Assembly (NCBI RefSeq): GCF_011320225.1
Contig: NZ_JAAOEN010000010.1
Location: forward strand, 62,001 to 126,000
Reading direction: 5' to 3'
Length of the DNA: 64,000 nt
From: Phytoactinopolyspora limicola
Lineage (GTDB): Bacteria; Actinomycetota; Actinomycetes; Jiangellales; Jiangellaceae
Numbering within the stretch: position 1 is the first letter of the stretch; each line of letters begins with the position of its first letter. Below are positions 1 through 64,000 of this stretch, piece after piece. The position numbers and the translations under genes were made by a program. The notes below the pieces were generated by a model that searched no databases, was not told the DNA's origin, and saw nothing but the letters and a program-made list of their open reading frames with translations.

Positions 1-137
1 ATAAACGCGCCGTCGCGGAACCAGCAATACCCGCGGTACGCACTGAACGACGGGCTCGCCGGGTAGGCACCCGAGGGTGCCTGGTGGGTGGTGATGACGC
101 GGTGGCTGTGCCGGGCCAGCGCTTCGAGGTCGATCAA
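1..137 (-). CDS. Glycoside hydrolase family 15-like protein, N-terminal fragment
   Basis: Only the first 45 codons are inside the window; the gene runs off the left edge. A TTG start at 137 is preceded by AGAAGGAGAA at good spacing. The visible peptide contains YPASPSFSAYRGYCWFRDG, which resembles the N-terminal stretch of the glucoamylase-like GH15 catalytic domain (YRYCWIRDGAF-type motif). GH15-like enzymes hydrolyse alpha-glucosides such as maltodextrins or trehalose. It lies 57 bases downstream of the sugar-binding lipoprotein on the same strand, so it is probably the last gene of the ROK-controlled sugar operon. Substrate cannot be told from this fragment. Confidence 0.7.
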   Translation of the reverse strand, partial: MIDLEALARHSHRVITTHQAPSGAYPASPSFSAYRGYCWFRDGAF

Positions 138-194
138 CGACGTTCTCCTTCTGGGCAAGCTCTTACGTAGAGGAGGCTGAGAACGCGCGGCCCC

Positions 195-1451
195 TTAGTT
201 AAGCAGCGCGTTGACGCGGTCAGCGGCGTCGGCCAGTGCGTCCTCCACGTCCTTTCGTCCGGCCGCCGCCTCACCGAGCTCCTCGGTGACGGCATCCTGC
301 ATCTCCTGCTGGCTGGAGATCACCGGCGGCAGCACCGTCTCCTCCAGTGCCTCGAACACGGCATCCCGGTTGGCCGGTGGGGTCTGATCCAGGTAGGGGG
401 CGAGCTTGTCGGTGTCGGCAATGGGTGGAAGCTCCCATCCTGCTTCCAGCCGGGTGTCCACCATCGCGTCGGACGACGTCAGGTACTCCAGCCACCGCTG
501 CGCCTCTTCGGGGTGGTCGCTGCCGGCGCTCACCACCACGCCGTTGGTGAACATGGCGCTGGCCTGGGTGGCGTTGCCGGGTTCGACGACGATGTCCCAC
601 TCGAAGGGTGTGTCGGCCAGCGGACCGAACATCCAGATGCCGGTGTGCCACATGGCGAGGTTGCCGGACCGGAACAGCTCGGTGTCGAAATCCGGTGTCC
701 CCGCGCCGTCGGCCTCGGTAGGCATGACGGTGCCGGGTTTCTCCACCAGCCAGCGTGCCGCCTCCAGGCCGGCCGGGCTGTCGAAGGCCACCGCCGAGCC
801 GTCCGCGGTGAAGAACTCACCGCCGGCCTGGGCCAGGACCTTGTAGAACTCGTGGAACGTCGCCGGTTGATAGAGGCCGAAGACTCCCTCGTCGGTGTCG
901 GTTAGTGCCTCGGCGGCGGCGAGTTGGTCTTCCCAGGTCCAGTCGGCGGAAGGTTCGTCCAGGCCGGCTTCGGCGAACAACTCCTTGTTGTAGAACAGCA
1001 CGACGTCGGAGAACGACTCCGGCAGGCCCACCTGTGCGCCGTCGTACTGGAACGCCTCCAGCAGCGACGGTGTGTAGGCGCCTTCGTCGACCCCGCTCAG
1101 CTCGGCCAACGCACCGGACTCGGCGTAGGTGACGAAGTTCTCGTAGTTCAGCTCGAAGGCGTCGGCCTCCGTGTTGCCGGCGACGGCGGTTTGCAGCCGG
1201 GTGAAGTAGTCGTCGTACGGTGTGGTCTCGACGATCACCTCGATGTCCGGGTTGTCCGCCTCGAACGCCTCGACGATGCTGGCGAGGTTGTCCTCGTTGC
1301 CGTTGTTCGAGGAGAACTCCATGTAGCGGACGGTGACCCGGTCGGATTCGTCGTCGCCGGACGACGAGCGGGTGGCTGACCCTTGCGAGCAGGCGGCGAG
1401 CATCAGCGTGCTGGCCGCAACCGCGACGCCGATGGTGAGTTGACGCCTCAT
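195..1451 (-). CDS. Sugar ABC transporter substrate-binding lipoprotein
   Basis: A 418-residue extracytoplasmic solute-binding protein of the family that serves MalF/MalG-type importers. The ATG at 1451 follows GGAGGAGACA and gives a clean lipoprotein signal (MRRQLTIGVAVAASTLMLAAC), so longer upstream reading in the same frame is rejected. A Ser/Asp-rich linker follows the lipobox Cys, then the usual two-lobed binding fold (VTVRYMEFSSNNG at the N-terminus, AMWHTGIWMFG in the middle). It is third in a minus-strand operon after the ROK regulator and two permeases. No ATPase is present, so a shared MsiK-like ATPase elsewhere in the genome is likely, as is common in actinomycetes. Substrate is unknown; the GH15-like neighbour hints at an alpha-glucoside. 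Confidence 0.9.
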   Translation of the reverse strand: MRRQLTIGVAVAASTLMLAACSQGSATRSSSGDDESDRVTVRYMEFSSNNGNEDNLASIVEAFEADNPDIEVIVETTPYDDYFTRLQTAVAGNTEADAFELNYENFVTYAESGALAELSGVDEGAYTPSLLEAFQYDGAQVGLPESFSDVVLFYNKELFAEAGLDEPSADWTWEDQLAAAEALTDTDEGVFGLYQPATFHEFYKVLAQAGGEFFTADGSAVAFDSPAGLEAARWLVEKPGTVMPTEADGAGTPDFDTELFRSGNLAMWHTGIWMFGPLADTPFEWDIVVEPGNATQASAMFTNGVVVSAGSDHPEEAQRWLEYLTSSDAMVDTRLEAGWELPPIADTDKLAPYLDQTPPANRDAVFEALEETVLPPVISSQQEMQDAVTEELGEAAAGRKDVEDALADAADRVNALLN

Positions 1452-1489
1452 TGTCTCCTCCGTGTGTTGGTGGCCGACCGCTCCGGGGT

Positions 1490-2356
1490 TCATTTGAGCC
1501 CGGAGCGGGCGACGCCTTGGATGACGTATTTCTGCGCCGCGAGATACAGCACGGCGATCGGGATGATGCTGACGACCGAGCCGGCCATCACCACGTCCCA
1601 CGCGGTGGTGAACTGGCCGTGCAAGGTGCTCAGACCCAGGGGCAGGGTCATGAACTCTGGTGATCGGATGATGACCAGTGGCCACAGGAAGCTGTTCCAG
1701 CTGGACATGAAGGCGAGTACGGCGAAGGTGGCCAGGGCCGGCCGGATTAGCGGCAGGATCACCATCGTGAACACCCGGATGTGGCCGGCACCGTCGATGA
1801 TGGCGGCCTCGTCGAGCTCGCGGGGCACCTGGGCCACGGCTTGGCGCAGCAAGAACACCCCGAACGCTGAGGCGATGCTCGGTGCGATCAGCGCGGCGTA
1901 GGTGTCCACCAGGTTGAACGTGCGCATCTGGATGAACAGCGGCACGACCAGAACCTGCATGGGAACCATGAGGGTCGCGAGGTAGACGACGAACAGTGCG
2001 TTGCGCCCAGGGAACTCCAGTCGGGCGAACGCATAAGCGGCCATGGCGCTGGTGAGCAGCTGGAGCAGAGTGGCAGCGACCGCTATCACCAGGCTGTTGG
2101 CCATGATGCGCCAGAACGGGAGGGTGTCGAGCAACGTTCGGTACGCGTCGAACCCCGGTTCCTCCGGGATGAGCGTCGGGGAGCTGAGTCCCGCACCCGG
2201 TGTGATGGAGGTGATCACCGTCCAGGCGAACGGGAACAGCATGACGAACGCGCCGAGACCCAGCATCGCGAACAGCGAGATCTTGCGTATCCGCAGCGCC
2301 AGGAGGTGCCGGTCGCGGCCGGGGCGACGGCGTGGTGTGGTTTCGGTGTCAGGCAT
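1490..2356 (-). CDS. Carbohydrate ABC transporter permease, MalG type
   Basis: 288 residues with about six hydrophobic segments and the binding-protein-dependent permease loop near residues 190-210 (DEAAIIDGAGHIRVFTMVILP), which is the EAA motif that docks the ATPase. The C-terminus QGVARSGLK is typical of MalG-like subunits. The start codon lies inside the end of the upstream permease (8-base overlap, ATGCCTGA), which indicates translational coupling. The N-terminus is Arg-rich and cytoplasmic. It pairs with the upstream MalF-type permease to form the membrane channel. Confidence 0.92.
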   Translation of the reverse strand: MPDTETTPRRRPGRDRHLLALRIRKISLFAMLGLGAFVMLFPFAWTVITSITPGAGLSSPTLIPEEPGFDAYRTLLDTLPFWRIMANSLVIAVAATLLQLLTSAMAAYAFARLEFPGRNALFVVYLATLMVPMQVLVVPLFIQMRTFNLVDTYAALIAPSIASAFGVFLLRQAVAQVPRELDEAAIIDGAGHIRVFTMVILPLIRPALATFAVLAFMSSWNSFLWPLVIIRSPEFMTLPLGLSTLHGQFTTAWDVVMAGSVVSIIPIAVLYLAAQKYVIQGVARSGLK

Positions 2357-3284
2357 AGGTCACCCACCGGCGCTGGATTCGGACCTGGACGGCGGTGACG
2401 ATGAGGACGACGGCGAACAGCAGCCAGGACAACGCCGATGCGTCCCCGGCTCGGCCGTATCGGAAGGTGAGGTCGTAGATCTGCTGGACCACCACTTCGG
2501 TCGAACCGGCCGGACCGCCGCCGGTCATCACGAAGACCTGGTCGAACACCTGGAAGCCGTTGATGAGCGAAATGACGACGACGAAGAAGCTCGACGGCGA
2601 CAGCAGCGGCAGCGTGACATGGCGAAACCGCTTCCATGTGCTGGCCCCGTCGACCCGGGCGGCGTCGTAGTACTCAGCGGGGATCGACTGGAGCCCGGCC
2701 AGCAGGATGACCATGACGAACCCGACGTCCTTCCAGGCCGAGGCCAGGATCACCGAGGGCATCGCCCACACCGGATCGGTCCACCAGCCGGGTCCGTCGA
2801 TGCCGATAGCTCCGAGCACCTCGTTGACCACGCCGCTGCTCGGGTTGAGCAGCCACTTCCACACCAGGGCGACGACAACCCAGCTGGTCACCACCGGCAG
2901 GAAGTACGCGGCCCGGAAGACGGACCGCCCGCGCAGGGCGGTGTTGAGGGCGAGTGCCGCCGCGAGGCCCCCGGCGAAAACAAGGGGCAGGTAGCCGGCG
3001 ATGTAGTAGAGCGTGTTGCCGAACGCTCGCCAGGTGTTCGAGTCACCAATCAGGTCGCCGAAGTTGTCGAGACCCACCCATTGCATGGGACTGATGAGGT
3101 TCCAGTCATGCAGGGCCACCCACAGCGAGCCGACCATGGGCGCCAGAGTGAACATGGCCAGCGGCACGAAACTGGGGGCGAGAAAAAGCACGACGGTGCC
3201 GGCTTTGCGCAGCCGCCGCCGTGGGCGGGCCGGCGGGCCGGGCGCGATGCGGGCCGGGGCCGCCTGGGTGAGCGGCGCGGTCAC
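2349..3284 (-). CDS. Carbohydrate ABC transporter permease, MalF type
   Basis: 311 residues. The GTG at 3284 overlaps the ROK gene stop as GTGA, so I prefer it to more upstream in-frame starts that would lie deep inside the ROK gene. Six membrane segments are visible, beginning with TVVLFLAPSFVPLAMFTLAPMV, plus the EAA loop YYDAARVDGASTWKRFRHVTLP near the C-terminal third. A basic, Pro-rich cytoplasmic N-terminus precedes the first helix. It is the partner of the MalG-type permease directly downstream; substrate is undetermined. Confidence 0.92.
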   Translation of the reverse strand: MTAPLTQAAPARIAPGPPARPRRRLRKAGTVVLFLAPSFVPLAMFTLAPMVGSLWVALHDWNLISPMQWVGLDNFGDLIGDSNTWRAFGNTLYYIAGYLPLVFAGGLAAALALNTALRGRSVFRAAYFLPVVTSWVVVALVWKWLLNPSSGVVNEVLGAIGIDGPGWWTDPVWAMPSVILASAWKDVGFVMVILLAGLQSIPAEYYDAARVDGASTWKRFRHVTLPLLSPSSFFVVVISLINGFQVFDQVFVMTGGGPAGSTEVVVQQIYDLTFRYGRAGDASALSWLLFAVVLIVTAVQVRIQRRWVTYA

Positions 3285-4489
3285 GCGGTGTCCTGGGTCA
3301 GCGCCTCGCCGAGGCGGGCCCGCACGAGCTCGCCCTGGCTGCCCGTGAGGCCGGTGGCGTCGAACGGGGTGGCCAGCACCAGCGCTGCGCCGCCGAGAGC
3401 CCACGACGAGTCGTCCCAGGTTTCTACGGCCACGGAAACGGCGCGACGAGCGGGTAGCAGATGGGCCCGGAGGTGCGGCTCGAAGCCTGACCGCCAGTGA
3501 GACCAGCCCCGGGTGCCTTCACCAAGGACCACGACGACCTCTGGGTCCATGACGTTGACGAGGCCGCTGACCGCGCGCCCGAGCACTGCTCCGGCGTCGG
3601 CGAGTAAGCTCCGCGCGGTATTGTCGCCGCCGTCGGCGGCCCCTAGCAGGTGGGCGGCGGTGGCATCGGGGCCCAGCACACCCTCCTCGCGGGCTCGCCG
3701 CAGAAGTGCGTCCTGGCCGATGATCGCTTCGAGGCAACCGCGGTTGCCACACGAGCACCGTGGGCCCTCGGGGCTGACCGGAAGGTGGCCGAACTCACCC
3801 GCGCCGCCGGTGCTGCCTCGGTAGACACTGCCGTCGACGACGAGTCCGGCGCCGATGCCCCGCCCGATGGTGACGACGAGGAAGTCGCGGTGTTCCCGGC
3901 CCCGGCCGTAGAGGCGTTCGGTGACCGCCAGGGTGTTGACGTCGTTCTCCACCAGTACCGGCACCGGCAGAGCGGCCTGCAGCCGGGAGCCGAGGGGCAG
4001 GTTCTGCCAGCCGAGGGTGGGAGCGTTGACGATGCCGGTGGCTTGGTCGTCCACCGCGCCTGGCACACCGATGCCGATGCCGAGGAGTGGTGCGTGTCCT
4101 TCACCCGGTTCGGTGAGCGGGAGCAAGATGTCGATGAGCTGGTCGATGGCGTCGACCGCGGTGGCGTCGAAAGGCCACTCCCACGACCGCATGACCTGGC
4201 CATCAAGCCTGGCCTCGACCGCTGCCACGTGGTCGGCCGCGACTTTGGCGCCGAGCGCTCGGCCGGCCGAGCCGACCAACCCCAGCAGGACGGCCGGCCG
4301 GCCGCCCCGGGACGGTGCCTGGGTGACTTCGGTGATCATGCCGCGGGCGATCAGGTCTTTGGTGACCTGGGTGACCGTGGCAGGGCTGAGATCGAGAACC
4401 TGAGCGATCCGACTACGGCTCAGTGGGCCGGACGCGCCGAGCACGGCCAGCACGGCCGAGCGAGTAAGGTCGCCACGGGATAGGGGCAT
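3281..4489 (-). CDS. ROK family transcriptional regulator
   Basis: 402 residues. The N-terminal 70 residues form a winged helix-turn-helix (GPLSRSRIAQVLDLSPATVTQVTKDL spans the HTH). The rest is a ROK sugar-kinase-like domain with the zinc motif CSCGNRGCLE and the glycine-rich IGRGIGAGLV segment. The family represses sugar operons and releases DNA on binding a sugar. This gene is the first cistron and overlaps the MalF-type permease by GTGA, so it probably autoregulates the whole transporter operon through the dyad at 4514-4527. A helix-turn-helix domain argues against it being a plain glucokinase. Confidence 0.93.
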   Translation of the reverse strand: MPLSRGDLTRSAVLAVLGASGPLSRSRIAQVLDLSPATVTQVTKDLIARGMITEVTQAPSRGGRPAVLLGLVGSAGRALGAKVAADHVAAVEARLDGQVMRSWEWPFDATAVDAIDQLIDILLPLTEPGEGHAPLLGIGIGVPGAVDDQATGIVNAPTLGWQNLPLGSRLQAALPVPVLVENDVNTLAVTERLYGRGREHRDFLVVTIGRGIGAGLVVDGSVYRGSTGGAGEFGHLPVSPEGPRCSCGNRGCLEAIIGQDALLRRAREEGVLGPDATAAHLLGAADGGDNTARSLLADAGAVLGRAVSGLVNVMDPEVVVVLGEGTRGWSHWRSGFEPHLRAHLLPARRAVSVAVETWDDSSWALGGAALVLATPFDATGLTGSQGELVRARLGEALTQDTA

Positions 4490-4513
4490 CCGGCTCTCCT
4501 GGACTTCATTTAC

Positions 4514-4527
4514 GACTAAAGTTAGTC
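4514..4527. promoter_or_regulatory. Predicted ROK operator upstream of the sugar operon
   Basis: The sequence GACTAA-AG-TTAGTC is a perfect 6-bp inverted repeat with a 2-base spacer, 25 bases upstream of the ROK start. It sits in an AT-rich pocket (TTTACGACTAAAGTTAG) that is unusual for this DNA. NagC/ROK operators are typically AT-rich TTAGT-type dyads of this form, so I infer that the adjacent ROK protein binds here. Confidence 0.6.
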
Positions 4528-4668
4528 CAAAAGAAACATGCCGGACACCAAGCTGTCAAGAGCTGGAACGTGTAGACCTGACCTTCTCCGCGTCTGCGGC
4601 CCACCGGACCAATCCGGCGTTGGGAAAGTGCCTCGGCGCCTCGTCGGCCAAGGTCAAGCGGTCAGTCG

Positions 4669-5046
4669 TTACTCCTGAATGATGGACAACGTGTTGCCGG
4701 CCGGATCCTTGAACCATGCGATGAGTGGTCCGCCGCCGCGGAAGATGCCACGTTGGTCGGTGTGCTCCGCAGCGTCCGGGTACCGCTCGAAACGGACGCC
4801 GCGCTCGGCGAGTTCGTCGGCGGCCTGTTCGATGTCATCGACCGGGAAATTCAGGATGGTGTACGTCGCCGGGACGTGGGTGTCGCCCTTCGGGTAGACC
4901 AGCGTCGGGCGGTCGCCGGCGATGTGGAGAGTCAACAGGCCGTACTCCTCGGTGACCCGCAGGCCGAGAGTCTCGCTGTAGAACTTCTTGGCCGCTGGAA
5001 TGTCGTCGACCGAGAAGCCGCTGAACGCTCGGGTGTTGGTGAACAT
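4669..5046 (-). CDS. VOC (glyoxalase/bleomycin-resistance fold) family protein
   Basis: 125 residues: one vicinal-oxygen-chelate module pair starting MFTNTRAFSGFSVDDIPAAKKFYSETLGL and ending DPAGNTLSIIQE, both hallmark positions of the fold. The ATG at 5046 has a GAGGCG ribosome site. The family binds a metal or small hydrophobic ligand; members include dioxygenases, epimerases and drug-binding proteins, and the substrate cannot be read from sequence. It lies 23 bases behind another VOC gene and downstream of a TetR regulator on the same strand, so the three may be one transcript. Confidence 0.85.
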   Translation of the reverse strand: MFTNTRAFSGFSVDDIPAAKKFYSETLGLRVTEEYGLLTLHIAGDRPTLVYPKGDTHVPATYTILNFPVDDIEQAADELAERGVRFERYPDAAEHTDQRGIFRGGGPLIAWFKDPAGNTLSIIQE

Positions 5047-5069
5047 GATCGCCTCGTTTCTCGTGGGTG

Positions 5070-5456
5070 TTACATCTGAGCCATCTGCGCCAGATGCTCC
5101 GGGCTGAGCTGGATGAGCTGGACGTAGTTGCCGTCGGGATCGATGGCGGTGCCGAACAGGCTGCCGTCGCGGTCCTCCATCGGCACCAACCACCCGGCCC
5201 CCAGTTCGTCGATGCGGGCCGCGGTGGTCCTGGCGTCGGTCACGTCGAAATTGAGGATCATCCTTCCGGGTTCCGGGTTCTTCTCACCGACGTCATCGCG
5301 GGTGTCGATCATCAAATAGAACTCGCCGAACTGCAGCATGTGGTAGCCGTCGATGTCGGCTTCCCGCCGTGGCCGTAGCGCATGGGTGTACCAGCTGTAC
5401 AGACGTGTGGGATCGGTGCTCGACAGCAACATGCTGCCCAGGCTGGCCTCGGTCAC
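5070..5456 (-). CDS. VOC family protein
   Basis: 128 residues with the VOC pattern: SMLLSSTDPTRLYSWYTHALRP at the start and AIDPDGNYVQLIQLSP at the end, where the conserved DPDGN turn is seen. A GTG start at 5456 follows GGGAGGAACC. Only weak likeness to the neighbouring VOC protein is apparent beyond the fold, so this is not a recent tandem duplication. Function is unassigned; a glyoxalase-like role is possible but not supported by a specific motif. Confidence 0.82.
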   Translation of the reverse strand: MTEASLGSMLLSSTDPTRLYSWYTHALRPRREADIDGYHMLQFGEFYLMIDTRDDVGEKNPEPGRMILNFDVTDARTTAARIDELGAGWLVPMEDRDGSLFGTAIDPDGNYVQLIQLSPEHLAQMAQM

Positions 5457-5553
5457 GGTTCCTCCCTCAGGTGCGGGCGTTCTGTCTCGCCCTCTGAAGG
5501 GTTGACCGCCGGACCGGCGGGAAGTCATCGGTCAGTCGGGTGGCGGCCCTGTC

Positions 5554-6126
5554 CTACCGTTCGGCGACGCCGTGCAGGAAGGTGCGCACGGCCTGGTCGG
5601 CCGCGACGTGCCGGGGGACCGTGCCATCGACGACGCTCTGCGCGCCGACGTAGACCAAGGCATAACACGCGGCCTCCACCCAGTCCGGGGTGAGGTCGGC
5701 GGCGATGTCGCCGTCGGCCTGCGCCTGCCGGATCAGGTCGGTGACCGATGTGTCCTCGGCGTCCTCGTCGAGCTCGGCGTAGTAGCGCTGGGCGTCGCTG
5801 AAGAGGAACACCAGTCGGTCTCCGGCATCGAGGAGGCCCCGAAGGAGGTCCTCCAGCGCTTGGACGGCTGGTTTGGTGCCGACGCCGACCTGTTGGACGA
5901 CCCGGTCCATGGACACTTGTGAGTCTTTCAACAGGGCCCGGATGAGGTCTTGGCGCTCCGGGAAATAGCGATGCAGGGTGCTGCGGCTGACCTCGGCGCG
6001 GTCGGCGATCTCGCCAAGGGCGGCGGTGGGTTCACGCGACCAGACCTGGGCGGCGGCGTCGAGGATAGCGCGTCGGGTGCGTTCGCGGACCCCGGACGCG
6101 GGCCGGACCTCGGGCACGCTCGTCAT
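5554..6126 (-). CDS. TetR/AcrR family transcriptional regulator
   Basis: 190 residues. Residues 15-60 hold the TetR DNA-binding domain (RRAILDAAAQVW ... LGEIADRAEVSRSTLHRYFPER). The C-terminal half is the ligand-binding and dimerisation domain and carries no family-wide motif. The ATG at 6126 is preceded by no Shine-Dalgarno but has TACAGT six bases upstream, so translation may be leaderless. It is divergent from the ABC exporter across an 80-base promoter region with a 10-bp palindrome, so it probably represses the exporter and itself, as TetR proteins next to efflux pumps commonly do. Confidence 0.88.
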   Translation of the reverse strand: MTSVPEVRPASGVRERTRRAILDAAAQVWSREPTAALGEIADRAEVSRSTLHRYFPERQDLIRALLKDSQVSMDRVVQQVGVGTKPAVQALEDLLRGLLDAGDRLVFLFSDAQRYYAELDEDAEDTSVTDLIRQAQADGDIAADLTPDWVEAACYALVYVGAQSVVDGTVPRHVAADQAVRTFLHGVAER

Positions 6127-6169
6127 GCGACCACTGTACCAGCGATGCGTCAATATAAGACATCGAAGA

Positions 6170-6206
6170 TTGAAAATCGGACATCGATGTGTCATTCTGG
6201 GCCGCA
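6170..6206 (+). promoter_or_regulatory. Predicted leaderless promoter with internal operator for the ABC exporter
   Basis: TTGAAA (6170-6175) and CATTCT (6193-6198) are spaced by 17 bases, and the expected transcription start falls on the ATG at 6206, which has no Shine-Dalgarno. This is the geometry of a leaderless actinobacterial promoter. The spacer contains the perfect palindrome ACATCGATGT (6181-6190), with a related half-site GACATCGA at 6159-6166. I infer this is where the divergent TetR protein binds. Confidence 0.5.
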
Positions 6207-8041
6207 TGAATCCCGAATCTGCCGGCTTGGTCCGGGACACGCCAGATCTTCCCGCCCGGGAGAAGCTGCGGCTGCTGTGGCGTTATGCCCGCCCGCACCG
6301 CTGGGTCTTGGTTATAGGAATGCTTCTCGGCGTCGTCGGTACCGCCGCCGAGCTGGTCACTCCGATGGTCACCAAGGTGGTCCTCGATGGCCTGGGTACG
6401 TCGGACTCTCTCCGTGGCCCCATCACCATCCTGGCGGTGCTGCTCGTGGCCGGAGCCGTCATCGGCTTGATCCAGGCCATCATGCTCGGCCAGCTCGCCG
6501 AGCGGGTGATCCTCGCTGCTCGCACCGGGCTGGTCCGGCACTTGCTGCGCGCCAAGGTGACCGAGATGGCCGGCCGTTCTAGTGGTGAGATGGTCGCGCG
6601 AGTCACCTCCGACACCACGCTGATTCGCGAAGCCGCCACCTCGAGTGCGGTGAACCTGGTCAACGGGGCGATCGGGCTGGTTGGTGCGCTGATCCTCATG
6701 GCCTATCTCGACGGCGTGCTCCTGGTGTGGACACTGGTGGTTCTGGTGGTCGTCTCCGCCATCGCCATGCTGCTGATGCCCGCTCTGTCCCGGGCCCAGC
6801 AAGACGCGCAGGAGGAGGTCGGCAAGCTGGGCGGCCGCCTCGAAGGTGTGCTGCGGGCGCTGCGCACGGTGAAGGTCAGCCGAGCCGAAGACCACGAGAC
6901 CGCCATGATCTCCCGCCATGCCGAGCGTTCGGCCGCCAAAGGCATCCGAGCGGTCAAGATCGAAGCCGTTGCCTGGACGATCACCGGGGCCGGGGTGAAT
7001 CTCGCTGTCATGCTCATTCTAGGCCTCGGTGCGTACCGCGTGTCGGCCGGACAGCTGTCGGTATCGGCGCTCGTCGCCTTCCTGCTGTATCTGTTCCAGC
7101 TCATGACTCCGGTCATGTTGCTCACGCAGAGCATCACCTCATTGCAGTCGGGTCTGGCCGCGGCGGCCCGGATGTCGGAGGTCGAGAAGCTCGAGCTCGA
7201 GTCCGACGGCGTCGATGGCGAGCCGGAGACGCGGCGAACTCCGATCCCGGACGCCGCCGGCGAGTCCGGGCTGTTGCTGCATGACGTCACCGCCCGTTAC
7301 GCCCCCGGAACGGCCCCGGCTGTGCGCGGCCTCACCATCGCCATCCCATCGCGGGGCCATACCGCCATCATCGGACCATCCGGGGCCGGCAAAACCACCG
7401 TGTTCTCACTGCTGCTGAAATTCCTCGAGCCCGAGCGCGGCCAGCTGTGGCTGGACGGGCGCCCGTACTCGCAGTGGAGCCGATCAGACCTGCGGCGCAG
7501 AATCGCCTACGTCGAGCAGGACACCCCGCTCGTGCCGGGCACGCTGCGCGACAACCTCAGATACGGAGCCCTAGGTGCGTCCGACGCGCAGTTGTGGGAT
7601 GCGTTGTCCACGGTACGTCTGGACGAGCGGGTACGAGAGTTGCCCGACGGGCTCGACACCGAACTGGCAGCCACCACCATGTCGGGTGGTGAGCGGCAAC
7701 GTGTCGCCGTCGCCAGAGCGCTCGTGGCGGAGCCCGACATACTGCTGCTCGACGAGGCCACGGCACAGTTGGACGGCCTGACCGAAGCCGCTCTCAGCGC
7801 CGGGCTCGAACGGCTGGCCCGCCACGGCGCCGTAGTCACCATTGCCCATCGGCTGTCCACCGTCATCGACGCCGACCGGATCGTGGTGCTGGAAGCCGGC
7901 CAGGTGCGCAACACCGGCACCCACCGTGACCTCCTCGCCGCCGACGAGCTATACCGCGAACTGGTGGCCGCGCTGCGGATCGCCACCAACGGAGGACCCG
8001 AGGGAGAAAGCGACATTCAGGTCCCCGCAGGCGTGTCGTAA
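6206..8041 (+). CDS. ABC exporter half-transporter (fused membrane and ATPase domains)
   Basis: 611 residues. Residues 30-320 form a six-helix exporter membrane domain beginning ARPHRWVLVIGMLLGVVG. Residues 350-600 form the ATPase with Walker A GPSGAGKTT, Q-loop YVEQDTPLVPG, signature SGGERQR, Walker B ILLLDEATAQLD and the H-loop IAHRLST. One copy of each domain means it works as a homodimer, or as a heterodimer with a partner not in the window. The divergent TetR gene suggests inducible export of a drug or lipid-like compound. It is a class of MdlB/MsbA-like multidrug transporters; substrate unknown. Confidence 0.93.
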   Translation: MNPESAGLVRDTPDLPAREKLRLLWRYARPHRWVLVIGMLLGVVGTAAELVTPMVTKVVLDGLGTSDSLRGPITILAVLLVAGAVIGLIQAIMLGQLAERVILAARTGLVRHLLRAKVTEMAGRSSGEMVARVTSDTTLIREAATSSAVNLVNGAIGLVGALILMAYLDGVLLVWTLVVLVVVSAIAMLLMPALSRAQQDAQEEVGKLGGRLEGVLRALRTVKVSRAEDHETAMISRHAERSAAKGIRAVKIEAVAWTITGAGVNLAVMLILGLGAYRVSAGQLSVSALVAFLLYLFQLMTPVMLLTQSITSLQSGLAAAARMSEVEKLELESDGVDGEPETRRTPIPDAAGESGLLLHDVTARYAPGTAPAVRGLTIAIPSRGHTAIIGPSGAGKTTVFSLLLKFLEPERGQLWLDGRPYSQWSRSDLRRRIAYVEQDTPLVPGTLRDNLRYGALGASDAQLWDALSTVRLDERVRELPDGLDTELAATTMSGGERQRVAVARALVAEPDILLLDEATAQLDGLTEAALSAGLERLARHGAVVTIAHRLSTVIDADRIVVLEAGQVRNTGTHRDLLAADELYRELVAALRIATNGGPEGESDIQVPAGVS

Positions 8042-8078
8042 CACCACAGAGGCCGCCTGCGCGGTGTGCAATACGATC

Positions 8079-8540
8079 ATGTCCCCTTCGCGTGCCCTCA
8101 ACGACGCGGCCTGCCTCTTGCTGCGCCTGGCGCTCGCGTTCGTCTTCGTCGCGCATGGCTGGCAGAAGTTCTACGACTGGAGCATCGACGGCACGATCGA
8201 ACGCTTCGCCGAGATGAACATCCCCTTCCCGGACGTCAGCGCCCCCAGCGTGGCGGTGCTGGAGCTGGTGGGTGGGGGGTTGCTGGGCCTGGGGATACTC
8301 ACCCGAGTGCTTGCCGCGGTGTTGGCCGGCACCATGATCGGTGCGCTGGTCCTGGTGCACGCGGAGAACGGCCCATTCGTCGTCGCCAACGGGTTCGAGC
8401 TCGTCTTGGTCCTGGCCGCCGGGTGTATCGCCGTCGTGCTGTTGGGGCCTGGGCGGGTGCGGGCCGACAAACTGCTGATCAGGTGGTTCCGGACCGAAGA
8501 CGACGAGATGGTGCAGGTGACGCCCCGGGGACGCAGGTAG
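8079..8540 (+). CDS. DoxX family membrane protein
   Basis: 153 residues, with four hydrophobic segments and the DoxX opening ACLLLRLALAFVFVAHGWQKFYDW, including the conserved HGWQK. Members of the DoxX/SURF4-like family are small integral membrane proteins, some linked to redox or oxidative-stress complexes; no catalytic role is established for this type. It starts 37 bases after the ABC exporter stop and may be cotranscribed with it. The C-terminus is charged and cytoplasmic. Confidence 0.85.
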   Translation: MSPSRALNDAACLLLRLALAFVFVAHGWQKFYDWSIDGTIERFAEMNIPFPDVSAPSVAVLELVGGGLLGLGILTRVLAAVLAGTMIGALVLVHAENGPFVVANGFELVLVLAAGCIAVVLLGPGRVRADKLLIRWFRTEDDEMVQVTPRGRR

Positions 8541-8693
8541 TAGTCGGGCACCAGGGCCGGCCCACAGCTGTCACCTGACCAGGGTGGGCCGGGAACTCAG
8601 CGCGTCCGCCTCACGTTATGGACGTGAGCCTGGCCACTAGATCCGCTTTTCGGGCAGGTGTTCGTCACAATTCCGCATACCATCGAACGAGCA

Positions 8694-11132
8694 ATGAGCG
8701 AAGAACCCGAGCCGCCACGGGGGCCGGCCACGTCGGGCCCGAAGTATCGCGCTGCCAAGCCACGGAAGAAGGGCTGGCGGCGCCTGTTCACGTGGAAAGC
8801 GCTGCTGTTCACCTTCACCGGGTTCGTGGTGCTGGTGGCCGGCGCCGTCGCGTTCGCCTTCATCACCATCGACGTTCCCGAGGCCAACGACTTCTCGACG
8901 TCGCAGACGACGATCATCTACCACGACGACGGCCAGCGAGAGTTGGGCCGGTTCAGCGTCGAGAACCGGGAGATCGTCGACTCGGAGGACATCCCCGACA
9001 CGTTGAAGGCGGCGGTCGTCGCTGCTGAAGACCGTTCGTTCTACGAGAACCCCGGCTTCTCCATCACCGGTATCGGCCGGGCCGCGTGGGACCAACTACG
9101 GGGCACCCCGTCGGCCGGTGGTGGCTCCACCATCACCCAGCAATACGTGAAGAACTACTACCTGACGCAGGATCAGACCTGGAGCCGCAAAATCCAGGAG
9201 ATCGTCATCGCGGTCAAGATCGACCAAGACATCGACAAAGACCAGATTCTGACCAGCTATCTGAACACGATCTGGTTCGGCCGGGCCTCCTACGGGGTAC
9301 AGACCGCGGCGCAGGCATATTTCGGTGTCAACGTTGACGAACTCGACCTGGCCCAGAGCGCCGCCCTGGCCGCCATCCTGCGCTCACCCTCGTTGTACGA
9401 CCCCGCGGCTAGCGAGTCGAATGCCGCCCGGTTCGAGCAACGCTTCCAGTACGTACTCAACGGCATGGTCACGACGGGAGCCATCGACCAACAGACCGCC
9501 GCCGAGACGGAGCCGCCGGACATCGAGCCCGAACGGCGGCAGAACCGCCTGGGCGGACCCAACGGCTACCTGCTGATGATGGTCCGCGACGAACTACGCG
9601 AGCTGGGTTTCGACGACACCGAGATCGACACCGGCGGGCTCCGGGTGACCACCACGTTCAACGCGCAGGCGCAACGCGCCGCGGTACGGGCGGTCGACGA
9701 GGAACGGCCCACCGAGGACGCCGAACGTGTCCACATCGGGCTGGCTGCGGTGCGGCCCGGCGACGGCGCGGTGGTCGCCATCTACGGTGGTCCGGACGCG
9801 GTGGAGCAGAACTTCAACGACGCTGTGGATGCCCGCATCCAGCCGGGTTCGACGGTGAAGCCGTTCACCTTGATCGCCGGCCTCGAAGAGGGTTACTCAC
9901 TGACCAGCCGGTTCGCTGGAAACTCGCCGTTCGAGGCGGAGGGGCTGGGGCCGCCGGTACGTAACCAGGGTGACCAATCGTGGGGATGGTCGGTCGACCT
10001 CCTACAGTCGATGGAACGCTCGATCAACACGGCGTTCGTGGATCTCGCCCGAAACATCAACTCGCAGACCGTGGTCGACGCCCTGGTGCGGGCCGGTATC
10101 CCGGAGGACACCCCAGGGCTCGAGGCCAACCCCCGGGTGACGTTGGGGATCGCATCGGTGTCCGCCCTGGAGATGGCCGAGGCGTACGCCACGCTGGCGG
10201 CCGGTGGGGTGCACGCCGACACCTACACGGTGGCGCAGGTGACCGACCCCTCCGGCGACGTCCTCTACGAACGTGAGGTCGAGCCGGAGCAGGTCTTCGA
10301 CCCTGACATCACCGCCGACGTCACCTATTCGCTGACCCAGGTGATCGAGAGCTGGCGTGGTACCGGCGGGACGGTCCGCGACCTCAACCTGGGCCGCCCA
10401 TTGGCCGGCAAGACCGGAACACATGAGGACCTGACGTCGTGGTTCGCGGGTTATACGCCGCAACTGGCCACGACGGTCGCGTACTTCCGCGGTGAGGGAG
10501 CCGAGGCTGGCACCGAGTCATTGCGCGGGGTGGCCGGCATGGACGTCTTCTTCGCCGGTCAGTACCCGGCCCGTACCTGGGCGGCGTTTATGCGCGCCGC
10601 CTTGGACGGCGTGCCGCCCGAAGAGTTCCCTGAGCGAGGCAACATCAACGGCTACGTGCCGGCCGCTCCGCCGTCTGGTGGAGGCGGTGGTGGCGGCGGC
10701 GGCGGTGGCGGCGGTGGTGGTGAATCCGGCCGCGGTGACGAGGGCGGCGCTGACGAGTCCGGTGATGACGGCGGCGCTGACGAGTCCGGTGATGATGGCG
10801 GAGCCGACGAGGGCGGCGGCGACGAGTCCGGCGATGACGGTGGTGCCGATGAGGGCGGCGACGACGGTGGTGCCGATGAGGGCGGCGACGACGGTGGTGC
10901 CGATGAGGGCGGCGACGAATGGGGCGGCGACGACAACGGCGCCGACGAAGGTGGCAACGACAACGGCGGCGGTGACAACGGTGGCGGGAACGACGACGGC
11001 GGCACCGACGAGGGTGGCGGTAATGACAACGGCGGCGGCGAAGGTGATGACGGAGTCGACACCACCAGAGCTACCAGCGTGGTCGCTGCCCGGGAGTGGG
11101 AGCTGGTGAACGGAGTGAAGTTGGTGCACTGA
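8694..11132 (+). CDS. Class A penicillin-binding protein (transglycosylase/transpeptidase)
   Basis: 812 residues. A basic cytoplasmic segment and one membrane helix (residues 35-60) are followed by a GT51 glycosyltransferase domain (EDRSFYENPG near 111, GGSTITQQYVKNYY near 142) and a penicillin-binding transpeptidase domain (STVKPF near 384, SIN near 442, KTGT near 572). It polymerises and cross-links peptidoglycan outside the membrane. The last 140 residues are a low-complexity tail: Gly14, then repeated Asp/Glu/Gly/Ala units, ending in a short non-repetitive AREWELVNGVKLVH. Actinobacterial PonA proteins often carry Pro-rich tails, and an acidic glycine tail is unusual. Alternative start 12 codons upstream. 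Confidence 0.93.
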   Translation: MSEEPEPPRGPATSGPKYRAAKPRKKGWRRLFTWKALLFTFTGFVVLVAGAVAFAFITIDVPEANDFSTSQTTIIYHDDGQRELGRFSVENREIVDSEDIPDTLKAAVVAAEDRSFYENPGFSITGIGRAAWDQLRGTPSAGGGSTITQQYVKNYYLTQDQTWSRKIQEIVIAVKIDQDIDKDQILTSYLNTIWFGRASYGVQTAAQAYFGVNVDELDLAQSAALAAILRSPSLYDPAASESNAARFEQRFQYVLNGMVTTGAIDQQTAAETEPPDIEPERRQNRLGGPNGYLLMMVRDELRELGFDDTEIDTGGLRVTTTFNAQAQRAAVRAVDEERPTEDAERVHIGLAAVRPGDGAVVAIYGGPDAVEQNFNDAVDARIQPGSTVKPFTLIAGLEEGYSLTSRFAGNSPFEAEGLGPPVRNQGDQSWGWSVDLLQSMERSINTAFVDLARNINSQTVVDALVRAGIPEDTPGLEANPRVTLGIASVSALEMAEAYATLAAGGVHADTYTVAQVTDPSGDVLYEREVEPEQVFDPDITADVTYSLTQVIESWRGTGGTVRDLNLGRPLAGKTGTHEDLTSWFAGYTPQLATTVAYFRGEGAEAGTESLRGVAGMDVFFAGQYPARTWAAFMRAALDGVPPEEFPERGNINGYVPAAPPSGGGGGGGGGGGGGGGESGRGDEGGADESGDDGGADESGDDGGADEGGGDESGDDGGADEGGDDGGADEGGDDGGADEGGDEWGGDDNGADEGGNDNGGGDNGGGNDDGGTDEGGGNDNGGGEGDDGVDTTRATSVVAAREWELVNGVKLVH
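10836..10916 (+). repeat. Three perfect 27-base tandem repeats inside the penicillin-binding protein tail
   Basis: The 27-base unit beginning GACGGTGGTGCCGATG occurs three times head to tail at 10836, 10863 and 10890 with no differences. It encodes DGGADEGGD-type nonapeptides in frame. Degenerate versions flank it on both sides. Identity at synonymous positions points to recent slippage, so repeat number probably varies among strains. Confidence 0.9.
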
Positions 11133-11215
11133 CGGAGCGGTGGAGGTGTTGCTCTGGCGACACCGATGTCACTCCGATTGCGCACTAACTCCGCTCCGTT
11201 CACCAACTCCACTCC
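11093..11215. repeat. Long imperfect inverted repeat spanning the end of the penicillin-binding protein gene
   Basis: The final coding bases and first 3-prime bases (11093-11139, containing GAGCTGGTGAACGGAGTG) recur as reverse complement at 11170-11215 (containing CTCCGCTCCGTTCACC). The reverse strand of the second arm reads VELVNGAELV, close to the protein's own C-terminal WELVNGVKLV, so this looks like an inverted duplication. RNA from either strand could fold into a long stem, and the two genes here converge, so it may also act as a terminator. No T-run follows. Confidence 0.6.
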
Positions 11216-11275
11216 GTGGGTCGGCGTCGTTGTGTAGTGGGCACCTCGCGTAGTGCGTGAGGTCCACCTGGGGCG

Positions 11276-11357
11276 ACAACAAGCCTCCTTATGGCGCATC
11301 CCGGTCTGCCACAAGCCTCCTTGTGGTGGCCTGGGCGACAACATGCCTCCTTGTGCC
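11276..11357 (+). repeat. Three spaced hairpin repeats carrying CCTCCTT
   Basis: Three related units lie at 11276-11294, 11309-11326 and 11338-11357. The middle one is a perfect hairpin, CCACAAG-CCTC-CTTGTGG. The first (ACAACAAGCCTCCTTATGG) and third (ACAACATGCCTCCTTGTGCC) are degenerate, and both are preceded by GGCG. Each carries CCTCCTT, the anti-Shine-Dalgarno core. They sit in the 408-base gap between two convergent genes (11133-11540). Apart from these and the inverted repeat at 11093-11215, I see no gene in that gap. A small RNA is possible but unproven. Confidence 0.55.
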
Positions 11358-11540
11358 AACCCAGGACACACCATTCCAGTTGTGCCCAAAGGAGCGTGGC
11401 CAGGCGGCAAGCCGACGATTAACGATGAGGCCGACGATCTTGGACGCGAAGGCAAGGTGTGCGGTGATCGATAGAAGGACCGTGAGCGCAACCGGACATG
11501 TTGCCTCAGCGGAATCTGGTTAGCTGGGCCATGAGGCGAC

Positions 11541-12878
11541 TTAGTCCTGAGGTGGGCGGCCGATGACGCGCAGGACGGTTTCGAGGTCGTCGACGACGAT
11601 CGGGTCGCCGCCGTGCTGCTGACCCTGCTCGGTTTCGTACGCCTCGAGCCGGTGCCAGTCGTCCCAGCTCAGATGGTTGGTTTCCCGTGTGGTGAGCAGT
11701 GCTTCGACGTCTTCGGGGCTGCCGGAGGTAGGGGCGGCCGTGGGCAGGTCGGCCAGGATCGAGGCGGCCACCTCGGCCGCGTCGGGGCGGTTGGTGCCGA
11801 TGACACCGCTGGGGCCACGGCGCAACCATCCAGTGACGTAGACGCCGGCCAGCACGGCTTCGCGGGTGACCACGCGTCCGTCGGCCGACGGGACGGTGCC
11901 GCTGTCGGCGTCGAACGGCAGCCCCGCGATGGCGGTGCCGTGGTAGCCGATGGCTCGGACCAGGAGCTGGGCCGGAAGGTGGGCCGGGCCGGCGGTATCG
12001 GGCCGGGTGGGGGCCAGTTCGACACCGGTGACCGAGGTGTCGCCGGTGACCCGGACCGGCCGTCGCCAGAAGTGGAAGTGGATCCGGCGGGGAGCACCGG
12101 TGCGAGCCCGCTCGGACCATTCGCCCAGCACTTTCACGGTGGTGCGGGCCTGCCGGCGTGTCTCGACCTCGGTTTCGTCCTCCGCTTCGAGGTGAAGTTC
12201 GGCCGGATCGACCACCACGTCGACGTCGTCGAGTTTGCCGATTTCGCGTAGTTCGGGTGAGGTGAACTTGGCCTGTGCGGGTCCGCGTCGGGCCACCAGG
12301 TGGACGTCGTGGAGGGGGCTGGCTTGCAGCGCCTCTACAACAGCGCGCGGCATACTCGTCGGGATCAGCGTGTCGGGCTCGCGGGCCAGGATCCGGGCGA
12401 CGTCAAGGGCGACGTTCCCGGCGCCGACGACCACGGCGGTATCCAGATTCTCCGGCAGGGTGATCTTGGGGGCGTCGGGGTGACCGGTGTACCAGGCCAC
12501 CAGCTCCGAGGCGCCGATAGAACCTGGCAGGTCTTCGCCTGGTACACCGAGGTCGCGATCGCCGCGCATTCCGGTGGATACCGCCACCGCGTCGTAACTC
12601 CGGCGTAGCTCCTCGAGGGAGATGTCGCGGCCGACGTAGACGTTGCCGAAGTACCGCGCCTCGGTGGACTCGAAACCGGCCGCGAGTACCCGCGCGATGC
12701 CACGTGTTTTCGGGTGGTCGGGGGCGACCCCGTAGCGGACCAGACCGAACGGCGCGGGTGTCGCCTCGTACACGTCGATGCGGCGGAACGCGCCGGTCTC
12801 CAGCAGCTCAGCGAGCAAGTACAGACCGGCCGGGCCCGCTCCGATGATGGCGGCGGTCCGTCCGTTCCCGTGCTCCAT
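11541..12878 (-). CDS. Ferredoxin/adrenodoxin-type NADP+ reductase (FprA-like)
   Basis: 445 residues. The N-terminal FAD dinucleotide fold is IIGAGPAGLYLLAELLE (residues 8-24), followed by VRYGVAPDHPKTRGI and an NADP-binding segment VVVGAGNVALDVARIL near 150. This order matches FprA of mycobacteria and mitochondrial adrenodoxin reductase, which move electrons between NADPH and ferredoxins for P450s and iron-sulfur enzymes. ATG at 12878 is chosen; a TTG four codons upstream is possible. It follows the arsenite exporter by 48 bases on the same strand, an unusual partner for an arsenic operon. Confidence 0.88.
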   Translation of the reverse strand: MEHGNGRTAAIIGAGPAGLYLLAELLETGAFRRIDVYEATPAPFGLVRYGVAPDHPKTRGIARVLAAGFESTEARYFGNVYVGRDISLEELRRSYDAVAVSTGMRGDRDLGVPGEDLPGSIGASELVAWYTGHPDAPKITLPENLDTAVVVGAGNVALDVARILAREPDTLIPTSMPRAVVEALQASPLHDVHLVARRGPAQAKFTSPELREIGKLDDVDVVVDPAELHLEAEDETEVETRRQARTTVKVLGEWSERARTGAPRRIHFHFWRRPVRVTGDTSVTGVELAPTRPDTAGPAHLPAQLLVRAIGYHGTAIAGLPFDADSGTVPSADGRVVTREAVLAGVYVTGWLRRGPSGVIGTNRPDAAEVAASILADLPTAAPTSGSPEDVEALLTTRETNHLSWDDWHRLEAYETEQGQQHGGDPIVVDDLETVLRVIGRPPQD

Positions 12879-12926
12879 CTCATCATCCAATCAGAGACGG
12901 CGATCAGATGACAGAGCCTCGCTGGC

Positions 12927-14042
12927 CTACCGGGGTGTGCGCACCTGATCCACGTCCGGTGTCTCGTCGTACCACCTGCGACGGGCCCAGAGCGCGGCGT
13001 AAACCAACCCCACCAGCACGGGAACCTCGATGAGTGGTCCGACGGTGCCGGCCAGAGCCTGGCCGCTGGTGACGCCGAACACGGCGATGGACACCGCGAT
13101 CGCCAGCTCGAAGTTGTTCCCGGCGGCGGTGAAGGCGAGTGTGGTGGTGCGTTCGTAGCCCAGCTTCAGGCGGTGCCCGGCGTAGAACGATCCGGCGAAC
13201 ATCACGACGAAGTACACCAGCAGTGGGAGGGCGATCCGGACGACGTCGCCGGGGTTGCCGGTGATGGTGTCGCCTTGCAGGGCGAACAGCACAACGATGG
13301 TGAACAGCAGCCCGTACAGCGCCCACGGTCCTACCCGCGGCAGGAACCGCGTCTCGTACCAGTGCCGCCCCTTCGCCCGCTCACCCAGCTGCCGGCTAAG
13401 GTAGCCGGCCAGCAGCGGCACCCCCAGGAACACCAGCACACTCAGCGCGATGGTCCAGACCGAGAAGCTGGCGCTGGTGGTCTCCAGCCCGAGCCAGCCC
13501 GGCAGCACCTGGAGGTAGAACCAGGCCAACGCGGAGAAGGCGACGATCTGGAACAGCGAGTTGACCGCGACGAGTACGGCGGCGGCCTCGCGGTCACCGC
13601 AGGCGAGGTCGTTCCAGATCAGAACCATGGCGATGCACCTGGCCAGGCCGATGATGATCAGCCCGGTGCGGTACTCGGGTAGATCGGCCAGGAAGATCCA
13701 GGCCAAGGCGAACATCAGGGCGGGCCCGGCTACCCAGTTGAGCACGATCGACGTGACCAGCAATCGGCGGTCTCGAGTGACCCGGCCGGTCTCGTCGTAA
13801 CGGACCTTGGCCAGCACCGGATACATCATGACGAGCAGCCCGACTGCGATCGGCAGGCTGACCGAGCCGATCTTGACCGCGTCGAGCGTCTCGTCCAACC
13901 CGGGCACGACGTTGCCGAGCAGAAGGCCACCGGCCATCGCCGCGCCGATCCACAACGGCAGGAAACGATCCAGGGTGGAGAGCCGATTCAGTACGGCCTT
14001 CTCGCCGGGGTTGGTGCCCGGCTCCAGTTGGGCTCCGGTCAT
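12927..14042 (-). CDS. Arsenite efflux permease, ACR3 family
   Basis: 371 residues with about ten membrane helices. The ACR3 signature region is present: RFLPLWIGAAMAGGLLLG at the N-terminus, and GLARCIAMVLIWNDLACGD, which contains the conserved Cys of the transport path. The protein expels arsenite (or antimonite) using the proton motive force. Its start overlaps the arsR stop by four bases (ATGA), so the two are translationally coupled. It is the BASS-superfamily ACR3 type, not the ArsB type. Confidence 0.93.
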   Translation of the reverse strand: MTGAQLEPGTNPGEKAVLNRLSTLDRFLPLWIGAAMAGGLLLGNVVPGLDETLDAVKIGSVSLPIAVGLLVMMYPVLAKVRYDETGRVTRDRRLLVTSIVLNWVAGPALMFALAWIFLADLPEYRTGLIIIGLARCIAMVLIWNDLACGDREAAAVLVAVNSLFQIVAFSALAWFYLQVLPGWLGLETTSASFSVWTIALSVLVFLGVPLLAGYLSRQLGERAKGRHWYETRFLPRVGPWALYGLLFTIVVLFALQGDTITGNPGDVVRIALPLLVYFVVMFAGSFYAGHRLKLGYERTTTLAFTAAGNNFELAIAVSIAVFGVTSGQALAGTVGPLIEVPVLVGLVYAALWARRRWYDETPDVDQVRTPR

Positions 14043-14377
14043 GGGCAGGTCCGTGGGATGTCGTGATCGCCGGACTGATCGGCGGCGTCGGCGAGGCCGG
14101 TGAGCTCGGCACCTAGGGCCCGGACGGCGTCGGTGTCGAGCCGGTAGTACGTGAACCGGCCGCGGGGTTCCGCGTGGACCAGGCCCGCGTCGCGCAGCTG
14201 CCGCAGGTGATTGGAGACGTTGGTCTGGCGGGCACCGGTGGCCTCAACGATGTGGCAGGTGCACAACGACTCGCGGGCGAGCAGATGAACGATCCGCAGG
14301 CGTAGCGGGTCGGCGAGTGCGCGGAGAGGAGGGAGAAGATGGTCGAGGTTGGCATCATTCGCCGCTGATATCAGCAT
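14039..14377 (-). CDS. arsR: ArsR-family metal-sensing repressor
   Basis: 112 residues from the ATG at 14377; a GTG at 14401 is the alternative, and neither has a Shine-Dalgarno. A winged HTH is clear (TNVSNHLRQLRDAGLVHAEPRGRFTYYRL). The motif SLCTCHI at the end of the third helix matches the Cys-x-Cys arsenite site of ArsR. It should repress its own operon with the ACR3 pump and release DNA when arsenite binds. The operator-like dyad at 14364-14386 overlaps its first codons. Confidence 0.9.
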   Translation of the reverse strand: MLISAANDANLDHLLPPLRALADPLRLRIVHLLARESLCTCHIVEATGARQTNVSNHLRQLRDAGLVHAEPRGRFTYYRLDTDAVRALGAELTGLADAADQSGDHDIPRTCP

Positions 14378-14386
14378 CGGCTGATA
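14364..14386. promoter_or_regulatory. Predicted ArsR operator, two overlapping palindromes
   Basis: GCTGATATCAGC (14364-14375) is a perfect 12-bp palindrome, and TATCAGC-ATCG-GCTGATA (14369-14386) is a perfect 7-bp inverted repeat sharing half of it, so the site contains three half-sites. It overlaps the predicted arsR start region. ArsR-family repressors bind dyads of this ATCAG/CTGAT type, so autoregulation is inferred. Confidence 0.6.
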
Positions 14387-14533
14387 CGTTAACGCATCCA
14401 CCAGAGACGGGCAAGGTGACCATTTCGAGACGTCATGAGCTTGCCATTGTGATCAACCCGCGACCCGTCACGCACGCCGTTCACCTGGATGTCGGCCGAT
14501 AGACATCGGTGATTACGGCAAACAACGTCTCAC

Positions 14534-14555
14534 CTTCACGCCTCGTTCATTCTCC
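14534..14555 (+). promoter_or_regulatory. Candidate PHO box upstream of pstS
   Basis: Two adjacent 11-base units, CTTCACGCCTC and GTTCATTCTCC, match the direct-repeat pattern of actinobacterial PhoP sites (GTTCACC plus four variable bases). A further isolated GTTCACC lies at 14479-14485. The position, about 80 bases before the pstS start, suits PhoR-PhoP activation under phosphate limitation. The match is moderate and untested. Confidence 0.45.
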
Positions 14556-14634
14556 GCGGGGAACGACGTCACTTGGGCTCCTTACCGTCAGAGCCGTCAC
14601 GTACAGACTGACCACATCCGGAAGGACATCCGAC

Positions 14635-15687
14635 GTGAAGATCAGCAATGCTCGTCGGCGGCTGGCGCCACTCGCGGTTGCCGGCGCCGCAGCGCTCGTT
14701 CTCGCTGCCTGTGGGGGCGACGACGGAAACAGCGATGACGCCAACGCCGCTAGCGACGACACGGCGAACAGCGACAACTCGTCGGACGACGACGACCAGC
14801 AGGACGACCAGGACGACGACACCCAGGACAGCGCCGGCGACCTGTCCGGATCCGTCGTGGTTGATGGCTCGAGCACGGTAGCCCCACTCGGCGAGGCCGC
14901 GGCCGAGTTGTTCATGATGGAGAACCCGGGCGTCCGGGTAACAGTGGGTACGTCGGGCACCGGCGGCGGCTTCGAGAAGTTCTGCAACGGTGAGACCGAC
15001 ATCTCCGAAGCGTCGCGGCACATCAAGGACGAGGAGTCCGAGATCTGCCAGACCAGCGGCATCGCCTACGAGGGGCTGACGGTCGCCAACGACGCGCTGA
15101 CCGTGCTGGTCCACCCGGACAACCCGGTGCAGTGCCTCAGCGTCGAGCAGCTCAACCAGATCTGGGCCCCTGACTCGAACCTCAGCAGCTGGGACGAGAT
15201 CGACGGCATCGACTACGACGCCGCCCTCGACCTCTACGGTCCCGGCACCGACTCGGGCACCTTCGACTACTTCACCGAGGCCATCAACGGCGAAGGTGGC
15301 GCTCAGCGTACCGACTACAACAACATCGGCGAGGACGACAACACCGGCATCATCGGTGTCGAGGGCTCCGCGGGTGGCATGTTCTACGTCGGCTTCTCGT
15401 ACTACGTGGAGAACCAGGATCGGGTGAAGGCCCTGGAGATCGACGGTGGCGACGGGTGTGTGGCGCCGTCGTTGGAGACGGTGCAGGACGGCTCCTACTC
15501 GCCGCTCGCCCGCGGGTTGTACATCTACCCGTCGGACTCCGCGCTGGAGAAGCCCGAGGTGCTGGCCTTCGTCGAGTACTTCATCAACAACGCCGACCCG
15601 ATCGCCGAAGCGGCCGGGTTCATCGGCATGACGGACGAGCAGGCCAACGAGGCTCGCGCCCAGGTCCAGACCCTGGTCGGCGGCTGA
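14635..15687 (+). CDS. pstS: Phosphate-binding lipoprotein PstS
   Basis: 350 residues from a GTG preceded by GGAAGGACA. A lipoprotein signal ends in LVLAAC. An extremely acidic linker of about 45 residues (Asp, Asn, Ser, Gln) separates the lipid anchor from the binding domain. The domain carries PstS signatures: [18 protein letters not shown] and [23 protein letters not shown]. It captures phosphate outside the membrane for PstCA. It is first in pstS-pstC-pstA-pstB, probably under PhoP control. Confidence 0.95.
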
Positions 15688-15696
15688 CCTCCGCTC

Positions 15697-16656
15697 ATGA
15701 CCATGCGAGGCGTCGTAGCTTCCAGTGCCGGCGCGGGGGAGACCCCGCGCCGGTCGCTGGAGGCTCCCAGTCCGCGGTACGGCGAGAAGGCGATCAAGGT
15801 CTTCCTCGCCGCCTGCGGCGGTCTTTCAGTCCTGGTCACGACGGGTATCGTCCTCTCGCTGGCGTTCGGTGCCATCGACTTCTTCCGCGAAGTCCCCGTT
15901 CATGAGTTCCTGTTCGGCACCAACTGGGCGCCTTCGTTCACGCCGTCCCATTTCGGGGTATTGCCCATCGTCACCGGCACGCTGAACATCGTGTTCTGGG
16001 CGTTGGTTGTCTCGGTGCCCGTGGGATTGGCCTCAGCGATCTATCTCAGCGAATACGCGCCGAACCGGGTCCGCAAAACCATCAAACCCATGCTCGAGAT
16101 CCTCGAAGGGATCCCGACCGTGGCGATCGGACTGTTCGCGCTGATGTTCCTCCGGCCGTTGGCGGCGGACGTCCTGCCGTTCCTGGACTGGGGTGGGGTC
16201 CATTCGATCGGTGTCGCCGGGGTGGCCGTGGGGCTGCTGATCATTCCGCTGGTGGCGTCGATTTCGGACGACGCGATGCGAGCCGTACCTCGCGGCCTAC
16301 GCGAAGGCGCCTACGCTTTGGGCGCCAGCAAGCTGCGGGTCTCCGCCCGAGTGGTGTTCCCGGCCGCGATCTCCGGCATCGTTGCGGCCGTCGTGCTGGC
16401 CGTGTCCCGGGCGGTCGGTGAGACGATGGTGGTGCTGCTGGCCGCCGGTGCGCGAGCTCAGATCACCGCCAACCCCACCGACTCCGCGCAGACGATGACC
16501 GCTTACATCGGTCAGACCGCCACCGGTGAGATCGCCTTCGGCACCGTGGCGTATTACACGATCTTCGCCGTCGGCGCGCTGCTGTTCGTGATGACGCTGA
16601 TCATGAACCTCTTCGCGATCCGCCTGGTTCGCCGCTTCCGTGAGGTGTACGAATAG
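15697..16656 (+). CDS. pstC: Phosphate ABC transporter permease PstC
   Basis: 319 residues with six membrane helices. The PstC region PVHEFLFGTNWAPSF follows the first helix, and the permease coupling loop REGAYALGASKLRVSARVVFP lies near residues 205-225. It starts nine bases after the pstS stop and ends directly against pstA with no gap. With PstA it forms the phosphate channel. Confidence 0.95.
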   Translation: MTMRGVVASSAGAGETPRRSLEAPSPRYGEKAIKVFLAACGGLSVLVTTGIVLSLAFGAIDFFREVPVHEFLFGTNWAPSFTPSHFGVLPIVTGTLNIVFWALVVSVPVGLASAIYLSEYAPNRVRKTIKPMLEILEGIPTVAIGLFALMFLRPLAADVLPFLDWGGVHSIGVAGVAVGLLIIPLVASISDDAMRAVPRGLREGAYALGASKLRVSARVVFPAAISGIVAAVVLAVSRAVGETMVVLLAAGARAQITANPTDSAQTMTAYIGQTATGEIAFGTVAYYTIFAVGALLFVMTLIMNLFAIRLVRRFREVYE

Positions 16657-17607
16657 ATGTCCACCGACGAGAAAGACGCCCCGCCGCGTACGGCCCGCAC
16701 CCGTCTCGCGGTGGCTGGTGCCCGAGCCACCACGGAGAGTGTGTTCGGAGCCCGACCCCGAGGCGACCGAGTCAGCAACCGGCTCTTCTTGGCACTGCTG
16801 CTCCTGGGCCTTGCCGTAGCGATGGCCGGACTGGCCACGATGATCATCTGGGCGATCGTCGAAGGTTCACCCCGGCTCAACATGGACCTGATCACCAACG
16901 GACCGTCGACCCTCAACATCGACCAGGCGGGTTACCGCCCCGCGATCCTGGGCTCGATCTACGTCATCGGTGGGGTCATCGCGTTGATCCTGCCGCTGGG
17001 GGTGGGCGCCGCGGTTTACCTCGAGGAGTACGCGGACAAGAGCCGTTGGTGGAACCGTCTGTTCGAGCTGAACATCCAGAACCTGGCCGGAGTGCCGTCC
17101 ATCGTCTTCGGCATCCTCGGGCTGGCGTTCATCGTCCGTCAGCCCCTGGGGCTGGGTTTCGTTCCGGCCGCCGGGGCGATTACGATCGCCCTGCTCGTGC
17201 TGCCGACGGTGATTCTCGCCTCGCGAGAGGCGATCCGAGCGGTGCCGCCGTCGATCCGCGAAGGCTCGCTCGCGTTGGGCGCGACCCAGTGGCAGACCAC
17301 GTGGCGGCAGGTGTTGCCCGCGGCCACGTCGGGGATCCTCACCGGGGTGATCCTCGCGGTCGCCCGGGCGATCGGGGAGGCCGCGCCGCTGCTTCTCGTC
17401 GGCGCCGTTACCTTCGTGACCTTCGACCCAAGTTTCTTCAGCCCGGGCTTCACCACGCTGCCCACCCAGATTTTCGACTGGGCCGGGCGCCCACAAGAGC
17501 AGTTCCAGGTACTCGCCGCCGCAGGCGTGTTGATCATGCTGGCGTTGGTGCTGGTGATGAACTCGTTCGCGGTTTGGCTACGTAATCGTTTCGAGCAGAA
17601 GTGGTAG
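16657..17607 (+). CDS. pstA: Phosphate ABC transporter permease PstA
   Basis: 316 residues, six helices, with the coupling loop REGSLALGATQWQTTWRQVLP and the conserved stretch NIQNLAGVPSIVFGILGL just before the fourth helix. The ATG follows the pstC stop directly. The 45-residue hydrophilic N-terminus is longer than in enterobacterial PstA. It dimerises with PstC and receives energy from PstB. Confidence 0.95.
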   Translation: MSTDEKDAPPRTARTRLAVAGARATTESVFGARPRGDRVSNRLFLALLLLGLAVAMAGLATMIIWAIVEGSPRLNMDLITNGPSTLNIDQAGYRPAILGSIYVIGGVIALILPLGVGAAVYLEEYADKSRWWNRLFELNIQNLAGVPSIVFGILGLAFIVRQPLGLGFVPAAGAITIALLVLPTVILASREAIRAVPPSIREGSLALGATQWQTTWRQVLPAATSGILTGVILAVARAIGEAAPLLLVGAVTFVTFDPSFFSPGFTTLPTQIFDWAGRPQEQFQVLAAAGVLIMLALVLVMNSFAVWLRNRFEQKW

Positions 17608-17691
17608 GTGACCTCCGTGACTAACCACCTGACCCAGGAGATCGCCCGTCCCAGGCCGGCCACCGCCGGTGATGTCGAGGAGGCACCCGCC

Positions 17692-18534
17692 GTGCAGCAC
17701 ACCGAGATCTCGGTTCGGCCGGACGAGTTCCGGCAGCGCGGACCCGTCGAGCACAAAGAGAAGACGTTCGAGCTCAACAACGTCTCGGTGTCCTACGGCA
17801 AAGCGCGCGCCGTCAACGACGTCACCATGGATATCTTTCACCAGAACATCACCGCGCTGATCGGCCCGTCGGGCTGCGGCAAGAGCACCCTCCTGCGCTC
17901 GCTGAACCGGATGAACGACCTCATCCCCAGCGCCCGCGTCGACGGGCAGTTGCTCTATCACGGTGCCGACATCTACGGCCCCAAGGTTGACCCGGTCCAG
18001 GTACGCAAGGTGATCGGGATGGTTTTCCAGAAACCCAACCCGTTCCCCAAGTCGATCTACGACAACGTCGCCTTCGGCCCCCGTACCACCGGCATCAAGG
18101 GTGATATGGACGAGATCGTCGAGAAGGCGCTGACCCGGGCCGGGTTGTGGGACGAGGTGAAGGACCGCCTGGATGACAACGCGTACGGCATGTCCGGTGG
18201 GCAACAGCAGCGGCTGTGCATCGCCCGGTGCATCGCCGTCGAACCGGACGTGATCCTGATGGACGAGCCGTGCTCCGCGCTCGACCCGATCTCGACCGGC
18301 CGGATCGAAGACCTGATGCTCGAGCTGAAAGAGCGCTATTCGATCGTCATCGTCACCCACAACATGCAGCAGGCCGCCCGCGTATCGGACATGACCGCGT
18401 TCCTCATGGTGGAGCTGACCGCCGACGAGAAGAGTCGGTGGGGTGAGCTGATCGAATACGACGACACCACGAAGATCTTCACCAACCCCGGCGACAGCCG
18501 CACCGAGGACTACATCAGCGGCAAGGTCGGCTGA
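17692..18534 (+). CDS. pstB: Phosphate ABC transporter ATPase PstB
   Basis: 280 residues from the GTG at 17692, which has GAGGAGG eight bases upstream. GTG codons at 17608 and 17617, right after pstA, would add about 28 residues with no conserved sequence. Walker [10 protein letters not shown] is near residue 58, the signature [15 protein letters not shown] near 168 and Walker [14 protein letters not shown] follows. [13 protein letters not shown] after Walker A is specific to PstB. It powers phosphate import at the inner face of the membrane. Confidence 0.93.
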
Positions 18535-18569
18535 TCGCGACATTGCCTCACCCGAGGTGGGCGCAGCGG

Positions 18570-20039
18570 TCAGGTGCGGCTGCCTTTGGCGCGTTCGCGG
18601 ACCCGTCGCTGCCAGCGGTCCATACGAATGCGCAAGGGGCTGGCCAGAAACTCCCCGAGTGTCACCCCGGCGGCGAGGGCGAGGCCTACCCCGAGGGCGC
18701 CGAACAGCAGGCTGGCACCGGCGAGTAGATCGTCGGCGTCGACCATGGTGAACATCGACTGGTAGATCAGCAACCCGGGCAGCAGCGGCGTGATGCCACA
18801 GACCGCGATCGGCAGGGCCGGCGCCCCCAACCGTTCGGCGACTCCGGCGGCGAGCACACCGACCACGAGCGCCGCCACGAACGACGAACCCGCCGGACCC
18901 AGCCCTGCGTCTCCGACGAGCAGGAACACACCGGCCGACACCACACCTACCCCGCCGGCGACCGCTACCGTGCGCAGCCTGCTATACGAGGCCAGCCCCC
19001 ACGCGGCGGCGATCACCCCACCCGCGAGCAGCTGCACCGCGAACGGCGTACTCAGCGTCGAGTGATCGGTGATGTGCAGCGGTACACCTATACGCTGGCC
19101 GATGTCGAGCACGAAGCCGACACCGACGACGATCCCGATGGTGTAGATGACCACCTCGAAAGAGCGAGCTGCCGCGGTGAGCGGGAAACCGGAAATAGCG
19201 TCTTCGGCGGCTCCGACGAGAGAGAGCCCGGCCAGCAGCACGACGATTCCGGCCGCCACCACCAACGACGGGGTGATGAGCTGGGGTGACCAGTCGAACG
19301 TGGTGCGGCCCCAGTTCAGAAACAGCGCTACCAGAGTGGCGAATCCGGCGCCGATGGCCTGCTGGAACATATAGGGCAGGCCGTTGTGCCGCAACACCCG
19401 CAACATGCGGTCGATGGTCATGGTGGTGGCCGCGGCGATCAGGGCAGCTAGCCACGAGCCGTTCAGCAGGATCGCGACACCAGCGGCCATGAAGCCGAGC
19501 GCCAGCGTGACCACCCACCGGCGATACGGATGTGGAGACTTGCGGATCTCGTCGAGCCGGTCATGGGCCTCATCCAGGCTGAGATCGCCCCGGTTCACCG
19601 CGTCGACCATGTCCAGCAGGTCGGCGAGCCGGCTGTAGTCGGCGGTACGCCGCTCGATGACCCGCACTTTGGTGATGGGATCGTCATCCCGGTCGATGGA
19701 CGCGGTGATGGAGACGAACGTGATGTCGACCTGGCATGCGGTGACGCCGAACCCGGCGGCGAGCCGGAGGAGGGCGGCGGTGGTGTCCGCCACCGGGGCG
19801 CCGGTGATGATCAAGGCTTCCCCGGTGCGCAGCACGAGGTCGAGTACGGAACGTTCGACCTCCGCGGCCAGCCCGCTTTTCGGGCGCGGAAGCGCGATCG
19901 GCAGCGTGGGCGGCTGGGAATCGGTGAATGCTCGTTTGGCGCGGTCGCGAAGCGGCCTGTCGAGGCGATCGACAGGCCGGCGTTTCGGAGCCCGGCCCGG
20001 CGGCGGCCCGGCCGGTGGATCGGTCTTGCTCACATCCAC
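18570..20039 (-). CDS. Threonine/serine exporter family protein (ThrE-like)
   Basis: 489 residues. A basic cytoplasmic N-terminus is followed by a soluble domain (VLDLVLRTGEALIITGAPVADTTAALLRLAAGFGV) and about ten hydrophobic helices, the arrangement of Corynebacterium ThrE (two fused domains of the ThrE/YjjPB family). It would export threonine, serine or small peptides. The GTG at 20039 or the GTG two codons later may be the start; no Shine-Dalgarno is seen and CATACT lies just upstream, so the mRNA may be leaderless. It converges with pstB across 35 bases. Confidence 0.85.
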   Translation of the reverse strand: MDVSKTDPPAGPPPGRAPKRRPVDRLDRPLRDRAKRAFTDSQPPTLPIALPRPKSGLAAEVERSVLDLVLRTGEALIITGAPVADTTAALLRLAAGFGVTACQVDITFVSITASIDRDDDPITKVRVIERRTADYSRLADLLDMVDAVNRGDLSLDEAHDRLDEIRKSPHPYRRWVVTLALGFMAAGVAILLNGSWLAALIAAATTMTIDRMLRVLRHNGLPYMFQQAIGAGFATLVALFLNWGRTTFDWSPQLITPSLVVAAGIVVLLAGLSLVGAAEDAISGFPLTAAARSFEVVIYTIGIVVGVGFVLDIGQRIGVPLHITDHSTLSTPFAVQLLAGGVIAAAWGLASYSRLRTVAVAGGVGVVSAGVFLLVGDAGLGPAGSSFVAALVVGVLAAGVAERLGAPALPIAVCGITPLLPGLLIYQSMFTMVDADDLLAGASLLFGALGVGLALAAGVTLGEFLASPLRIRMDRWQRRVRERAKGSRT

Positions 20040-20161
20040 ACAGTATGTGTTTTGGGTGGCCGCCGCCCAGCACCGCCGGTAGACAAGATCGTCGATGACC
20101 TGGGGGTATGTCGACCCTCACCAACCGGATGCCGGGTCTGTGAGCAGACGTTGACACCTGC

Positions 20162-20190
20162 GCGTCACATTGGCGACTGCGATGTAACGC
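20162..20190. promoter_or_regulatory. Dyad upstream of narK, possible nitrogen-regulator site
   Basis: GCGTCACAT (20162-20170) and ATGTAACGC (20182-20190) form an inverted repeat with one mismatch and an 11-base spacer. It lies about 50 bases before the narK start in a 200-base gap between divergent genes. It contains GTCAC and GTAAC, which resemble GlnR half-sites (GTNAC), but the spacing does not fit the published GlnR a/b-box layout well. Confidence 0.4.
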
Positions 20191-20240
20191 CGTGTTTCTA
20201 GTGTCGCCGAGGTAATGACGTCGAGATCGCGGAGGCGACG

Positions 20241-21680
20241 ATGACGCAGACCCTCGTCCGTGAACACCTTCCCCCCACGCGGCACCGAGGCGCCTGGATC
20301 GATCACTGGGAGCCCGAGGATCCAGAGTTCTGGGAGCACACCGGCAAGAAGGTCGCCCGCCGCAATCTCATCTTCTCCGTCTTCGCCGAGAACATCGCGT
20401 TCTCGGTCTGGCTGCTATGGAGTATCTCGGCGGCGCTTCTCGTCGCACACTACAACTTTGGGTTCAGCGCGTCGCAGCTGTTCTTCCTCGTCGCCGTTCC
20501 TAACTTCGTCGGTTCCGTGCTTCGTGTGCCGTACACGTTCGCGGTCCCGAAATTCGGTGGGCGGAACTGGACGGTGATCAGCGGCCTACTCCTGCTGGTC
20601 CCGACGCTGCTGCTCGTCGTCGCCGTCAACAACCCGTCCACGCCGTACTGGGCGTTCCTGCTGATCGCCGCGACCGCGGGCGTCGGTGGCGGCAACTTCG
20701 CGTCGAGCATGACCAACATCAGCTTCTTCTACCCAGACCGCAAGAAGGGGTTGGTGCTCGGCCTGAACGCCGCTGGCGGAAACATCGGGGTCAGCATCAT
20801 CCAGCTCGGCCTGCCCGTCATCGTTGGTGCTGGTGGTCTGTTTGGGCTGGTGGCCGCCAGTTCCGGTGGTGTGGATCTGGGCCGGGCCGGATACGTGTGG
20901 GCCGCCCTCGCTCTGGTGTCGGCCGGGTGCGCGTGGTTGTTCATGAACAACCTGACGGTCTCCCTGGCCAGGTTCAGCGACCAGATCACCGTGGTACGGC
21001 ACAAGCACACGTGGGTGATGTCCTGGCTCTACATCGGGACCTTCGGTTCGTTCATCGGATACTCGGCGGCGTTTCCGTTGCTGATCGGCTTGCAGTTTCC
21101 GGAGGTGAGTATCGCCAATTTCGCCTTTCTCGGGGCATTGATCGGTTCGGTGGCCCGACCGTTCGGTGGCTGGCTCGCGGACCGCCTCGGTGGGGCCCGG
21201 GTAACGTTCTGGAACTTCCTTGGGATGGCGGCCGGAACCGTGGCAGTGATCATCGCGGTGAACCGGGAGTCCTGGCCGTTGTTCCTGGGTGCATTTCTGG
21301 GTGTCTTCGTGACCACCGGGATCGGCAACGGCTCGACCTACCGGATGATCCCGATGATCTTCCAGAAACACGCCCTGCTAGAAACACCCGGCGCAACCGG
21401 GGCCACCCGTGCCGCGGCACTGGCCCGCGGCCGCACCCGCGCGGCCGCGGTGATTGGGCTCTCCTCAGCGGTCGGCGCGTTTGGTGGATTCCTGATCGTC
21501 TCGACGTTCGGCGTTCTGGGGTTGCTGAACGACGGCGCGGTGCCGGCCAGCGCGATCGCCACGGCGTTTGTGATCTTCCTGGGTTTCTACGCGACGTGTG
21601 TCCTGCTGACCTGGTGGCACTACACCCGTCGCACCTTCATGATCGAGCGCTCGCCGAACCTCTCCACCGTCGACATTTAA
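20241..21680 (+). CDS. narK: Nitrate/nitrite transporter, NarK-like MFS protein
   Basis: 479 residues with twelve expected helices. The region RNLIFSVFAENIAFSVWLLWS is the NarK-type first helix, and the glycine-rich nitrate signature AGVGGGNFASSMTNISFFYP is in helix 5. The ATG follows GGAGGCGACG. NarK-family proteins move nitrate in or nitrite out. Position directly before nasA argues for nitrate uptake for assimilation. Confidence 0.93.
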   Translation: MTQTLVREHLPPTRHRGAWIDHWEPEDPEFWEHTGKKVARRNLIFSVFAENIAFSVWLLWSISAALLVAHYNFGFSASQLFFLVAVPNFVGSVLRVPYTFAVPKFGGRNWTVISGLLLLVPTLLLVVAVNNPSTPYWAFLLIAATAGVGGGNFASSMTNISFFYPDRKKGLVLGLNAAGGNIGVSIIQLGLPVIVGAGGLFGLVAASSGGVDLGRAGYVWAALALVSAGCAWLFMNNLTVSLARFSDQITVVRHKHTWVMSWLYIGTFGSFIGYSAAFPLLIGLQFPEVSIANFAFLGALIGSVARPFGGWLADRLGGARVTFWNFLGMAAGTVAVIIAVNRESWPLFLGAFLGVFVTTGIGNGSTYRMIPMIFQKHALLETPGATGATRAAALARGRTRAAAVIGLSSAVGAFGGFLIVSTFGVLGLLNDGAVPASAIATAFVIFLGFYATCVLLTWWHYTRRTFMIERSPNLSTVDI

Positions 21681-21701
21681 TTCCGCGGCCCGCGCCCCCG
21701 C

Positions 21702-21757
21702 CCATGATCATTGGCTTTAGTCCACCGAATCCGGTGGGAAAAAGCCAATGATCATGG
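21702..21757. repeat. Palindromic repeat A (CCATGATCAT family) between narK and nasA
   Basis: The left arm CCATGATCATTGGCTTT (21702-21718) is repeated exactly as reverse complement at 21741-21757. The 22-base centre contains a second small hairpin (CCACCG-AAT-CCGGTGG). It belongs to the family also found at 37556-37639, 45789-45858 and 51069-51144. Unlike those, it is not joined to a stop codon. It could end or attenuate narK transcription. Confidence 0.9.
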
Positions 21758-21792
21758 GGGAATGGGGGGCTCACCAGGCAGAGGTGATCACC

Positions 21793-23961
21793 GTGCATGG
21801 CATTTATCGCCCCCGAAACACGACCGACGTGGTGGAGAAACCCGCAGCTCACACCATCGCAACCATGGCACCGGTTCGGACACACTGCGCATACTGCGCG
21901 CTCCAGTGTGCGATGACGCTGACGCGGGCCGCCGCCACCCCCAACGGAAGCACGTCACTCCAGGTCAGCCCACTGGACTTCCCCACCAACCGGGGCGGGT
22001 TGTGTCAGAAGGGCTGGACCGCGGCCGACCTGCTCGACTCGCCACACCGGCTCACCACGCCGCTGGTCCGGAACAGCCGGGCGGAACCGTTCGAGCCGGT
22101 CTCGTGGGATACGGCGCTCGACGTCGTCGTTCGAGGCATCCGGTCCATCCAGAGCCAGCACGGCGACGACGCTGTCGCCGTCTTCGGCGGCGGCGGCCTG
22201 ACCAACGAGAAGGCCTATCAGCTCGGTAAGTTCGCCCGCACCGTGCTGCGGACCAAGAACATCGACTACAACGGCCGTTACTGCATGTCCTCGGCCGCAG
22301 CGGCCAGCAACCGGGCCTTCGGCATCGACCGCGGTCTGCCGTTCCCACTGCCCGACCTAGCGCAGACCGGCGCGGTTCTGGTTATGGGCGGGAACATGGC
22401 CGAAACGATGCCGCCGTTCATGCAACACCTGGCCGCGGTCCGGGCGCGCGGCGGTGACGTCGTCGTCGTGGACCCGCGCCGGACCAGCACCGCGGAGCAG
22501 GCAACACTTCACCTGCAACCAAGACCAGGCACTGACCTGGCGCTCGCGCTCGGCCTGTTGCACGTGGCGTTCAGCGACGGGCACCTCGACCGCCCCTACC
22601 TCGCCGAGCGGACCAGGGGTTTCGATGAGGTCTGGCGGATCGCCGCTCAGTGGTGGCCCGGCCGGGTGGAGCGGGAAACCGGGGTCCCCGTGGCCGACCT
22701 GCAGGCGGCAATACGGGCGATAGCCCGCGGCCGGTCCGGCCGGGGCGCGGTGATCCTCACTGCCCGCGGCGTGGAGCAACACAGCAAGGGCACCGACACG
22801 GTGACCGCACTAATCAACCTGAGCCTGGCCCTCGGCTTGCCCGGCCGGCGGCACAGTGGATTCGGCTGCGTCACCGGCCAAGGTAATGGGCAAGGCGGGC
22901 GCGAACACGGCCAGAAAGCCGACCAGCTCCCGGGATACCGGCGCATCGACGATCCGGCGGCACGCGAGCACGTCGCCGCCGTCTGGGGGGTCGACCCGGC
23001 GGACCTGCCCGGACCCGGCCCGTCGGCCTACGAACTGCTGGACAGTCTCGGCACGGCTGGTGGTCCACGCGCCCTGCTGGTCCACGGCTCCAATCTGGTG
23101 GTGTCTTCGCCGCGTGGCGGGCGGGTCAGCGAGCGGTTGGCGAACCTGGACTTGCTGGTGGTGTGCGACCCGTTCCTCTCCGAAACCGCCGCCCAGGCCG
23201 ACGTCGTTCTCCCGGTCACCCAATGGGCGGAGGAAGACGGCACCATGACCAACCTGGAAGGCCGGGTGATCCGCCGCCGGCGGGCCACCGACCCGCCGGA
23301 GGGCGTACGCAGCGAATTGGACGTGCTCACCGACGTCGCGGAACGGCTCGGCCACCACGGCCGGTTCTCCGCCGAACCGCAGATGGTCTTCGATGAGCTG
23401 CGCCGGGCCAGTGCGGGTGGCGTCGCCGACTACGCGGGCATCACGTGGGAGCGCATCGACCGTGAAGGCGGCGTGTTCTGGCCCTGCCCGTCCGAAGACG
23501 TGCCGGGAACGGCGCGGTTGTTCGCCGACGGATTCCCGACGCCGGACGGCCGGGCCGCCATGGTAGCCGTGGACCACCGGCCCGTCGTCGAAGACGTGGA
23601 CCCTGAGTACCCCGTGTATCTCACCACCGGCCGGAACCTGCAGCACTACCAGAGCGGCACCCAGACCGGCCGGGTACCAGCGTTGGCGGCCGCACTGGGT
23701 GAACCGTACGTGGAGATCCACCCGGATCTGGCCGCCCGCCACGACCTGGACGACGGCGTGCGGGTGCGGGTAGTGAGCCGGCGCGGTGCGGCGGTGGGTC
23801 GCGTCCGGCTGGTGACGTCGATCCGGTGGGACACGGTGTTCATGCCGTTCCACTGGGGCGGCGAGCAGGCGGTGAACCAGGTGACGAACCCGGCGCTTGA
23901 TCCGGTGTCGCGGATGCCGGAGTTCAAAGTCTGCGCGGTACGGCTGGAGCCGGTCAGATGA
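21793..23961 (+). CDS. nasA: Assimilatory nitrate reductase catalytic subunit (molybdopterin oxidoreductase)
   Basis: 722 residues from the GTG at 21793, which has GAGGTGATC upstream. A longer in-frame start would begin inside palindrome A and is less likely. The N-terminus holds a 4Fe-4S site, CAYCALQC plus GLCQKGW (residues 31-80), followed by the molybdopterin-guanine-dinucleotide domains (GRYCMSSAAAASNRAFG, CVTGQGNGQGGREHGQKADQ) and a C-terminal dinucleotide-binding barrel. It reduces nitrate to nitrite in the cytoplasm, with electrons from the overlapping downstream flavoprotein. Confidence 0.93.
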   Translation: MHGIYRPRNTTDVVEKPAAHTIATMAPVRTHCAYCALQCAMTLTRAAATPNGSTSLQVSPLDFPTNRGGLCQKGWTAADLLDSPHRLTTPLVRNSRAEPFEPVSWDTALDVVVRGIRSIQSQHGDDAVAVFGGGGLTNEKAYQLGKFARTVLRTKNIDYNGRYCMSSAAAASNRAFGIDRGLPFPLPDLAQTGAVLVMGGNMAETMPPFMQHLAAVRARGGDVVVVDPRRTSTAEQATLHLQPRPGTDLALALGLLHVAFSDGHLDRPYLAERTRGFDEVWRIAAQWWPGRVERETGVPVADLQAAIRAIARGRSGRGAVILTARGVEQHSKGTDTVTALINLSLALGLPGRRHSGFGCVTGQGNGQGGREHGQKADQLPGYRRIDDPAAREHVAAVWGVDPADLPGPGPSAYELLDSLGTAGGPRALLVHGSNLVVSSPRGGRVSERLANLDLLVVCDPFLSETAAQADVVLPVTQWAEEDGTMTNLEGRVIRRRRATDPPEGVRSELDVLTDVAERLGHHGRFSAEPQMVFDELRRASAGGVADYAGITWERIDREGGVFWPCPSEDVPGTARLFADGFPTPDGRAAMVAVDHRPVVEDVDPEYPVYLTTGRNLQHYQSGTQTGRVPALAAALGEPYVEIHPDLAARHDLDDGVRVRVVSRRGAAVGRVRLVTSIRWDTVFMPFHWGGEQAVNQVTNPALDPVSRMPEFKVCAVRLEPVR

Positions 23962-23978
23962 CGATCAAGGAGGCACCT

Positions 23979-25487
23979 GTGACGCGAGTGGTGATCGTGG
24001 GCAACGGCATGGCCGGTAGCCGGCTGGTGCAGGAGCTGCGGGCACGTGACCCGCAGCGGCATCTGCACATCACCGTCATTGGCGCTGAACCCGACCCGGC
24101 CTACAACCGGATTCTGTTGTCGTCGGTCCTGGCCGGGTCGCTCACCGCCGCGGACGTGGAGATGGTGTCGCCGTCCTGGTATGCCTCCGAAGGGGTCGAC
24201 CTTCGCCTCGGGGTAGCCGTAGAACACGTCGACCGGGTTCGGCAGCGGGTGTTGACCACCGCAGGTGAACACATCGGCTACGACCGGCTGGTCCTGGCCA
24301 CGGGAAGCCGGGCCTGGGTACCACCCATCGAGGGGCTGGTGGACGAACTCGGCGGCGGGGGACTAGGACCGGACGTCGCGGTATTCCGGACGTTGCGAGA
24401 CTGCCGCGACATCCTGGGCCGGCTGTCCGGAGTGCGCCGGGCGGTGGTGTTGGGCGGCGGGCTGCTTGGTGTTGAGGCGGCGCGCGGTCTGGCCGGCCGT
24501 GGCATCGAGGTCGAGATCGTGCACCCGCTGGACCGGTTGATGGAGCGGCAACTCGACAAGGAAGCCAGCCAGGTGCTGATGAGCACCCTGCGTCCGTTGG
24601 GGGTGCGGGTCCGCCTGGGCGCTCACGCACGAGCGTACGACGAGGTCGCCGGGCAACGCGTGCTGGTGCTGGACGACGGGGTGCGGGTGGCCGCTGACGT
24701 GCTGGTGGTGGCCTGTGGTGTGCGTCCCGACGTGGGCCTGGCCCGGGAGGCGAAGCTGGCGGTGGAGCAGGCGATCGTCGTCGACGATCAGCTCGCGTCC
24801 GTCTCCGACCCGCGGATCCACGCGATCGGTGAGTGCGCCCAGCATGCCGGGAAGGTGTATGGCCTGGTCGCTCCCGCGTGGGAGCAGGCGGTGGTGCTGG
24901 CCGAGGTGATCACCGGCGGGAAGACGGCCTACCGCGGTTCACCCGTGGTGACCCGGCTGAAGGCCGCCGATGTGGACCTGGCGGCCATGGGTGAGGTGAA
25001 CGCCGACGCTGATGGCGCACGCGGCGTCGAGGTGCTGCGGTTCGCGGACCCAGCACGTGGGCGGTACCAGAAGATCGTGATCCGGAACAACCGCGTAGCG
25101 GGAGCGATCATGCTGGGCGGTGCCGAGACGGTGGGGACGGTCACCGAGTTGTTCGACCGCTCGGGACCAGTGCCCGCCGACCCGCGGTCGCTGATCTTCC
25201 CGGTGGCCGGTACACCCGCGACGGCCGATCCAGCCCGGATGAGCGACGACGAATTGGTCTGCCGATGCAACACGGTCAGTGCTGGGAACATCCGGCAGGT
25301 GTGCGCCGACGGCGCTGGGACGGTGGCCGACGTGGCACTGTGCACCCGCGCGACAACTGGCTGCGGCGGTTGCCGGGACGTGGTGTCGGCTCTGGTTGAC
25401 GCTGCGTCCTGCACCCCGAGCCCCCCACGCCACGGCGCGCAGGACGCAAGACGACGGGCGGCGGCGCGAGTGGAGGTTCCAGCATGA
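23979..25487 (+). CDS. FAD-dependent reductase with C-terminal BFD-like 2Fe-2S domain (NasB-like)
   Basis: 502 residues from the GTG at 23979, which has AAGGAGG five bases upstream; an ATG overlapping the nasA stop seven codons earlier is the alternative. It has an FAD fold VVIVGNGMAGSRLVQEL, an NAD-binding fold AVVLGGGLLGVEAARGL near 160, and a BFD-like 2Fe-2S domain with CRCNTVSAGNI (near 427) and CGGC. The architecture matches the N-terminal half of NirB and NasB electron-transfer subunits. It likely passes NAD(P)H electrons to NasA. The last 30 residues after the BFD domain are foreign and contain palindromic element 25404-25447. Confidence 0.85.
   Translation: MTRVVIVGNGMAGSRLVQELRARDPQRHLHITVIGAEPDPAYNRILLSSVLAGSLTAADVEMVSPSWYASEGVDLRLGVAVEHVDRVRQRVLTTAGEHIGYDRLVLATGSRAWVPPIEGLVDELGGGGLGPDVAVFRTLRDCRDILGRLSGVRRAVVLGGGLLGVEAARGLAGRGIEVEIVHPLDRLMERQLDKEASQVLMSTLRPLGVRVRLGAHARAYDEVAGQRVLVLDDGVRVAADVLVVACGVRPDVGLAREAKLAVEQAIVVDDQLASVSDPRIHAIGECAQHAGKVYGLVAPAWEQAVVLAEVITGGKTAYRGSPVVTRLKAADVDLAAMGEVNADADGARGVEVLRFADPARGRYQKIVIRNNRVAGAIMLGGAETVGTVTELFDRSGPVPADPRSLIFPVAGTPATADPARMSDDELVCRCNTVSAGNIRQVCADGAGTVADVALCTRATTGCGGCRDVVSALVDAASCTPSPPRHGAQDARRRAAARVEVPA
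25404..25447. repeat. Palindromic element in the 3-prime coding end of the nasB-like gene
   Basis: GCGTCCTGC (25404-25412) and GCAGGACGC (25439-25447) form a perfect 9-bp stem with a 26-base loop. The same arms recur inside nirD and at the end of the hemD-like gene, all in one operon. Here it encodes ASCTPSPPRHGAQDA after the last conserved domain. The loop sequence differs from the other copies. Confidence 0.7.
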
Positions 25488-28102
25488 GCGTGGACATGTT
25501 CGCGGAGCCCGTTCCGGGATTGCGCGCCGAAACGGTTGCTGGGGTAGCCGCGCGGCGGCTCGTCGTCGTCGGCAACGGCATGGTGGGGCAGCGACTGGTT
25601 GACGCGGTGCGGGAGCGCGACACCGAACAGCGATGGCAGATCACGGTGGTCGGCGAAGAGCCACGTCCGGCGTACGACCGGGTGGCGCTCACGTCCTACC
25701 TGACCGGCACCAGCGCCGAGGAGCTGAGCCTGGTGTCGGAGGACTGTTACGACGGCGAACGTTGTGTCCTGCACCTTGGTGAGCCCGCCGTGGCTATCGA
25801 CCGCGACACCAGGACGGTCACGACCGCCACCGGGCGGGTTGTCGAGTACGACGCGTTGGTCCTCGCCACCGGTTCCCGGCCGTTTGTCCCGCCCGTGCCG
25901 GGGGCCGACCTGGACGGCTGCTTCGTGTACCGCACCATCGACGACCTGGACGCCATCCGGGAGCGCGCCGCCAGTGCCCGGGTCGGTGCGGTTGTCGGGG
26001 GCGGGTTGCTCGGCCTGGAGGCGGCCAACGCGCTGCGATCGTTAGGGGTGGAGACCCACGTCGTTGAGTTCGCGCCCCGGCTCATGCCAGCCCAAGTGGA
26101 TCAGGGTGGCGGCGAGATGCTCCGGCGGGCCGTGGAATCGCTGGGCCTCGACGTGCACGTAGACACCGCGACGGAACAGCTCACCGCGCTGGACGACGGG
26201 CGGCTGCGGATGAACTTCGCGGGCGGCGTCGTATTGGATGTTGACCTGGTGGTGTTCTCCGCCGGTATCCGGCCCAGGGATGAACTGGCCCGTACGTGTG
26301 GCCTGGACCTTGGCGAACGAGGGGGCGTCCAGGTCGACGACGCGTGCCGCACCGCGGACCCCGCCATTTGGGCTATCGGGGAATGTGCCCTGGCCGGTGG
26401 CACGATTTATGGCCTGGTGGCCCCCGGCTACGAGATGGCCGAGGTGGTCGCCGACCGGCTGGTGGGCGGTACGGCGGCGTTCACCGATTGCGACACCTCG
26501 ACCAAACTGAAACTGCTCGGCGTGGACGTGGCCAGTTTCGGGGACGCCCATGGCGCCACCCCGGGGGCGTTGGACGTGGTCTACGCCGACCCGGTGGCCG
26601 GCGTCTACAAGAAGCTCGTCCTCACCGACGACGCGTCTACCGTCCTTGGCGGGGTCCTGGTCGGCGACGCGTCGTCATACGCCGCGCTGCGCACCCTCGT
26701 CGGCCAGCCACTGCCGGACACTCCAGAGCAACTGCTCATGGCCGGGCCGTCGACGTCGTCACTGGACGATGCCGCCCAGGTCTGCACCTGCCAGAACGTC
26801 AGCGCCGGTGCCATCCGTACCGCCATCGCCGACGACGGGTGCTGTGACGTCGCTTCAGTCAAGACGTGCACCAAGGCCGGCACGGTGTGCGGGAGTTGTG
26901 TGCCGCTGATCAAGACACTGCTGGCCCAGTCGGGTGTTGAGGCAAGCACCGCATTGTGTGAACACTTCGACCTGAGCCGAGCCGAACTGTTCGACGCGAT
27001 CCGGGTGACCGGGCTGCGCAGCTTCAGTGACATCGTCGCCGGACACGGCCGCGGCCGTGGCTGCGACATCTGCAAACCGGTTGTGGCGTCGATCTTGGCC
27101 AGCTTGGGATCTGGGCACATCTTGGACGGTGAACAGGCCGCGCTGCAGGACACGAATGACCACTTCCTGGCCAACCTGCAGCGCAACGGCACGTATTCGG
27201 TGGTGCCGCGGATTCCAGGTGGCGAGCTGACCCCGGAGAAGCTGATCGTCATCGGTGAGGTGGCCCGCGACTTCGGCCTCTACACCAAGATCACTGGTGG
27301 GCAACGGATCGACCTGTTCGGCGCCCGGGTTGAACAGTTGCCCATCATCTGGCGGCGACTCGTGGACGCCGGATTCGAATCCGGCCACGCGTACGGCAAG
27401 GCGCTGCGCACGGTGAAATCCTGTGTGGGGTCGACGTGGTGTCGCTACGGCGTGCAGGACTCGACGTCGCTGGCGATCATGCTGGAGCTGCGTTACCGCG
27501 GATTGCGCTCACCGCACAAGATCAAGGCGGGGGTGTCGGGATGTGCGCGAGAATGCGCCGAGGCACGTGGCAAGGACTTCGGCATCATCGCCAGCGACTG
27601 CGGCTGGAATCTCTACCTGGGCGGCAACGGCGGGTTCAACCCGCGCCATGCCCAGCTGTTCGCGTCCGACCTGGACACTGATGAGCTGGTCCGGCTCATC
27701 GACCGGTTCTTGATGTTTTACGTACGCACCGCCGACCGGCTGCAGCGCACGTCGGCGTGGCTGGAAGCACTCAACGACGAACACGGCGACGGGTTGGCGT
27801 ACCTGCGCCGGGTCATCGTCGACGACGAGCTCGGTATCTGCGCCGACCTCGACGCGGCCATGGACACCCATGTGGACACCTACGCCGATGAGTGGGCGGC
27901 GGTCTTGGACGACGACGAGAAACTCCGCCGGTTCGTCTCTTTCGTCAACGCTCCAGATGTCCCGGACCCGAGTATCCGATTCGTCACCGAACGCGAACAG
28001 ATCCGCCCGGCGGACCCGGACCCGGACCCGGACCCGGACCCGGACCCGGCTACCGGGCCGGTGCCGATCGCGGGTGCCCAATTGGAGGTGGTGCGCCGAT
28101 GA
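25484..28102 (+). CDS. nirB: Assimilatory nitrite reductase large subunit NirB
   Basis: 872 residues. FAD and NAD folds (VVVGNGMVGQRLV; AVVGGGLLGLEAANAL) are followed by two BFD-type 2Fe-2S regions (CTCQNVSAGAI near 433; CDICKPVVASI near 530), a ferredoxin-like half-domain (TPEKLIVIGEVARDFGLYTK) and the sirohaem/4Fe-4S site, CVGSTWC near 646 with CARECA near 687. It reduces nitrite to ammonium with NADH. The start overlaps the upstream stop as ATGA. The C-terminus has a ggaccc hexamer repeated about six times at 28012-28048, encoding (DP)n, outside any domain. Confidence 0.96.
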   Translation: MSVDMFAEPVPGLRAETVAGVAARRLVVVGNGMVGQRLVDAVRERDTEQRWQITVVGEEPRPAYDRVALTSYLTGTSAEELSLVSEDCYDGERCVLHLGEPAVAIDRDTRTVTTATGRVVEYDALVLATGSRPFVPPVPGADLDGCFVYRTIDDLDAIRERAASARVGAVVGGGLLGLEAANALRSLGVETHVVEFAPRLMPAQVDQGGGEMLRRAVESLGLDVHVDTATEQLTALDDGRLRMNFAGGVVLDVDLVVFSAGIRPRDELARTCGLDLGERGGVQVDDACRTADPAIWAIGECALAGGTIYGLVAPGYEMAEVVADRLVGGTAAFTDCDTSTKLKLLGVDVASFGDAHGATPGALDVVYADPVAGVYKKLVLTDDASTVLGGVLVGDASSYAALRTLVGQPLPDTPEQLLMAGPSTSSLDDAAQVCTCQNVSAGAIRTAIADDGCCDVASVKTCTKAGTVCGSCVPLIKTLLAQSGVEASTALCEHFDLSRAELFDAIRVTGLRSFSDIVAGHGRGRGCDICKPVVASILASLGSGHILDGEQAALQDTNDHFLANLQRNGTYSVVPRIPGGELTPEKLIVIGEVARDFGLYTKITGGQRIDLFGARVEQLPIIWRRLVDAGFESGHAYGKALRTVKSCVGSTWCRYGVQDSTSLAIMLELRYRGLRSPHKIKAGVSGCARECAEARGKDFGIIASDCGWNLYLGGNGGFNPRHAQLFASDLDTDELVRLIDRFLMFYVRTADRLQRTSAWLEALNDEHGDGLAYLRRVIVDDELGICADLDAAMDTHVDTYADEWAAVLDDDEKLRRFVSFVNAPDVPDPSIRFVTEREQIRPADPDPDPDPDPDPATGPVPIAGAQLEVVRR

Positions 28103-28512
28103 TGCCGGACTCGCTAGCCCCGGTGTCGGACGTCCTGCAACGCGTGGCCCCCGACACTCGCGGCGCAGGACGCAACGGGTGGGTGGACGTCTGCGGTTAC
28201 GACGCGTTGTCCCTGGAGCGCGGTGCGGCAGCCCTCGTAGGCGGAGTGCAGATAGCGTTGTTTCGCACGTACGACGGCGGCATCTACGCCATCTCCAACC
28301 GGGACCCGTTCTCCGGCGCCTACGTGTTGGCCAGGGGTATTGTCGGCAACCGGGGTGAGGCGCCGACGGTGTCGTCGCCGATGCACAAACAGGTCTTCGA
28401 CCTGCGGACCGGGCGCTGCCTGGATGATCCGGACGTTGCGGTCATGGTTTACCGCGTCCGGGTGACACACGGCCGGGTCGAGGTCTACACCGGCTCGGAG
28501 GCAGCAGCGTGA
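28099..28512 (+). CDS. nirD: Assimilatory nitrite reductase small subunit NirD
   Basis: 137 residues, Rieske-like fold without the Cys/His cluster ligands, as expected for NirD (VQIALFRTYDGGIYAISNRDPFSGAYVLARGIVG). The ATG overlaps the nirB stop (ATGA) and has GGAGGTG upstream. The first 30 residues are longer than usual, and residues 12-25 (VLQRVAPDTRGAGR) are encoded by a palindromic element that also occurs twice after the next gene. An internal GTG at about 28180 would exclude the element but lacks as good a ribosome site. Confidence 0.93.
   Translation: MMPDSLAPVSDVLQRVAPDTRGAGRNGWVDVCGYDALSLERGAAALVGGVQIALFRTYDGGIYAISNRDPFSGAYVLARGIVGNRGEAPTVSSPMHKQVFDLRTGRCLDDPDVAVMVYRVRVTHGRVEVYTGSEAAA
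28125..28188. repeat. Palindromic element inside the 5-prime end of nirD
   Basis: The element has arms CGTCCTGC (28131-28138) and GCAGGACG (28165-28172). The 64-base segment matches 29738-29801 at 57 of 64 positions by my count, including the sequence outside the stem (TGGGTGGAC). It is translated in frame as part of NirD. The shared flank suggests a duplication event linking nirD and the region after the hemD-like gene. Confidence 0.8.
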
Positions 28513-29702
28513 CCGCCGCGCCACTGGCCGGTTTCACCGTCGCGCTGACCGCGGCCCGGCGCCGCGAGGAGCTGGGCAACCTGCTGGAACGCCGCGGGGC
28601 ACGAGTGATCCAGGCACCGGCGATCCGGATTGTTCCCCTGGACGACGACGCCGATCTGCTGGCCGCGACCCAGGCCTGTATCGAGACTCCCCCGGACATC
28701 GCAGTCGCGACCACCGGGATCGGGTTCCGCGGATGGATGGAAGCCGCCGACGGCTGGGGCCTGGGTGAGGTGTTGCTGGCCCGGCTCACCTCGGCGACGC
28801 TGTTGGCTCGTGGGCCCAAGGCGCGCGGCGCGATCCGGGCGGCCGGCCTGGTGGACGATTGGTCGCCAGCATCGGAGTCCTCCGCCGAAGTGCTCGAATA
28901 CCTCCTAGAGCGGGACCTGACCGGCGTCCGGGTGGCCGTGCAACTACACGGAGAACCGCTGCCGGACTTCACCGATGCGCTAGTAGCGGCAGGAGCGACG
29001 GTGGTGGCGGTGCCGGTATACCAGTGGACACCACCGGACGACACCGCGCCGCTGGCCCGGGTTGTTGACGCCGTAGTGCACCGAACGGTGGACTGTGTCG
29101 TCTTCACCAGCGCCCCGGCCGTGGCGAGCTTCCTGGCTCTGGCGGGTCAGAAGGGTGTTGTGGACGACGTTCTCGCGGCTTTCCGCGATGGGGTGGTGCC
29201 AGCATGTGTTGGCCCGGTTACTGCCGGCCACCTCGAACGCCTCGGGGTGATCACCGTACAGCCACGGCGGGCCCGCCTCGGCGCCCTCGTCCGCGAGATC
29301 GTCGGGGAGCTACCGGCGAGTTGCCGCATCATTCGGGCCGCCGGTCACGAAATCCAGCTACGCGGACACGCGGTGCTGGTGGACGGAGCGGTGCGGGAGT
29401 TGCCGCCGGCCTCGATGGCGGTGTTACGGGCATTGGTGCGACGGCCGGGGGTGGTGGTTCGCCGATCGGATCTGCTCAGTGTGCTGCCCGGCGGTGGCAG
29501 TGATGAACACGCCGTGGAGATGGCGATCACCCGCCTGCGTGGTGTGCTGGGAAGCAAGATAATCCAGACCGTCGTTAAACGTGGGTATCGCCTTGCCCAC
29601 GAACCCGAGTCGACCGGTGAGAAGTACGGCATAGAGGTTCCCCGGCCGGGTGCCGTGTCGGACGAGGGCAACGTCGGACGTCCTGCGACGCGTGGTCCCT
29701 GA
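28509..29702 (+). CDS. Uroporphyrinogen-III synthase fused to a winged-helix DNA-binding domain
   Basis: 397 residues. Residues 1-260 are HemD-like (GFTVALTAARRREELGNLLERRGA; VVFTSAPAVASFLALA). Residues 290-380 are an OmpR/PhoB-type winged helix (PPASMAVLRALVRRPGVVVRRSDLLSVLPGG ... VEMAITRLRGVLG). This fusion is known beside nirBD in actinobacteria and is thought to act as a regulator, to supply sirohaem precursor, or both. It begins as GTGA on the nirD stop. Its last 15 codons and the TGA stop lie in the first 65-base repeat, so the C-terminus has been rewritten by the repeat. Confidence 0.9.
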   Translation: MTAAPLAGFTVALTAARRREELGNLLERRGARVIQAPAIRIVPLDDDADLLAATQACIETPPDIAVATTGIGFRGWMEAADGWGLGEVLLARLTSATLLARGPKARGAIRAAGLVDDWSPASESSAEVLEYLLERDLTGVRVAVQLHGEPLPDFTDALVAAGATVVAVPVYQWTPPDDTAPLARVVDAVVHRTVDCVVFTSAPAVASFLALAGQKGVVDDVLAAFRDGVVPACVGPVTAGHLERLGVITVQPRRARLGALVREIVGELPASCRIIRAAGHEIQLRGHAVLVDGAVRELPPASMAVLRALVRRPGVVVRRSDLLSVLPGGGSDEHAVEMAITRLRGVLGSKIIQTVVKRGYRLAHEPESTGEKYGIEVPRPGAVSDEGNVGRPATRGP

Positions 29703-29790
29703 CGCTCGCGGTGCAGGACGCTACGGACGAGGGCAACGTCGGACGTCCTGCGACGCGTGGTCCCTGACGCTCGCGGTGCAGGACGCTACG
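29661..29790. repeat. Perfect 65-base tandem duplication of the palindromic element
   Basis: Units at 29661-29725 and 29726-29790 are identical at all 65 bases. Each contains CGTCCTGC...GCAGGACG arms and begins GACGAGGGCAACGTCGG. The first copy contains the stop codon of the hemD-like gene; the second is intergenic, and its extension to 29801 matches nirD. Perfect identity suggests a recent duplication. Confidence 0.95.
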
Positions 29791-29840
29791 GCTGGGTGGA
29801 CTATGGTGGCCGGTGGCTTGGTGACGACTAGACGGGGACG

Positions 29841-30542
29841 GTGAGTTGCGACGTGGTGGCACAACACGCGCTCGTCGCGACGGCTCACGGGACGCGTGAT
29901 CCCGACGGTCCCGTTGTGCTCGAGCACCTACTCGACGAGGTAAGACGACACCTCCCAGACGTACCTGTGCGGATCGCCTACGTCGACGTGATCGAGCCGA
30001 TGCTGGACGAGGTACTCGCCGAGTTGCCCGGGACACCGGTAGTGGTACCGATGTTCTTGGCCTCGGGTTATCACGTGCGAGTGGACGTTCCTGAAGCGGT
30101 GGCCGCTACCGGACATGTGGCGGTCGTCACTCCGGCGCTCGGGCCGGACGATGCAGTGGTCGCCGCGGTGGCCGACCGGTTACGTGAGGCGGCGCGGGGC
30201 GAGCTACCCGACGCGGTTGTCCTCGCCGCCGCGGGGTCATCGGACAACGACGCGCTCGCTGAGGTGGAGGTAGCCGCCACCAAGCTGGCTGCCGTGCTGC
30301 GGCGAGACGTCGTAGCTGGTTACATCACAACCGCGGCGCCCACGGTGGCCGAGGCGGTTGCGTCCTTGCGGTCGGCGGGATTCCAGCGGGTTGGTGTGGC
30401 GTCATATCTGCTGGCACCGGGGTTGTTCCTTCGCCGTTTGGACGACGTCGGCGCCGACGTCGTCGCACCCCCGATCGGGGTCCATCCGGCCGTCGTCGAC
30501 CTCATCGTCACCCGCTACCGGGAAGCCGCCGCCGGACGCTGA
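29841..30542 (+). CDS. Sirohydrochlorin chelatase-like protein (CbiX/SirB family)
   Basis: 233 residues from a GTG with GGGGAC upstream. The opening ALVATAHGTRDPDGP is the CbiX metal-site motif (AHGSR), and the second half has a parallel domain (VVLAAAGSSDNDALAEVE; GVASYLLAPGLFLRRL). CbiX-type enzymes insert cobalt or iron into sirohydrochlorin. Beside nirBD, a ferrochelatase role for sirohaem is the natural inference, since sirohaem is the NirB cofactor. In this window no SUMT (cysG/cobA) is seen. The stop codon starts a 14-base tandem repeat. Confidence 0.87.
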   Translation: MSCDVVAQHALVATAHGTRDPDGPVVLEHLLDEVRRHLPDVPVRIAYVDVIEPMLDEVLAELPGTPVVVPMFLASGYHVRVDVPEAVAATGHVAVVTPALGPDDAVVAAVADRLREAARGELPDAVVLAAAGSSDNDALAEVEVAATKLAAVLRRDVVAGYITTAAPTVAEAVASLRSAGFQRVGVASYLLAPGLFLRRLDDVGADVVAPPIGVHPAVVDLIVTRYREAAAGR

Positions 30543-30610
30543 GAGCGGGGCGCTGAGAGCGGGGCGCTGAGAGCGGGGCGCTGAGAGCGGGGCGCTGAGA
30601 GCGGGGCGCT
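30541..30610. repeat. Five perfect 14-base tandem repeats after the CbiX-like gene
   Basis: The unit GAGAGCGGGGCGCT occurs five times without a gap or mismatch. It begins in the stop codon of the CbiX-like gene, because CGCTGA is both unit junction and gene end. Length variation among strains is likely. Confidence 0.95.
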
Positions 30611-30744
30611 GACCCCGTCCGCCGGCGGGGCCGAAAACGCCTTGCGGCGACCCACTCGCCGGCCAGATGATGCCTGCAGACTGGGCGCGCCGCCCAGGCC
30701 TACACATCGGCGCGTACCTCCGAACGTGGGAAGCAGGGAGACGA

Positions 30745-31152
30745 ATGAACCAGGTACCGACCCAGTCGACTGTGCCGCCGGCCTTACGTATCCAGTGTCT
30801 GTGTGTCGACACTCGGGACCCGAGCCGGATCGCCGACTTCTGGCAGGCAGCGCTCGGCTGGCGGCGGACGTATGACGAGCCGGACGAGGTGGTCCTCGAA
30901 CCCGCTGCCGGCAGCCCCGAAGACGGCATCTCCCCAGACCTGCTGTTCTTGCGGGTTCCGGAGGAGAAGAGCACCAAGAACCGGCTCCACCTCGACCTAC
31001 GCCCCACCGACCAGGATCGTGAGGTCAACCGGCTGATCGACCTCGGGGCCACCCGGGTGTCGGTCGGGCAGGCCGACGACGTGTCGTGGGTCGTGCTGGC
31101 CGACCCGGACGGGAACGAGTTCTGTGTGCTCAAGCCCCTGCCGACGGGCTGA
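30745..31152 (+). CDS. VOC family protein
   Basis: 135 residues. The ATG at 30745 follows GGGAGACGA. The pattern is IQCLCVDTRDPSRIADFWQAALGW at the N-terminus and VLADPDGNEFCVLKPLP at the end. The family is the PhnB/glyoxalase-like group with a DPDGNEFC motif, often found in actinobacteria with no known substrate. It lies between the nitrate cluster and a convergent PP2C gene and has no evident partner. Confidence 0.85.
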   Translation: MNQVPTQSTVPPALRIQCLCVDTRDPSRIADFWQAALGWRRTYDEPDEVVLEPAAGSPEDGISPDLLFLRVPEEKSTKNRLHLDLRPTDQDREVNRLIDLGATRVSVGQADDVSWVVLADPDGNEFCVLKPLPTG

Positions 31153-31230
31153 CCGCCGAGGCACGCCAGACACTGCCGGACGAGCCGTCCACGATCACGA
31201 TCACCAGGGGCCGACGGTGAGGTGTAGCTG

Positions 31231-32013
31231 TCAGGCCGGTGTGGCGGCGCCGACCAGGTACGTTGCAGCCTCGTCGCCGGGGCCGCGATCACCGGACACC
31301 ACATCGGCGAGCACGATGGTGATGTTGTCGGGACCACCGCCGGCTAATGCCAGCTGGACGAGCCGGTCGGCGACCTCATCGAGCGCACCGCCGCCCCCGA
31401 GGACATCCCTGATGTCGTCGTCGGTTGCCACGTCGGTCAGGCCATCGCTGCACACGAGGATCCGATCACCAGGCTCGACGTGGACGAACTCGAGGTCTGG
31501 TTCGGTGGGATTCTCGCCCTGCAGCACCTTGGTGACCACTGACCGGGCCGGATGTACCCGCGCTTCGGCCGGCGTGATCTGTTCGTCGTCGACAAGTGTC
31601 TGCACGAACGTATGGTCCCGAGTGAGCTGAGTGAGGGTGTCGCCGCGCAGAAGATACGCACGTGAGTCGCCGATGTGTCCGAGAGCGACCTGGCCGTTGC
31701 CGGTGACCGGCCCGAGGATCACCGTGGCGGTGGTACCCATCCCCTCCCGTTCGGGAGACTCGGCGACCAGCCGTCTGATGCGGTTGTTGGCGTGTGTGAA
31801 CAGGTCCGCCAACTGCTCCAGCGCCGGTGCGGGCACTCCGGCGCCGACCGCTCTGGAGAACTCCGCCACCGCCGCTTGGCTGGCGATCTCGCCAGCTGCG
31901 TGCCCACCCATCCCATCAGCCACCGCCAGGACATCTGGCCCGGCCACCGCGGAGTCTTCGTTGCCCTCCCGACCGAGCCCCACGTCCGAGCGCGCCACAT
32001 AGCGCAAGTGCAT
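31231..32013 (-). CDS. PP2C-type serine/threonine protein phosphatase
   Basis: 260 residues with all PP2C metal-binding motifs: VARSDVGLGREGNEDS, VADGMGGHAAGE, GHIGDSRAYLLR and LVCSDGLTDV. It has no membrane segment, so it is a soluble PstP/PphA-like enzyme that removes phosphate from Ser/Thr of kinase substrates. It stands alone, without a protein kinase or FHA gene next to it. A hairpin at 32058-32109 separates it from coaA upstream on the same strand. Confidence 0.92.
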   Translation of the reverse strand: MHLRYVARSDVGLGREGNEDSAVAGPDVLAVADGMGGHAAGEIASQAAVAEFSRAVGAGVPAPALEQLADLFTHANNRIRRLVAESPEREGMGTTATVILGPVTGNGQVALGHIGDSRAYLLRGDTLTQLTRDHTFVQTLVDDEQITPAEARVHPARSVVTKVLQGENPTEPDLEFVHVEPGDRILVCSDGLTDVATDDDIRDVLGGGGALDEVADRLVQLALAGGGPDNITIVLADVVSGDRGPGDEAATYLVGAATPA

Positions 32014-32057
32014 GGGAACACACTAATGCCACATGTCCCAGACGGGACACGGCACAT

Positions 32058-32109
32058 AGTGCCCCTGCGGGGGAAGTTTCCGGCAAGAGATTTCCCACGC
32101 AGGGGCACT
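32058..32109. terminator. Hairpin between coaA and the PP2C gene
   Basis: AGTGCCCCTGCG (32058-32069) and CGCAGGGGCACT (32098-32109) pair perfectly, and the pairing extends several bases with a mismatch, around a loop of about 15-20 bases. It starts 29 bases after the coaA stop on the minus strand. There is no T-run. A second, smaller dyad TGTCCC-AGAC-GGGACA lies at 32034-32049, just before the PP2C start. Confidence 0.5.
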
Positions 32110-32138
32110 GGTGCGACACGCTGGTGCGACACACCAGC

Positions 32139-33113
32139 TCAGATCTTGCGTAGCCGGATCCTCTGGACGGCATGGCTGGAGTCTTTCGTGAGCACCAGCT
32201 TGGCTCGGCTGCGGGTGGGCTGGATGTTCCGGTCCAGGTTCGGTCCGTTGATGCTGTCCCATAGGTGCGCCGCGCGGGCGACGGCGGCGTCGTGGTCGAG
32301 ATCGGCGTACCGGTGGAAATACGACTCCGGCCGGCGGAACGCGGTTTCTCGCAGCCGGAGGAACCGGTCGATGTACCAGTCGCGGATGTGCTCCTGGGCC
32401 GCATCGAGATAGATGGAGAAGTCGAAGAAATCGCTCACCGCGAGCCCGGCCACGCCGTTGCCCCGAGGGCGGGCCGGCTGCAAAACGTTGAGCCCCTCGA
32501 TGAGCACGATGTCTGGCCGGCGCACGACGACTTCTTCATCGGGTACGACGTCGTAGGTCAGGTGTGAGTACGACGGTGCACGGACCTCAGCGGCCCCCGA
32601 TTTTACCGACGCGACGAAGCGCAGGAGTGCTCGGCGGTCGTACGACTCCGGGAAACCTTTGCGTTGCAGCAACTGGCGGCGTTCCAGCTCGGCGTTGGGC
32701 AGCAGGAAACCGTCCGTGGTGATCAATTCCACCTGGGGGTGCTCGGGCCAGCGGGCCAGCAGCAGCCGTAGCAGCCGGGCCGTCGTGGATTTGCCGACTG
32801 CCACGGAACCGGCGATGCCGATCACGTAGGGCGTGCGCTCGGGGAACGAACCCAGGAACGTCGTCGTCGCCTCGTGCAGCCCAGCGGTGCCCCGTACGTG
32901 CAGGTTGAGCAGCCGAGAAAGGGGCAGGTAGATGTCGCTGACCTCGTCGAGGTCGACCTCGTCGCCCAGGCCGCGCAGCTCTTCCAGCTCGTCACCCGTG
33001 AGCGGCAGCGGCGTCTGGTTGCGCAGCTGAGACCATTCGGTCCTACTCAGGTCGACGAACGGCGAGGGGGCAGCCCCGGCGGCTGGTCCGGAGTTGACGT
33101 CGTGTTCGGCCAT
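32139..33113 (-). CDS. coaA: Pantothenate kinase, type I (CoaA)
   Basis: 324 residues, matching bacterial CoaA in length. The P-loop [17 protein letters not shown] is near residue 98, and [15 protein letters not shown] marks the substrate region. It phosphorylates pantothenate, the first step of coenzyme A synthesis. It is divergent from glmS across a 93-base gap. No unusual change is seen. Confidence 0.95.
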
Positions 33114-33206
33114 AACCCGCCTATTGTGCGCATGGTCCTGGCGCGGCGGTAGCAGAGGTCCGGGTCTGGCTGGGTTGCCGGGCCCGCGGCGGCTACGCTG
33201 GCTCGG

Positions 33207-35054
33207 GTGTGCGGAATCGTGGGATACACAGGCGGTCAGCAGGCCATCAGCGTTGTGCTCGAAGGGCTGCGTAGGCTCGAATACCGGGGTTATGACTCCG
33301 CTGGGGTCGCGGTCGTCGCCGACGGTGCGCTCGCATCGTTGAAGCGTGCGGGCAAGCTGGCCAACCTGGAGAAGGCGCTCGACGAGACACCGCTAGCGTC
33401 GGCCACCACCGGCCTCGGCCATACCCGGTGGGCCACCCACGGCCCGCCCACCAACCGCAACGCCCACCCTCACCTTGACCAGGCCGGCCGGGTCGCGGTG
33501 ATCCACAACGGCATCATCGAGAACTTCGCTCGGCTGCGCGCGGAGTTGGAGGCCGACGGCGTCGCTTTCGTCTCCGACACCGACACCGAAGTCGTGGCAC
33601 ACATGCTGGCCTCCGAGGTGGCGGCCGGGTCTGGGCTGGCCGACGCGATGCGTGCCGTCTGCCGCCGGTTGGCCGGAGCCTTCACCCTGGTGGCCGTCCA
33701 CGCTGACGCTCCCGACCGGGTCGTCGCCGCTCGGCGCAACTCGCCCCTCGTCGTCGGCGTTGGCGACGGTGAGAACTTTCTCGCCTCCGACGTCTCGGCC
33801 TTCATCGCACACACCCGGGAAGCGCTGGAGATCGACGACGACCACGTGGTCGAGATCACCCCGGACACCGTCGTTGTCACCGACACCGACGGAGCGCAGG
33901 TGCCCGTACGTGGGTATCACGTCGACTGGGACGCCTCGGCGGCGGAGAAAGACGGCTACGACTACTTCATGCTCAAGGAGATCGCCGAGCAGCCCAAGGC
34001 GGTCGCCAACACCCTGCTGGGCCGGATCGGGACCGGAGGAAAGCTGTCTCTCGACCAGATGCGCCTGTCCGACGAGGAGCTGCGCGAGGTCGAGAAGGTC
34101 GTCGTCATCGCCTGCGGCACCGCGTACCATGCCGGGCTGGTAGCCAAATACGCCATCGAACACTGGACCCGCATCCCCTGTGAGGTCGAGCTGGCCAGTG
34201 AGTTCCGGTACCGCGACCCCGTCGTCGGCCGGCGCACCCTCGTCATCGCGATCAGCCAGTCCGGCGAGACCATGGACACCCTGATGGCGCTGCGTTACGC
34301 CCGCCAGCAGGGGGCGCGGGTACTGGCCATCTGCAACACCAACGGCTCCACCATCCCACGCGAGTCCGACGCCGTCCTCTACACCTATGCCGGCCCCGAA
34401 GTCGCGGTGGCCTCTACCAAGGCGTTCCTCACCCAGCTCATCGCCTGCTACCTGGTGGGTTTGTACCTGGGGCAGGTCCGAGGCACCAAGTGGGGCGACG
34501 AGATCCAGGCCGTGGTCCGCGACCTGTCCGACCTCCCGTCCAAGGTCGACCAGGTGCTGGAGACGATGGAGCCGGTACGTGCCCTGGCCCGGGAGCTGTC
34601 GACCGCGACGTCGGTGTTGTTCGTCGGCCGGCATGTCGGTTTCCCGGTGGCTTTGGAAGGTGCGCTTAAGCTCAAAGAGCTCGCCTACATGCACGCCGAG
34701 GGTTTTGCCGCCGCCGAGCTCAAACACGGTCCGATCGCGTTGATCGAGGACGGGGTGCCCGTCGTTGTTGTGGTGCCATCGCCCCGCGGCCGGTCCGTCC
34801 TGCACGACAAGATCGTCAGCAACATTCAGGAGATCCGGGCTCGAGGGGCGCGGACCATCGTCATCGCCGAAGAGGGTGACGACGCCGTCGAACCGTATGC
34901 CGACCACATCGTGCGGGTGCCGGCCTGTCCGACGCTGCTCCAGCCGGTGGTGGCTACCGTGCCGCTCCAGGTGTTCGCCTGCGAGATGGCCAGCGCACGC
35001 GGATTCGACGTCGACCAGCCACGCAACTTGGCCAAGAGCGTCACCGTCGAGTGA
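33207..35054 (+). CDS. glmS: Glutamine-fructose-6-phosphate aminotransferase GlmS
   Basis: 615 residues. The GTG start gives Met-Cys-Gly-Ile-Val-Gly, where Cys2 is the glutamine amidotransferase nucleophile after Met removal. The N-terminal glutaminase domain (1-240) is followed by two SIS sugar-isomerase domains ([31 protein letters not shown]-like [17 protein letters not shown]-like [20 protein letters not shown]). It makes glucosamine-6-phosphate for the cell wall. No glmS ribozyme was noticed upstream, which is normal for actinobacteria. Confidence 0.97.
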
Positions 35055-35062
35055 GCCGCTGA

Positions 35063-35076
35063 GTGCGGTACCGCAC
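35063..35076. terminator. Possible terminator palindrome between glmS and the convergent gene
   Basis: GTGCGGTACCGCAC is a perfect 14-bp palindrome 9 bases after the glmS stop, in a 42-base gap between convergent genes. Together with a nearby CCGTGCGGTT it can form a GC-rich stem. No U-tract follows. Confidence 0.4.
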
Positions 35077-35096
35077 GCGACGGTGCCCCGTGCGGT

Positions 35097-35552
35097 TCAG
35101 GCGGGGTTGGTAACAGCCACCACGGCGAGCACAAACGCGGTGCCGACGAGCGCCACCATGAGGAGGGCATGCCGGCGTAGCTGGGTTCGGTGCGCCGGGC
35201 GTTCGCTCGGTAGGGCGAAGACCCGGCGGGGCCAGAGCCGCCATGAGACCCGGGTGAAGACGGCCGCGGCAGCCACGACCAGCACCCCCTCGACACCCAG
35301 CAGCCAGCCCGCCGCCGTAGACAACTCGCCGGTGGCCGCCAGCGGGATGCCGGTGCCGACGACGGCGACGAGGATCGCCAGCACCGGGGTGCGGTTGCCC
35401 GCGCCGAGTACGGTGAGGAACTCCTCGTGGGTGTCGTCGTCGGTGAAGAACCGCGCCGCTCTCGGCTGCACGATCACCAGGCTGTACAGCATGGCCCCCA
35501 GCCAGACGGCGAGAAGCCCCAGGTGGATGACGGCCAGCGCGGATGTGACCAC
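35097..35552 (-). CDS. Small membrane protein, four predicted helices
   Basis: 151 residues, GTG start. Hydrophobic segments occur near 5-30, 55-75, 80-100 and 125-147, with a charged loop (FFTDDDTHEEF) after the first. I do not recognise a catalytic motif. The layout resembles CopD/DUF4149-like small membrane proteins, where the first helix starts with an IHL..WLG pattern (seen here as VIHLGLLAVWLGAM). It is convergent with glmS and divergent from acpS. Confidence 0.6.
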   Translation of the reverse strand: MVTSALAVIHLGLLAVWLGAMLYSLVIVQPRAARFFTDDDTHEEFLTVLGAGNRTPVLAILVAVVGTGIPLAATGELSTAAGWLLGVEGVLVVAAAAVFTRVSWRLWPRRVFALPSERPAHRTQLRRHALLMVALVGTAFVLAVVAVTNPA

Positions 35553-35641
35553 GCGCCGATGATAGCCCCGCCCGCTCCCTCACCTATCCGGCGTGACAAC
35601 CGGAGTCGGCGCGGGGTGAGCCGGCGCACCATTAGTCTGGG

Positions 35642-36121
35642 GTGGTGATCGTTGGCGTGGGGATCGACGTCGTGGACATCGCGCGGTTCGCTGAGACGCT
35701 GGAGCGGACTCCCGCGCTGGCCGACCGGGTGTTCACCCCGGACGAGCGTCAGCGCACCGTGGCATCCCAGGCGGCCCGGTTCGCCGCCAAGGAAGCGTTG
35801 GCCAAAGCGCTCGGAGCCCCGGCCGGGCTGCACTGGCACGACGCCGAGGTGGTCCGGGACGACGCCGGCCGGCCGTGGTTCAGCGTCCGCGGCACCGTGC
35901 AGCGGCGCTGCGTCCAACTCGGGGTACAGCGAGTACACCTGTCGTTGTCCCACGACGCCGGTGTGGCATCGGCGATGGTGGTGCTGGAGGGCGACGGCTC
36001 CGGAACTCCCGCCGGCCCAGCTACCGTCGTACCGGCCACAGTCTCACCAGCCACGGTCGAGCCGTCCAGCGTCGAGCCGTCCAGCGTCGGTGACCACCTG
36101 GAAGGAGAAGCCACGACGTGA
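35642..36121 (+). CDS. acpS: Holo-[acyl-carrier-protein] synthase AcpS
   Basis: 159 residues; typical AcpS is about 120-130. The catalytic motifs [10 protein letters not shown] (metal-binding Asp) and [13 protein letters not shown] are intact. It transfers phosphopantetheine from CoA to acyl carrier protein. The last 30 residues (after VVLEGDG) are Pro/Ala/Val/Ser-rich, and include a 15-base unit, GTCGAGCCGTCCAGC, perfectly duplicated at 36056-36070 and 36071-36085. The stop overlaps the nnrDE start as GTGA. Position before nnrDE-alr is conserved in actinobacteria. Confidence 0.95.
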
Positions 36122-37575
36122 TTGGAGCCCATAGCGTCGCCGACGTCCGCGCTGCCGAGGCCGCCCTCATGGCGACCCTTCCCGATGGTGCGCTGATGCA
36201 GCGGGCCGCGGCCGGCCTGGCAGCTGTGTGTGCCGGTGTCCTGGGCGGCCCGTACGGGGCCAGGGTCGCCCTGCTGGTCGGCGGTGGTGACAACGGCGGC
36301 GACGCCTTGTGGGCGGGAGCGCGGCTGGCGCGACGCGGCGCGCGGGTCGACGCGGTGCTGCTCCGGCACGACCGCGTACACACCGCGGGGATGGCTGCCT
36401 TCATACAGGCCGGCGGCCGGGTGGTCTCGGAACCGGGCCGCCCGTCGACGCCGGACGCGGACCAAGCCATCCAGCGAGCCGACCTCGTCATCGACGGCAT
36501 AGTGGGTATCGGTGGTAGCGGCGGGTTGCGGCCCGAGGCCGCCCGGCTGGCCGAGATGGCCAGCGCCCAGGCCGGGCTCGTCGTCGCCGTGGACCTGCCC
36601 AGCGGCGTCGAACCCGACAGCGGAGAGGTGTCCGGCCCAGCGGTGCGTGCCGACGTCACGGTGACGTTCGGCACCCACAAGATCGCCTTGGTGGTTGATC
36701 CCGCGGCGGAGCTGGCCGGCCATGTTGAATTCGTCGACATCGGGCTGGCGCCGTACCTGCCGGAGCCGGCTGTCGAGGTTTTGGAACCCGCGGATGTGTC
36801 GGTCCTATTGCCGCGGTCCGGGCGAAACTCGGACAAGTACCGGCGTGGTGTGCTGGGGTTGCTGGCCGGCTCGACGCGCTATCGCGGTGCAGCTGTACTG
36901 GCGGCCGGGGCGGCGGTGCAGGGTGGCGCCGGGATGGTCCGACTCGCTGGGCCGAGCGACGTGACCAGTATGGTGCTGGCTCGCTGGCCGGAGATCGTGG
37001 CCAGCGCCGACGTCGAGAACACCGGTCGGGTGCAGGCATGGGCCGTGGGCTCGGGGCTCGGTGACGACCGTGGCGAAGAGATCGCGGCGACTCTGGAGTC
37101 AGGGCTGCCGGTGCTGGTCGACGCGGACGCGTTGCGTCATCTGCCGTCGCCCTTGACCTCGCCGGCGTTGCTCACCCCACACGCCGGCGAGTTGGCCCGG
37201 ATGGTGGGTGCACAGCGCTCCGACGTCGAAGCGCGTCGGTTCCATCATGCGCGTGAGGCCGCCCGTCGGTGGGCCGCCACGGTGTTGCTCAAAGGGTCCA
37301 CCACCCTCATCGTCGGGCCAGATGGGAGAGCCCGCGCGAACCCGACCGGTACACCGGCGCTGGCTACCGCCGGATCGGGTGACGTACTCGCTGGTCTGGC
37401 CGGCGCGTTGCTCGCCGCCGGGCTGGATCCGCTGGACGCCGGGAGTGTCGCGGCGTATATCCATGGCCAGGCGGGTCGGGCCGCGGCGGCTGCGGTCGGT
37501 GCGCCCGGTGCGAGTTCTGTGCTCGACGCGTTGCCTGGTGTGCTCGCCACGTTCGTCCCACCTCCCTCCCCATGA
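36118..37575 (+). CDS. Bifunctional NAD(P)H-hydrate repair enzyme (epimerase plus dehydratase)
   Basis: 485 residues. The N-terminal YjeF domain (1-200, with [16 protein letters not shown]) epimerises damaged NAD(P)HX, and the C-terminal ribokinase-like domain (230-485, with [20 protein letters not shown]) dehydrates it using ADP or ATP. The fusion is common in bacteria (NnrD/NnrE). Translation starts on the acpS stop (GTGA). Its own stop codon TGA (37573-37575) lies in the left arm of palindrome B, so the last residues VPPPSP come from the repeat. Confidence 0.95.
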
Positions 37576-37639
37576 TCATGAACACTTTGCCGTGCGATAG
37601 CACGGCAAAGTGTTCATGATCATGGGGAGGGAGGTGGGA
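37556..37639. repeat. Palindromic repeat B joining nnrDE to alr
   Basis: A 39-base left arm (37556-37594) pairs perfectly with 37601-37639 around a 6-base loop CGATAG. The outer part CCTCCCTCCCCATGATCA is shared with other family members; the inner part (GAACACTTTGCCGTG) is different. The left arm contains the nnrDE stop codon, and the right arm ends GGGAGGGAGGTGGGAG, which is 11 bases before the alr GTG and is its only good ribosome site. In the folded RNA that ribosome site is paired with the pyrimidine stretch before the nnrDE stop. Confidence 0.95.
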
Positions 37640-37650
37640 GAATCGACATC

Positions 37651-38823
37651 GTGGACGAACACGCTGGGGGACCCGTGCCGCACGCGCAGGTCCGCGTCGA
37701 TCTCTCTGCCATCCGGGACAACGTGCGCGAGCTGAACATCCGGACCGGCGCCGCCGAGGTGATGGCGGTGGTGAAAGCCGACGCCTACGGGCACGGCCTG
37801 GTCCCCGCGGCGCGGGCCGCACAGGCCGGCGGTGCCACCTGGCTCGGCACGGCGGTGCTGGGCGAGGCGCTGGCCCTGCGTGCCGCCGGTGTCACCGGGC
37901 GGCTGATGGCGTGGCTCTGTGCCCCTGGGGAGCGTTGGGCCGACGCGTTGGCCGCCGACGTCGACGTCTCGGCGTCGGCCCCGTGGGCAGTGGCGGAGAT
38001 CGCTGCCGCCGCCCGGGAGACCGGCCGGACCGCCCGCCTGCACCTGAAGGTCGACACCGGGTTGGGTCGCGGTGGTGCGCCGCGGGCCGAGTGGACGACC
38101 CTCGTCGACACCGCCCTCAAGGCTCAGGCCGACGGTTTGGTGAACGTCGTCGGGTTGTGGTCGCACTTCGCCATCGCCGATGCCCCGGAGCATCCGGTCA
38201 ACACGGCGCAGGTAGCGGCTTTCCGGGCCGCGCTGGCCGCCGCCGAGGCGAGGGGAGCCCGCCCGGAGGTACGCCACCTCGCTAACTCGGCCGCCACCCT
38301 GATGGCGCCGCAATCACATTTCGACCTGGTCCGCACCGGCCTGGCCACGTATGGGTTGTCGCCGGTGCCCGACGCCGTCCGTCCCGACGAGGTCGGCCTG
38401 CGCCCAGCCATGTCGGTCCGGGCCCGGCTGGCGCTGGTCAAGCGGGTACCAGCCGGACACGGCGTGTCCTACGGCCACTTCTACGTCACCGACCGTGAGA
38501 CGACGCTGGCACTCGTACCGCTGGGGTATGCCGACGGGGTGCCGCGGCACGGTTCCGGTGGCGACGGCGGCCCCGGAGCACCGGTGCTGGTAGGCGGCCG
38601 GATTCGGCAGGTCGCCGGGCGGGTGTGTATGGACCAGTTCGTCGTCGACGTCGGGGACGACGACGTCCGCGCCGGCGACGAGGTCGTCCTGTTCGGCGAC
38701 GCGGCCGGCGAACCCACCGCACAGGACTGGGCGCGGGCGTGCCGCACCATCTCGTACGAGATCGTCACCCGGTTCGCGCCCCGACTGCCGCGCACCTACG
38801 TGGGTGAGGAGCCCCAACGGTGA
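37651..38823 (+). CDS. alr: Alanine racemase
   Basis: 390 residues. The PLP-binding lysine is in AVVKADAYGHG (residues 30-40) and the second catalytic region is LVPLGYADGVPR near 290, with VAGRVCMDQFVVDVG. It makes D-alanine for peptidoglycan. The GTG start depends on a ribosome site inside palindrome B. The gene ends in GTGA with the hydrolase. Confidence 0.96.
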   Translation: MDEHAGGPVPHAQVRVDLSAIRDNVRELNIRTGAAEVMAVVKADAYGHGLVPAARAAQAGGATWLGTAVLGEALALRAAGVTGRLMAWLCAPGERWADALAADVDVSASAPWAVAEIAAAARETGRTARLHLKVDTGLGRGGAPRAEWTTLVDTALKAQADGLVNVVGLWSHFAIADAPEHPVNTAQVAAFRAALAAAEARGARPEVRHLANSAATLMAPQSHFDLVRTGLATYGLSPVPDAVRPDEVGLRPAMSVRARLALVKRVPAGHGVSYGHFYVTDRETTLALVPLGYADGVPRHGSGGDGGPGAPVLVGGRIRQVAGRVCMDQFVVDVGDDDVRAGDEVVLFGDAAGEPTAQDWARACRTISYEIVTRFAPRLPRTYVGEEPQR

Positions 38824-40004
38824 GCCGACTGGTGGCGGTGGGCAAGACGCTGGGGTCGGTCGGCGCCGTCGTGGGTGTAGCGGCTGCTGGCGCGGCCGTG
38901 GGCTTCGCCGCCGAGCGCTATGTCATGGGCCGGTCCTTACGTAAGGACGACCCCTACGCCGACGAGCCGTTCGGATCGTTGCGAGGCACCTCGCGGATCG
39001 TCGTCGCCGACGACGGTGCGCCGTTGTACGTCGAGGTGGACGAACCCGCCGAACCCACCGACCTCACCGTGGTGTTCAGCCACGGCTACGCCCTGACCCA
39101 GGACTCGTGGCACTTTCAACGCCGTGACCTGCGGGGGCGGGCCCGGCTCGTGTTCTGGGACCAGCGTCGTCATGGCCGGTCGGGGGGAACGGCCGGGCCC
39201 GACGGCAACGAGACCACCGTCGACGTCAACACCCGTCGGGAGCAGCCGCGCCAGCAGGTAGTCCGGGAACGGCTCGCCGCCGACCTCGCGGCGGTCATCG
39301 ACGCCACCGCACCGTCCGGTCCGGTGATCCTGGTCGGGCACTCGATGGGCGGGATGACCATGCTGGCTCTGGCGTTGGAGCGGCCGGACCTGTTCGGTGA
39401 GTCGGTTCGCGGTTTCGCGCTGATCGCCACCAGCGCCGAGGGTATGAACGGCTCAACTTTCGGGTTGCCGGCTCCACTCGGGCGGCTGGCGACCCGCTCC
39501 GCACCTGGACTGGTGGCCGCCCTGGCCCGCCGCCCGGAGCTGGTGGAACGCGGCCGCCGGGCCGGCAGTGATCTCGGGTACGTCGTCACCCGCCGGTACT
39601 CGTTCAGCAAACGTGGTTCCCCGGCGTTGGTCGAGTTCACCGCGGCCATGAACGCGGCCACGCCGGTGCCGGTGCTGGCTGAGTTCTTACCCGTGGTGTG
39701 GGGTATCGACGCCCATGACGCGTTGCCGGTTTTGGCTGGTCTACCGGGTCTCGTCGTCGCGGCGGACCACGATCACCTAACTCCGCTCAAACACGGCCGC
39801 GCCATTGCCGACGCGTTGCCGCAAGCTGAGTATGTCGAGGTGGCCGATGCCGGGCACATGGTGTTGCTGGAACGGCACGACGTCGTCACCGATCACCTGG
39901 AGGTGCTGATCGAACGGGTCCGGCGGGGTGCCGGATCCACCACGAAACGGACGACGGCTACCCGTATCACCTCCATCGATCCGGCCCGGGGGAGTCGTTC
40001 ATGA
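38820..40004 (+). CDS. Alpha/beta hydrolase with N-terminal membrane or signal segment
   Basis: 394 residues. A hydrophobic Ala/Gly/Val-rich stretch occupies residues 10-30. The alpha/beta fold has the nucleophile elbow GHSMGG near 175, an acid in ADHDHLTPL and the His in DAGHMVLLE. It occupies the fixed position between alr and tsaE seen in many actinobacteria, but substrate is unknown; lipase or esterase activity on a lipid or wall component is possible. Both gene ends overlap neighbours by four bases. Confidence 0.88.
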   Translation: MSRLVAVGKTLGSVGAVVGVAAAGAAVGFAAERYVMGRSLRKDDPYADEPFGSLRGTSRIVVADDGAPLYVEVDEPAEPTDLTVVFSHGYALTQDSWHFQRRDLRGRARLVFWDQRRHGRSGGTAGPDGNETTVDVNTRREQPRQQVVRERLAADLAAVIDATAPSGPVILVGHSMGGMTMLALALERPDLFGESVRGFALIATSAEGMNGSTFGLPAPLGRLATRSAPGLVAALARRPELVERGRRAGSDLGYVVTRRYSFSKRGSPALVEFTAAMNAATPVPVLAEFLPVVWGIDAHDALPVLAGLPGLVVAADHDHLTPLKHGRAIADALPQAEYVEVADAGHMVLLERHDVVTDHLEVLIERVRRGAGSTTKRTTATRITSIDPARGSRS

Positions 40005-40534
40005 TCGAACTCGACGTGGCCACCGCGGCCGAGATGTCTGCCCTGGGCCGACGGTTAGGGCCACTGCTACGCGCCGGTGACCTCGTCCTGCTCGGTGGTG
40101 GGCTTGGGGCCGGCAAGACGACGTTCACCCAGGGACTCGGCGAGGGCCTCGGTGTGCGCGGGCCGATCACCTCGCCGACGTTCATGATCGCCCGGGTGCA
40201 CCCATCCCTACACGGCGGTGTGCCGCTGGTGCATGTCGATGCCTACCGGCTCGGCGGGTGGGACGAGTTGGAAGACCTCGATCTGGAGGCCACTCTCGAC
40301 GAGGCGGTCACCGTGGTCGAATGGGGCGAAGGTCTCGCCGAAGGCCTGGCCGGGGAGCGTTTGGAGATTCACATCGAGCGGTCGATCGACGGGAGCGACC
40401 CCGGCCGCACACCGGACGTCGTCGAGCCAGGTGCCGTCGAGCCGGGTGAGGTCGTCGACCCACGTCGGGTACGTGTCGTGGCGGTAGGCGAGCGCTGGGC
40501 ATCGGTGCGGCTCGACCCGATGCTGTCGCCCTGA
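40001..40534 (+). CDS. tsaE: tRNA threonylcarbamoyladenosine biosynthesis ATPase TsaE
   Basis: 177 residues. Walker A is GLGAGKTTFTQGLGEGLG (near 32-48), followed by SPTFMIARVH, HVDAYRL and VVEWGE, all TsaE signatures. It works with TsaB and TsaD on the t6A37 modification of tRNA. The C-terminus has a short VEPGAVEPGE repeat. In related genomes tsaB usually follows; here about 9 kb of other genes intervene. Confidence 0.94.
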   Translation: MIELDVATAAEMSALGRRLGPLLRAGDLVLLGGGLGAGKTTFTQGLGEGLGVRGPITSPTFMIARVHPSLHGGVPLVHVDAYRLGGWDELEDLDLEATLDEAVTVVEWGEGLAEGLAGERLEIHIERSIDGSDPGRTPDVVEPGAVEPGEVVDPRRVRVVAVGERWASVRLDPMLSP

Positions 40535-40551
40535 CCTGCTATCAAGGGGTG

Positions 40552-41265
40552 ATGACTTCCCTCGACGAGCAGCTCGTCAGCGGCGCCGAGATCCTCGACG
40601 CCGACCTGAGCGGGCGTGACCTCCGAGCCCAGCTGGCAGCTGTGCTCGATCAGCCACGGACGTTCCGCCGGTGCAACTTCGCGGAGGCGGACCTGTCCAA
40701 GGCCTGGCTGGTTGGTGCCACCTTCGACAACTGCCGCGCCGACGGTGCCACGTTCACCGCCGCTCAGCTCGACGAGGCCATGTGGAGCGGGGGATCCGCG
40801 GCGAAAGCGTCGTTTACCCGAGCCGACCTCGCCGACGCGCAGTTCGTCGGGGTCGATCTCGCCAACACCCGGTGGACCGGGTCCATGGTGGCTGGGGTGC
40901 AGTTCACTGGCTGCCGCATGGTGGGGGCCCGCCTTGACGAGGTGCGGGGAATCGGCTGCCGGTTCGCCCGGTGCAACCTGATGTTGGCGTCGTTGGCTGG
41001 GCTGAGCCTGCGCGGGCAGACGTTGGATGGGCTGCGGCTCGACGACGCCGTGCTCGCCGGCGCCGACCTTCGGGACACGGTATGGGTCGACTCCCGGCTA
41101 CGTGGTGCGGAGTTACGGGCGGCGGAGTTCGCCGGGGCAGACCTACGCGGCGCCGACCTCGGCGAGTTTCCGCTGCCAGATGCGTATCGGCTGGCTGGAG
41201 CCGTCATCTCGGCAGATCAGGCGGCCGCCATGCTCGCCCAGGTTGGTCTCGTCGTCGACGAATAA
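40552..41265 (+). CDS. Pentapeptide-repeat protein
   Basis: 237 residues made largely of A(D/N)LxX pentapeptides, for example FAEADLSKAWLVGATF, DLRGADLGEF. The sequence predicts a right-handed quadrilateral beta helix. Quinolone-resistance Qnr proteins and MfpA share this shape, but the function of this protein is unassigned. AAGGGG precedes the ATG closely, and a GTG one codon upstream is an alternative. It lies just after tsaE and may be ancestral to this site or part of the inserted block. Confidence 0.8.
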   Translation: MTSLDEQLVSGAEILDADLSGRDLRAQLAAVLDQPRTFRRCNFAEADLSKAWLVGATFDNCRADGATFTAAQLDEAMWSGGSAAKASFTRADLADAQFVGVDLANTRWTGSMVAGVQFTGCRMVGARLDEVRGIGCRFARCNLMLASLAGLSLRGQTLDGLRLDDAVLAGADLRDTVWVDSRLRGAELRAAEFAGADLRGADLGEFPLPDAYRLAGAVISADQAAAMLAQVGLVVDE

Positions 41266-41316
41266 CCGCGAGGCACGCTCCCAGTCCGCTTCGTCAGCCC
41301 GCATCATGGGCTGTGG

Positions 41317-42228
41317 TCATCCTTTCAGGCCGGTCAGCTTGATGCCTTCGATGAGACGTCGTTGGAGTACGAAGAAGAGGATCAAGGTGGGGAGTATCGC
41401 CACGGTCGAGGCAGCCATGATCAGCTCGAACCGCGTACCGCGTTCCCCGCTGAACTGCTGCATGCCGAGCTGGACGACGTAGAGGTCTCGGTCATGGGTG
41501 ACGATCAACGGCCACAGGAATCTGTTCCAGTTGGCGAGAAAGAAGAAGATACCCAGGGCCGCGAGAATCGGCCGCGACAACGGCAGCACGATCCGCGTGT
41601 AGACCCGGATCAAGCTAGCGCCGTCGACGATGGCCGCCTCCTCCAGCTCCCTGGGCAGACCCAAGTAGAACTGACGGAGCAGGAAGATACCGAACGCGTG
41701 CGGGATCATCGGGATGATCAACGCCCAGTACGTGTCCACCCAGCCCAGCTGGTCGACCACGATGAACAGCGGGATCAGGATGACGGTGAACGGGATCATC
41801 AACGTCGCCAGAATGCTGACGAAGATGACGTTGCGGCCGGGAAAGTCGAGCCGGGCCAGCGAATAGGCGGCCATCGAGTGGAACACCAAGGACAACACGG
41901 TCACCGTCGTGGCGACGAACGCCGAGTTCACCATGTAGCGCCCGAACGGGATCTGCCGGAACACCTCGGCGAAGTTCGACCAATGCAACGTCTCCGGAAT
42001 CAGCGTTGGCGGGCTGGCCAGGACCTCAGCCTGGCTCTTCAACGCACTCGACAACATCCACAGCAATGGGCCGGCGAAGAACACGAAGGCCATCAGGGCC
42101 AGGACGTAGAGCACGACGCGCTGGCCGAGCTGCCCGGCGCTGCGCCGACGGCGGCGTCGGGCCGGCGGGACGCCGCGGGCTGGCACGACGCCGGGTTGGG
42201 TGGCCGGAGCCGAGGCACGGTTAGTCAT
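41317..42228 (-). CDS. Carbohydrate ABC transporter permease, MalG type
   Basis: 303 residues. A basic Pro-rich N-terminus, six helices and the coupling loop EEAAIVDGASLIRVYTRIVLP mark a MalG-like subunit, ending LIEGIKLTGLKG. It overlaps the upstream permease by eight bases. It is the last gene of the LacI-controlled minus-strand operon starting with DUF4185. Confidence 0.92.
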   Translation of the reverse strand: MTNRASAPATQPGVVPARGVPPARRRRRRSAGQLGQRVVLYVLALMAFVFFAGPLLWMLSSALKSQAEVLASPPTLIPETLHWSNFAEVFRQIPFGRYMVNSAFVATTVTVLSLVFHSMAAYSLARLDFPGRNVIFVSILATLMIPFTVILIPLFIVVDQLGWVDTYWALIIPMIPHAFGIFLLRQFYLGLPRELEEAAIVDGASLIRVYTRIVLPLSRPILAALGIFFFLANWNRFLWPLIVTHDRDLYVVQLGMQQFSGERGTRFELIMAASTVAILPTLILFFVLQRRLIEGIKLTGLKG

Positions 42229-43132
42229 GTGACTCCTCCCGGAAGATCCGCAGCTGGATCAGAGAGAAGATGAGGATCACCACGAACAGGGCAATGGCCA
42301 GGGCCGACGCGTATCCGAGGTCGAGGAACCGGAACGCGGTCTCGTAGATGTAGTACACCGCGGTGGTGGTAGCACCCGCCGGTCCGCCCTGCGTCAGGAC
42401 GAACACTTCGTCGAACATCTGCAGAGCACTGATAAACGAGATGATCAATACGAACACGCTGGTCCGCTTCAGCAGCGGCAGCGTCACGCTGAGGAACTGG
42501 CGCCACCCGCCGGCACCGTCGACCCTGGCCGCCTCGTAGTACACCCGCGGGATGTCCTGGAGCCCGGCCAGGAAGAGGATCATGCTGTAGCCGATGCCTT
42601 GCCACAACCCGACCATGATCACCGAGACCAGGGCTAGCCGGGTCGAACCGAGCCAGGGCTGCGGGTCCACCCCGAACATGCCGATGACGGCGTTGACCGC
42701 GCCGGCCGGGTTCTGCAGCATGAACCCCCAGATCACCGACGCGACGACCAACGACACCATGAACGGGGCGAAGAACGCGGTACGCCATACCCCGGTGAGC
42801 CGGATCCCCGAGTTGACCAATATCGCCAAGCCGAGTGAGAGACAGAACAGCAGCGGCACGAACGTGAACGTGTAGATCGCGGTGATCCGCAACGAGTCGA
42901 GGAACCGGGTGTCGTCGAGCAGCCGCTCGTAGTTCTGGGTGCCGATCCACTCCCGATCGCCGATCCCCGACCAGTCGTGGAACGAGATGTAGAACGCGCC
43001 GAGGATCGGCAGCACCACGAACACCGCCATGAGCAACCCGTCGGGCAGCAGGAAGCCGTACCCGACCAGGCGGTGTTGCCCTCGTCGCGTCCGCCACCAC
43101 GCCGGCGGGCGCGGTTCGGTGCGGGCGGCCAT
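42221..43132 (-). CDS. Carbohydrate ABC transporter permease, MalF type
   Basis: 303 residues from the ATG at 43132, which overlaps the stop of the binding-protein gene by one base. Six helices begin at YGFLLPDGLLMAVFVVLPIL. The coupling loop is YYEAARVDGAGGWRQFLSVTLP. It forms the channel with the MalG-type protein. A second in-frame upstream start inside the binding-protein gene was rejected because the TGATG junction is the natural one. Confidence 0.92.
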   Translation of the reverse strand: MAARTEPRPPAWWRTRRGQHRLVGYGFLLPDGLLMAVFVVLPILGAFYISFHDWSGIGDREWIGTQNYERLLDDTRFLDSLRITAIYTFTFVPLLFCLSLGLAILVNSGIRLTGVWRTAFFAPFMVSLVVASVIWGFMLQNPAGAVNAVIGMFGVDPQPWLGSTRLALVSVIMVGLWQGIGYSMILFLAGLQDIPRVYYEAARVDGAGGWRQFLSVTLPLLKRTSVFVLIISFISALQMFDEVFVLTQGGPAGATTTAVYYIYETAFRFLDLGYASALAIALFVVILIFSLIQLRIFREESHD

Positions 43133-44466
43133 CAGGTCTCGGCGTTCAGCGGGGCGCCGTCGTAGGTGTCGAGGAATGCGTCGATCTGGTCTGCTGCCAG
43201 AGCCGCGGCGTCGTCGCCGCTGGCGCCGCGGAACATCGCCGCCTCGAGGCCGTCGCCGACCGCCCGCACCACCCGGTCCGGGTAACGGGGTTCGGCCCGC
43301 GCCGTCGGCAGGATCTGCTCGGTGAACGCGCGGTGCGGGTCGGCGTCGAACACGTCGGCGCACGCCTCGTTGACCGCGTGCCGGGGTGAGTACTTGGAGC
43401 CGAGCCGGCAGGCCCAGTCCTCGCTGAAGTCGTCATTGGCCACCCAGAGCCACTCGGTGAAGGCTTTGGCCGCCTCGATGTGGGAACTGCCGGCATTGAT
43501 CATCTGTGTCCAGCCGCCGTAGACCGTCACCGGCTCGCCGCCCTGCGGGGCCGGGATAGGGACGATGCCGAACGGGACGTCGTCATACAGGTTCTGCAGG
43601 ATGGAGATGGCCCAGAAACCACAGACCTGCATGGCGGTTTCGCCCCGCCCCAGCGGGCCAGGGTTGTTGGTGCCCTCCTCGGTGCGCTCCGGTGCGAAGC
43701 CGCGGGTCACCAACTGGCCCCACAGATCGAACGCCGAGGCGGCCTCCGGGGTACGCAGCGCGGAGGCGGTGGATTCGGCGTTGACTACCTCCCCGCCCGC
43801 GCTCCATAGGAACGGATACCAGGTGAAGTTCTGATACGGACCGGTGCCCGTCTCGATGACGACACCGTGTCGTCCACCCCCGGTCAGCTCCTCCGCGGCG
43901 GCAACGAGGTCGTCCCATGTTCGCGGCGGATCGATGCCGGCGTCCGCCAAGTGGTCGAGCCGGTAGAACAGGCCGACCGGCTCCATCTCGAACGGCAGCG
44001 ACATCATCTGGCCGTCCACCGTGACCGCCGCGATCGACGGCTCGTTGTACTCCGTGGGGTCGACGATGTCGCCGATCGGCGCCGCAACACCCTGGTTGAC
44101 ATAGTCGATGAACGCACCGGGGCTGATCCAGAAGATGTCCGGTCCGCGGTTCGCCGCGAACGCCGTGGTCAGCGTCGTCGTCGTGTAGTCCTCGAAAGGA
44201 AAGGTCTCGAACTGCACCTGGACGTCCGGGTTCTCGTCGTTCCAGACGTCGATGGCTTCCTCGATGCGCGGGTCGGCACCGTCGTCGGCGGCGTTGAACT
44301 TCCAGAACCGCAGCGTGACCGGTCCGCCGTCGCCGCCGTCGTCCCCGCCACAGCCGGCGAGCAGTGCCCCCAGTGCGCCCAGCGAGGCGCTACCGGCCAG
44401 GGTGTTCCGTGTGAAGTCACGGCGGGTCAGCGGTCGGCCGCCGGCGCGGCTTCGGTGAGCGCTCAT
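43132..44466 (-). CDS. Sugar ABC transporter substrate-binding lipoprotein with Tat-like signal
   Basis: 444 residues. The N-terminus has RRDFTRNTLAGSASLGALGALLAGC: a twin-arginine motif followed by a lipobox, so it may be exported folded and then lipidated. A Gly/Asp linker and the two-lobed carbohydrate-binding domain follow. The ATG has GGGAG upstream. It is second in the operon after DUF4185 and provides substrate capture for the two permeases; no ATPase is encoded. Confidence 0.9.
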   Translation of the reverse strand: MSAHRSRAGGRPLTRRDFTRNTLAGSASLGALGALLAGCGGDDGGDGGPVTLRFWKFNAADDGADPRIEEAIDVWNDENPDVQVQFETFPFEDYTTTTLTTAFAANRGPDIFWISPGAFIDYVNQGVAAPIGDIVDPTEYNEPSIAAVTVDGQMMSLPFEMEPVGLFYRLDHLADAGIDPPRTWDDLVAAAEELTGGGRHGVVIETGTGPYQNFTWYPFLWSAGGEVVNAESTASALRTPEAASAFDLWGQLVTRGFAPERTEEGTNNPGPLGRGETAMQVCGFWAISILQNLYDDVPFGIVPIPAPQGGEPVTVYGGWTQMINAGSSHIEAAKAFTEWLWVANDDFSEDWACRLGSKYSPRHAVNEACADVFDADPHRAFTEQILPTARAEPRYPDRVVRAVGDGLEAAMFRGASGDDAAALAADQIDAFLDTYDGAPLNAET

Positions 44467-44544
44467 GCGGAGATGCTCCCTTCGGGAAGATCGGAATGTG
44501 ATGATCGAGTCCGGCCCAGGACGCATACGTGTTGCGGGGGTTGC

Positions 44545-45699
44545 CTATGGAGCGACACACCTGGCGCCGGCGGTACCGCGGGTCTCGTCGGGCAACTCGG
44601 TTCGCCACCAGTAGACGTCGTAGTGGTCGAAGCGCGAGAGCGTGAAGTAGACGTCCGGACCGTTGTTCCAGCGCGGGGCGATATATGGCCCATACAGCGA
44701 CGGCACGTCGTGCGATGTGAGTACGGCCTGCTCGGGGCTCCACGGCCCGGTCAGGCACTCCGCGGTGCGGATCACGACGGCGCCGGTGCCCCAATCGTCG
44801 TTGCCCTCGTCGTTCAGGTACATCATGATCCACTTCTTGTAGTGGGAGTTCCAGCGCACCGAAAGTTCGCCCACCGGAGCGGGTACTACCTCAACAGCCT
44901 CGCCGGCGTCGGCCACCCAGTGTGCGCCGTCCCAGTACTGATAACGGTCGAGGTCGAGGAGGTGGGTGCGATGCACCCGGGCGAGTTGGACGCCGCCGAA
45001 GCGACCGCCGGGAATGCCAAAGGCGTAAACGTGTGGGCCACGCTCGACGTACGCCACCTGGCCGAAGTTGCTATCGCCGGGCCAGACGGCATCCGGGTCT
45101 TTGGTCCAGGTCTGACCGTCGTCGTCGGAGTAGGCGAGCCCGGAGTGGTTCAGGTCCCAATGCCCCGGTTCACCCCAGTGGGAGACCGACATGTAGTGCA
45201 GGTACATCCGGGCGCCGGTGGAGACGCCGTAGGTGGGGATGACGGTGATCTCGTCGCCGTCCTTGCGCGCCTCGAGGATCTCCGCCGCGTGGCCGTTGGC
45301 GTCCTCGACCATGCCGTCGAACGTCAAACCGTCGGTGGGGTCGCGGTCGGTTGTCCACGCCAGCACGTTGCTGCGCCAATAGCCCCCGTCCCAGGGGGTT
45401 TCGCCGGAGAAGGTGTCGCCGAACACGACGTAGGTCTTGCCGCGATGCTCGAACATGTGGCCCAGGTCGGTGCCGCCGACATCCCAGCGTTGGTCGGTCT
45501 GGTTGATCGATCCGGGTCCGGTCAGCCGGGCCAGTACCTCCGCCCCAATGGGATCGGTGGTGGCTGGATCGGTGGTGGCTGGATCGGTGGTGACGTCCGT
45601 CGTCGGCAGGTCGGCTAGGGATGGATGTGCGGCCGCCGCCAGCATGACGACGAGTGGGAGGGCGATAGCGGAGCCGACCAGGGTCGTGGAACGTCTCAT
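44545..45699 (-). CDS. Secreted DUF4185 domain protein
   Basis: 384 residues. A cleavable signal peptide (residues 1-30) is followed by a Thr/Asp repeat (TTDPATTDPATTDP) and a beta-propeller-like domain containing MFEHRGKTYVVFGDTF, GYWRSNVLAWTTDRDP and WIMMYLNDEG, which I recognise as DUF4185. Such proteins are predicted glycan-binding or glycan-cleaving propellers; some DUF4185 enzymes act on arabinogalactan or arabinan-type polymers, but no activity can be read here. It is the first gene of the LacI-controlled operon, with the operator just upstream, so it probably releases the sugar that the ABC system imports. Confidence 0.75.
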   Translation of the reverse strand: MRRSTTLVGSAIALPLVVMLAAAAHPSLADLPTTDVTTDPATTDPATTDPIGAEVLARLTGPGSINQTDQRWDVGGTDLGHMFEHRGKTYVVFGDTFSGETPWDGGYWRSNVLAWTTDRDPTDGLTFDGMVEDANGHAAEILEARKDGDEITVIPTYGVSTGARMYLHYMSVSHWGEPGHWDLNHSGLAYSDDDGQTWTKDPDAVWPGDSNFGQVAYVERGPHVYAFGIPGGRFGGVQLARVHRTHLLDLDRYQYWDGAHWVADAGEAVEVVPAPVGELSVRWNSHYKKWIMMYLNDEGNDDWGTGAVVIRTAECLTGPWSPEQAVLTSHDVPSLYGPYIAPRWNNGPDVYFTLSRFDHYDVYWWRTELPDETRGTAGARCVAP

Positions 45700-45719
45700 G
45701 GCGCACCTTCCAGGGAGGG

Positions 45720-45745
45720 CAAATGAGAAATCGATTGCTCATTTG
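45720..45745. promoter_or_regulatory. Predicted LacI-family operator for the DUF4185/ABC operon
   Basis: CAAATGAG-N10-CTCATTTG is a perfect 8-bp dyad around the core GAAATCGATTGC (45727-45738). It lies 21 bases upstream of the DUF4185 start. The same core occurs inverted (GCAATCGATTTC) upstream of the LacI gene at 46946-46957. LacI-family operators with a central CG and a form like AAATCGATTT are well known. Confidence 0.65.
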
Positions 45746-45788
45746 TCTACTAGTGCCCTGAAAGGCTGTCAACCCCCTCTCACCCGCT

Positions 45789-45858
45789 CCTCTCCCCATG
45801 ATCATTGGCTTTTGACTACCGAATTCGGTAGTCAAAAGCCAATGATCATGGGGAGAGG
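45789..45858. repeat. Palindromic repeat C at the 3-prime end of the lacI gene
   Basis: 70 bases that read identically on both strands, with 35-base perfect arms and no loop; the centre is ACCGAATTCGGT. Left arm contains CTCCCCATGATCATTGG. The TGA stop of the lacI gene (45846-45848, minus strand) is within it, so the last residues LSP come from the repeat. It lies between lacI and the DUF4185 promoter and might stop read-through. Confidence 0.95.
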
Positions 45859-46862
45859 GGGGTGGGGCGGGTGGAGCTGGCCCGGACCCGCAAAGTGGTC
45901 TTGAGGGTCTGTTGGGTCAGGGCGCGATCCGGGTTGGCGATCCGGTGCGCGAGCAACTCGGCGGCAGCGCGGCCTTCCTCGTACGTCGGCTGCTCTACCG
46001 TCGTGATGGACGGCCGGACGAGATCGGCCCACGGAATCTCGTCGAAACCGACGAGGGCGATGTCGTCCGGAATCACCCGACCGCGTTCGGCCAGGCACTC
46101 CATGGCGCCGACGGTCATGAGGTTGTTGGCGACGAACACCGCGTCCGGTGCTGGTCCGGCCGCGTCGAGTAGCGCGGCCATCGCGTCGTGGCCACCGTGT
46201 TCGCGGAAATCGGCGGCGCGGATCAGAGACTCGTCCACCGGCCGGCCGGCGGCCTTGAAGGCATTCCGGTATCCGCGTAGGCGTTGGGCGGCCGTGCTCA
46301 GCCGGCGCGGGCCGGTAATGCAGGCGATGCGCTCGTAGCCCTGCTCGATCAGGTGGGTGGTCGCCTCTTCGGCTCCGTGTTCGTTGTCGACGAGGACCGA
46401 GTCGCAGCGCACCCCTTTGACCTGACGGTCGACCATTACCACTGGGCAGCCGGAGTCGGGCAGCAGGTTGAAATCCTCTGTCCGATCCGATGACGGGGAG
46501 ATGATCACACCGGCCATCTGCTCGCTGAGGGCGACGCCGATGTACTTCGATTCCTTCTCCGGGTTCTCGTCGCTGTTGCAGAGCACCACCGAGCAGCCGG
46601 CGGCGGAGGCGACGTCCTCGATGCCGCGAACCATCGAGGTGAAGAACGGGTTCTGGACGTCGGAGATGATCACCGCCCACAGGCTTGTCTGCTGTTTGCG
46701 CAGGTTGCGCGCCACGGCGTTGCGTCGGTATCCGAGTTCGGCTACCGCGGCCAGTACCCGTTCGGTCAGCGTGGGGTCGACCGAGCCGCGGCCGTTGAGC
46801 ACGCGGGACACGGTGGCGGCGGAGACGTCGGCGTGTCGCGCCACGTCGTAGATGGTCGCCAT
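45846..46862 (-). CDS. LacI-family transcriptional regulator
   Basis: 338 residues from the ATG at 46862, which has GGGGAAGG upstream. The HTH is classic LacI (TIYDVARHADVSAATVSRVLNGRGSV), followed by the periplasmic-binding-like sensor domain (SLWAVIISDVQNPFFTSMVRGIEDVA). It should repress the downstream DUF4185/ABC operon and itself through the GAAATCGATTGC-type sites at 45727 and 46946. The inducer is likely the imported sugar. Confidence 0.93.
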   Translation of the reverse strand: MATIYDVARHADVSAATVSRVLNGRGSVDPTLTERVLAAVAELGYRRNAVARNLRKQQTSLWAVIISDVQNPFFTSMVRGIEDVASAAGCSVVLCNSDENPEKESKYIGVALSEQMAGVIISPSSDRTEDFNLLPDSGCPVVMVDRQVKGVRCDSVLVDNEHGAEEATTHLIEQGYERIACITGPRRLSTAAQRLRGYRNAFKAAGRPVDESLIRAADFREHGGHDAMAALLDAAGPAPDAVFVANNLMTVGAMECLAERGRVIPDDIALVGFDEIPWADLVRPSITTVEQPTYEEGRAAAELLAHRIANPDRALTQQTLKTTLRVRASSTRPTPLSP

Positions 46863-47232
46863 GGGCCTTCCCCTCGGTGCTCGCGCCGGCGCCGGCCGGT
46901 GCGGTGGTGGCGTTGACAGGACTGCTGGTCTATCGTAGCGTGCGGGCAATCGATTTCTGACGAAGAAGGTCATCGTGGTGCGAATCGGACGTTGGGCAAT
47001 CTCCGACGGGGGAGATCTCGCTCATGGCGACGCGTTGACCCAAGCACACCCGGCCGAGTGCGCCGCGGCCGATATCCTGGTGGCGGGCAACCGAGAGAGG
47101 GTGCGTGGGGTGCGGTCAACACGGCTCCTGGTTCACCCGCGGCAGGCCCGACCCGGCCACGGCGCAGCTCACCTGACTCAGATGCGACATCGATTTCCAG
47201 CTCCCGACGTCCGCGGCCTCTAGGGTGTGTTG
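46863..47232. other. Divergent lacI/kinase intergenic region
   Basis: 370 bases with no supported gene. It holds the operator-like GCAATCGATTTC at 46946-46957, described separately, and a related GACATCGATTTC at 47186-47197, 36 bases upstream of the kinase start. The second site shares the nine bases ATCGATTTC, so the kinase may belong to the same regulon. A short 82-codon GTG frame (46975-47223) has no recognisable domain and no ribosome site; I consider it chance. Confidence 0.6.
46946..46957. promoter_or_regulatory. Second LacI-type operator core
   Basis: GCAATCGATTTC is the exact reverse complement of the GAAATCGATTGC core at 45727-45738. It is 84 bases upstream of the lacI start, in the position expected for autoregulation. 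Confidence 0.55.
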
Positions 47233-48732
47233 ATGCGCGATCTCTTTCTTGGTGTCGACGTCGGCACGGCCAGCACCAAAGGGGTGCTGGTGGATACCGA
47301 CGGAACGGTTGTGGCCAGCGCCGTCCGAGAGCACGAGCTGTCGTTGCCGCAACCGGGGTGGGCCGAGCACGACGCGGAAGCGACCTGGTGGGAAGACTTC
47401 GTCGCGGTGTCGCGTGAGCTGACGGCCGGGGAACACGGACGGGTCACCAGTGTCGGGGTCAGCGGCATCGGGCCGTGCCTACTCGCCGCCACCGCCGCCG
47501 GCACACCGCTGCGACCAGCCATTCTCTACGGCATCGACACCCGCGCCACCGCCGAGATCGACGACCAGCAGCGACGGTACGGCGCCGACGCCATCCTGGC
47601 CCGGTGTGGCTCGCCGCTGACGTCGCAGGCGATCGGCCCGAAGATCGAATGGCTGCGCCGACACGAGCCGGAGGTGTGGACGCGCACCGACCGGATCTTC
47701 ATGGCCAGCTCGTTCTTGGTGCACCGCCTGACCGGCGCCTACATCCTCGACCACCACTCGGCCAGCCAATCGGTGCCGATGTACGACCTCGACGCCGCCG
47801 ACTGGGCATCTGACTGGTGTGCCGACATCGCCCCTGGTCTGCGCCTGCCGGAGCTGGCCTGGCCGGGCGACGTGGTGGGGACGGTGAGCGCCGACGCCGC
47901 CCGGCTCAGCGGAATAACCGCCGGAACACCGGTCGTCGCCGGCACCGTCGACGCGTGGGCGGAGGCGCTCAGCGTCGGAGTGCGCCGACCCGGCGACCTC
48001 ATGCTCATGTACGGCAGCACCATGTTCCTCGTGCAGGTGGTGGAGCGGCCGTTGCGCAGTCCGGCCCTCTGGGGGACCGCCGGGGTATTGCCCGGCACCT
48101 ATTGCCTGGCCGGAGGTATGGCTACGTCCGGGGCGTTGACCGAATGGCTACGCCGGCTCACCGGGGCCGACGGGTACGCCACCTTAACCGACGAGGCAGC
48201 AGGGGTCCCGGCGGGCTCGGACGGCCTGCTTATGCTGCCGTACTTCGCCGGTGAACGGACGCCGCTGTTCGACGTCGACGCCCGTGGTGTCGTGGCCGGC
48301 CTCACCCTCCGGCACGGGCGGGAACATCTGTACCGGGCTGCGCTGGAGGCTACCGCGTTCGGCATCCGGCACAACCTCGAGGCGATGTCCGCCGTCGGTG
48401 CCGATCCGGGGCGGCTGGTGGCCGTCGGCGGCGGCACCCGGGGCGGGCTGTGGACCCGTATCGTCTCCGACATTCTCGACCGTCAACAGCAGGTGCCCGC
48501 GCAGACCGTCGGCGCGAGCCTCGGTGACGCCATGCTGGCGGCGCGGGCCGTCGCCCCCGATCTCACCGTCGACGACTGGAACCCCGTGGTGCACGTCGTC
48601 GAGCCCACGGCCGCACATCGAGCTGTGTACGACGAGTTGTACGGCGCCTACCGGTCTCTGTATCCGGCCACCCGTGAGCAGGCCCACCTGCTGGCCAGGA
48701 TCCAGCGCTCCGGCTCCGCCCACCTCACATAA
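47233..48732 (+). CDS. FGGY-family carbohydrate kinase
   Basis: 499 residues from the ATG at 47233; GTG and TTG codons just upstream are in frame. The N-terminal phosphate-binding motif is FLGVDVGTASTKGVLVDTDG and the C-terminal lobe has ALEATAFGIRHNLE and GGGTRGGLWTRIVSDIL, as in xylulokinase and ribulokinase. It phosphorylates the imported sugar; the substrate may be xylulose or another pentulose. It is divergent from lacI and close to a predicted operator of that protein. Confidence 0.9.
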   Translation: MRDLFLGVDVGTASTKGVLVDTDGTVVASAVREHELSLPQPGWAEHDAEATWWEDFVAVSRELTAGEHGRVTSVGVSGIGPCLLAATAAGTPLRPAILYGIDTRATAEIDDQQRRYGADAILARCGSPLTSQAIGPKIEWLRRHEPEVWTRTDRIFMASSFLVHRLTGAYILDHHSASQSVPMYDLDAADWASDWCADIAPGLRLPELAWPGDVVGTVSADAARLSGITAGTPVVAGTVDAWAEALSVGVRRPGDLMLMYGSTMFLVQVVERPLRSPALWGTAGVLPGTYCLAGGMATSGALTEWLRRLTGADGYATLTDEAAGVPAGSDGLLMLPYFAGERTPLFDVDARGVVAGLTLRHGREHLYRAALEATAFGIRHNLEAMSAVGADPGRLVAVGGGTRGGLWTRIVSDILDRQQQVPAQTVGASLGDAMLAARAVAPDLTVDDWNPVVHVVEPTAAHRAVYDELYGAYRSLYPATREQAHLLARIQRSGSAHLT

Positions 48733-48768
48733 CCCGGAGAGCCCGCTCGCGCGCACCCGCGGCGACGG

Positions 48769-49740
48769 TCACGACCGCAGGAGGGCGTGGACCCGGGCGA
48801 CGTATCGGCTGTGTTCGTCGTCATCGCCGGGATACTCCGCGTGCCCGGCGCTGAACACGTAGAACTCCGTCTCGGACGGCACCGCGTTGCACACCGCGAA
48901 CTGTCCAGGGGGTGGCACCGCCGGGTCCCACAGCGCTGGCGCCAGCAGGGTGGGAATCCGTAGTCGGCGGGCGGCGACGGCGGCGTCGAAGAACCGCAAC
49001 ACGTCGACGACCTCCGGATGTGCCCGGGCGTGCCGGCGCACCGCCTCTCCGCTTCCGGTACACGGCATCGTCAGGCGTAGTGGATGGTGGCCGAAGCTTG
49101 GTACATGTAGGGCGGCGGCGGTGAACCGCTCGTCCCACGGCACCGCCAACGCGCCGATGCCGCCGCCGAAGCTACCGCCGACGTAGGCGAGCCGTGCGGG
49201 TGGCTCGGCCACGATGTCGAGCAGAGCTGTCGCGGCGCACCAGACGTCGGCCGCGCATCCACCATGGATGTAGGTATCTCTGGCCTCGATACCGTGCAGC
49301 ACGTGCGACGGGGCATCCGCGGGTACTCCCGGCAGGAGACCCCGCGACGGCAGCCCCCGCGCCACGGGGAAGATGGCCGCCGTGTGATCCGGTAGCAACG
49401 TGAGGTCGGGTGCGTCGCGCCCGCCATATCCGTGACCGATGACCGCCGCCTGGTCGATCACTCCGTCGCTGGGTAATACGACCCAGCCGCCAAGCCGCAC
49501 GCCGTGGAGCGAGGTGAACGACACGTCGAACAGGTCGATATCCGCACAGCCCGCCGGGGCGTGCGCGGTGAGCTGCACCGCGGGATCCACCCGCCTGGCC
49601 TGCTCGTGTAGCCCTTGCCAGAACTCGGCGAACCCGGGCGGTTCCTCGGGTGCGCCCACGGCGCGCAACATGGCCTCGTCGTACCCGAACGTGGCGTCGA
49701 CGGCGTCGGGACCGAACCACCGGTCATAAGGCGCGGGCAC
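48769..49740 (-). CDS. Acetyl-xylan-esterase-like alpha/beta hydrolase (AXE1 family)
   Basis: 323 residues from the GTG at 49740, with AGGGTG upstream. N-terminal PAPYDRWFGPDAVDATFGYDEAMLRA, followed by IGHGYGGRDAPD, nucleophile elbow YVGGSFGGGIGALA (Ser near 195), acid in LAPALWDPAVPP and His in SAGHAEYPG. This matches the acetylxylan esterase/cephalosporin-C deacetylase family. It has no signal peptide, so it would deacetylate short imported oligosaccharides in the cytoplasm. It converges with the FGGY kinase. Confidence 0.87.
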   Translation of the reverse strand: MPAPYDRWFGPDAVDATFGYDEAMLRAVGAPEEPPGFAEFWQGLHEQARRVDPAVQLTAHAPAGCADIDLFDVSFTSLHGVRLGGWVVLPSDGVIDQAAVIGHGYGGRDAPDLTLLPDHTAAIFPVARGLPSRGLLPGVPADAPSHVLHGIEARDTYIHGGCAADVWCAATALLDIVAEPPARLAYVGGSFGGGIGALAVPWDERFTAAALHVPSFGHHPLRLTMPCTGSGEAVRRHARAHPEVVDVLRFFDAAVAARRLRIPTLLAPALWDPAVPPPGQFAVCNAVPSETEFYVFSAGHAEYPGDDDEHSRYVARVHALLRS

Positions 49741-49819
49741 GTCTCGGCACCCTAGTACACCGCCGCGGTGTCGCCGAACCACGGCCCGGCGCGGCCCCGA
49801 CCACGTATGGTTATCACTC

Positions 49820-50545
49820 GTGCTGCTCTTAGCCCTGGACACAGCTACGCCGGCGGTCACTGTCGCGCTGCATGACGGCGCTCGTGTCGTCGCGGAATCC
49901 ACCACGGTCGACGCACGTCGGCACACTGAGCTCCTGATCCCTGCCGTGCTAGACGCACTCGCCGAGGCGGGCGCCGATCGGCGCGACGTCACCGAGATCG
50001 CCGTGGGGGTAGGGCCCGGCCCGTTCACCGGCCTACGGGTCGGCCTGGCCGCCGCGACGACGTGGGGTGCAGCACTCGACCTGCCTGTGCGGGGTGTGTG
50101 CAGCCTGGACGTCATCGCGTACGAGGTCGTGCGGTCCGGATCCGCGGGCGCGCAGCCGTTCGCGGTCGCCACCGATGCCCGTCGACGAGAGGTCTACTGG
50201 GCGACGTACGACGCAGCCGGCCAGCGCACCGACGGTCCACACGTCGGGCCGCCGCTCACCCCCGACGAGCACGTCGGGACGATGCTGGCCGCACTGCCCG
50301 CCGCCGGCGCTGGGGCGCGGCTCTACCCGGCAGCGTTCGCGCAGGTCGTCGAGCCTGAGTATCCATCGGCAGCGGTCCTGGCCACCGCGGTGGCGGCGAG
50401 TGCGGTCGAGATCGTTGAACCGCAACCCCTTTACCTGCGTCGCCCTGACGTCACGGTCACGACGGGCCGCAAGAGCGTGCTCGGATCAGCGTCGACCGGA
50501 TCAGCGTCGACCGGATCAGCGCAGTCGGGTCGGCGCCAACGGTGA
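49820..50545 (+). CDS. tsaB: tRNA threonylcarbamoyladenosine biosynthesis protein TsaB
   Basis: 241 residues, GTG start. The N-terminal LLLALDTATPAVTVALHDG and the segment IAVGVGPGPFTGLRVGLA are TsaB signatures. It forms the t6A complex with TsaD and TsaE. The C-terminus has a 15-base unit GGATCAGCGTCGACC repeated twice plus a partial copy (50483-50520), encoding GSASTGSAST, not part of the fold. The stop overlaps the rimI start by four bases. Confidence 0.94.
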   Translation: MLLLALDTATPAVTVALHDGARVVAESTTVDARRHTELLIPAVLDALAEAGADRRDVTEIAVGVGPGPFTGLRVGLAAATTWGAALDLPVRGVCSLDVIAYEVVRSGSAGAQPFAVATDARRREVYWATYDAAGQRTDGPHVGPPLTPDEHVGTMLAALPAAGAGARLYPAAFAQVVEPEYPSAAVLATAVAASAVEIVEPQPLYLRRPDVTVTTGRKSVLGSASTGSASTGSAQSGRRQR

Positions 50546-51084
50546 CCGTCACCATCCGGCCGATGCGACCGGAGGACATCGAGGCGGTGCTCCCACTGGA
50601 ACGGGAGCTCTTCGCCGGAGATCCACCGTGGACGGCGGAGATCTTCCGGTCCGAACTGGCGCGGATGCCGGCCAGCCGTTGGTACGTCGTCGCCGAACGA
50701 AGCCGCGGCGAGGCGGGTCGCGCCGGAGCCGGCGAGGTCGATGCGATGATCACCGACGCGACGCACCCGGTACCGATGATCGTCGGCTACGCCGGCGTCC
50801 GGCTGCCCGCGGCCGGTGGTGACCTGGCCGATGTCCACACCATCGCGGTGGCCCCGGACCAGCAGCGTCAAGGGATCGGCAGTCGGCTGCTGACCGCCCT
50901 CGCCGACCGGGCGCAGGCTTGTGCGGCAGGTGCGCTGACCCTGGACGTGCGTGAAGACAACGCGGCCGCCCTCTCCTTCTACGGCCAGCACGGCTTCACC
51001 CGGATCGCCGTGCGCCCCGCGTACTTCCGCGGCCGGCGGGATGCGATCGTCATGCACCGCCCCCTCCCCCCTCCCTCCCCATGA
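50542..51084 (+). CDS. rimI: Ribosomal protein S18 N-acetyltransferase RimI
   Basis: 180 residues, GNAT fold. TVTIRPMRPEDIEAVLPLERELFAGDPPW is the RimI N-terminus, and VAPDQQRQGIGSRLLTALA is the acetyl-CoA loop. A 15-residue insertion (EVDAMITDATHPVPM region) follows the first strands. It acetylates the S18 N-terminus or related proteins and is typically coupled with tsaB/tsaD. The stop TGA (51082-51084) is in palindrome D, so the C-terminal PPPSP comes from the repeat. Confidence 0.92.
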   Translation: MTVTIRPMRPEDIEAVLPLERELFAGDPPWTAEIFRSELARMPASRWYVVAERSRGEAGRAGAGEVDAMITDATHPVPMIVGYAGVRLPAAGGDLADVHTIAVAPDQQRQGIGSRLLTALADRAQACAAGALTLDVREDNAAALSFYGQHGFTRIAVRPAYFRGRRDAIVMHRPLPPPSP

Positions 51085-51144
51085 TCATTGGCTTTTGACT
51101 ACCGGATCCGGTAGCCAAAAGCCAATGATCATGGGAAGGGAGGG
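51069..51144. repeat. Palindromic repeat D joining rimI to tsaD
   Basis: 76 bases with two mismatches in 38-base arms, centred on ACCGGATCCGGT. The left arm CCTCCCTCCCCATGATCA contains the rimI stop codon; the right arm ends AAGGGAGGG, seven bases before the tsaD GTG, and is its ribosome site. Same layout as repeat B. The inner sequence TTGGCTTTTGACTACC is close to that of repeat C. Confidence 0.95.
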
Positions 51145-51151
51145 ATAATCG

Positions 51152-52207
51152 GTGTCCGTGGCGGATGACCCCCTGATTCTTGGTATCGAAACCTCCTGCG
51201 ACGAGACCGGCGTTGGCCTGGTCCGCGGCACGACGCTGCTGGCCAACGCGGTCGCCAGCAGCGTCGACGAACACGCCCGGTTCGGCGGCGTCGTCCCGGA
51301 GGTGGCCAGCCGGGCACATCTGCAGGCGATCACCCCGACGTTGCGACGTGCGCTGGACGAGGCCGGAGTGCGGCTCACCGACGTCGACGCGGTAGCGGTC
51401 ACCGCTGGTCCCGGACTAGCCGGTGCGCTGATGGTGGGTGTCTCGGCCGCCAAGGCCCTCGCGGTCGCCATCGACAAGCCGTTGTACGGCGTCAACCACC
51501 TGGTGGGGCACGTCGCCGCGGAGCAGTTGGAGAACGGCCGGCTGACCGAACCAGTCGTGGCGTTGCTCGTCTCCGGCGGGCACACCGAGATCCTGGAGGT
51601 GACCGACATCGCAACGGCGGCCGAACTGCTGGGGCAGACGCTGGACGACGCCGCCGGAGAGGCCTTCGACAAAGTGGCCCGACTGCTCGACCTTCCCTAC
51701 CCGGGTGGTCCACATATCCAGCGGGCCGCGGCCACGGGTGACCCCACAGCCATCCGGTTCCCCCGCGGACTGACCAGTCAGCGCGACATGGAGCGGCACC
51801 GGTACAACTTCTCGTTCTCCGGACTCAAGACCGCCGTCGCTCGCTGGGTGGAATCGGCCCAGCGCGACGGCGCGCCGGTACCCGTCGACGACGTAGCCGC
51901 GGCGTTCCAGGAGTCGGTGGCCGACGTGCTCACCCGCAAAGCCGTTCTGGCCTGCCAGGAACGTGGTATCACCACCATGGTGCTGGCCGGCGGCGTCGCG
52001 GCGAACGCGCGGATCCGCGATCTCACCCGCGAGCGATGCGCGGCCGCTGGGATCGCGCTGCGCCAGCCCCGGCTGTCGCTGTGTACGGACAACGGCGCGA
52101 TGATCGCCGCACTCGGTGCCGCGGTCGTTGAACGCGGCTTGCCGCCCAGTTCGATCGACTTCGGCGCCGACTCGTCGTTGCCGGTCACCGAGGTGCTCGT
52201 GCGGTGA
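51152..52207 (+). CDS. tsaD: tRNA N6-threonylcarbamoyladenosine transferase TsaD
   Basis: 351 residues. The family motif [16 protein letters not shown] starts the protein, the iron-binding His pair is in [14 protein letters not shown], and the third ligand region is [11 protein letters not shown]. It transfers threonylcarbamoyl to A37 of ANN-decoding tRNAs. It starts with GTG directly after palindrome D, whose right arm supplies its Shine-Dalgarno. Confidence 0.96.
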
Positions 52208-52278
52208 GCCCGGCGCAGGTACCGACGGGTGGGCTGCCGATGCACGCGGCCGGACCGGCACGTGGCAGACTGCCTCGG

Positions 52279-53907
52279 ATGAGGCGATTGTTGACCATCG
52301 CCGCCGCCATCACCCTGCTGGCGGGGTGCACGTCTGAAGACTCATCCTCGAAGGAGCGTACGTCCGTGCCCACACCCACGTCGACGTCGAACCAGCCGAG
52401 CCCTACCTCGACCCCCACACCGGAGGAGCCCGAGCCGCTTCCCTGGGGCCCCACGGCGGAAGAGTTCGCGGAAGCGGAGTCGATCGTCGCCGATATGTCG
52501 TTGGCGCAGCAGGCCGGTCAGGTCATCGTGGCCAATTACAGCGGGCTGGAGGCGCCCACCGAGCTGATCGCCGAGCTGAGTTTGGGCGGCGTGATCGTCA
52601 TGGGTGACAACGTCGAGTCACCGGAGCAGCTGCGGCGGGTCGCCGCGGCGGTGCAGAGCGCCGACGAGCGGCCGTACCCGCTGATCGTCAGCATCGACCA
52701 GGAAGGTGGCCGGGTGGCCCGGGTCCGGGAACCAGCCACCGAGTTCCCCAGTTACATGAGCCTTGGCGCCACCCGCGACGCCGAGCTGGCCACCGAGGTG
52801 GCACAGGCTAGTGGACGTGAGCTGCGGGCCATGGGATTCACCATGGTCTTCGCACCCGACGCCGACGTCACGACGGGTGCCGACGACCCCACCATCGGCA
52901 GCCGGTCAGCGTCGTCGAACCCGGAGCTGGTGGCCGAGCTCACCACCGGCTCTCTTCAGGGATACGCCGACGCCGGCATCGTCGCGGTCGCCAAACACTT
53001 CCCCGGGCACGGGTCGGTGCCTGCCGACAGCCACGAGGAGCTGCCGGTGCAGGCCGCAACCGTCGAGCAGCTTCAGCAACGAGACTTCGTGCCGTTCGAG
53101 GTCACCATCGCCGCCGGTGTTCCTGCCGTCATGGTGGCCCACATCAACCTCGCCGAGGTGGACGAAGGTGTGCCGTCGTCCTTGTCCGGCCCGGTCGTCG
53201 ACCTTTTGCGCACCGAACTCGGGTTCAGCGGGCTCGTCGTGACCGACGCGCAAGACATGGCCGGTACCACCGACGAGTACGGGCCGGGGGAAGCGGCCGT
53301 GCTGGCCCTGGAAGCCGGCATCGACGTCGTCCTCATGCCTGCTGACGCGCGCGCCGCACACGCGGGCATCGTCGAGGCTGTGGAAGACGGGCGGCTGTCG
53401 GCCGATCGTCTCGCCGAGGCGGCGACCCGTGGCGTAGCGCTCATGCTGCATCAGCAGAACGCCGATGCCGCGCCGGACCTCGACGTGGTCGGCTCCCATG
53501 GCGAGCTGTCGTACCAGGTGTCCCTGGCCGCGCTCACGATTGCTACCGGCCGCTGCGAAGGCCCGTACGTCGGTGATTCCATCGAGGTGGTCGGTGGCAC
53601 CGAGCAGGATCGAGCCCGGCTCACCGCGGCGGCCGAGGCTGCCGGCTTGGCGGTTGGTTCAGGTGATGTGGTCCGGCTGCTGGGCGGGTCCGATCCTGGC
53701 AGCGGTGACGTGGTCGTGGCGTTGGACACACCGTACGCGCTCGGCGCTAGCCAGGCGACGACGGCCAAGATCGCGCTGTACGGTCGGACCCCGCAAGCGT
53801 TCGCCGCGTTGGTGGATGTGCTGCGCGGCGAGGAGACCGGGCACGGCCGGTTGCCGGTCGATGTCGACGGCGTCGAGCAACTCGGCTGCCCCAGATCACC
53901 CTCGTGA
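52279..53907 (+). CDS. Glycoside hydrolase family 3 lipoprotein (NagZ-like)
   Basis: 542 residues from the ATG giving a lipoprotein signal (MRRLLTIAAAITLLAGC); a GTG overlapping the tsaD stop would add 25 residues. A Thr/Pro/Ser linker follows. The catalytic domain has QEGGRVARVREP, the diad motif KHFPGHGSVPADSHEELP and the nucleophile region SGLVVTDAQDMAG. This is the beta-N-acetylglucosaminidase type, attached outside the membrane. A C-terminal domain (450-540) is less conserved. Role: turnover of wall muropeptides or GlcNAc glycans. Confidence 0.92.
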   Translation: MRRLLTIAAAITLLAGCTSEDSSSKERTSVPTPTSTSNQPSPTSTPTPEEPEPLPWGPTAEEFAEAESIVADMSLAQQAGQVIVANYSGLEAPTELIAELSLGGVIVMGDNVESPEQLRRVAAAVQSADERPYPLIVSIDQEGGRVARVREPATEFPSYMSLGATRDAELATEVAQASGRELRAMGFTMVFAPDADVTTGADDPTIGSRSASSNPELVAELTTGSLQGYADAGIVAVAKHFPGHGSVPADSHEELPVQAATVEQLQQRDFVPFEVTIAAGVPAVMVAHINLAEVDEGVPSSLSGPVVDLLRTELGFSGLVVTDAQDMAGTTDEYGPGEAAVLALEAGIDVVLMPADARAAHAGIVEAVEDGRLSADRLAEAATRGVALMLHQQNADAAPDLDVVGSHGELSYQVSLAALTIATGRCEGPYVGDSIEVVGGTEQDRARLTAAAEAAGLAVGSGDVVRLLGGSDPGSGDVVVALDTPYALGASQATTAKIALYGRTPQAFAALVDVLRGEETGHGRLPVDVDGVEQLGCPRSPS

Positions 53908-54000
53908 TCACGGGCCGTCCGCGGATCCGGACGGCCTCGTCGGGTGTCATGGCCGGGTGAGCGGCGCACGTCCGCTCGGCCCACCCGCATAGGGACGACG

Positions 54001-54027
54001 CTAGTGTCCTCCGGCGGAGGACACTAG
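54001..54027. terminator. Bidirectional terminator hairpin between GH3 and cvnD
   Basis: CTAGTGTCCTCCG and CGGAGGACACTAG pair over 13 bases with a single central G. It lies in the 181-base gap between two convergent genes, 93 bases after the GH3 stop and 61 bases after cvnD. There is no T-run on either side, as is frequent for actinobacterial hairpin terminators. Confidence 0.7.
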
Positions 54028-54088
54028 AGCCCCGGAGCCACTCGCGTGCCGCGCCGGATCTCCGGAGCGGCACACCAGTTGCGTTAGC

Positions 54089-54739
54089 TCAGTGTTTGAC
54101 CGGGCGACGCGGCAGGCCGTTCGCCGTGGTCACCGGCTCGGTGCTCGGCACGGCACCCGTCCGGAGCACACTGACGTGTTCCACCAGCTTGATGAGGACG
54201 TTCTTGCCGGATTCGCGGTCACGTGCATCGCACATGACCACCGGGGTCTTCTCGTCGAGGTCGAGGGCGCGGCTGACCTTCGTCGGCTCGTATTCGCGGG
54301 AACCGTCGAAATGATTGACCCCGACCACGAACGGCAACCCTCGGTGCTCGAAGTAGTCGACCGCCGGGAAGCAGTCCTCGAGGCGGCGAGTATCGGCGAG
54401 CACCACGGCCCCGAGTGCACCTTGGGCGAGTTCGTCCCACATGAACCAGAACCGATCCTGGCCGGGTGTTCCGAACAGATAGAGGCAGAGTCCGTCCCGG
54501 ATCGTGATCCGGCCGAAGTCCATAGCCACGGTGGTGGTGGTTTTGCGTTCCACGCCGTTGGTGTTGTCGACTACCTGGCCCGCTCCGGTCAGCGCTTCCT
54601 CAGTGTGCAAGGCGCGGATCTCGCTGACGGCGCCAACCAGCGTGGTCTTGCCCACGCCGAAACCTCCGGCTATGAGGATCTTCAGCGCCACGAGGGGCTG
54701 GTTGCCGTCGGGAATGGTTTTAGAGTGCACGGAGGCCAT
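54089..54739 (-). CDS. Conservon small GTPase-like protein (CvnD)
   Basis: 216 residues. The G1 loop is AGGFGVGKTTLV, G3 is FGTPGQDRFWFMWDEL and G4 is VNHFD. This is the CvnD family of Ras-like GTPases found only in actinobacterial conservons with a roadblock protein, DUF742 and a sensor kinase. It ends the cvnABCD operon, overlaps cvnC by 20 bases and probably acts as the switch of a membrane-associated signalling complex. Confidence 0.93.
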   Translation of the reverse strand: MASVHSKTIPDGNQPLVALKILIAGGFGVGKTTLVGAVSEIRALHTEEALTGAGQVVDNTNGVERKTTTTVAMDFGRITIRDGLCLYLFGTPGQDRFWFMWDELAQGALGAVVLADTRRLEDCFPAVDYFEHRGLPFVVGVNHFDGSREYEPTKVSRALDLDEKTPVVMCDARDRESGKNVLIKLVEHVSVLRTGAVPSTEPVTTANGLPRRPVKH

Positions 54740-55094
54740 CGATGACTTCCTTGAGGATGCTGGTGTCAGGGATTTGGTGCGGAACAGGCGGGCTGATGTG
54801 AATGTGTCCGCCGCTCAGCAGATCGCCGAGGAGGACCCGCACCACACCTAGCGGCAGGTTTGATTCGGAGGCGATATCGGTGACGGTCTGCGCCCGCCGA
54901 TGACACAGGCGCAGGATGGTCCGCTGTTCAGGGGACAGCGCTGGATCGTGCGGCGTTGAACCACCCACGACCTGGACGGTCGACATCAGGTCGTACGACT
55001 CGGTAGCGCTGCGTGCACGCCCGGCCGTAACGGCATATAGCCGAACGATCGGGCCGGCGTCATCGTCATACCAGTGCGGACTCGTGTCACTCAT
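54720..55094 (-). CDS. DUF742 conservon protein (CvnC)
   Basis: 124 residues. The DUF742 pattern VRLYAVTAGRARSATESYDLMSTV is followed by a winged-helix-like part with LSPEQRTILRLCHRRAQTVTDIASESNLPLGVVRVLLGDLLSGGHI. The DNA-binding-like fold in a conservon is of unknown function. Position between cvnB and cvnD is standard, with only nine bases from cvnB. Confidence 0.93.
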   Translation of the reverse strand: MSDTSPHWYDDDAGPIVRLYAVTAGRARSATESYDLMSTVQVVGGSTPHDPALSPEQRTILRLCHRRAQTVTDIASESNLPLGVVRVLLGDLLSGGHIHISPPVPHQIPDTSILKEVIDGLRAL

Positions 55095-55103
55095 CGGCGC
55101 GCA

Positions 55104-55532
55104 TCATTTCGGTGCGGTAGCGGGATCCAGTTGGTCAGGCCGGGACGGCACATAGAGATGTTCATGAACCTGCTTCACCAACCGGGCCATCTCGTAGGCG
55201 ATGAGCCCGATATCGGCATCGGCCTCGGCGAACACTGCCAGGCAGGACCGATCGCCAGCCGCCACCACGAAGAGAAACCCGCCTTCCAGCTCCACCATGG
55301 TCTGAACGACACCACCTGCCTCGAAGTGCATGCCGGTGCCCTTCGCCAAGCTGTGGAAGCCGGAGGCGATGGCGGCGAAGCGTTCTCGGTCCTCGCGGCT
55401 GAGCTGACTCGACGCCCCGACCGGTAAGCCGTCGCCGGACAGCACCACGGCATGCCGGATCTGGGCCACCCGCCCCACTAGCTCATCGAGCAGCCAGTTG
55501 AGCTCGCCCGACGTTTGGGTCGCCTCGGTCAT
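55104..55532 (-). CDS. Roadblock/LC7 domain conservon protein (CvnB)
   Basis: 142 residues forming one roadblock domain: LNWLLDELVGRVAQIRHAVVLSGDGLPVGAS at the N-terminus and AVFAEADADIGLIAYEMARLV at the end. Roadblock proteins act as regulators of the partner GTPase (here CvnD). The ATG overlaps the cvnA stop by one base (TGATG). Confidence 0.94.
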   Translation of the reverse strand: MTEATQTSGELNWLLDELVGRVAQIRHAVVLSGDGLPVGASSQLSREDRERFAAIASGFHSLAKGTGMHFEAGGVVQTMVELEGGFLFVVAAGDRSCLAVFAEADADIGLIAYEMARLVKQVHEHLYVPSRPDQLDPATAPK

Positions 55533-58009
55533 CAGTTTTCTCCCTTGTGCGACATGTCTTCAGGATTCTCAGACTGTCCCCGGAGCCACCCGCTCCGCAG
55601 CGCCGAGAGCGTAGCGCGCGCTTGATCGGGAGTGCGCGCCAGGTTGTCCTGTTGGGGCGCCTTGGGTGGTGGCGGCGGATCGGTGCGCAGTTCCGGACGT
55701 AGACTCGCCCTCCTGACCCGGCGCGGGAGGTCGTCCACCTCGCTGTCGCCGGGCGGCTGGCTGGCCAGCGCCTTTGCTGCCTCGCTGAGGGTTGGTCGCG
55801 GCTGTTCGGCAGCACCGACCTGCCGCGGGGTGGGCGGCTCGGGGACGGCGGACAACGATCCGACGGCGGTCAGTTGGGCCCTCTCGACGTCGGGCACCTG
55901 CTCTGGTGGGGCGATCTCCTCGGTCACGTTGCGGTCGAGGAGAGCATCCGGAATCAGCACGATGGCGGTGACCCCACCGTAGGCGGAACGTTGGAGCGTC
56001 ACCTCCACACTGTGCCGACGCGAGAGCCGGTTGACCACGAACAACCCCAGTTGATCCGCCTCGAGCAGGTCCACCTGATCAGTATCGCGGATGCGGCGGT
56101 TGGCATCGGCCATCACCTGCTGGCTCATGCCGAGACCTCGGTCTTCGATCTCTAGTGCCAGACCGGTACCCACGATCTCTCCGCGGACCGTCGCCTTGGT
56201 GTGCGGCGGGGAGAAGACCACGGCGTTCTCGACCAATTCGGCGATGAGGTGCGTGAGGTCGGCGACCGCGCCCCCGGAGACCCGGATCTCCGGGATGGTG
56301 CTGACGTCTACCCGGGTGAAGTCTTCGACCTCCGCGACCGCACCCCGGACGACGTCCAGCATCGGCACCGGGTTGCGCCAGCGCCGGGCCGGCGGCACAC
56401 CCGAGAGGATGATCAGGCTCTCGGCTTGCCGGCGCATGCGGGTGGTGAGGTGGTCGAGGCGGAACAGGTCTTCCAGCTGGTCCGGGTCCTCGATGCGGCG
56501 TTCCATGTTGTCGAGCAGCGCCAGCTGCCGGTGTAGCAGGACCTGGCTGCGCCGGGCGAGGTACACGTAGACGCCGGAGATGCCCTTGAGAACGTCGGAA
56601 CGTTCGATGGCGGCTTCGACGGCGGACCGGTGTACCGCGTTGAGCGCTTCGGCGACCTGGCTGACCTCGTCGTCGCCGAGGGCGACCCGTGGGGCCTCCG
56701 TCTCGATGTCGACCTTGTCGCCCGAGTTGAGCTTGCGCAAGGTGGCCGGCAGCTTGCGCCGGGCGAGGTCCATCGCCGTGTTGTGCAAGCCGGCGAGTTC
56801 GACGACGAGGCCGCGGCCGATCAACACGGAGATCAGCAGCGAGAGGATGACGCCGATGAGGCCCAGGACGACGGCCACACCTGAGGTCCCGAGGACGTCG
56901 AAGCTGAAGAGGTTGGCTTCCTGCGCGGCGATGGTGGTGACGCGGGCCTCACCGGCGGCGAGTTCCTGTTGGACGGAGCTGGCCGCGTCGTTCCACTGGT
57001 CGGCTGGGACAGCAGCGACGATGCTGTAACCGGCTTGGCCCTGGGCGAGCTCACCTTCGAGGTCGCGGAGGAACTGGTATGAGCGCCCGGTCAGGATGTC
57101 GCGATACGCGGCTTCGGCGGACGGCCGGGGGTCGTTGATGTCGGTCCAGAGCATGGACTGTCCGGCGCGGCTGGCGTCCACGAACGCGTCGAACTGGGCG
57201 CCGGACATCACTTCGGCCGCGTAGGCGGCCGTCATGACCGCGTCTTCACGGGCGATCATCTCTCGCGCCATCGACAACTCGAGCACGACGCGTGGGTCGA
57301 ACTCCACACCGGGAGCTTCCATCTGGGTCAACACACCGGTGACGCCGAACGCTTCGGTCACGGCCGCGGTGTAGGCGTTGAAGACGGCCAGCCAGCTAGC
57401 GCTTTGGGTGGCGACGCGGTCTCTGATGCCGGGGACGGCGTCCGCGGCTGCGACGAGCGCGTCGATGCGCCCGGGCAGCCGTGGGTCGAGCCCGGCGGCG
57501 TCGGTGCTGCTCTCGGCGATTCCGGTGCGGAGAGCCGCCACCGCGGCGTCGGTGACGGCACCTGCGGCCAGAAGCGCCTCCGGCTCCTCGGGCTCCTCAC
57601 CCTGTGTAGCAAGGAACTCCGAGGCGGCGACCCGCTCGGCCTGGACCGCGGTGACGAATTCGTTGATCGGTGCGAGGAGGGTGTCGTTGACCTCTTTGAG
57701 CTGCTGCAGCTCGGACACGTTCTGGGCGGTGGTGACAGTGGCGAAACCCCAGAGGGCCATGAGCGACATGACCGGCACCATGAGCACCGTGACGATTTTG
57801 GCGCGGACCGATCGGGGTCGGCGGCCACTACTCGACCGGTTCCGGCCGGCGGCGGCCCGCCGGGACGCGTGCCGCGGGCCAGAGCGGGGGTTGCCGTCGT
57901 CCTCCCCGACCTGACTCATCGACGGCTGGGTGTCCGTAGCTGGGTCGGTGTCGGACACCTGGCCGTTGCTCATCTGCCGCTCGGACGCCTCGTCCTGGCC
58001 TTCACGCAT
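55532..58009 (-). CDS. Conservon sensor with NIT domain and histidine-kinase-like ATPase (CvnA)
   Basis: 825 residues. A disordered cytoplasmic N-terminus (1-60), a membrane helix (65-95), an extracytoplasmic NIT-like helical sensor domain (residues 100-370), a second helix (GVAVVLGLIGVILSLLISVLIGRGL), a HAMP-like linker and a GHKL ATPase (VENAVVFSPPHTKATV; LEIEDRGLGMSQ). The NIT domain is proposed to sense nitrate or nitrite, but this is not proven for CvnA. No His phosphoacceptor box is obvious, so it may work without a response regulator. The C-terminus is Pro/Arg-rich. Confidence 0.9.
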   Translation of the reverse strand: MREGQDEASERQMSNGQVSDTDPATDTQPSMSQVGEDDGNPRSGPRHASRRAAAGRNRSSSGRRPRSVRAKIVTVLMVPVMSLMALWGFATVTTAQNVSELQQLKEVNDTLLAPINEFVTAVQAERVAASEFLATQGEEPEEPEALLAAGAVTDAAVAALRTGIAESSTDAAGLDPRLPGRIDALVAAADAVPGIRDRVATQSASWLAVFNAYTAAVTEAFGVTGVLTQMEAPGVEFDPRVVLELSMAREMIAREDAVMTAAYAAEVMSGAQFDAFVDASRAGQSMLWTDINDPRPSAEAAYRDILTGRSYQFLRDLEGELAQGQAGYSIVAAVPADQWNDAASSVQQELAAGEARVTTIAAQEANLFSFDVLGTSGVAVVLGLIGVILSLLISVLIGRGLVVELAGLHNTAMDLARRKLPATLRKLNSGDKVDIETEAPRVALGDDEVSQVAEALNAVHRSAVEAAIERSDVLKGISGVYVYLARRSQVLLHRQLALLDNMERRIEDPDQLEDLFRLDHLTTRMRRQAESLIILSGVPPARRWRNPVPMLDVVRGAVAEVEDFTRVDVSTIPEIRVSGGAVADLTHLIAELVENAVVFSPPHTKATVRGEIVGTGLALEIEDRGLGMSQQVMADANRRIRDTDQVDLLEADQLGLFVVNRLSRRHSVEVTLQRSAYGGVTAIVLIPDALLDRNVTEEIAPPEQVPDVERAQLTAVGSLSAVPEPPTPRQVGAAEQPRPTLSEAAKALASQPPGDSEVDDLPRRVRRASLRPELRTDPPPPPKAPQQDNLARTPDQARATLSALRSGWLRGQSENPEDMSHKGEN

Positions 58010-58182
58010 GTCATTTGCCTCGATCAGCTAGCTAAGGGTGACTTGATGGACTTCTACGCCGCGGGTCGGCGCCCAGACGCCGGCCGGCGGCGTCCTCGTC
58101 GTCGGTTGGTGACGTCGCATAGAACTCCTCATCGGCCCGGACAGGCCGGTGCCGTAGCGCCGCCCATATCCACCGAGATCCA

Positions 58183-58965
58183 TCAGAGACCCCCTGGTTC
58201 GGGCTCGTGGTTCGCCCCGGCGCCGACGGTGGCCATCCGGGTGGTCTTGATGGGTGAGAGCGCGACGAAGGCCGAGCTGAGGAACAAGAACGAGCCGAAT
58301 ACGACGATGAACGGGAAGACGAACTCCACCGCACTCGCTCCCGGAAGGACCGATGTGCCGGGGATGATCTCGATCTGCAGGGCGGCGATCCCGGTGTATT
58401 CGGTGATGCTGGCGGCCGCACCCATGAGGAGGGCCGCGACGATGGTGCCGCGGAAGCCGTCGGTAAGGAACGCGACCGCGAGGGCCACGGTGGCGGCGCC
58501 GATGGCGACGACGACGGACAGACCCACCGTGGCGATGTCGTAGCTGAGCGTGCCGTGGATCTGCATGGCCGACATACCGACGTAGTGCATGCCGACGATG
58601 GCTACACCCGTGGAAATGCCGCCGATGATGGCTCCGTGCACCCTGGATCGGGTGTAACCCACGGCGAACACGCCGATGAGGACGACGACGATGGCGACGA
58701 GCAGGCTCAGCAAGGTGAATCCGACGTCGAACCGTACGGGTGATCCATCGACGGCGAAGCCGAGGATGGCGACCAGGTGCATGGTCCAGATGCCGGAGCC
58801 GATGGCGAGCGCTCCAGTGATCAGCCAGCTTCGTTTGGTGCTGCCGGTGGTCGCGAACGCGCGCACGACACAGCGCAGGCCGAGTCCGGCGCCGACACAC
58901 GCCATGATGTACGCGACGACCGCGGTTATCGGTCCGTATTGGAAGAAGTGGTGCAAGTGCTCCAC
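58183..58965 (-). CDS. MHYT-domain integral membrane sensor
   Basis: 260 residues with seven hydrophobic helices. The MHYT motif occurs as GIWTMHLVA, GVAIVGMHYVGM and, degenerate, ASITEYTGI, positioned near helices as in the YkoW family. MHYT domains may bind copper and sense O2, CO or NO. Unlike many relatives, no GGDEF or kinase domain is attached. It is upstream of cvnA on the same strand, 173 bases away, so it may be part of, or next to, that signalling operon. GTG start. Confidence 0.88.
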   Translation of the reverse strand: MEHLHHFFQYGPITAVVAYIMACVGAGLGLRCVVRAFATTGSTKRSWLITGALAIGSGIWTMHLVAILGFAVDGSPVRFDVGFTLLSLLVAIVVVLIGVFAVGYTRSRVHGAIIGGISTGVAIVGMHYVGMSAMQIHGTLSYDIATVGLSVVVAIGAATVALAVAFLTDGFRGTIVAALLMGAAASITEYTGIAALQIEIIPGTSVLPGASAVEFVFPFIVVFGSFLFLSSAFVALSPIKTTRMATVGAGANHEPEPGGL

Positions 58966-59554
58966 ATGCAGGTCCCTACTGGTAGCCCTGAAATCACGTG
59001 AGTACCTGTCAGCGGGCGCCGACAGGCCGGGCCGACCGGCCTACGTCGCCTGGCTGTGAAGACATCCTTCGCTCGACGCCGTCAGCGTCGAGCCCCCCGC
59101 CAGCTCAGCCTGGTTCGTCCACCGGCCCGTTCCCGCCCAGCGTGCTGACGGGACCTCGTTAGCCGGACACACTATGACAAATGAGCTTGGACAGGGCAAG
59201 GGTCTTGCCGGTAAAAACACTAGCGCTGGCCATCTGCCGGTATCGATCACCGGCGTTCCCACGCTTGCAGGGTACCCCAGTGATCGGCAGTCAGGATGAT
59301 GTGTTGAACTGTGGGCAAAGCGGACGGGGGCGCTTGGGATTCGCGAGCCCGGAGGCGTAGTTGAAGGCTTCCGGGTGATCCCACACGAGCCCGAATACGG
59401 GTGCGTCGTCGGCCGATGTGGAGGGGGTCACGAGCTGGTCACCTGGTTGACAGCTAGGCATACCAATCCTAATGTCACCCAGTCTGGGCAAAATCTGGAC
59501 ATTTAGTCCTATGTCTCGACTTCTTGCTTAACATGTGCGAACAAGGGAGGCTAC
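58966..59554. other. 589-base intergenic region between MHYT gene and ABC-importer operon
   Basis: No strong gene. Stems visible include GCTCGACGC-CGTCA-GCGTCGAGC (59072-59094), a 9-bp perfect hairpin, and CCTGTC-N10-GACAGG near 59017-59038. They would lie in the 5-prime leader of the MHYT gene on the minus strand. I could not match this to a known riboswitch. One small possible frame is listed separately. The 80 bases before the ABC operon are AT-richer, consistent with a promoter. Confidence 0.5.
59291..59461 (-). CDS. Possible small protein
   Basis: 56 codons from an ATG preceded by TTAGGATTGGT. The third codon position is mostly G or C in the middle of the frame, as in real genes here, but less so near both ends. 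No domain is recognised; the peptide contains APVFGLVWDHPEAFNYASGL and no membrane helix. It is divergent from the binding-protein gene at 59555. It may be a chance frame. Confidence 0.25.
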   Translation of the reverse strand: MPSCQPGDQLVTPSTSADDAPVFGLVWDHPEAFNYASGLANPKRPRPLCPQFNTSS

Positions 59555-60748
59555 GTGTTCCGTTCCTCACGGCTACGGATGATTGTCGCAGGTGGTGCCG
59601 CACTCGCGTTGCTGGCTGCCTGCGGTTCTGATGATGATGACGGCGACGACGCGGCAGCGCAGGCGCCAACGGCCGAAGAGGCCGACGATGACGATGATGA
59701 CGAGCCGGACCTCTCCGACCTCCCCGAGCTGGAGCAGGTGAACATCGGCTACGTCTCGGCGGTGGACCAGATGGGGGTCGCGATGGCCCTCGACATCGGC
59801 TTCTACGACGAACTCGACCTCGACGTTACCCTCGCCGACCCGTTCCCCACCGGTGTCGACGCGCTCAACGCCCTCGACTCTGGTGACGTCGACTTCGTGC
59901 AGGTCGGCGTGCCCAGCTTCGGCGCGATCCTCGGAGGGATGGACCTCGTCTACCTGGGCAACTACTCCGGTAGCGCCAGCCAGCTGACGCAGGACGAGCC
60001 GATGGCGCTGGTGGCGCGGGCCGACTCCGGGATCGACTCCGACGACCTCACCACCCTCGCCGGCAAGCGGCTGGGTGTGTCCGAAGGCACCATCAACCAC
60101 CTCTACGTGCTGCGTATTCTCGAAGAGGCCGGTTTGACCTCGGACGATGTCGAGATCATCAACACGCCGCCGCCGGAGATGGGGGTGGCGCTGGAGACCG
60201 AAGGCGTCGACGCGATCGCTTCCTGGGACCCCTGGCCGATCACCATCGAAGACACGGTCAGCGGTTCCTACGAAGTGGTGCGCGGCGGAGGTTACATGGC
60301 CTTCCTCGGCTACATCGTCTCCACCCGCAGCTACGTCGAGGAGAACCCCGACATCGTCGAGCGGGTTCTCACCGCTCGTGCGGCGGCCGACCAGTGGATG
60401 CGGGACAACACCGAGGAAGCTGCCGCGGTGACGGTGCGCTGGGTGCCGGGCACCGAAGTGGACGTCGCCGAAGAAGCCATGCAGTACCAGGTCGCCTGGC
60501 TGGATGGCCGCTTCTCCGCCTGCAACTATCTCGCGCTCGACCTGATGTTGCAGGCGTACAACGACCTCGGCTTCCTGGACGGCACCTACGACCCCAACGA
60601 TCACTTCTACCCGGGGCCGATCCTCAACGTCATGGAGCAGCATCCCGAGTACTTCGACGACCTCCCCGAGATCCCGGAGGCCGCCGCGATCGACGCGGGT
60701 TACACGTACGACCGCCAGGAGGCCACAGCTGCCTGCCCGCAGGGCTGA
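59555..60748 (+). CDS. NMT1/SsuA-type ABC transporter substrate-binding lipoprotein
   Basis: 397 residues from a GTG with AGGGAGG upstream. A lipoprotein signal (MIVAGGAALALLAAC) is followed by a linker of about 35 residues dominated by Asp, Ala and Glu. The binding domain starts LEQVNIGYVSAVDQMGVAMALDIGFYDE and carries GIDSDDLTTLAGKRLGVSEGTINHLYV, typical of nitrate/sulfonate/taurine/thiamine-precursor binding proteins. It is first in a four-gene importer operon. The ligand cannot be told; no desulfonation or thiamine genes are nearby. Confidence 0.88.
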   Translation: MFRSSRLRMIVAGGAALALLAACGSDDDDGDDAAAQAPTAEEADDDDDDEPDLSDLPELEQVNIGYVSAVDQMGVAMALDIGFYDELDLDVTLADPFPTGVDALNALDSGDVDFVQVGVPSFGAILGGMDLVYLGNYSGSASQLTQDEPMALVARADSGIDSDDLTTLAGKRLGVSEGTINHLYVLRILEEAGLTSDDVEIINTPPPEMGVALETEGVDAIASWDPWPITIEDTVSGSYEVVRGGGYMAFLGYIVSTRSYVEENPDIVERVLTARAAADQWMRDNTEEAAAVTVRWVPGTEVDVAEEAMQYQVAWLDGRFSACNYLALDLMLQAYNDLGFLDGTYDPNDHFYPGPILNVMEQHPEYFDDLPEIPEAAAIDAGYTYDRQEATAACPQG

Positions 60749-60880
60749 GTGGCCGGTGCGGATACCGAGAGTGGGCCGAGTGCGGGTGGCCGACGCTGGC
60801 CGCCCGCACTCGGAACGCCCTTCTCAAGCTGCAGGTGACAAGTCGTCGACGGCCGATCCGGGCGTCGTGAAAGGACGGTG

Positions 60881-61696
60881 ATGGCGCCTCCGCCATCCGT
60901 CAGCCGGCCGGGAACTCGGCTCTCGCGCCGGCTGAAGGCTACGTTCTGGTTCTTCATTCCCTTCGTCGCGCTCGCCGTGGTCTGGATCATCACGGTCGAG
61001 ATGACCGGGGTGGCGATGCGCACGTTCCCACAACTGAACGACGTGCGGGACGCCATCGGTGACCTCTGGAGCACCGGAGACCTGTTTACCCACGTCGGTT
61101 CGAGTCTGCGCCGAGTGATGATCGGCGCGATTCTCGCGGTGATCACCGCCGTGCCGTTCGGCATTCTCCTCGGATCCAACCGATGGGCGGCGGCATTCTT
61201 CTCTCCACTGCTCCGGTTCTCCGTCGCACTGGCCGGCATCGCCTGGATTCCGCTGGCGACGCTGTGGCTGGGATACGGGGAGCGGGCGGTGATCTTCATC
61301 GTGTGGAATGCGATGTTCTTCGCCATCACCTACAACGCCATGCTGGGTGTGCAGCGGATTCCCACCGAGCTGTGGCGGGCTGCTCGCAGCCTGGGCACTC
61401 CGCGGTGGCGGATGTTCGGGGAGGTGTTCCTACCGGGTGCCCTGCCCAACGTCGTCACCGGCCTTCGGGTGGGGTTGGGCTACGGCTGGCGCGGTCTAGT
61501 CGCCGCCGAGGTGGTGGCCACCAGCAGCGGCCTCGGATATTCGATCTTTCAAGCCCAACAGTTCTACCGAACCGACGTCATCGTCGCGATGATGGTGATC
61601 ATCGGCGTGTTGTGGCTGATCACCGACCGGGCTCTACTGGCACCGCTCGAACGGCGCACCGTCGAGCGCTGGGGCATGAAGGCGGTGACCGCATGA
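60881..61696 (+). CDS. ABC transporter permease, SsuC/TauC type
   Basis: 271 residues from an ATG with AAAGGA upstream (a GTG one codon before is in frame). Five or six helices, with the coupling loop PTELWRAARSLGTPRWRMFGEVFLPGALP. The membrane family is that of nitrate/sulfonate/bicarbonate importers. The stop overlaps the next permease start by four bases. Confidence 0.9.
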   Translation: MAPPPSVSRPGTRLSRRLKATFWFFIPFVALAVVWIITVEMTGVAMRTFPQLNDVRDAIGDLWSTGDLFTHVGSSLRRVMIGAILAVITAVPFGILLGSNRWAAAFFSPLLRFSVALAGIAWIPLATLWLGYGERAVIFIVWNAMFFAITYNAMLGVQRIPTELWRAARSLGTPRWRMFGEVFLPGALPNVVTGLRVGLGYGWRGLVAAEVVATSSGLGYSIFQAQQFYRTDVIVAMMVIIGVLWLITDRALLAPLERRTVERWGMKAVTA

Positions 61697-62529
61697 TGCT
61701 CGACGCCAAGGTCCGCCGCGCCCAGCGCCGTCAAGTGTGGGCCCACCGCCTCGGCCGAAACCGGCTGTTCCGCACCCTCGGCCCGTTCGTGCCGGTGGTG
61801 CTGCTGTGGTGGATCGTCGCCGAAGCCGAGGTATTCCCCAGCGCCTTCTTCGTCGGGCCCGACGTCGTACTGTCCGAGTTCGGCGAGCTGATCCGCAAGG
61901 GGATCCTGCCGTCGTACCTGTCCGACTCGCTGATCCGGCTGCGCAACGGCGTGCTATTCGGGCTGCTCATCGGCATCCCGGCGGGGTTCGTCGTCGCGAT
62001 GTCGTACTGGGCGCGCAAGCTGACCTGGCCGCTGCTGATGTTCTTCCAGGCGATCGCGGATATCGCGTGGCTGCCGATCGTGATCGTGTGGTTCGGTCAC
62101 AGCCTCACCGCGGTGACCTTCGTCATCGTCTACACGATCGTCTTCCCATTGATGATCAGCATCGTCTCCGGTGTCGAGCAGGTGCCGCGTGACCTCGTCC
62201 GGGCCGCCCGGAGTCTGGGCGCCAGCCGGTTCCGAGTGTTCACCGACGTGATCGCCCCTGGTGCGCTGCCAGCGGTGGCCACCGGCATCCGCACCGGGCT
62301 CGGCTACGGCTGGCGGGCGCTGATCGCGGCCGAGATCATCATCGGGGCTAGTGGGATAGGGTTCATGATGTTCGACGCCCGCCGGGCTGGTGACGTGACC
62401 CATGTGTTCGTGGGCATGATCGTGCTGGGGGTGTTGTGGTACGCGCTCGACGCCCTCATCCTCGCGCCGTTCGAGCGGAGCACCATCCAGCGATGGGGAA
62501 TGGTACGTACCGCGGAGGTAGCGCGATGA
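61693..62529 (+). CDS. ABC transporter permease, SsuC/TauC type
   Basis: 278 residues; two ATG codons in a row open the gene. Helices start LGPFVPVVLLWWIVAEAEVFP; the coupling loop is PRDLVRAARSLGASRFRVFTDVIAPGALP. It is similar in plan to the permease before it but clearly diverged, so the channel is a heterodimer. The stop overlaps the ATPase start as ATGA. Confidence 0.9.
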   Translation: MMLDAKVRRAQRRQVWAHRLGRNRLFRTLGPFVPVVLLWWIVAEAEVFPSAFFVGPDVVLSEFGELIRKGILPSYLSDSLIRLRNGVLFGLLIGIPAGFVVAMSYWARKLTWPLLMFFQAIADIAWLPIVIVWFGHSLTAVTFVIVYTIVFPLMISIVSGVEQVPRDLVRAARSLGASRFRVFTDVIAPGALPAVATGIRTGLGYGWRALIAAEIIIGASGIGFMMFDARRAGDVTHVFVGMIVLGVLWYALDALILAPFERSTIQRWGMVRTAEVAR

Positions 62530-63323
62530 GCACGCTCGAAATCACCAACCTGCACAAGGAGTTCGTCGACGTCTACACCGGCGAGACGGTCACCGCCGTC
62601 GGCGACGTCTCGTTCGGCATCGAGCAGGGTGAGTTCGTGTCCATCCTCGGGCCGAGCGGCTGCGGGAAAACCACCGTGCTGAACATCGTCGCCGGGTTCG
62701 ACACCCAGACCAGCGGAACCGTCCATGTGGACGGCCGGGCAGTCGACGGTCCGTCGCCCGAGCGCGGCGTGGTCTTCCAGAGCTTCGCGTTGTTCCCGTG
62801 GAAGACCGTTCTCGGCAACGTCATCTTCGGGCTGCGGATGCGTGGTGTTCCACGGCGTGAACGCGACGTGATCGCCCAGCAGTACCTGCAGCTGGTCGGC
62901 CTCGAGGGGTTCGAGCGGAAGTTCCCGCACGAGCTGTCCGGAGGTATGCAGCAACGCCTGGGTGTGGCACGAGTGCTGGCGAACGAACCCGCGGTGATGC
63001 TCATGGACGAACCCTTCGCCAGCGTCGACGCCCAGACCCGTCGCAAGCTGCAGGAAGAACTCACCGGGATCTTCGAGACGAAACGGCCGACAGTCTTCTT
63101 CGTCACCCACGACGTCGACGAAGCCGTGTTCCTCGCCGACCGAGTAGTGGTGCTCAGTGCCCGGCCGAGCCGGGTGAGCGAGATCGTCACGGTGCCGCTG
63201 GAGCGTCCACGGCAGTGGCGAGCCGCCCTCGACAGCGCCGAATTCCGGCACACTGTCACGTATCTGACCGACCTGCTGGCGGGAGATGAGCCCGGTGTCC
63301 CGGCTGACGTGGATCGTGCGTAA
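62526..63323 (+). CDS. ABC transporter ATPase, SsuB/TauB type
   Basis: 265 residues. Walker A GPSGCGKTT (near 43-51), Q-loop VFQSFALFPWKTV, signature LSGGMQQRLGVARVLA, Walker B VMLMDEPFASVD and H-loop FVTHDVDEA. The FPWKTV sequence is typical of the SsuB/NrtD group. GGAGG stands seven bases before the ATG. It drives the two permeases. The last 38 bases overlap the next reading frame. Confidence 0.94.
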   Translation: MSTLEITNLHKEFVDVYTGETVTAVGDVSFGIEQGEFVSILGPSGCGKTTVLNIVAGFDTQTSGTVHVDGRAVDGPSPERGVVFQSFALFPWKTVLGNVIFGLRMRGVPRRERDVIAQQYLQLVGLEGFERKFPHELSGGMQQRLGVARVLANEPAVMLMDEPFASVDAQTRRKLQEELTGIFETKRPTVFFVTHDVDEAVFLADRVVVLSARPSRVSEIVTVPLERPRQWRAALDSAEFRHTVTYLTDLLAGDEPGVPADVDRA

Positions 63324-63648
63324 GGTACTCGGCACCGTCGGCGGACGGACGCTGGCGGCGCTGATCGTGTTCGTGCTCGCGTATCAGGCGTGGATTGGTA
63401 TCACCGCCATGAGCAAGGTGGCCGACGGGGTGGGGGAAGGCGCTGACCAGCGCGGCCGGTACGACGTTGACATCGTCCTAGGGTTCGAGCCCGAAGGTTT
63501 TCACATGCGTCAGCTGCAGGACTACGGCCGGGTGCGCGGAGCCACCGACACCGTGGTGCACATGCGCAACGTCACCGACGACGACGTCGACGCGATGGCC
63601 CGCAAATACTGGATCAAAGAGATCCGCCCCGGCACCGCCCTCCGCTAA
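63286..63648 (+). CDS. Small single-helix membrane protein encoded with the ABC importer
   Basis: 120 residues (a GTG at 63295 would make 117). One helix, GGRTLAALIVFVLAYQAWIGI, precedes a soluble tail of about 75 residues with FEPEGFHMRQLQDYGRVRG and a C-terminal DDDVDAMARKYWIKEI. I do not recognise the family. The overlap with the ATPase gene (38 bases) shows it is translated with the importer. It could be an accessory or regulatory subunit of the transporter. Confidence 0.65.
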   Translation: MSPVSRLTWIVRKVLGTVGGRTLAALIVFVLAYQAWIGITAMSKVADGVGEGADQRGRYDVDIVLGFEPEGFHMRQLQDYGRVRGATDTVVHMRNVTDDDVDAMARKYWIKEIRPGTALR

Positions 63649-63657
63649 CCCGTTGTG

Positions 63658-63821
63658 CACCTGATCTCCGTTTTGTCACCTGATCTTTTTCGTGGGAGCG
63701 ATCAGGTGTGCTGAACGGCGGGGATCGGCGCGGTCTGGGCATCTGATCGCGTCTCAGAGTGCGGACGCGTGGCGATCAGATGCATCGATCATGGTTTTTG
63801 GCTGGGTTGGTGCATCTGATC
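63658..63821. repeat. Cluster of six CAYCTGATC repeats in both orientations
   Basis: CACCTGATC or CATCTGATC occurs at 63658, 63677, 63740 and 63813 (plus) and 63700 and 63774 (minus). Copies at 63739-63750 and 63772-63783 form a perfect 12-bp inverted repeat, GCATCTGATCGC/GCGATCAGATGC; those at 63677-63685 and 63700-63708 form a 9-bp one. The stretch from 63649 to the end of the window holds no supported gene, and after 63822 I see nothing clear. Confidence 0.8.
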
Positions 63822-64000
63822 GTCGCCGGGAGGGTGGGCCACAGGCGGGGTGTGCCGACGGTGCCGTGGCTCGGCGGCGCGTGGCTCGTTGAGGTGTTGT
63901 GCGTGGCACGGTGAAACGTTGCTCACGTGGGCGGTATGTCCGGGTTTGTGGAGCACCTCAGCGTGCCATGCCGGATGCTCGGTCGGGCCGCAGCGTCGAC

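Follow-up and report, generated by a model that had tools for sequence, protein, structure and literature searches.

The palindrome at the rimI–tsaD junction of Phytoactinopolyspora limicola probably belongs to a dispersed family of mobile palindromes, as a solo copy without coding content; the cognate gene lies elsewhere in the genome, enclosed between palindromes. Copies, positions, enclosed genes, matched palindrome pairs and presence or absence between species were observed directly, and binding, cutting and copying by the encoded protein, as well as termination of transcription, would be the accompanying activities. The analysis started from a stretch of 64,000 nucleotides, hereafter the window, and was extended to the whole genome (G000), to two sister species (G001 and G002), to 22 genomes of the order and to 393 genomes drawn from the class.

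Structure of the palindrome at rimI–tsaD

The palindrome occupies positions 51069-51144 of the window (76 bp, unstranded). Its 38-nt arms (51069-51106 and 51107-51144) adjoin with a spacer of 0 and are complementary at 36 of 38 positions (95%), leaving two mismatches. This full extent includes site-specific arm extensions around a 52-bp core at 51081-51132, which consists of ATGATCAT, 36 bases and a second ATGATCAT, with an interior of the type that we call family B (TTGGCTTTTGACTACCGG). The rimI ORF (50542-51084, plus strand) ends within the left arm at TGA 51082-51084, and the tsaD ORF (51158-52207, plus strand, with an ortholog-supported start) is open from GTG 51152. Seven bases ahead of that GTG stands the Shine-Dalgarno-like stretch AAGGGAGGG (51136-51144). 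The names rimI, tsaD, nnrDE and alr are those given by the preliminary description from the sequence alone; its account of the junction, a palindrome of 76 bases with the rimI stop in one arm and a ribosome-site-like stretch in the other, was reproduced in full.

Four copies lie within the window. A family-A core at nnrDE-alr (37572-37623) and a family-B core with two flanking minus-strand genes (45798-45849) both hold the stop of the upstream gene within an arm, and a partly decayed family-B core (21704-21755, 22 of 26 pairs) follows 23 nt behind a TAA stop; as palindromes, all three are unstranded. The statement that the nnrDE-alr element has the same outer arms and another centre thus corresponds to the two interior families. 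Likewise, both proteins end in PPPSP as described: the rimI ORF reads ...MHRPLPPPSP at its C-terminus, and the ORF preceding alr ends ...VPPPSP. A search of Rfam with 401 bases around the palindrome returned 16 matches, every one of them to a miRNA model and under its gathering score; any long hairpin would, in our view, elicit such matches.

Further repeats were seen in the window. An imperfect inverted repeat with 54-bp arms (11099-11210, 72% complementary) is unrelated to both palindrome families, and the others are a GGC/GAC-rich repeat array (10673-11005), an exact 65-bp tandem duplication (29659-29788) and a 14-bp tandem array (30517-30626).

Genome census and interior families

Genome-wide (6.59 Mb, 40 contigs), the pattern ATGATCAT-N16..46-ATGATCAT had 129 matches and the reversed control pattern 0, which bears out the earlier view that the shared layout exceeds chance. 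Exactly 36 intervening bases were found in 125 of the genome matches. The 125 copies examined below come from 696 kb fetched around the hits, and comprise 109 copies with ATGATCAT intact at both ends and 16 with one to four arm mismatches. By their interiors, 71 belong to family A (GAACACTTTGCCG) and 54 to family B. The core is usually bounded by CCC and GGG, with C at the three preceding positions 1-3 in 116, 123 and 122 of the 125 copies, respectively. Other long inverted repeats are rare, as only nine of score ≥15 outside the families were found in the same 696 kb.

Long palindromes of a minor class, with the ends GGTGATCGT...ACGATCACC, occur at C37:20980, C13:13549 and C12:379580 in G000 and at rimI–tsaD in G004 (L222), where the palindrome contains the rimI stop when read by eye. 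Two convergent copies (C18:24697 and C36:315715) have identical 30-bp flanks, so one of them may belong to a larger duplication.

Placement relative to genes

Genes were called with a purpose-built hexamer caller that was trained on G000 (88% coding) and reused on G001 and G002, and its start positions are approximate. None of the 125 copies lies inside a gene, compared to 86.9% of random windows. The copies are distributed over 73 tandem, 41 convergent and 11 divergent junctions, where scaling by intergenic sequence predicts 77.9, 13.9 and 33.2 (chi-square p 2e-15), so that convergent junctions are enriched approximately three-fold and divergent ones are scarce. A copy is faced by 155 gene 3' ends, of which 139 have their stop at most 35 nt ahead of the core or inside it. 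For 66 of the 155 the stop falls inside the core, in 57 cases at the TGA of ATGATCAT. Among the convergent copies, both stops lie in the two arms at 9 of 41 and one stop at 19 of 41. Start codons showed no clustering around the 125 copies like that of the stops. The sister species, in which copies were required to match at ≥15 of 26 pairs, gave the same picture: the 45 copies in G002, including two with arm changes, are 26 tandem, 16 convergent and 3 divergent, the 24 in G001 are 13, 8 and 3, and none lies inside a gene.

The placement has a consequence for annotation. In the stretches examined, 57 proteins terminate at the palindrome TGA; the last residue is proline in 53 of them, 32 of the 57 have Ser-Pro at the end, and annotators should be warned that such C-terminal residues derive from the repeat and its flank.

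The start of tsaD and the proposed translation module

The two window junctions had been proposed to represent a reusable intercistronic module that couples the translation of two genes, the left arm supplying the stop codon and the right arm the ribosome-binding site. This layout does exist at rimI–tsaD and nnrDE-alr, and the enrichment at gene junctions predicted from it was found: no copy is inside a gene, 57 stops share one TGA, and placement is not random with respect to reading frames (0 of 125 inside a gene vs 87% of random windows). The predicted stop-to-start orientation did not hold up. The palindrome is symmetric and therefore has no such orientation of its own, 41 of the 125 copies are convergent with no start following, and only 7 of the 73 tandem copies combine a stop in the arm with a start at most 35 nt away, four of them with a Shine-Dalgarno-like stretch. 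Translation coupling is therefore rejected as a rule for these copies, and as the explanation of the element we regard it as hardly credible.

The tsaD start itself was compared across 21 rimI–tsaD loci of the order. Orthologs fit the second GTG, at 51158, better than 51152, and the start is thus probably GTG 51158, six bases further on. A script located a GATAAT, TACATT or TACAGT box 7-8 nt before the tsaD start in 18 of 21 loci; the remaining three, for which it had picked a wrong start, show the box by eye. In the window the box is GATAAT (51144-51149, plus strand), a conserved -10-like sequence 8 nt before the aligned start. Its presence in all 21 loci suggests that tsaD is transcribed from its own, leaderless promoter in the order. 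This box adjoining the start argues against the coupling proposal, as does the GGAGGG that several relatives have without any palindrome. Palindrome-free relatives (e.g. L226, L229, L232, L238) read ...GGAGGGATAATCG..., and their upstream frame stops, by eye, at its TAA. At the same junction, G002 has a palindrome of another family, G001 and G003 have apparent decayed palindromes (by eye), and G004 has a different, longer palindrome.

With regards to the other tandem copies, TANNNT was found 5-9 nt before the start of the following gene at a frequency of 0.19 (n=72), compared to 0.01 in tight tandem pairs (n=136), 0.10 in wide copy-free tandem gaps (n=187) and 0.16 at divergent starts (n=160). 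By these frequencies, genes behind tandem copies look like transcription starts and not like operon-internal genes. The copies tend to sit between transcription units, although wide gaps generally lean likewise.

A gene enclosed by palindromes

At E≤1e-30, an AbiEi/DUF559-like gene is present in exactly two copies in G000, one per palindrome family: C12:12627-13631 is flanked on both sides by family-B palindromes and C10:92362-93282 by family-A palindromes. Some palindrome pairs around a gene of this family, in G000 and its relatives, stand about 1.03-1.18 kb apart. Twelve palindrome pairs in the G000 stretches are less than 1.8 kb apart, of which two enclose this gene and ten enclose other ORFs, and five of these ten combine palindromes of different families. 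Gene remnants were searched for near the other, solo palindromes of G000, and none were found. In six units that were read, a single ORF occupies the whole enclosed stretch, and the upstream palindrome ends about 50-190 nt ahead of the protein match. One gene copy with internal deletions (L290 in G009) still lies between palindromes.

Within the order, the gene was found in 18 of 22 genomes (E≤1e-30), and the flanks of all 62 matches were inspected. For the 48 with at least 67% identity to the query, a 52-bp palindrome stands on both sides in 31, upstream only in 9, downstream only in 4 and on neither side in 4; the null gave flanking palindromes in 5 of 3,007 windows, with none skipped. An earlier null (3 of 1,492 windows) omitted windows holding TGATCA and was too kind. 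For the 14 more distant members, the strict 52-bp scan found palindromes on both sides of one and on one side of another. A length-free scan found ATGATC/GATCAT-type ends on both sides of ten (L347, L348, L349, L351, L378 and L380-L384) and on one side of two (L350 and L374), and L375 and L319 showed weak inverted repeats of other sequence only. Most of the 14 have the common interior type GTTCCCT, and with this interior and the similar distance to tsaD of the placeable copies they are probably one inherited locus. At L319 (G008), with a 46% identical gene, the weak palindromes are of a CTGGGGA..GTCCG.. type and stand on both sides (17-18 of 26 pairs).

The two palindromes of a gene match each other. 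From 44 of the 48 close gene copies, the interior agreement of upstream and downstream palindromes was 0.88 within a gene vs 0.47 between genes, and the own partner was the best-matching palindrome in 21 of 30. Protein identity and palindrome identity also correlate, if weakly (Mantel r 0.28, 38 genes, 0 of 2,000 permutations).

Among the 393 genomes of the class, the gene is present at ≥58% identity in 18, each of which carries palindromes, compared to 2 of the 375 others. However, 17 of the 18 gene-bearing genomes are from one order, so they are not independent tests. The independent case is G026 from outside the order, with one gene at 58% and palindromes on both sides. Palindromes without a gene at E≤1e-30 were found in G021 (16 copies) and G005 (4 copies), and G002, a 93% complete genome, has three gene matches, none with CAAC-type palindromes. 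The class-wide protein search, which scored five candidates per genome, yielded 11 further loci outside the order at 41-49% identity. Four of them (L365 in G126, L369 in G323, L364 in G346 and L363 in G028; 45-49%) lie beside palindromes with ATGATC/GATCAT or GTGATC/GATCAC ends, e.g. CCATGATCTGGTGGGATTTTCGG.., loci in G096, G168 and G124 have other inverted repeats of score 12-16, and the remaining four have nothing above 11.

Domains and predicted structure of the encoded protein

The protein resembles a fusion of an AbiEi-type DNA-binding half with a C-terminal half similar to DUF559/Vsr-like nucleases, as judged from profile matches and predicted folds. Pfam AbiEi_4 matches 31 of 33 members, and the PADLOC AbiEi models match all 33. 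For DUF559, 16 of the 33 have a match at E≤0.1, the lowest value being 6.7e-4; in a set of six proteins it was listed for four and stayed under its cut-off in each of these. NCBIfam gave no informative family for the protein. In the predicted structure (pLDDT 79), residues 25-217 match the AbiEi antitoxin 6y8q (Foldseek E 6.7e-7; Z 10.7 with 184 residues aligned at rmsd 4.1). A match to Rv2827c was also obtained (Z 7.7 with 188 aligned at rmsd 5.6). As the whole-model PDB search tested the C-terminal half weakly, this half was modelled alone (pLDDT 77.5). It matches the endonuclease-like 3hrl (Z 7.2 with 87 residues aligned at rmsd 3.8), for which the sequence profile gave E 0.4. The next match is I-Bth0305I, a homing endonuclease (3r3p; Z 6.2 with 88 aligned at rmsd 4.9), and further matches reach at most Z 4.8. 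These fold matches are middling, with a best Foldseek E of 0.56. Invariant positions in the C-terminal half include, among others, S.LE, DV, ELDGR, H and FRD..RDN. According to PMC7319586, AbiEi proteins bind, and repress through, inverted repeats, and I-Bth0305I is described in PMC3943268 as dimerising on a target of nearly 60 bp.

Symmetry of the arms

Among the outer 21 base pairs, double-sided changes are more frequent than under independence (17 vs 3.2 in family A and 24 vs 5.1 in family B), and 37 of these 41 double changes still pair. In transcript orientation, the arms showed no wobble bias (GU:AC 24:24, 18:19 and 39:36). With counts this even, selection for an RNA hairpin is not apparent; we set that explanation aside on this result, and the symmetry seems to be kept at the DNA level. 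The pairing also continues into the site-specific flanks, where 6.86 of 13 flank pairs match vs 5.41 with permuted partners (0 of 2,000), and the extension reaches up to 25 bp. Such flank-extending arms suggest that one arm was copied from the other at the DNA level.

Distribution and site comparison between species

Of the 22 genomes of the order, 19 contain the exact N36 pattern. In the sample of 393 genomes from the class it was found in 20, and the 371 genomes outside the order contributed a single one of these, G026 with six copies. Interiors vary by species, and length and ends are constant but fixed by the search pattern, which admits exactly N36. Copies within a species are closely similar and differ between species, as after recent amplification. 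By flanking-gene matches, only 2 of the 45 copies in G002 and 3 of the 24 in G001 face the same gene end as a copy in G000, a count that leaves out rimI–tsaD in G002. Filled sites were seen opposite empty or differently filled ones between species. One orthologous junction is an insertion hot spot, holding different palindrome types in G009 (L289), G019 (L282) and G010 (L298) and none in G017 (L300). Few shared sites, together with junctions that hold different types, are compatible with both site preference and movement. A clean, recent empty/filled pair with a target-site duplication was looked for between species and not found.

In G001 (L276) and G026 (L352), which belong to different taxonomic families, a gene-carrying unit stands directly behind apparent orthologs of one gene (protein ending ...DGGWKYLSTGAY...WA), and the G000 ortholog (C37:49212) has no element behind it. 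This common location may reflect a shared site preference or transfer.

Proposed mechanism and alternative explanations

For the mobile palindrome, we propose that a homodimer of the enclosed gene's product would recognise one half-site in each arm, and that this mode of reading would set both the symmetry and the length of 52 bp. The protein may cut at the palindrome, and repair would then copy the palindrome, or the palindrome-gene-palindrome unit, to new places. A palindrome acting as a paired half-site would account for the fixed length and ends, the family-specific interior, the matched pairs and the one gene per family. Copies would persist just behind stop codons because they do the least harm there and because the TGA of ATGATCAT closes the upstream frame, and they may additionally end transcription. 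At rimI–tsaD, a copy would have replaced the end of rimI and would now stand just upstream of the native tsaD promoter. Several results count against this mechanism: the gene-free palindromes of G021 and G005, the 4 of 48 close gene copies with no palindrome and the 13 with one, the lack of a gene with CAAC-type palindromes in G002, the 10 of 12 close pairs in G000 that enclose other ORFs, the weak Mantel correlation, the middling C-terminal fold matches, and the failure to find a target-site duplication or gene remnants.

A serious competitor, to which we give somewhat less than an even chance, is that the palindromes are retained because they work as bidirectional transcription terminators or 3'-end hairpins, with their spread being secondary. 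The 139 of 155 facing 3' ends at most 35 nt before the core or inside it, the approximately three-fold excess of convergent junctions and the promoter-like -10 motifs that genes downstream often have are all in line with termination. However, no T-tract follows the core, G being the most frequent base at every one of the 30 positions after it, and the transcribed strand has no G-U excess. Other long inverted repeats are rare (the nine of score ≥15 in the same 696 kb), the families are species-specific with mostly unshared sites, and termination leaves the enclosed genes unexplained. An autoregulated defence or regulatory gene with the palindrome as its operator, and solo palindromes as decoys or regulon sites, is unlikely. 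The AbiEi models do match all 33 members, AbiEi proteins repress via inverted repeats (PMC7319586), and an upstream palindrome about 50-190 nt before the protein match would suit an operator. Solo copies, however, are found behind stop codons and seldom at divergent junctions (11 of 125 vs 33 expected), a second palindrome usually stands at the 3' end of the gene, and copies are alike within and unlike between species, as after recent amplification. Ordinary REP or REPIN elements moved by a RAYT (Y1) transposase have the same placement, and a stop codon is frequently provided by REPs of the GTAG type (PMC3733652). Such a system is highly improbable here and was rejected, as PF01797 had 0 matches in G000 at E≤0.001, with 5 of 14 control genomes positive, and the palindrome ends in CCC-ATGATCAT instead of GTAG or CGTC.

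Comparison with known systems

Our best reading is that the palindrome system works like REPIN-RAYT without being a member and uses a different enzyme, with binding, cutting and movement being putative. According to PMC3733652, REPs are mainly found between ORFs that are unidirectional or convergent, and those of the GTAG type often provide a stop codon. As this placement and stop supply are already known from that source, the stop-codon placement seen here is not new. Like the REPIN-RAYT systems described in PMC3116915 and PMC3733652, the present one has dispersed extragenic palindromes behind genes and between convergent genes, termini able to supply a stop, and a cognate gene beside its own palindrome type. 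The differences are an AbiEi protein with a DUF559/Vsr-like half here instead of a Y1/HUH protein, one near-perfect unit of a fixed 52 bp of which usually two copies enclose the gene, and the lack of a GTAG/CGTC foot.

The C-terminal half resembles the catalytic domain of the EDxHD homing endonuclease I-Bth0305I with a middling score, and the target of nearly 60 bp given in PMC3943268 compares with 52 bp here, or 58 with CCC/GGG. Unlike the homing endonuclease, the present gene is not in an intron and is fused to an AbiEi half, its palindromes are dispersed, and its cleavage activity is putative. The N-terminal half is AbiEi by sequence (31 of 33) and fold (6y8q, Rv2827c) and thus recalls the AbiE type IV toxin-antitoxin systems; here, however, a single gene with a nuclease-like extension stands between palindromes, and in the six units read the enclosed stretch, where an adjacent AbiEii toxin gene was looked for, is filled by that one ORF. 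Mycobacterial interspersed repetitive units (MIRUs), an actinobacterial repeat at overlapping stop/start codons, are likewise tied to TGA at gene ends, but are direct repeats and not palindromes.

The enzyme and the enclosed-gene architecture are new as far as we have seen, and the open-licence literature yielded no description of a pairing of palindromes with an AbiEi/DUF559-like gene. We further consider, at just under an even chance, that a new class of bacterial mobile DNA is involved, in which homodimeric AbiEi-nuclease fusions would copy fixed-length palindromes that combine the roles of paired half-sites, element end and harmless landing pad at stop codons, well beyond the order in Actinobacteria, with arm symmetry and flank extensions arising by DNA-level arm copying. 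The class may be wider than the order because the 45-49% identical genes elsewhere adjoin ATGATC...GATCAT or GTGATC...GATCAC palindromes.

To our knowledge, repeat-enzyme pairs like REPIN-RAYT are known only with Y1 proteins. If the proposed reading is true, an unrelated second enzyme with the same pairing of one family and one gene would mean that palindrome mobility evolved more than once. It would also hint at what a group of AbiEi/DUF559-like genes does, and would provide dozens of natural protein-palindrome pairs for decoding recognition.
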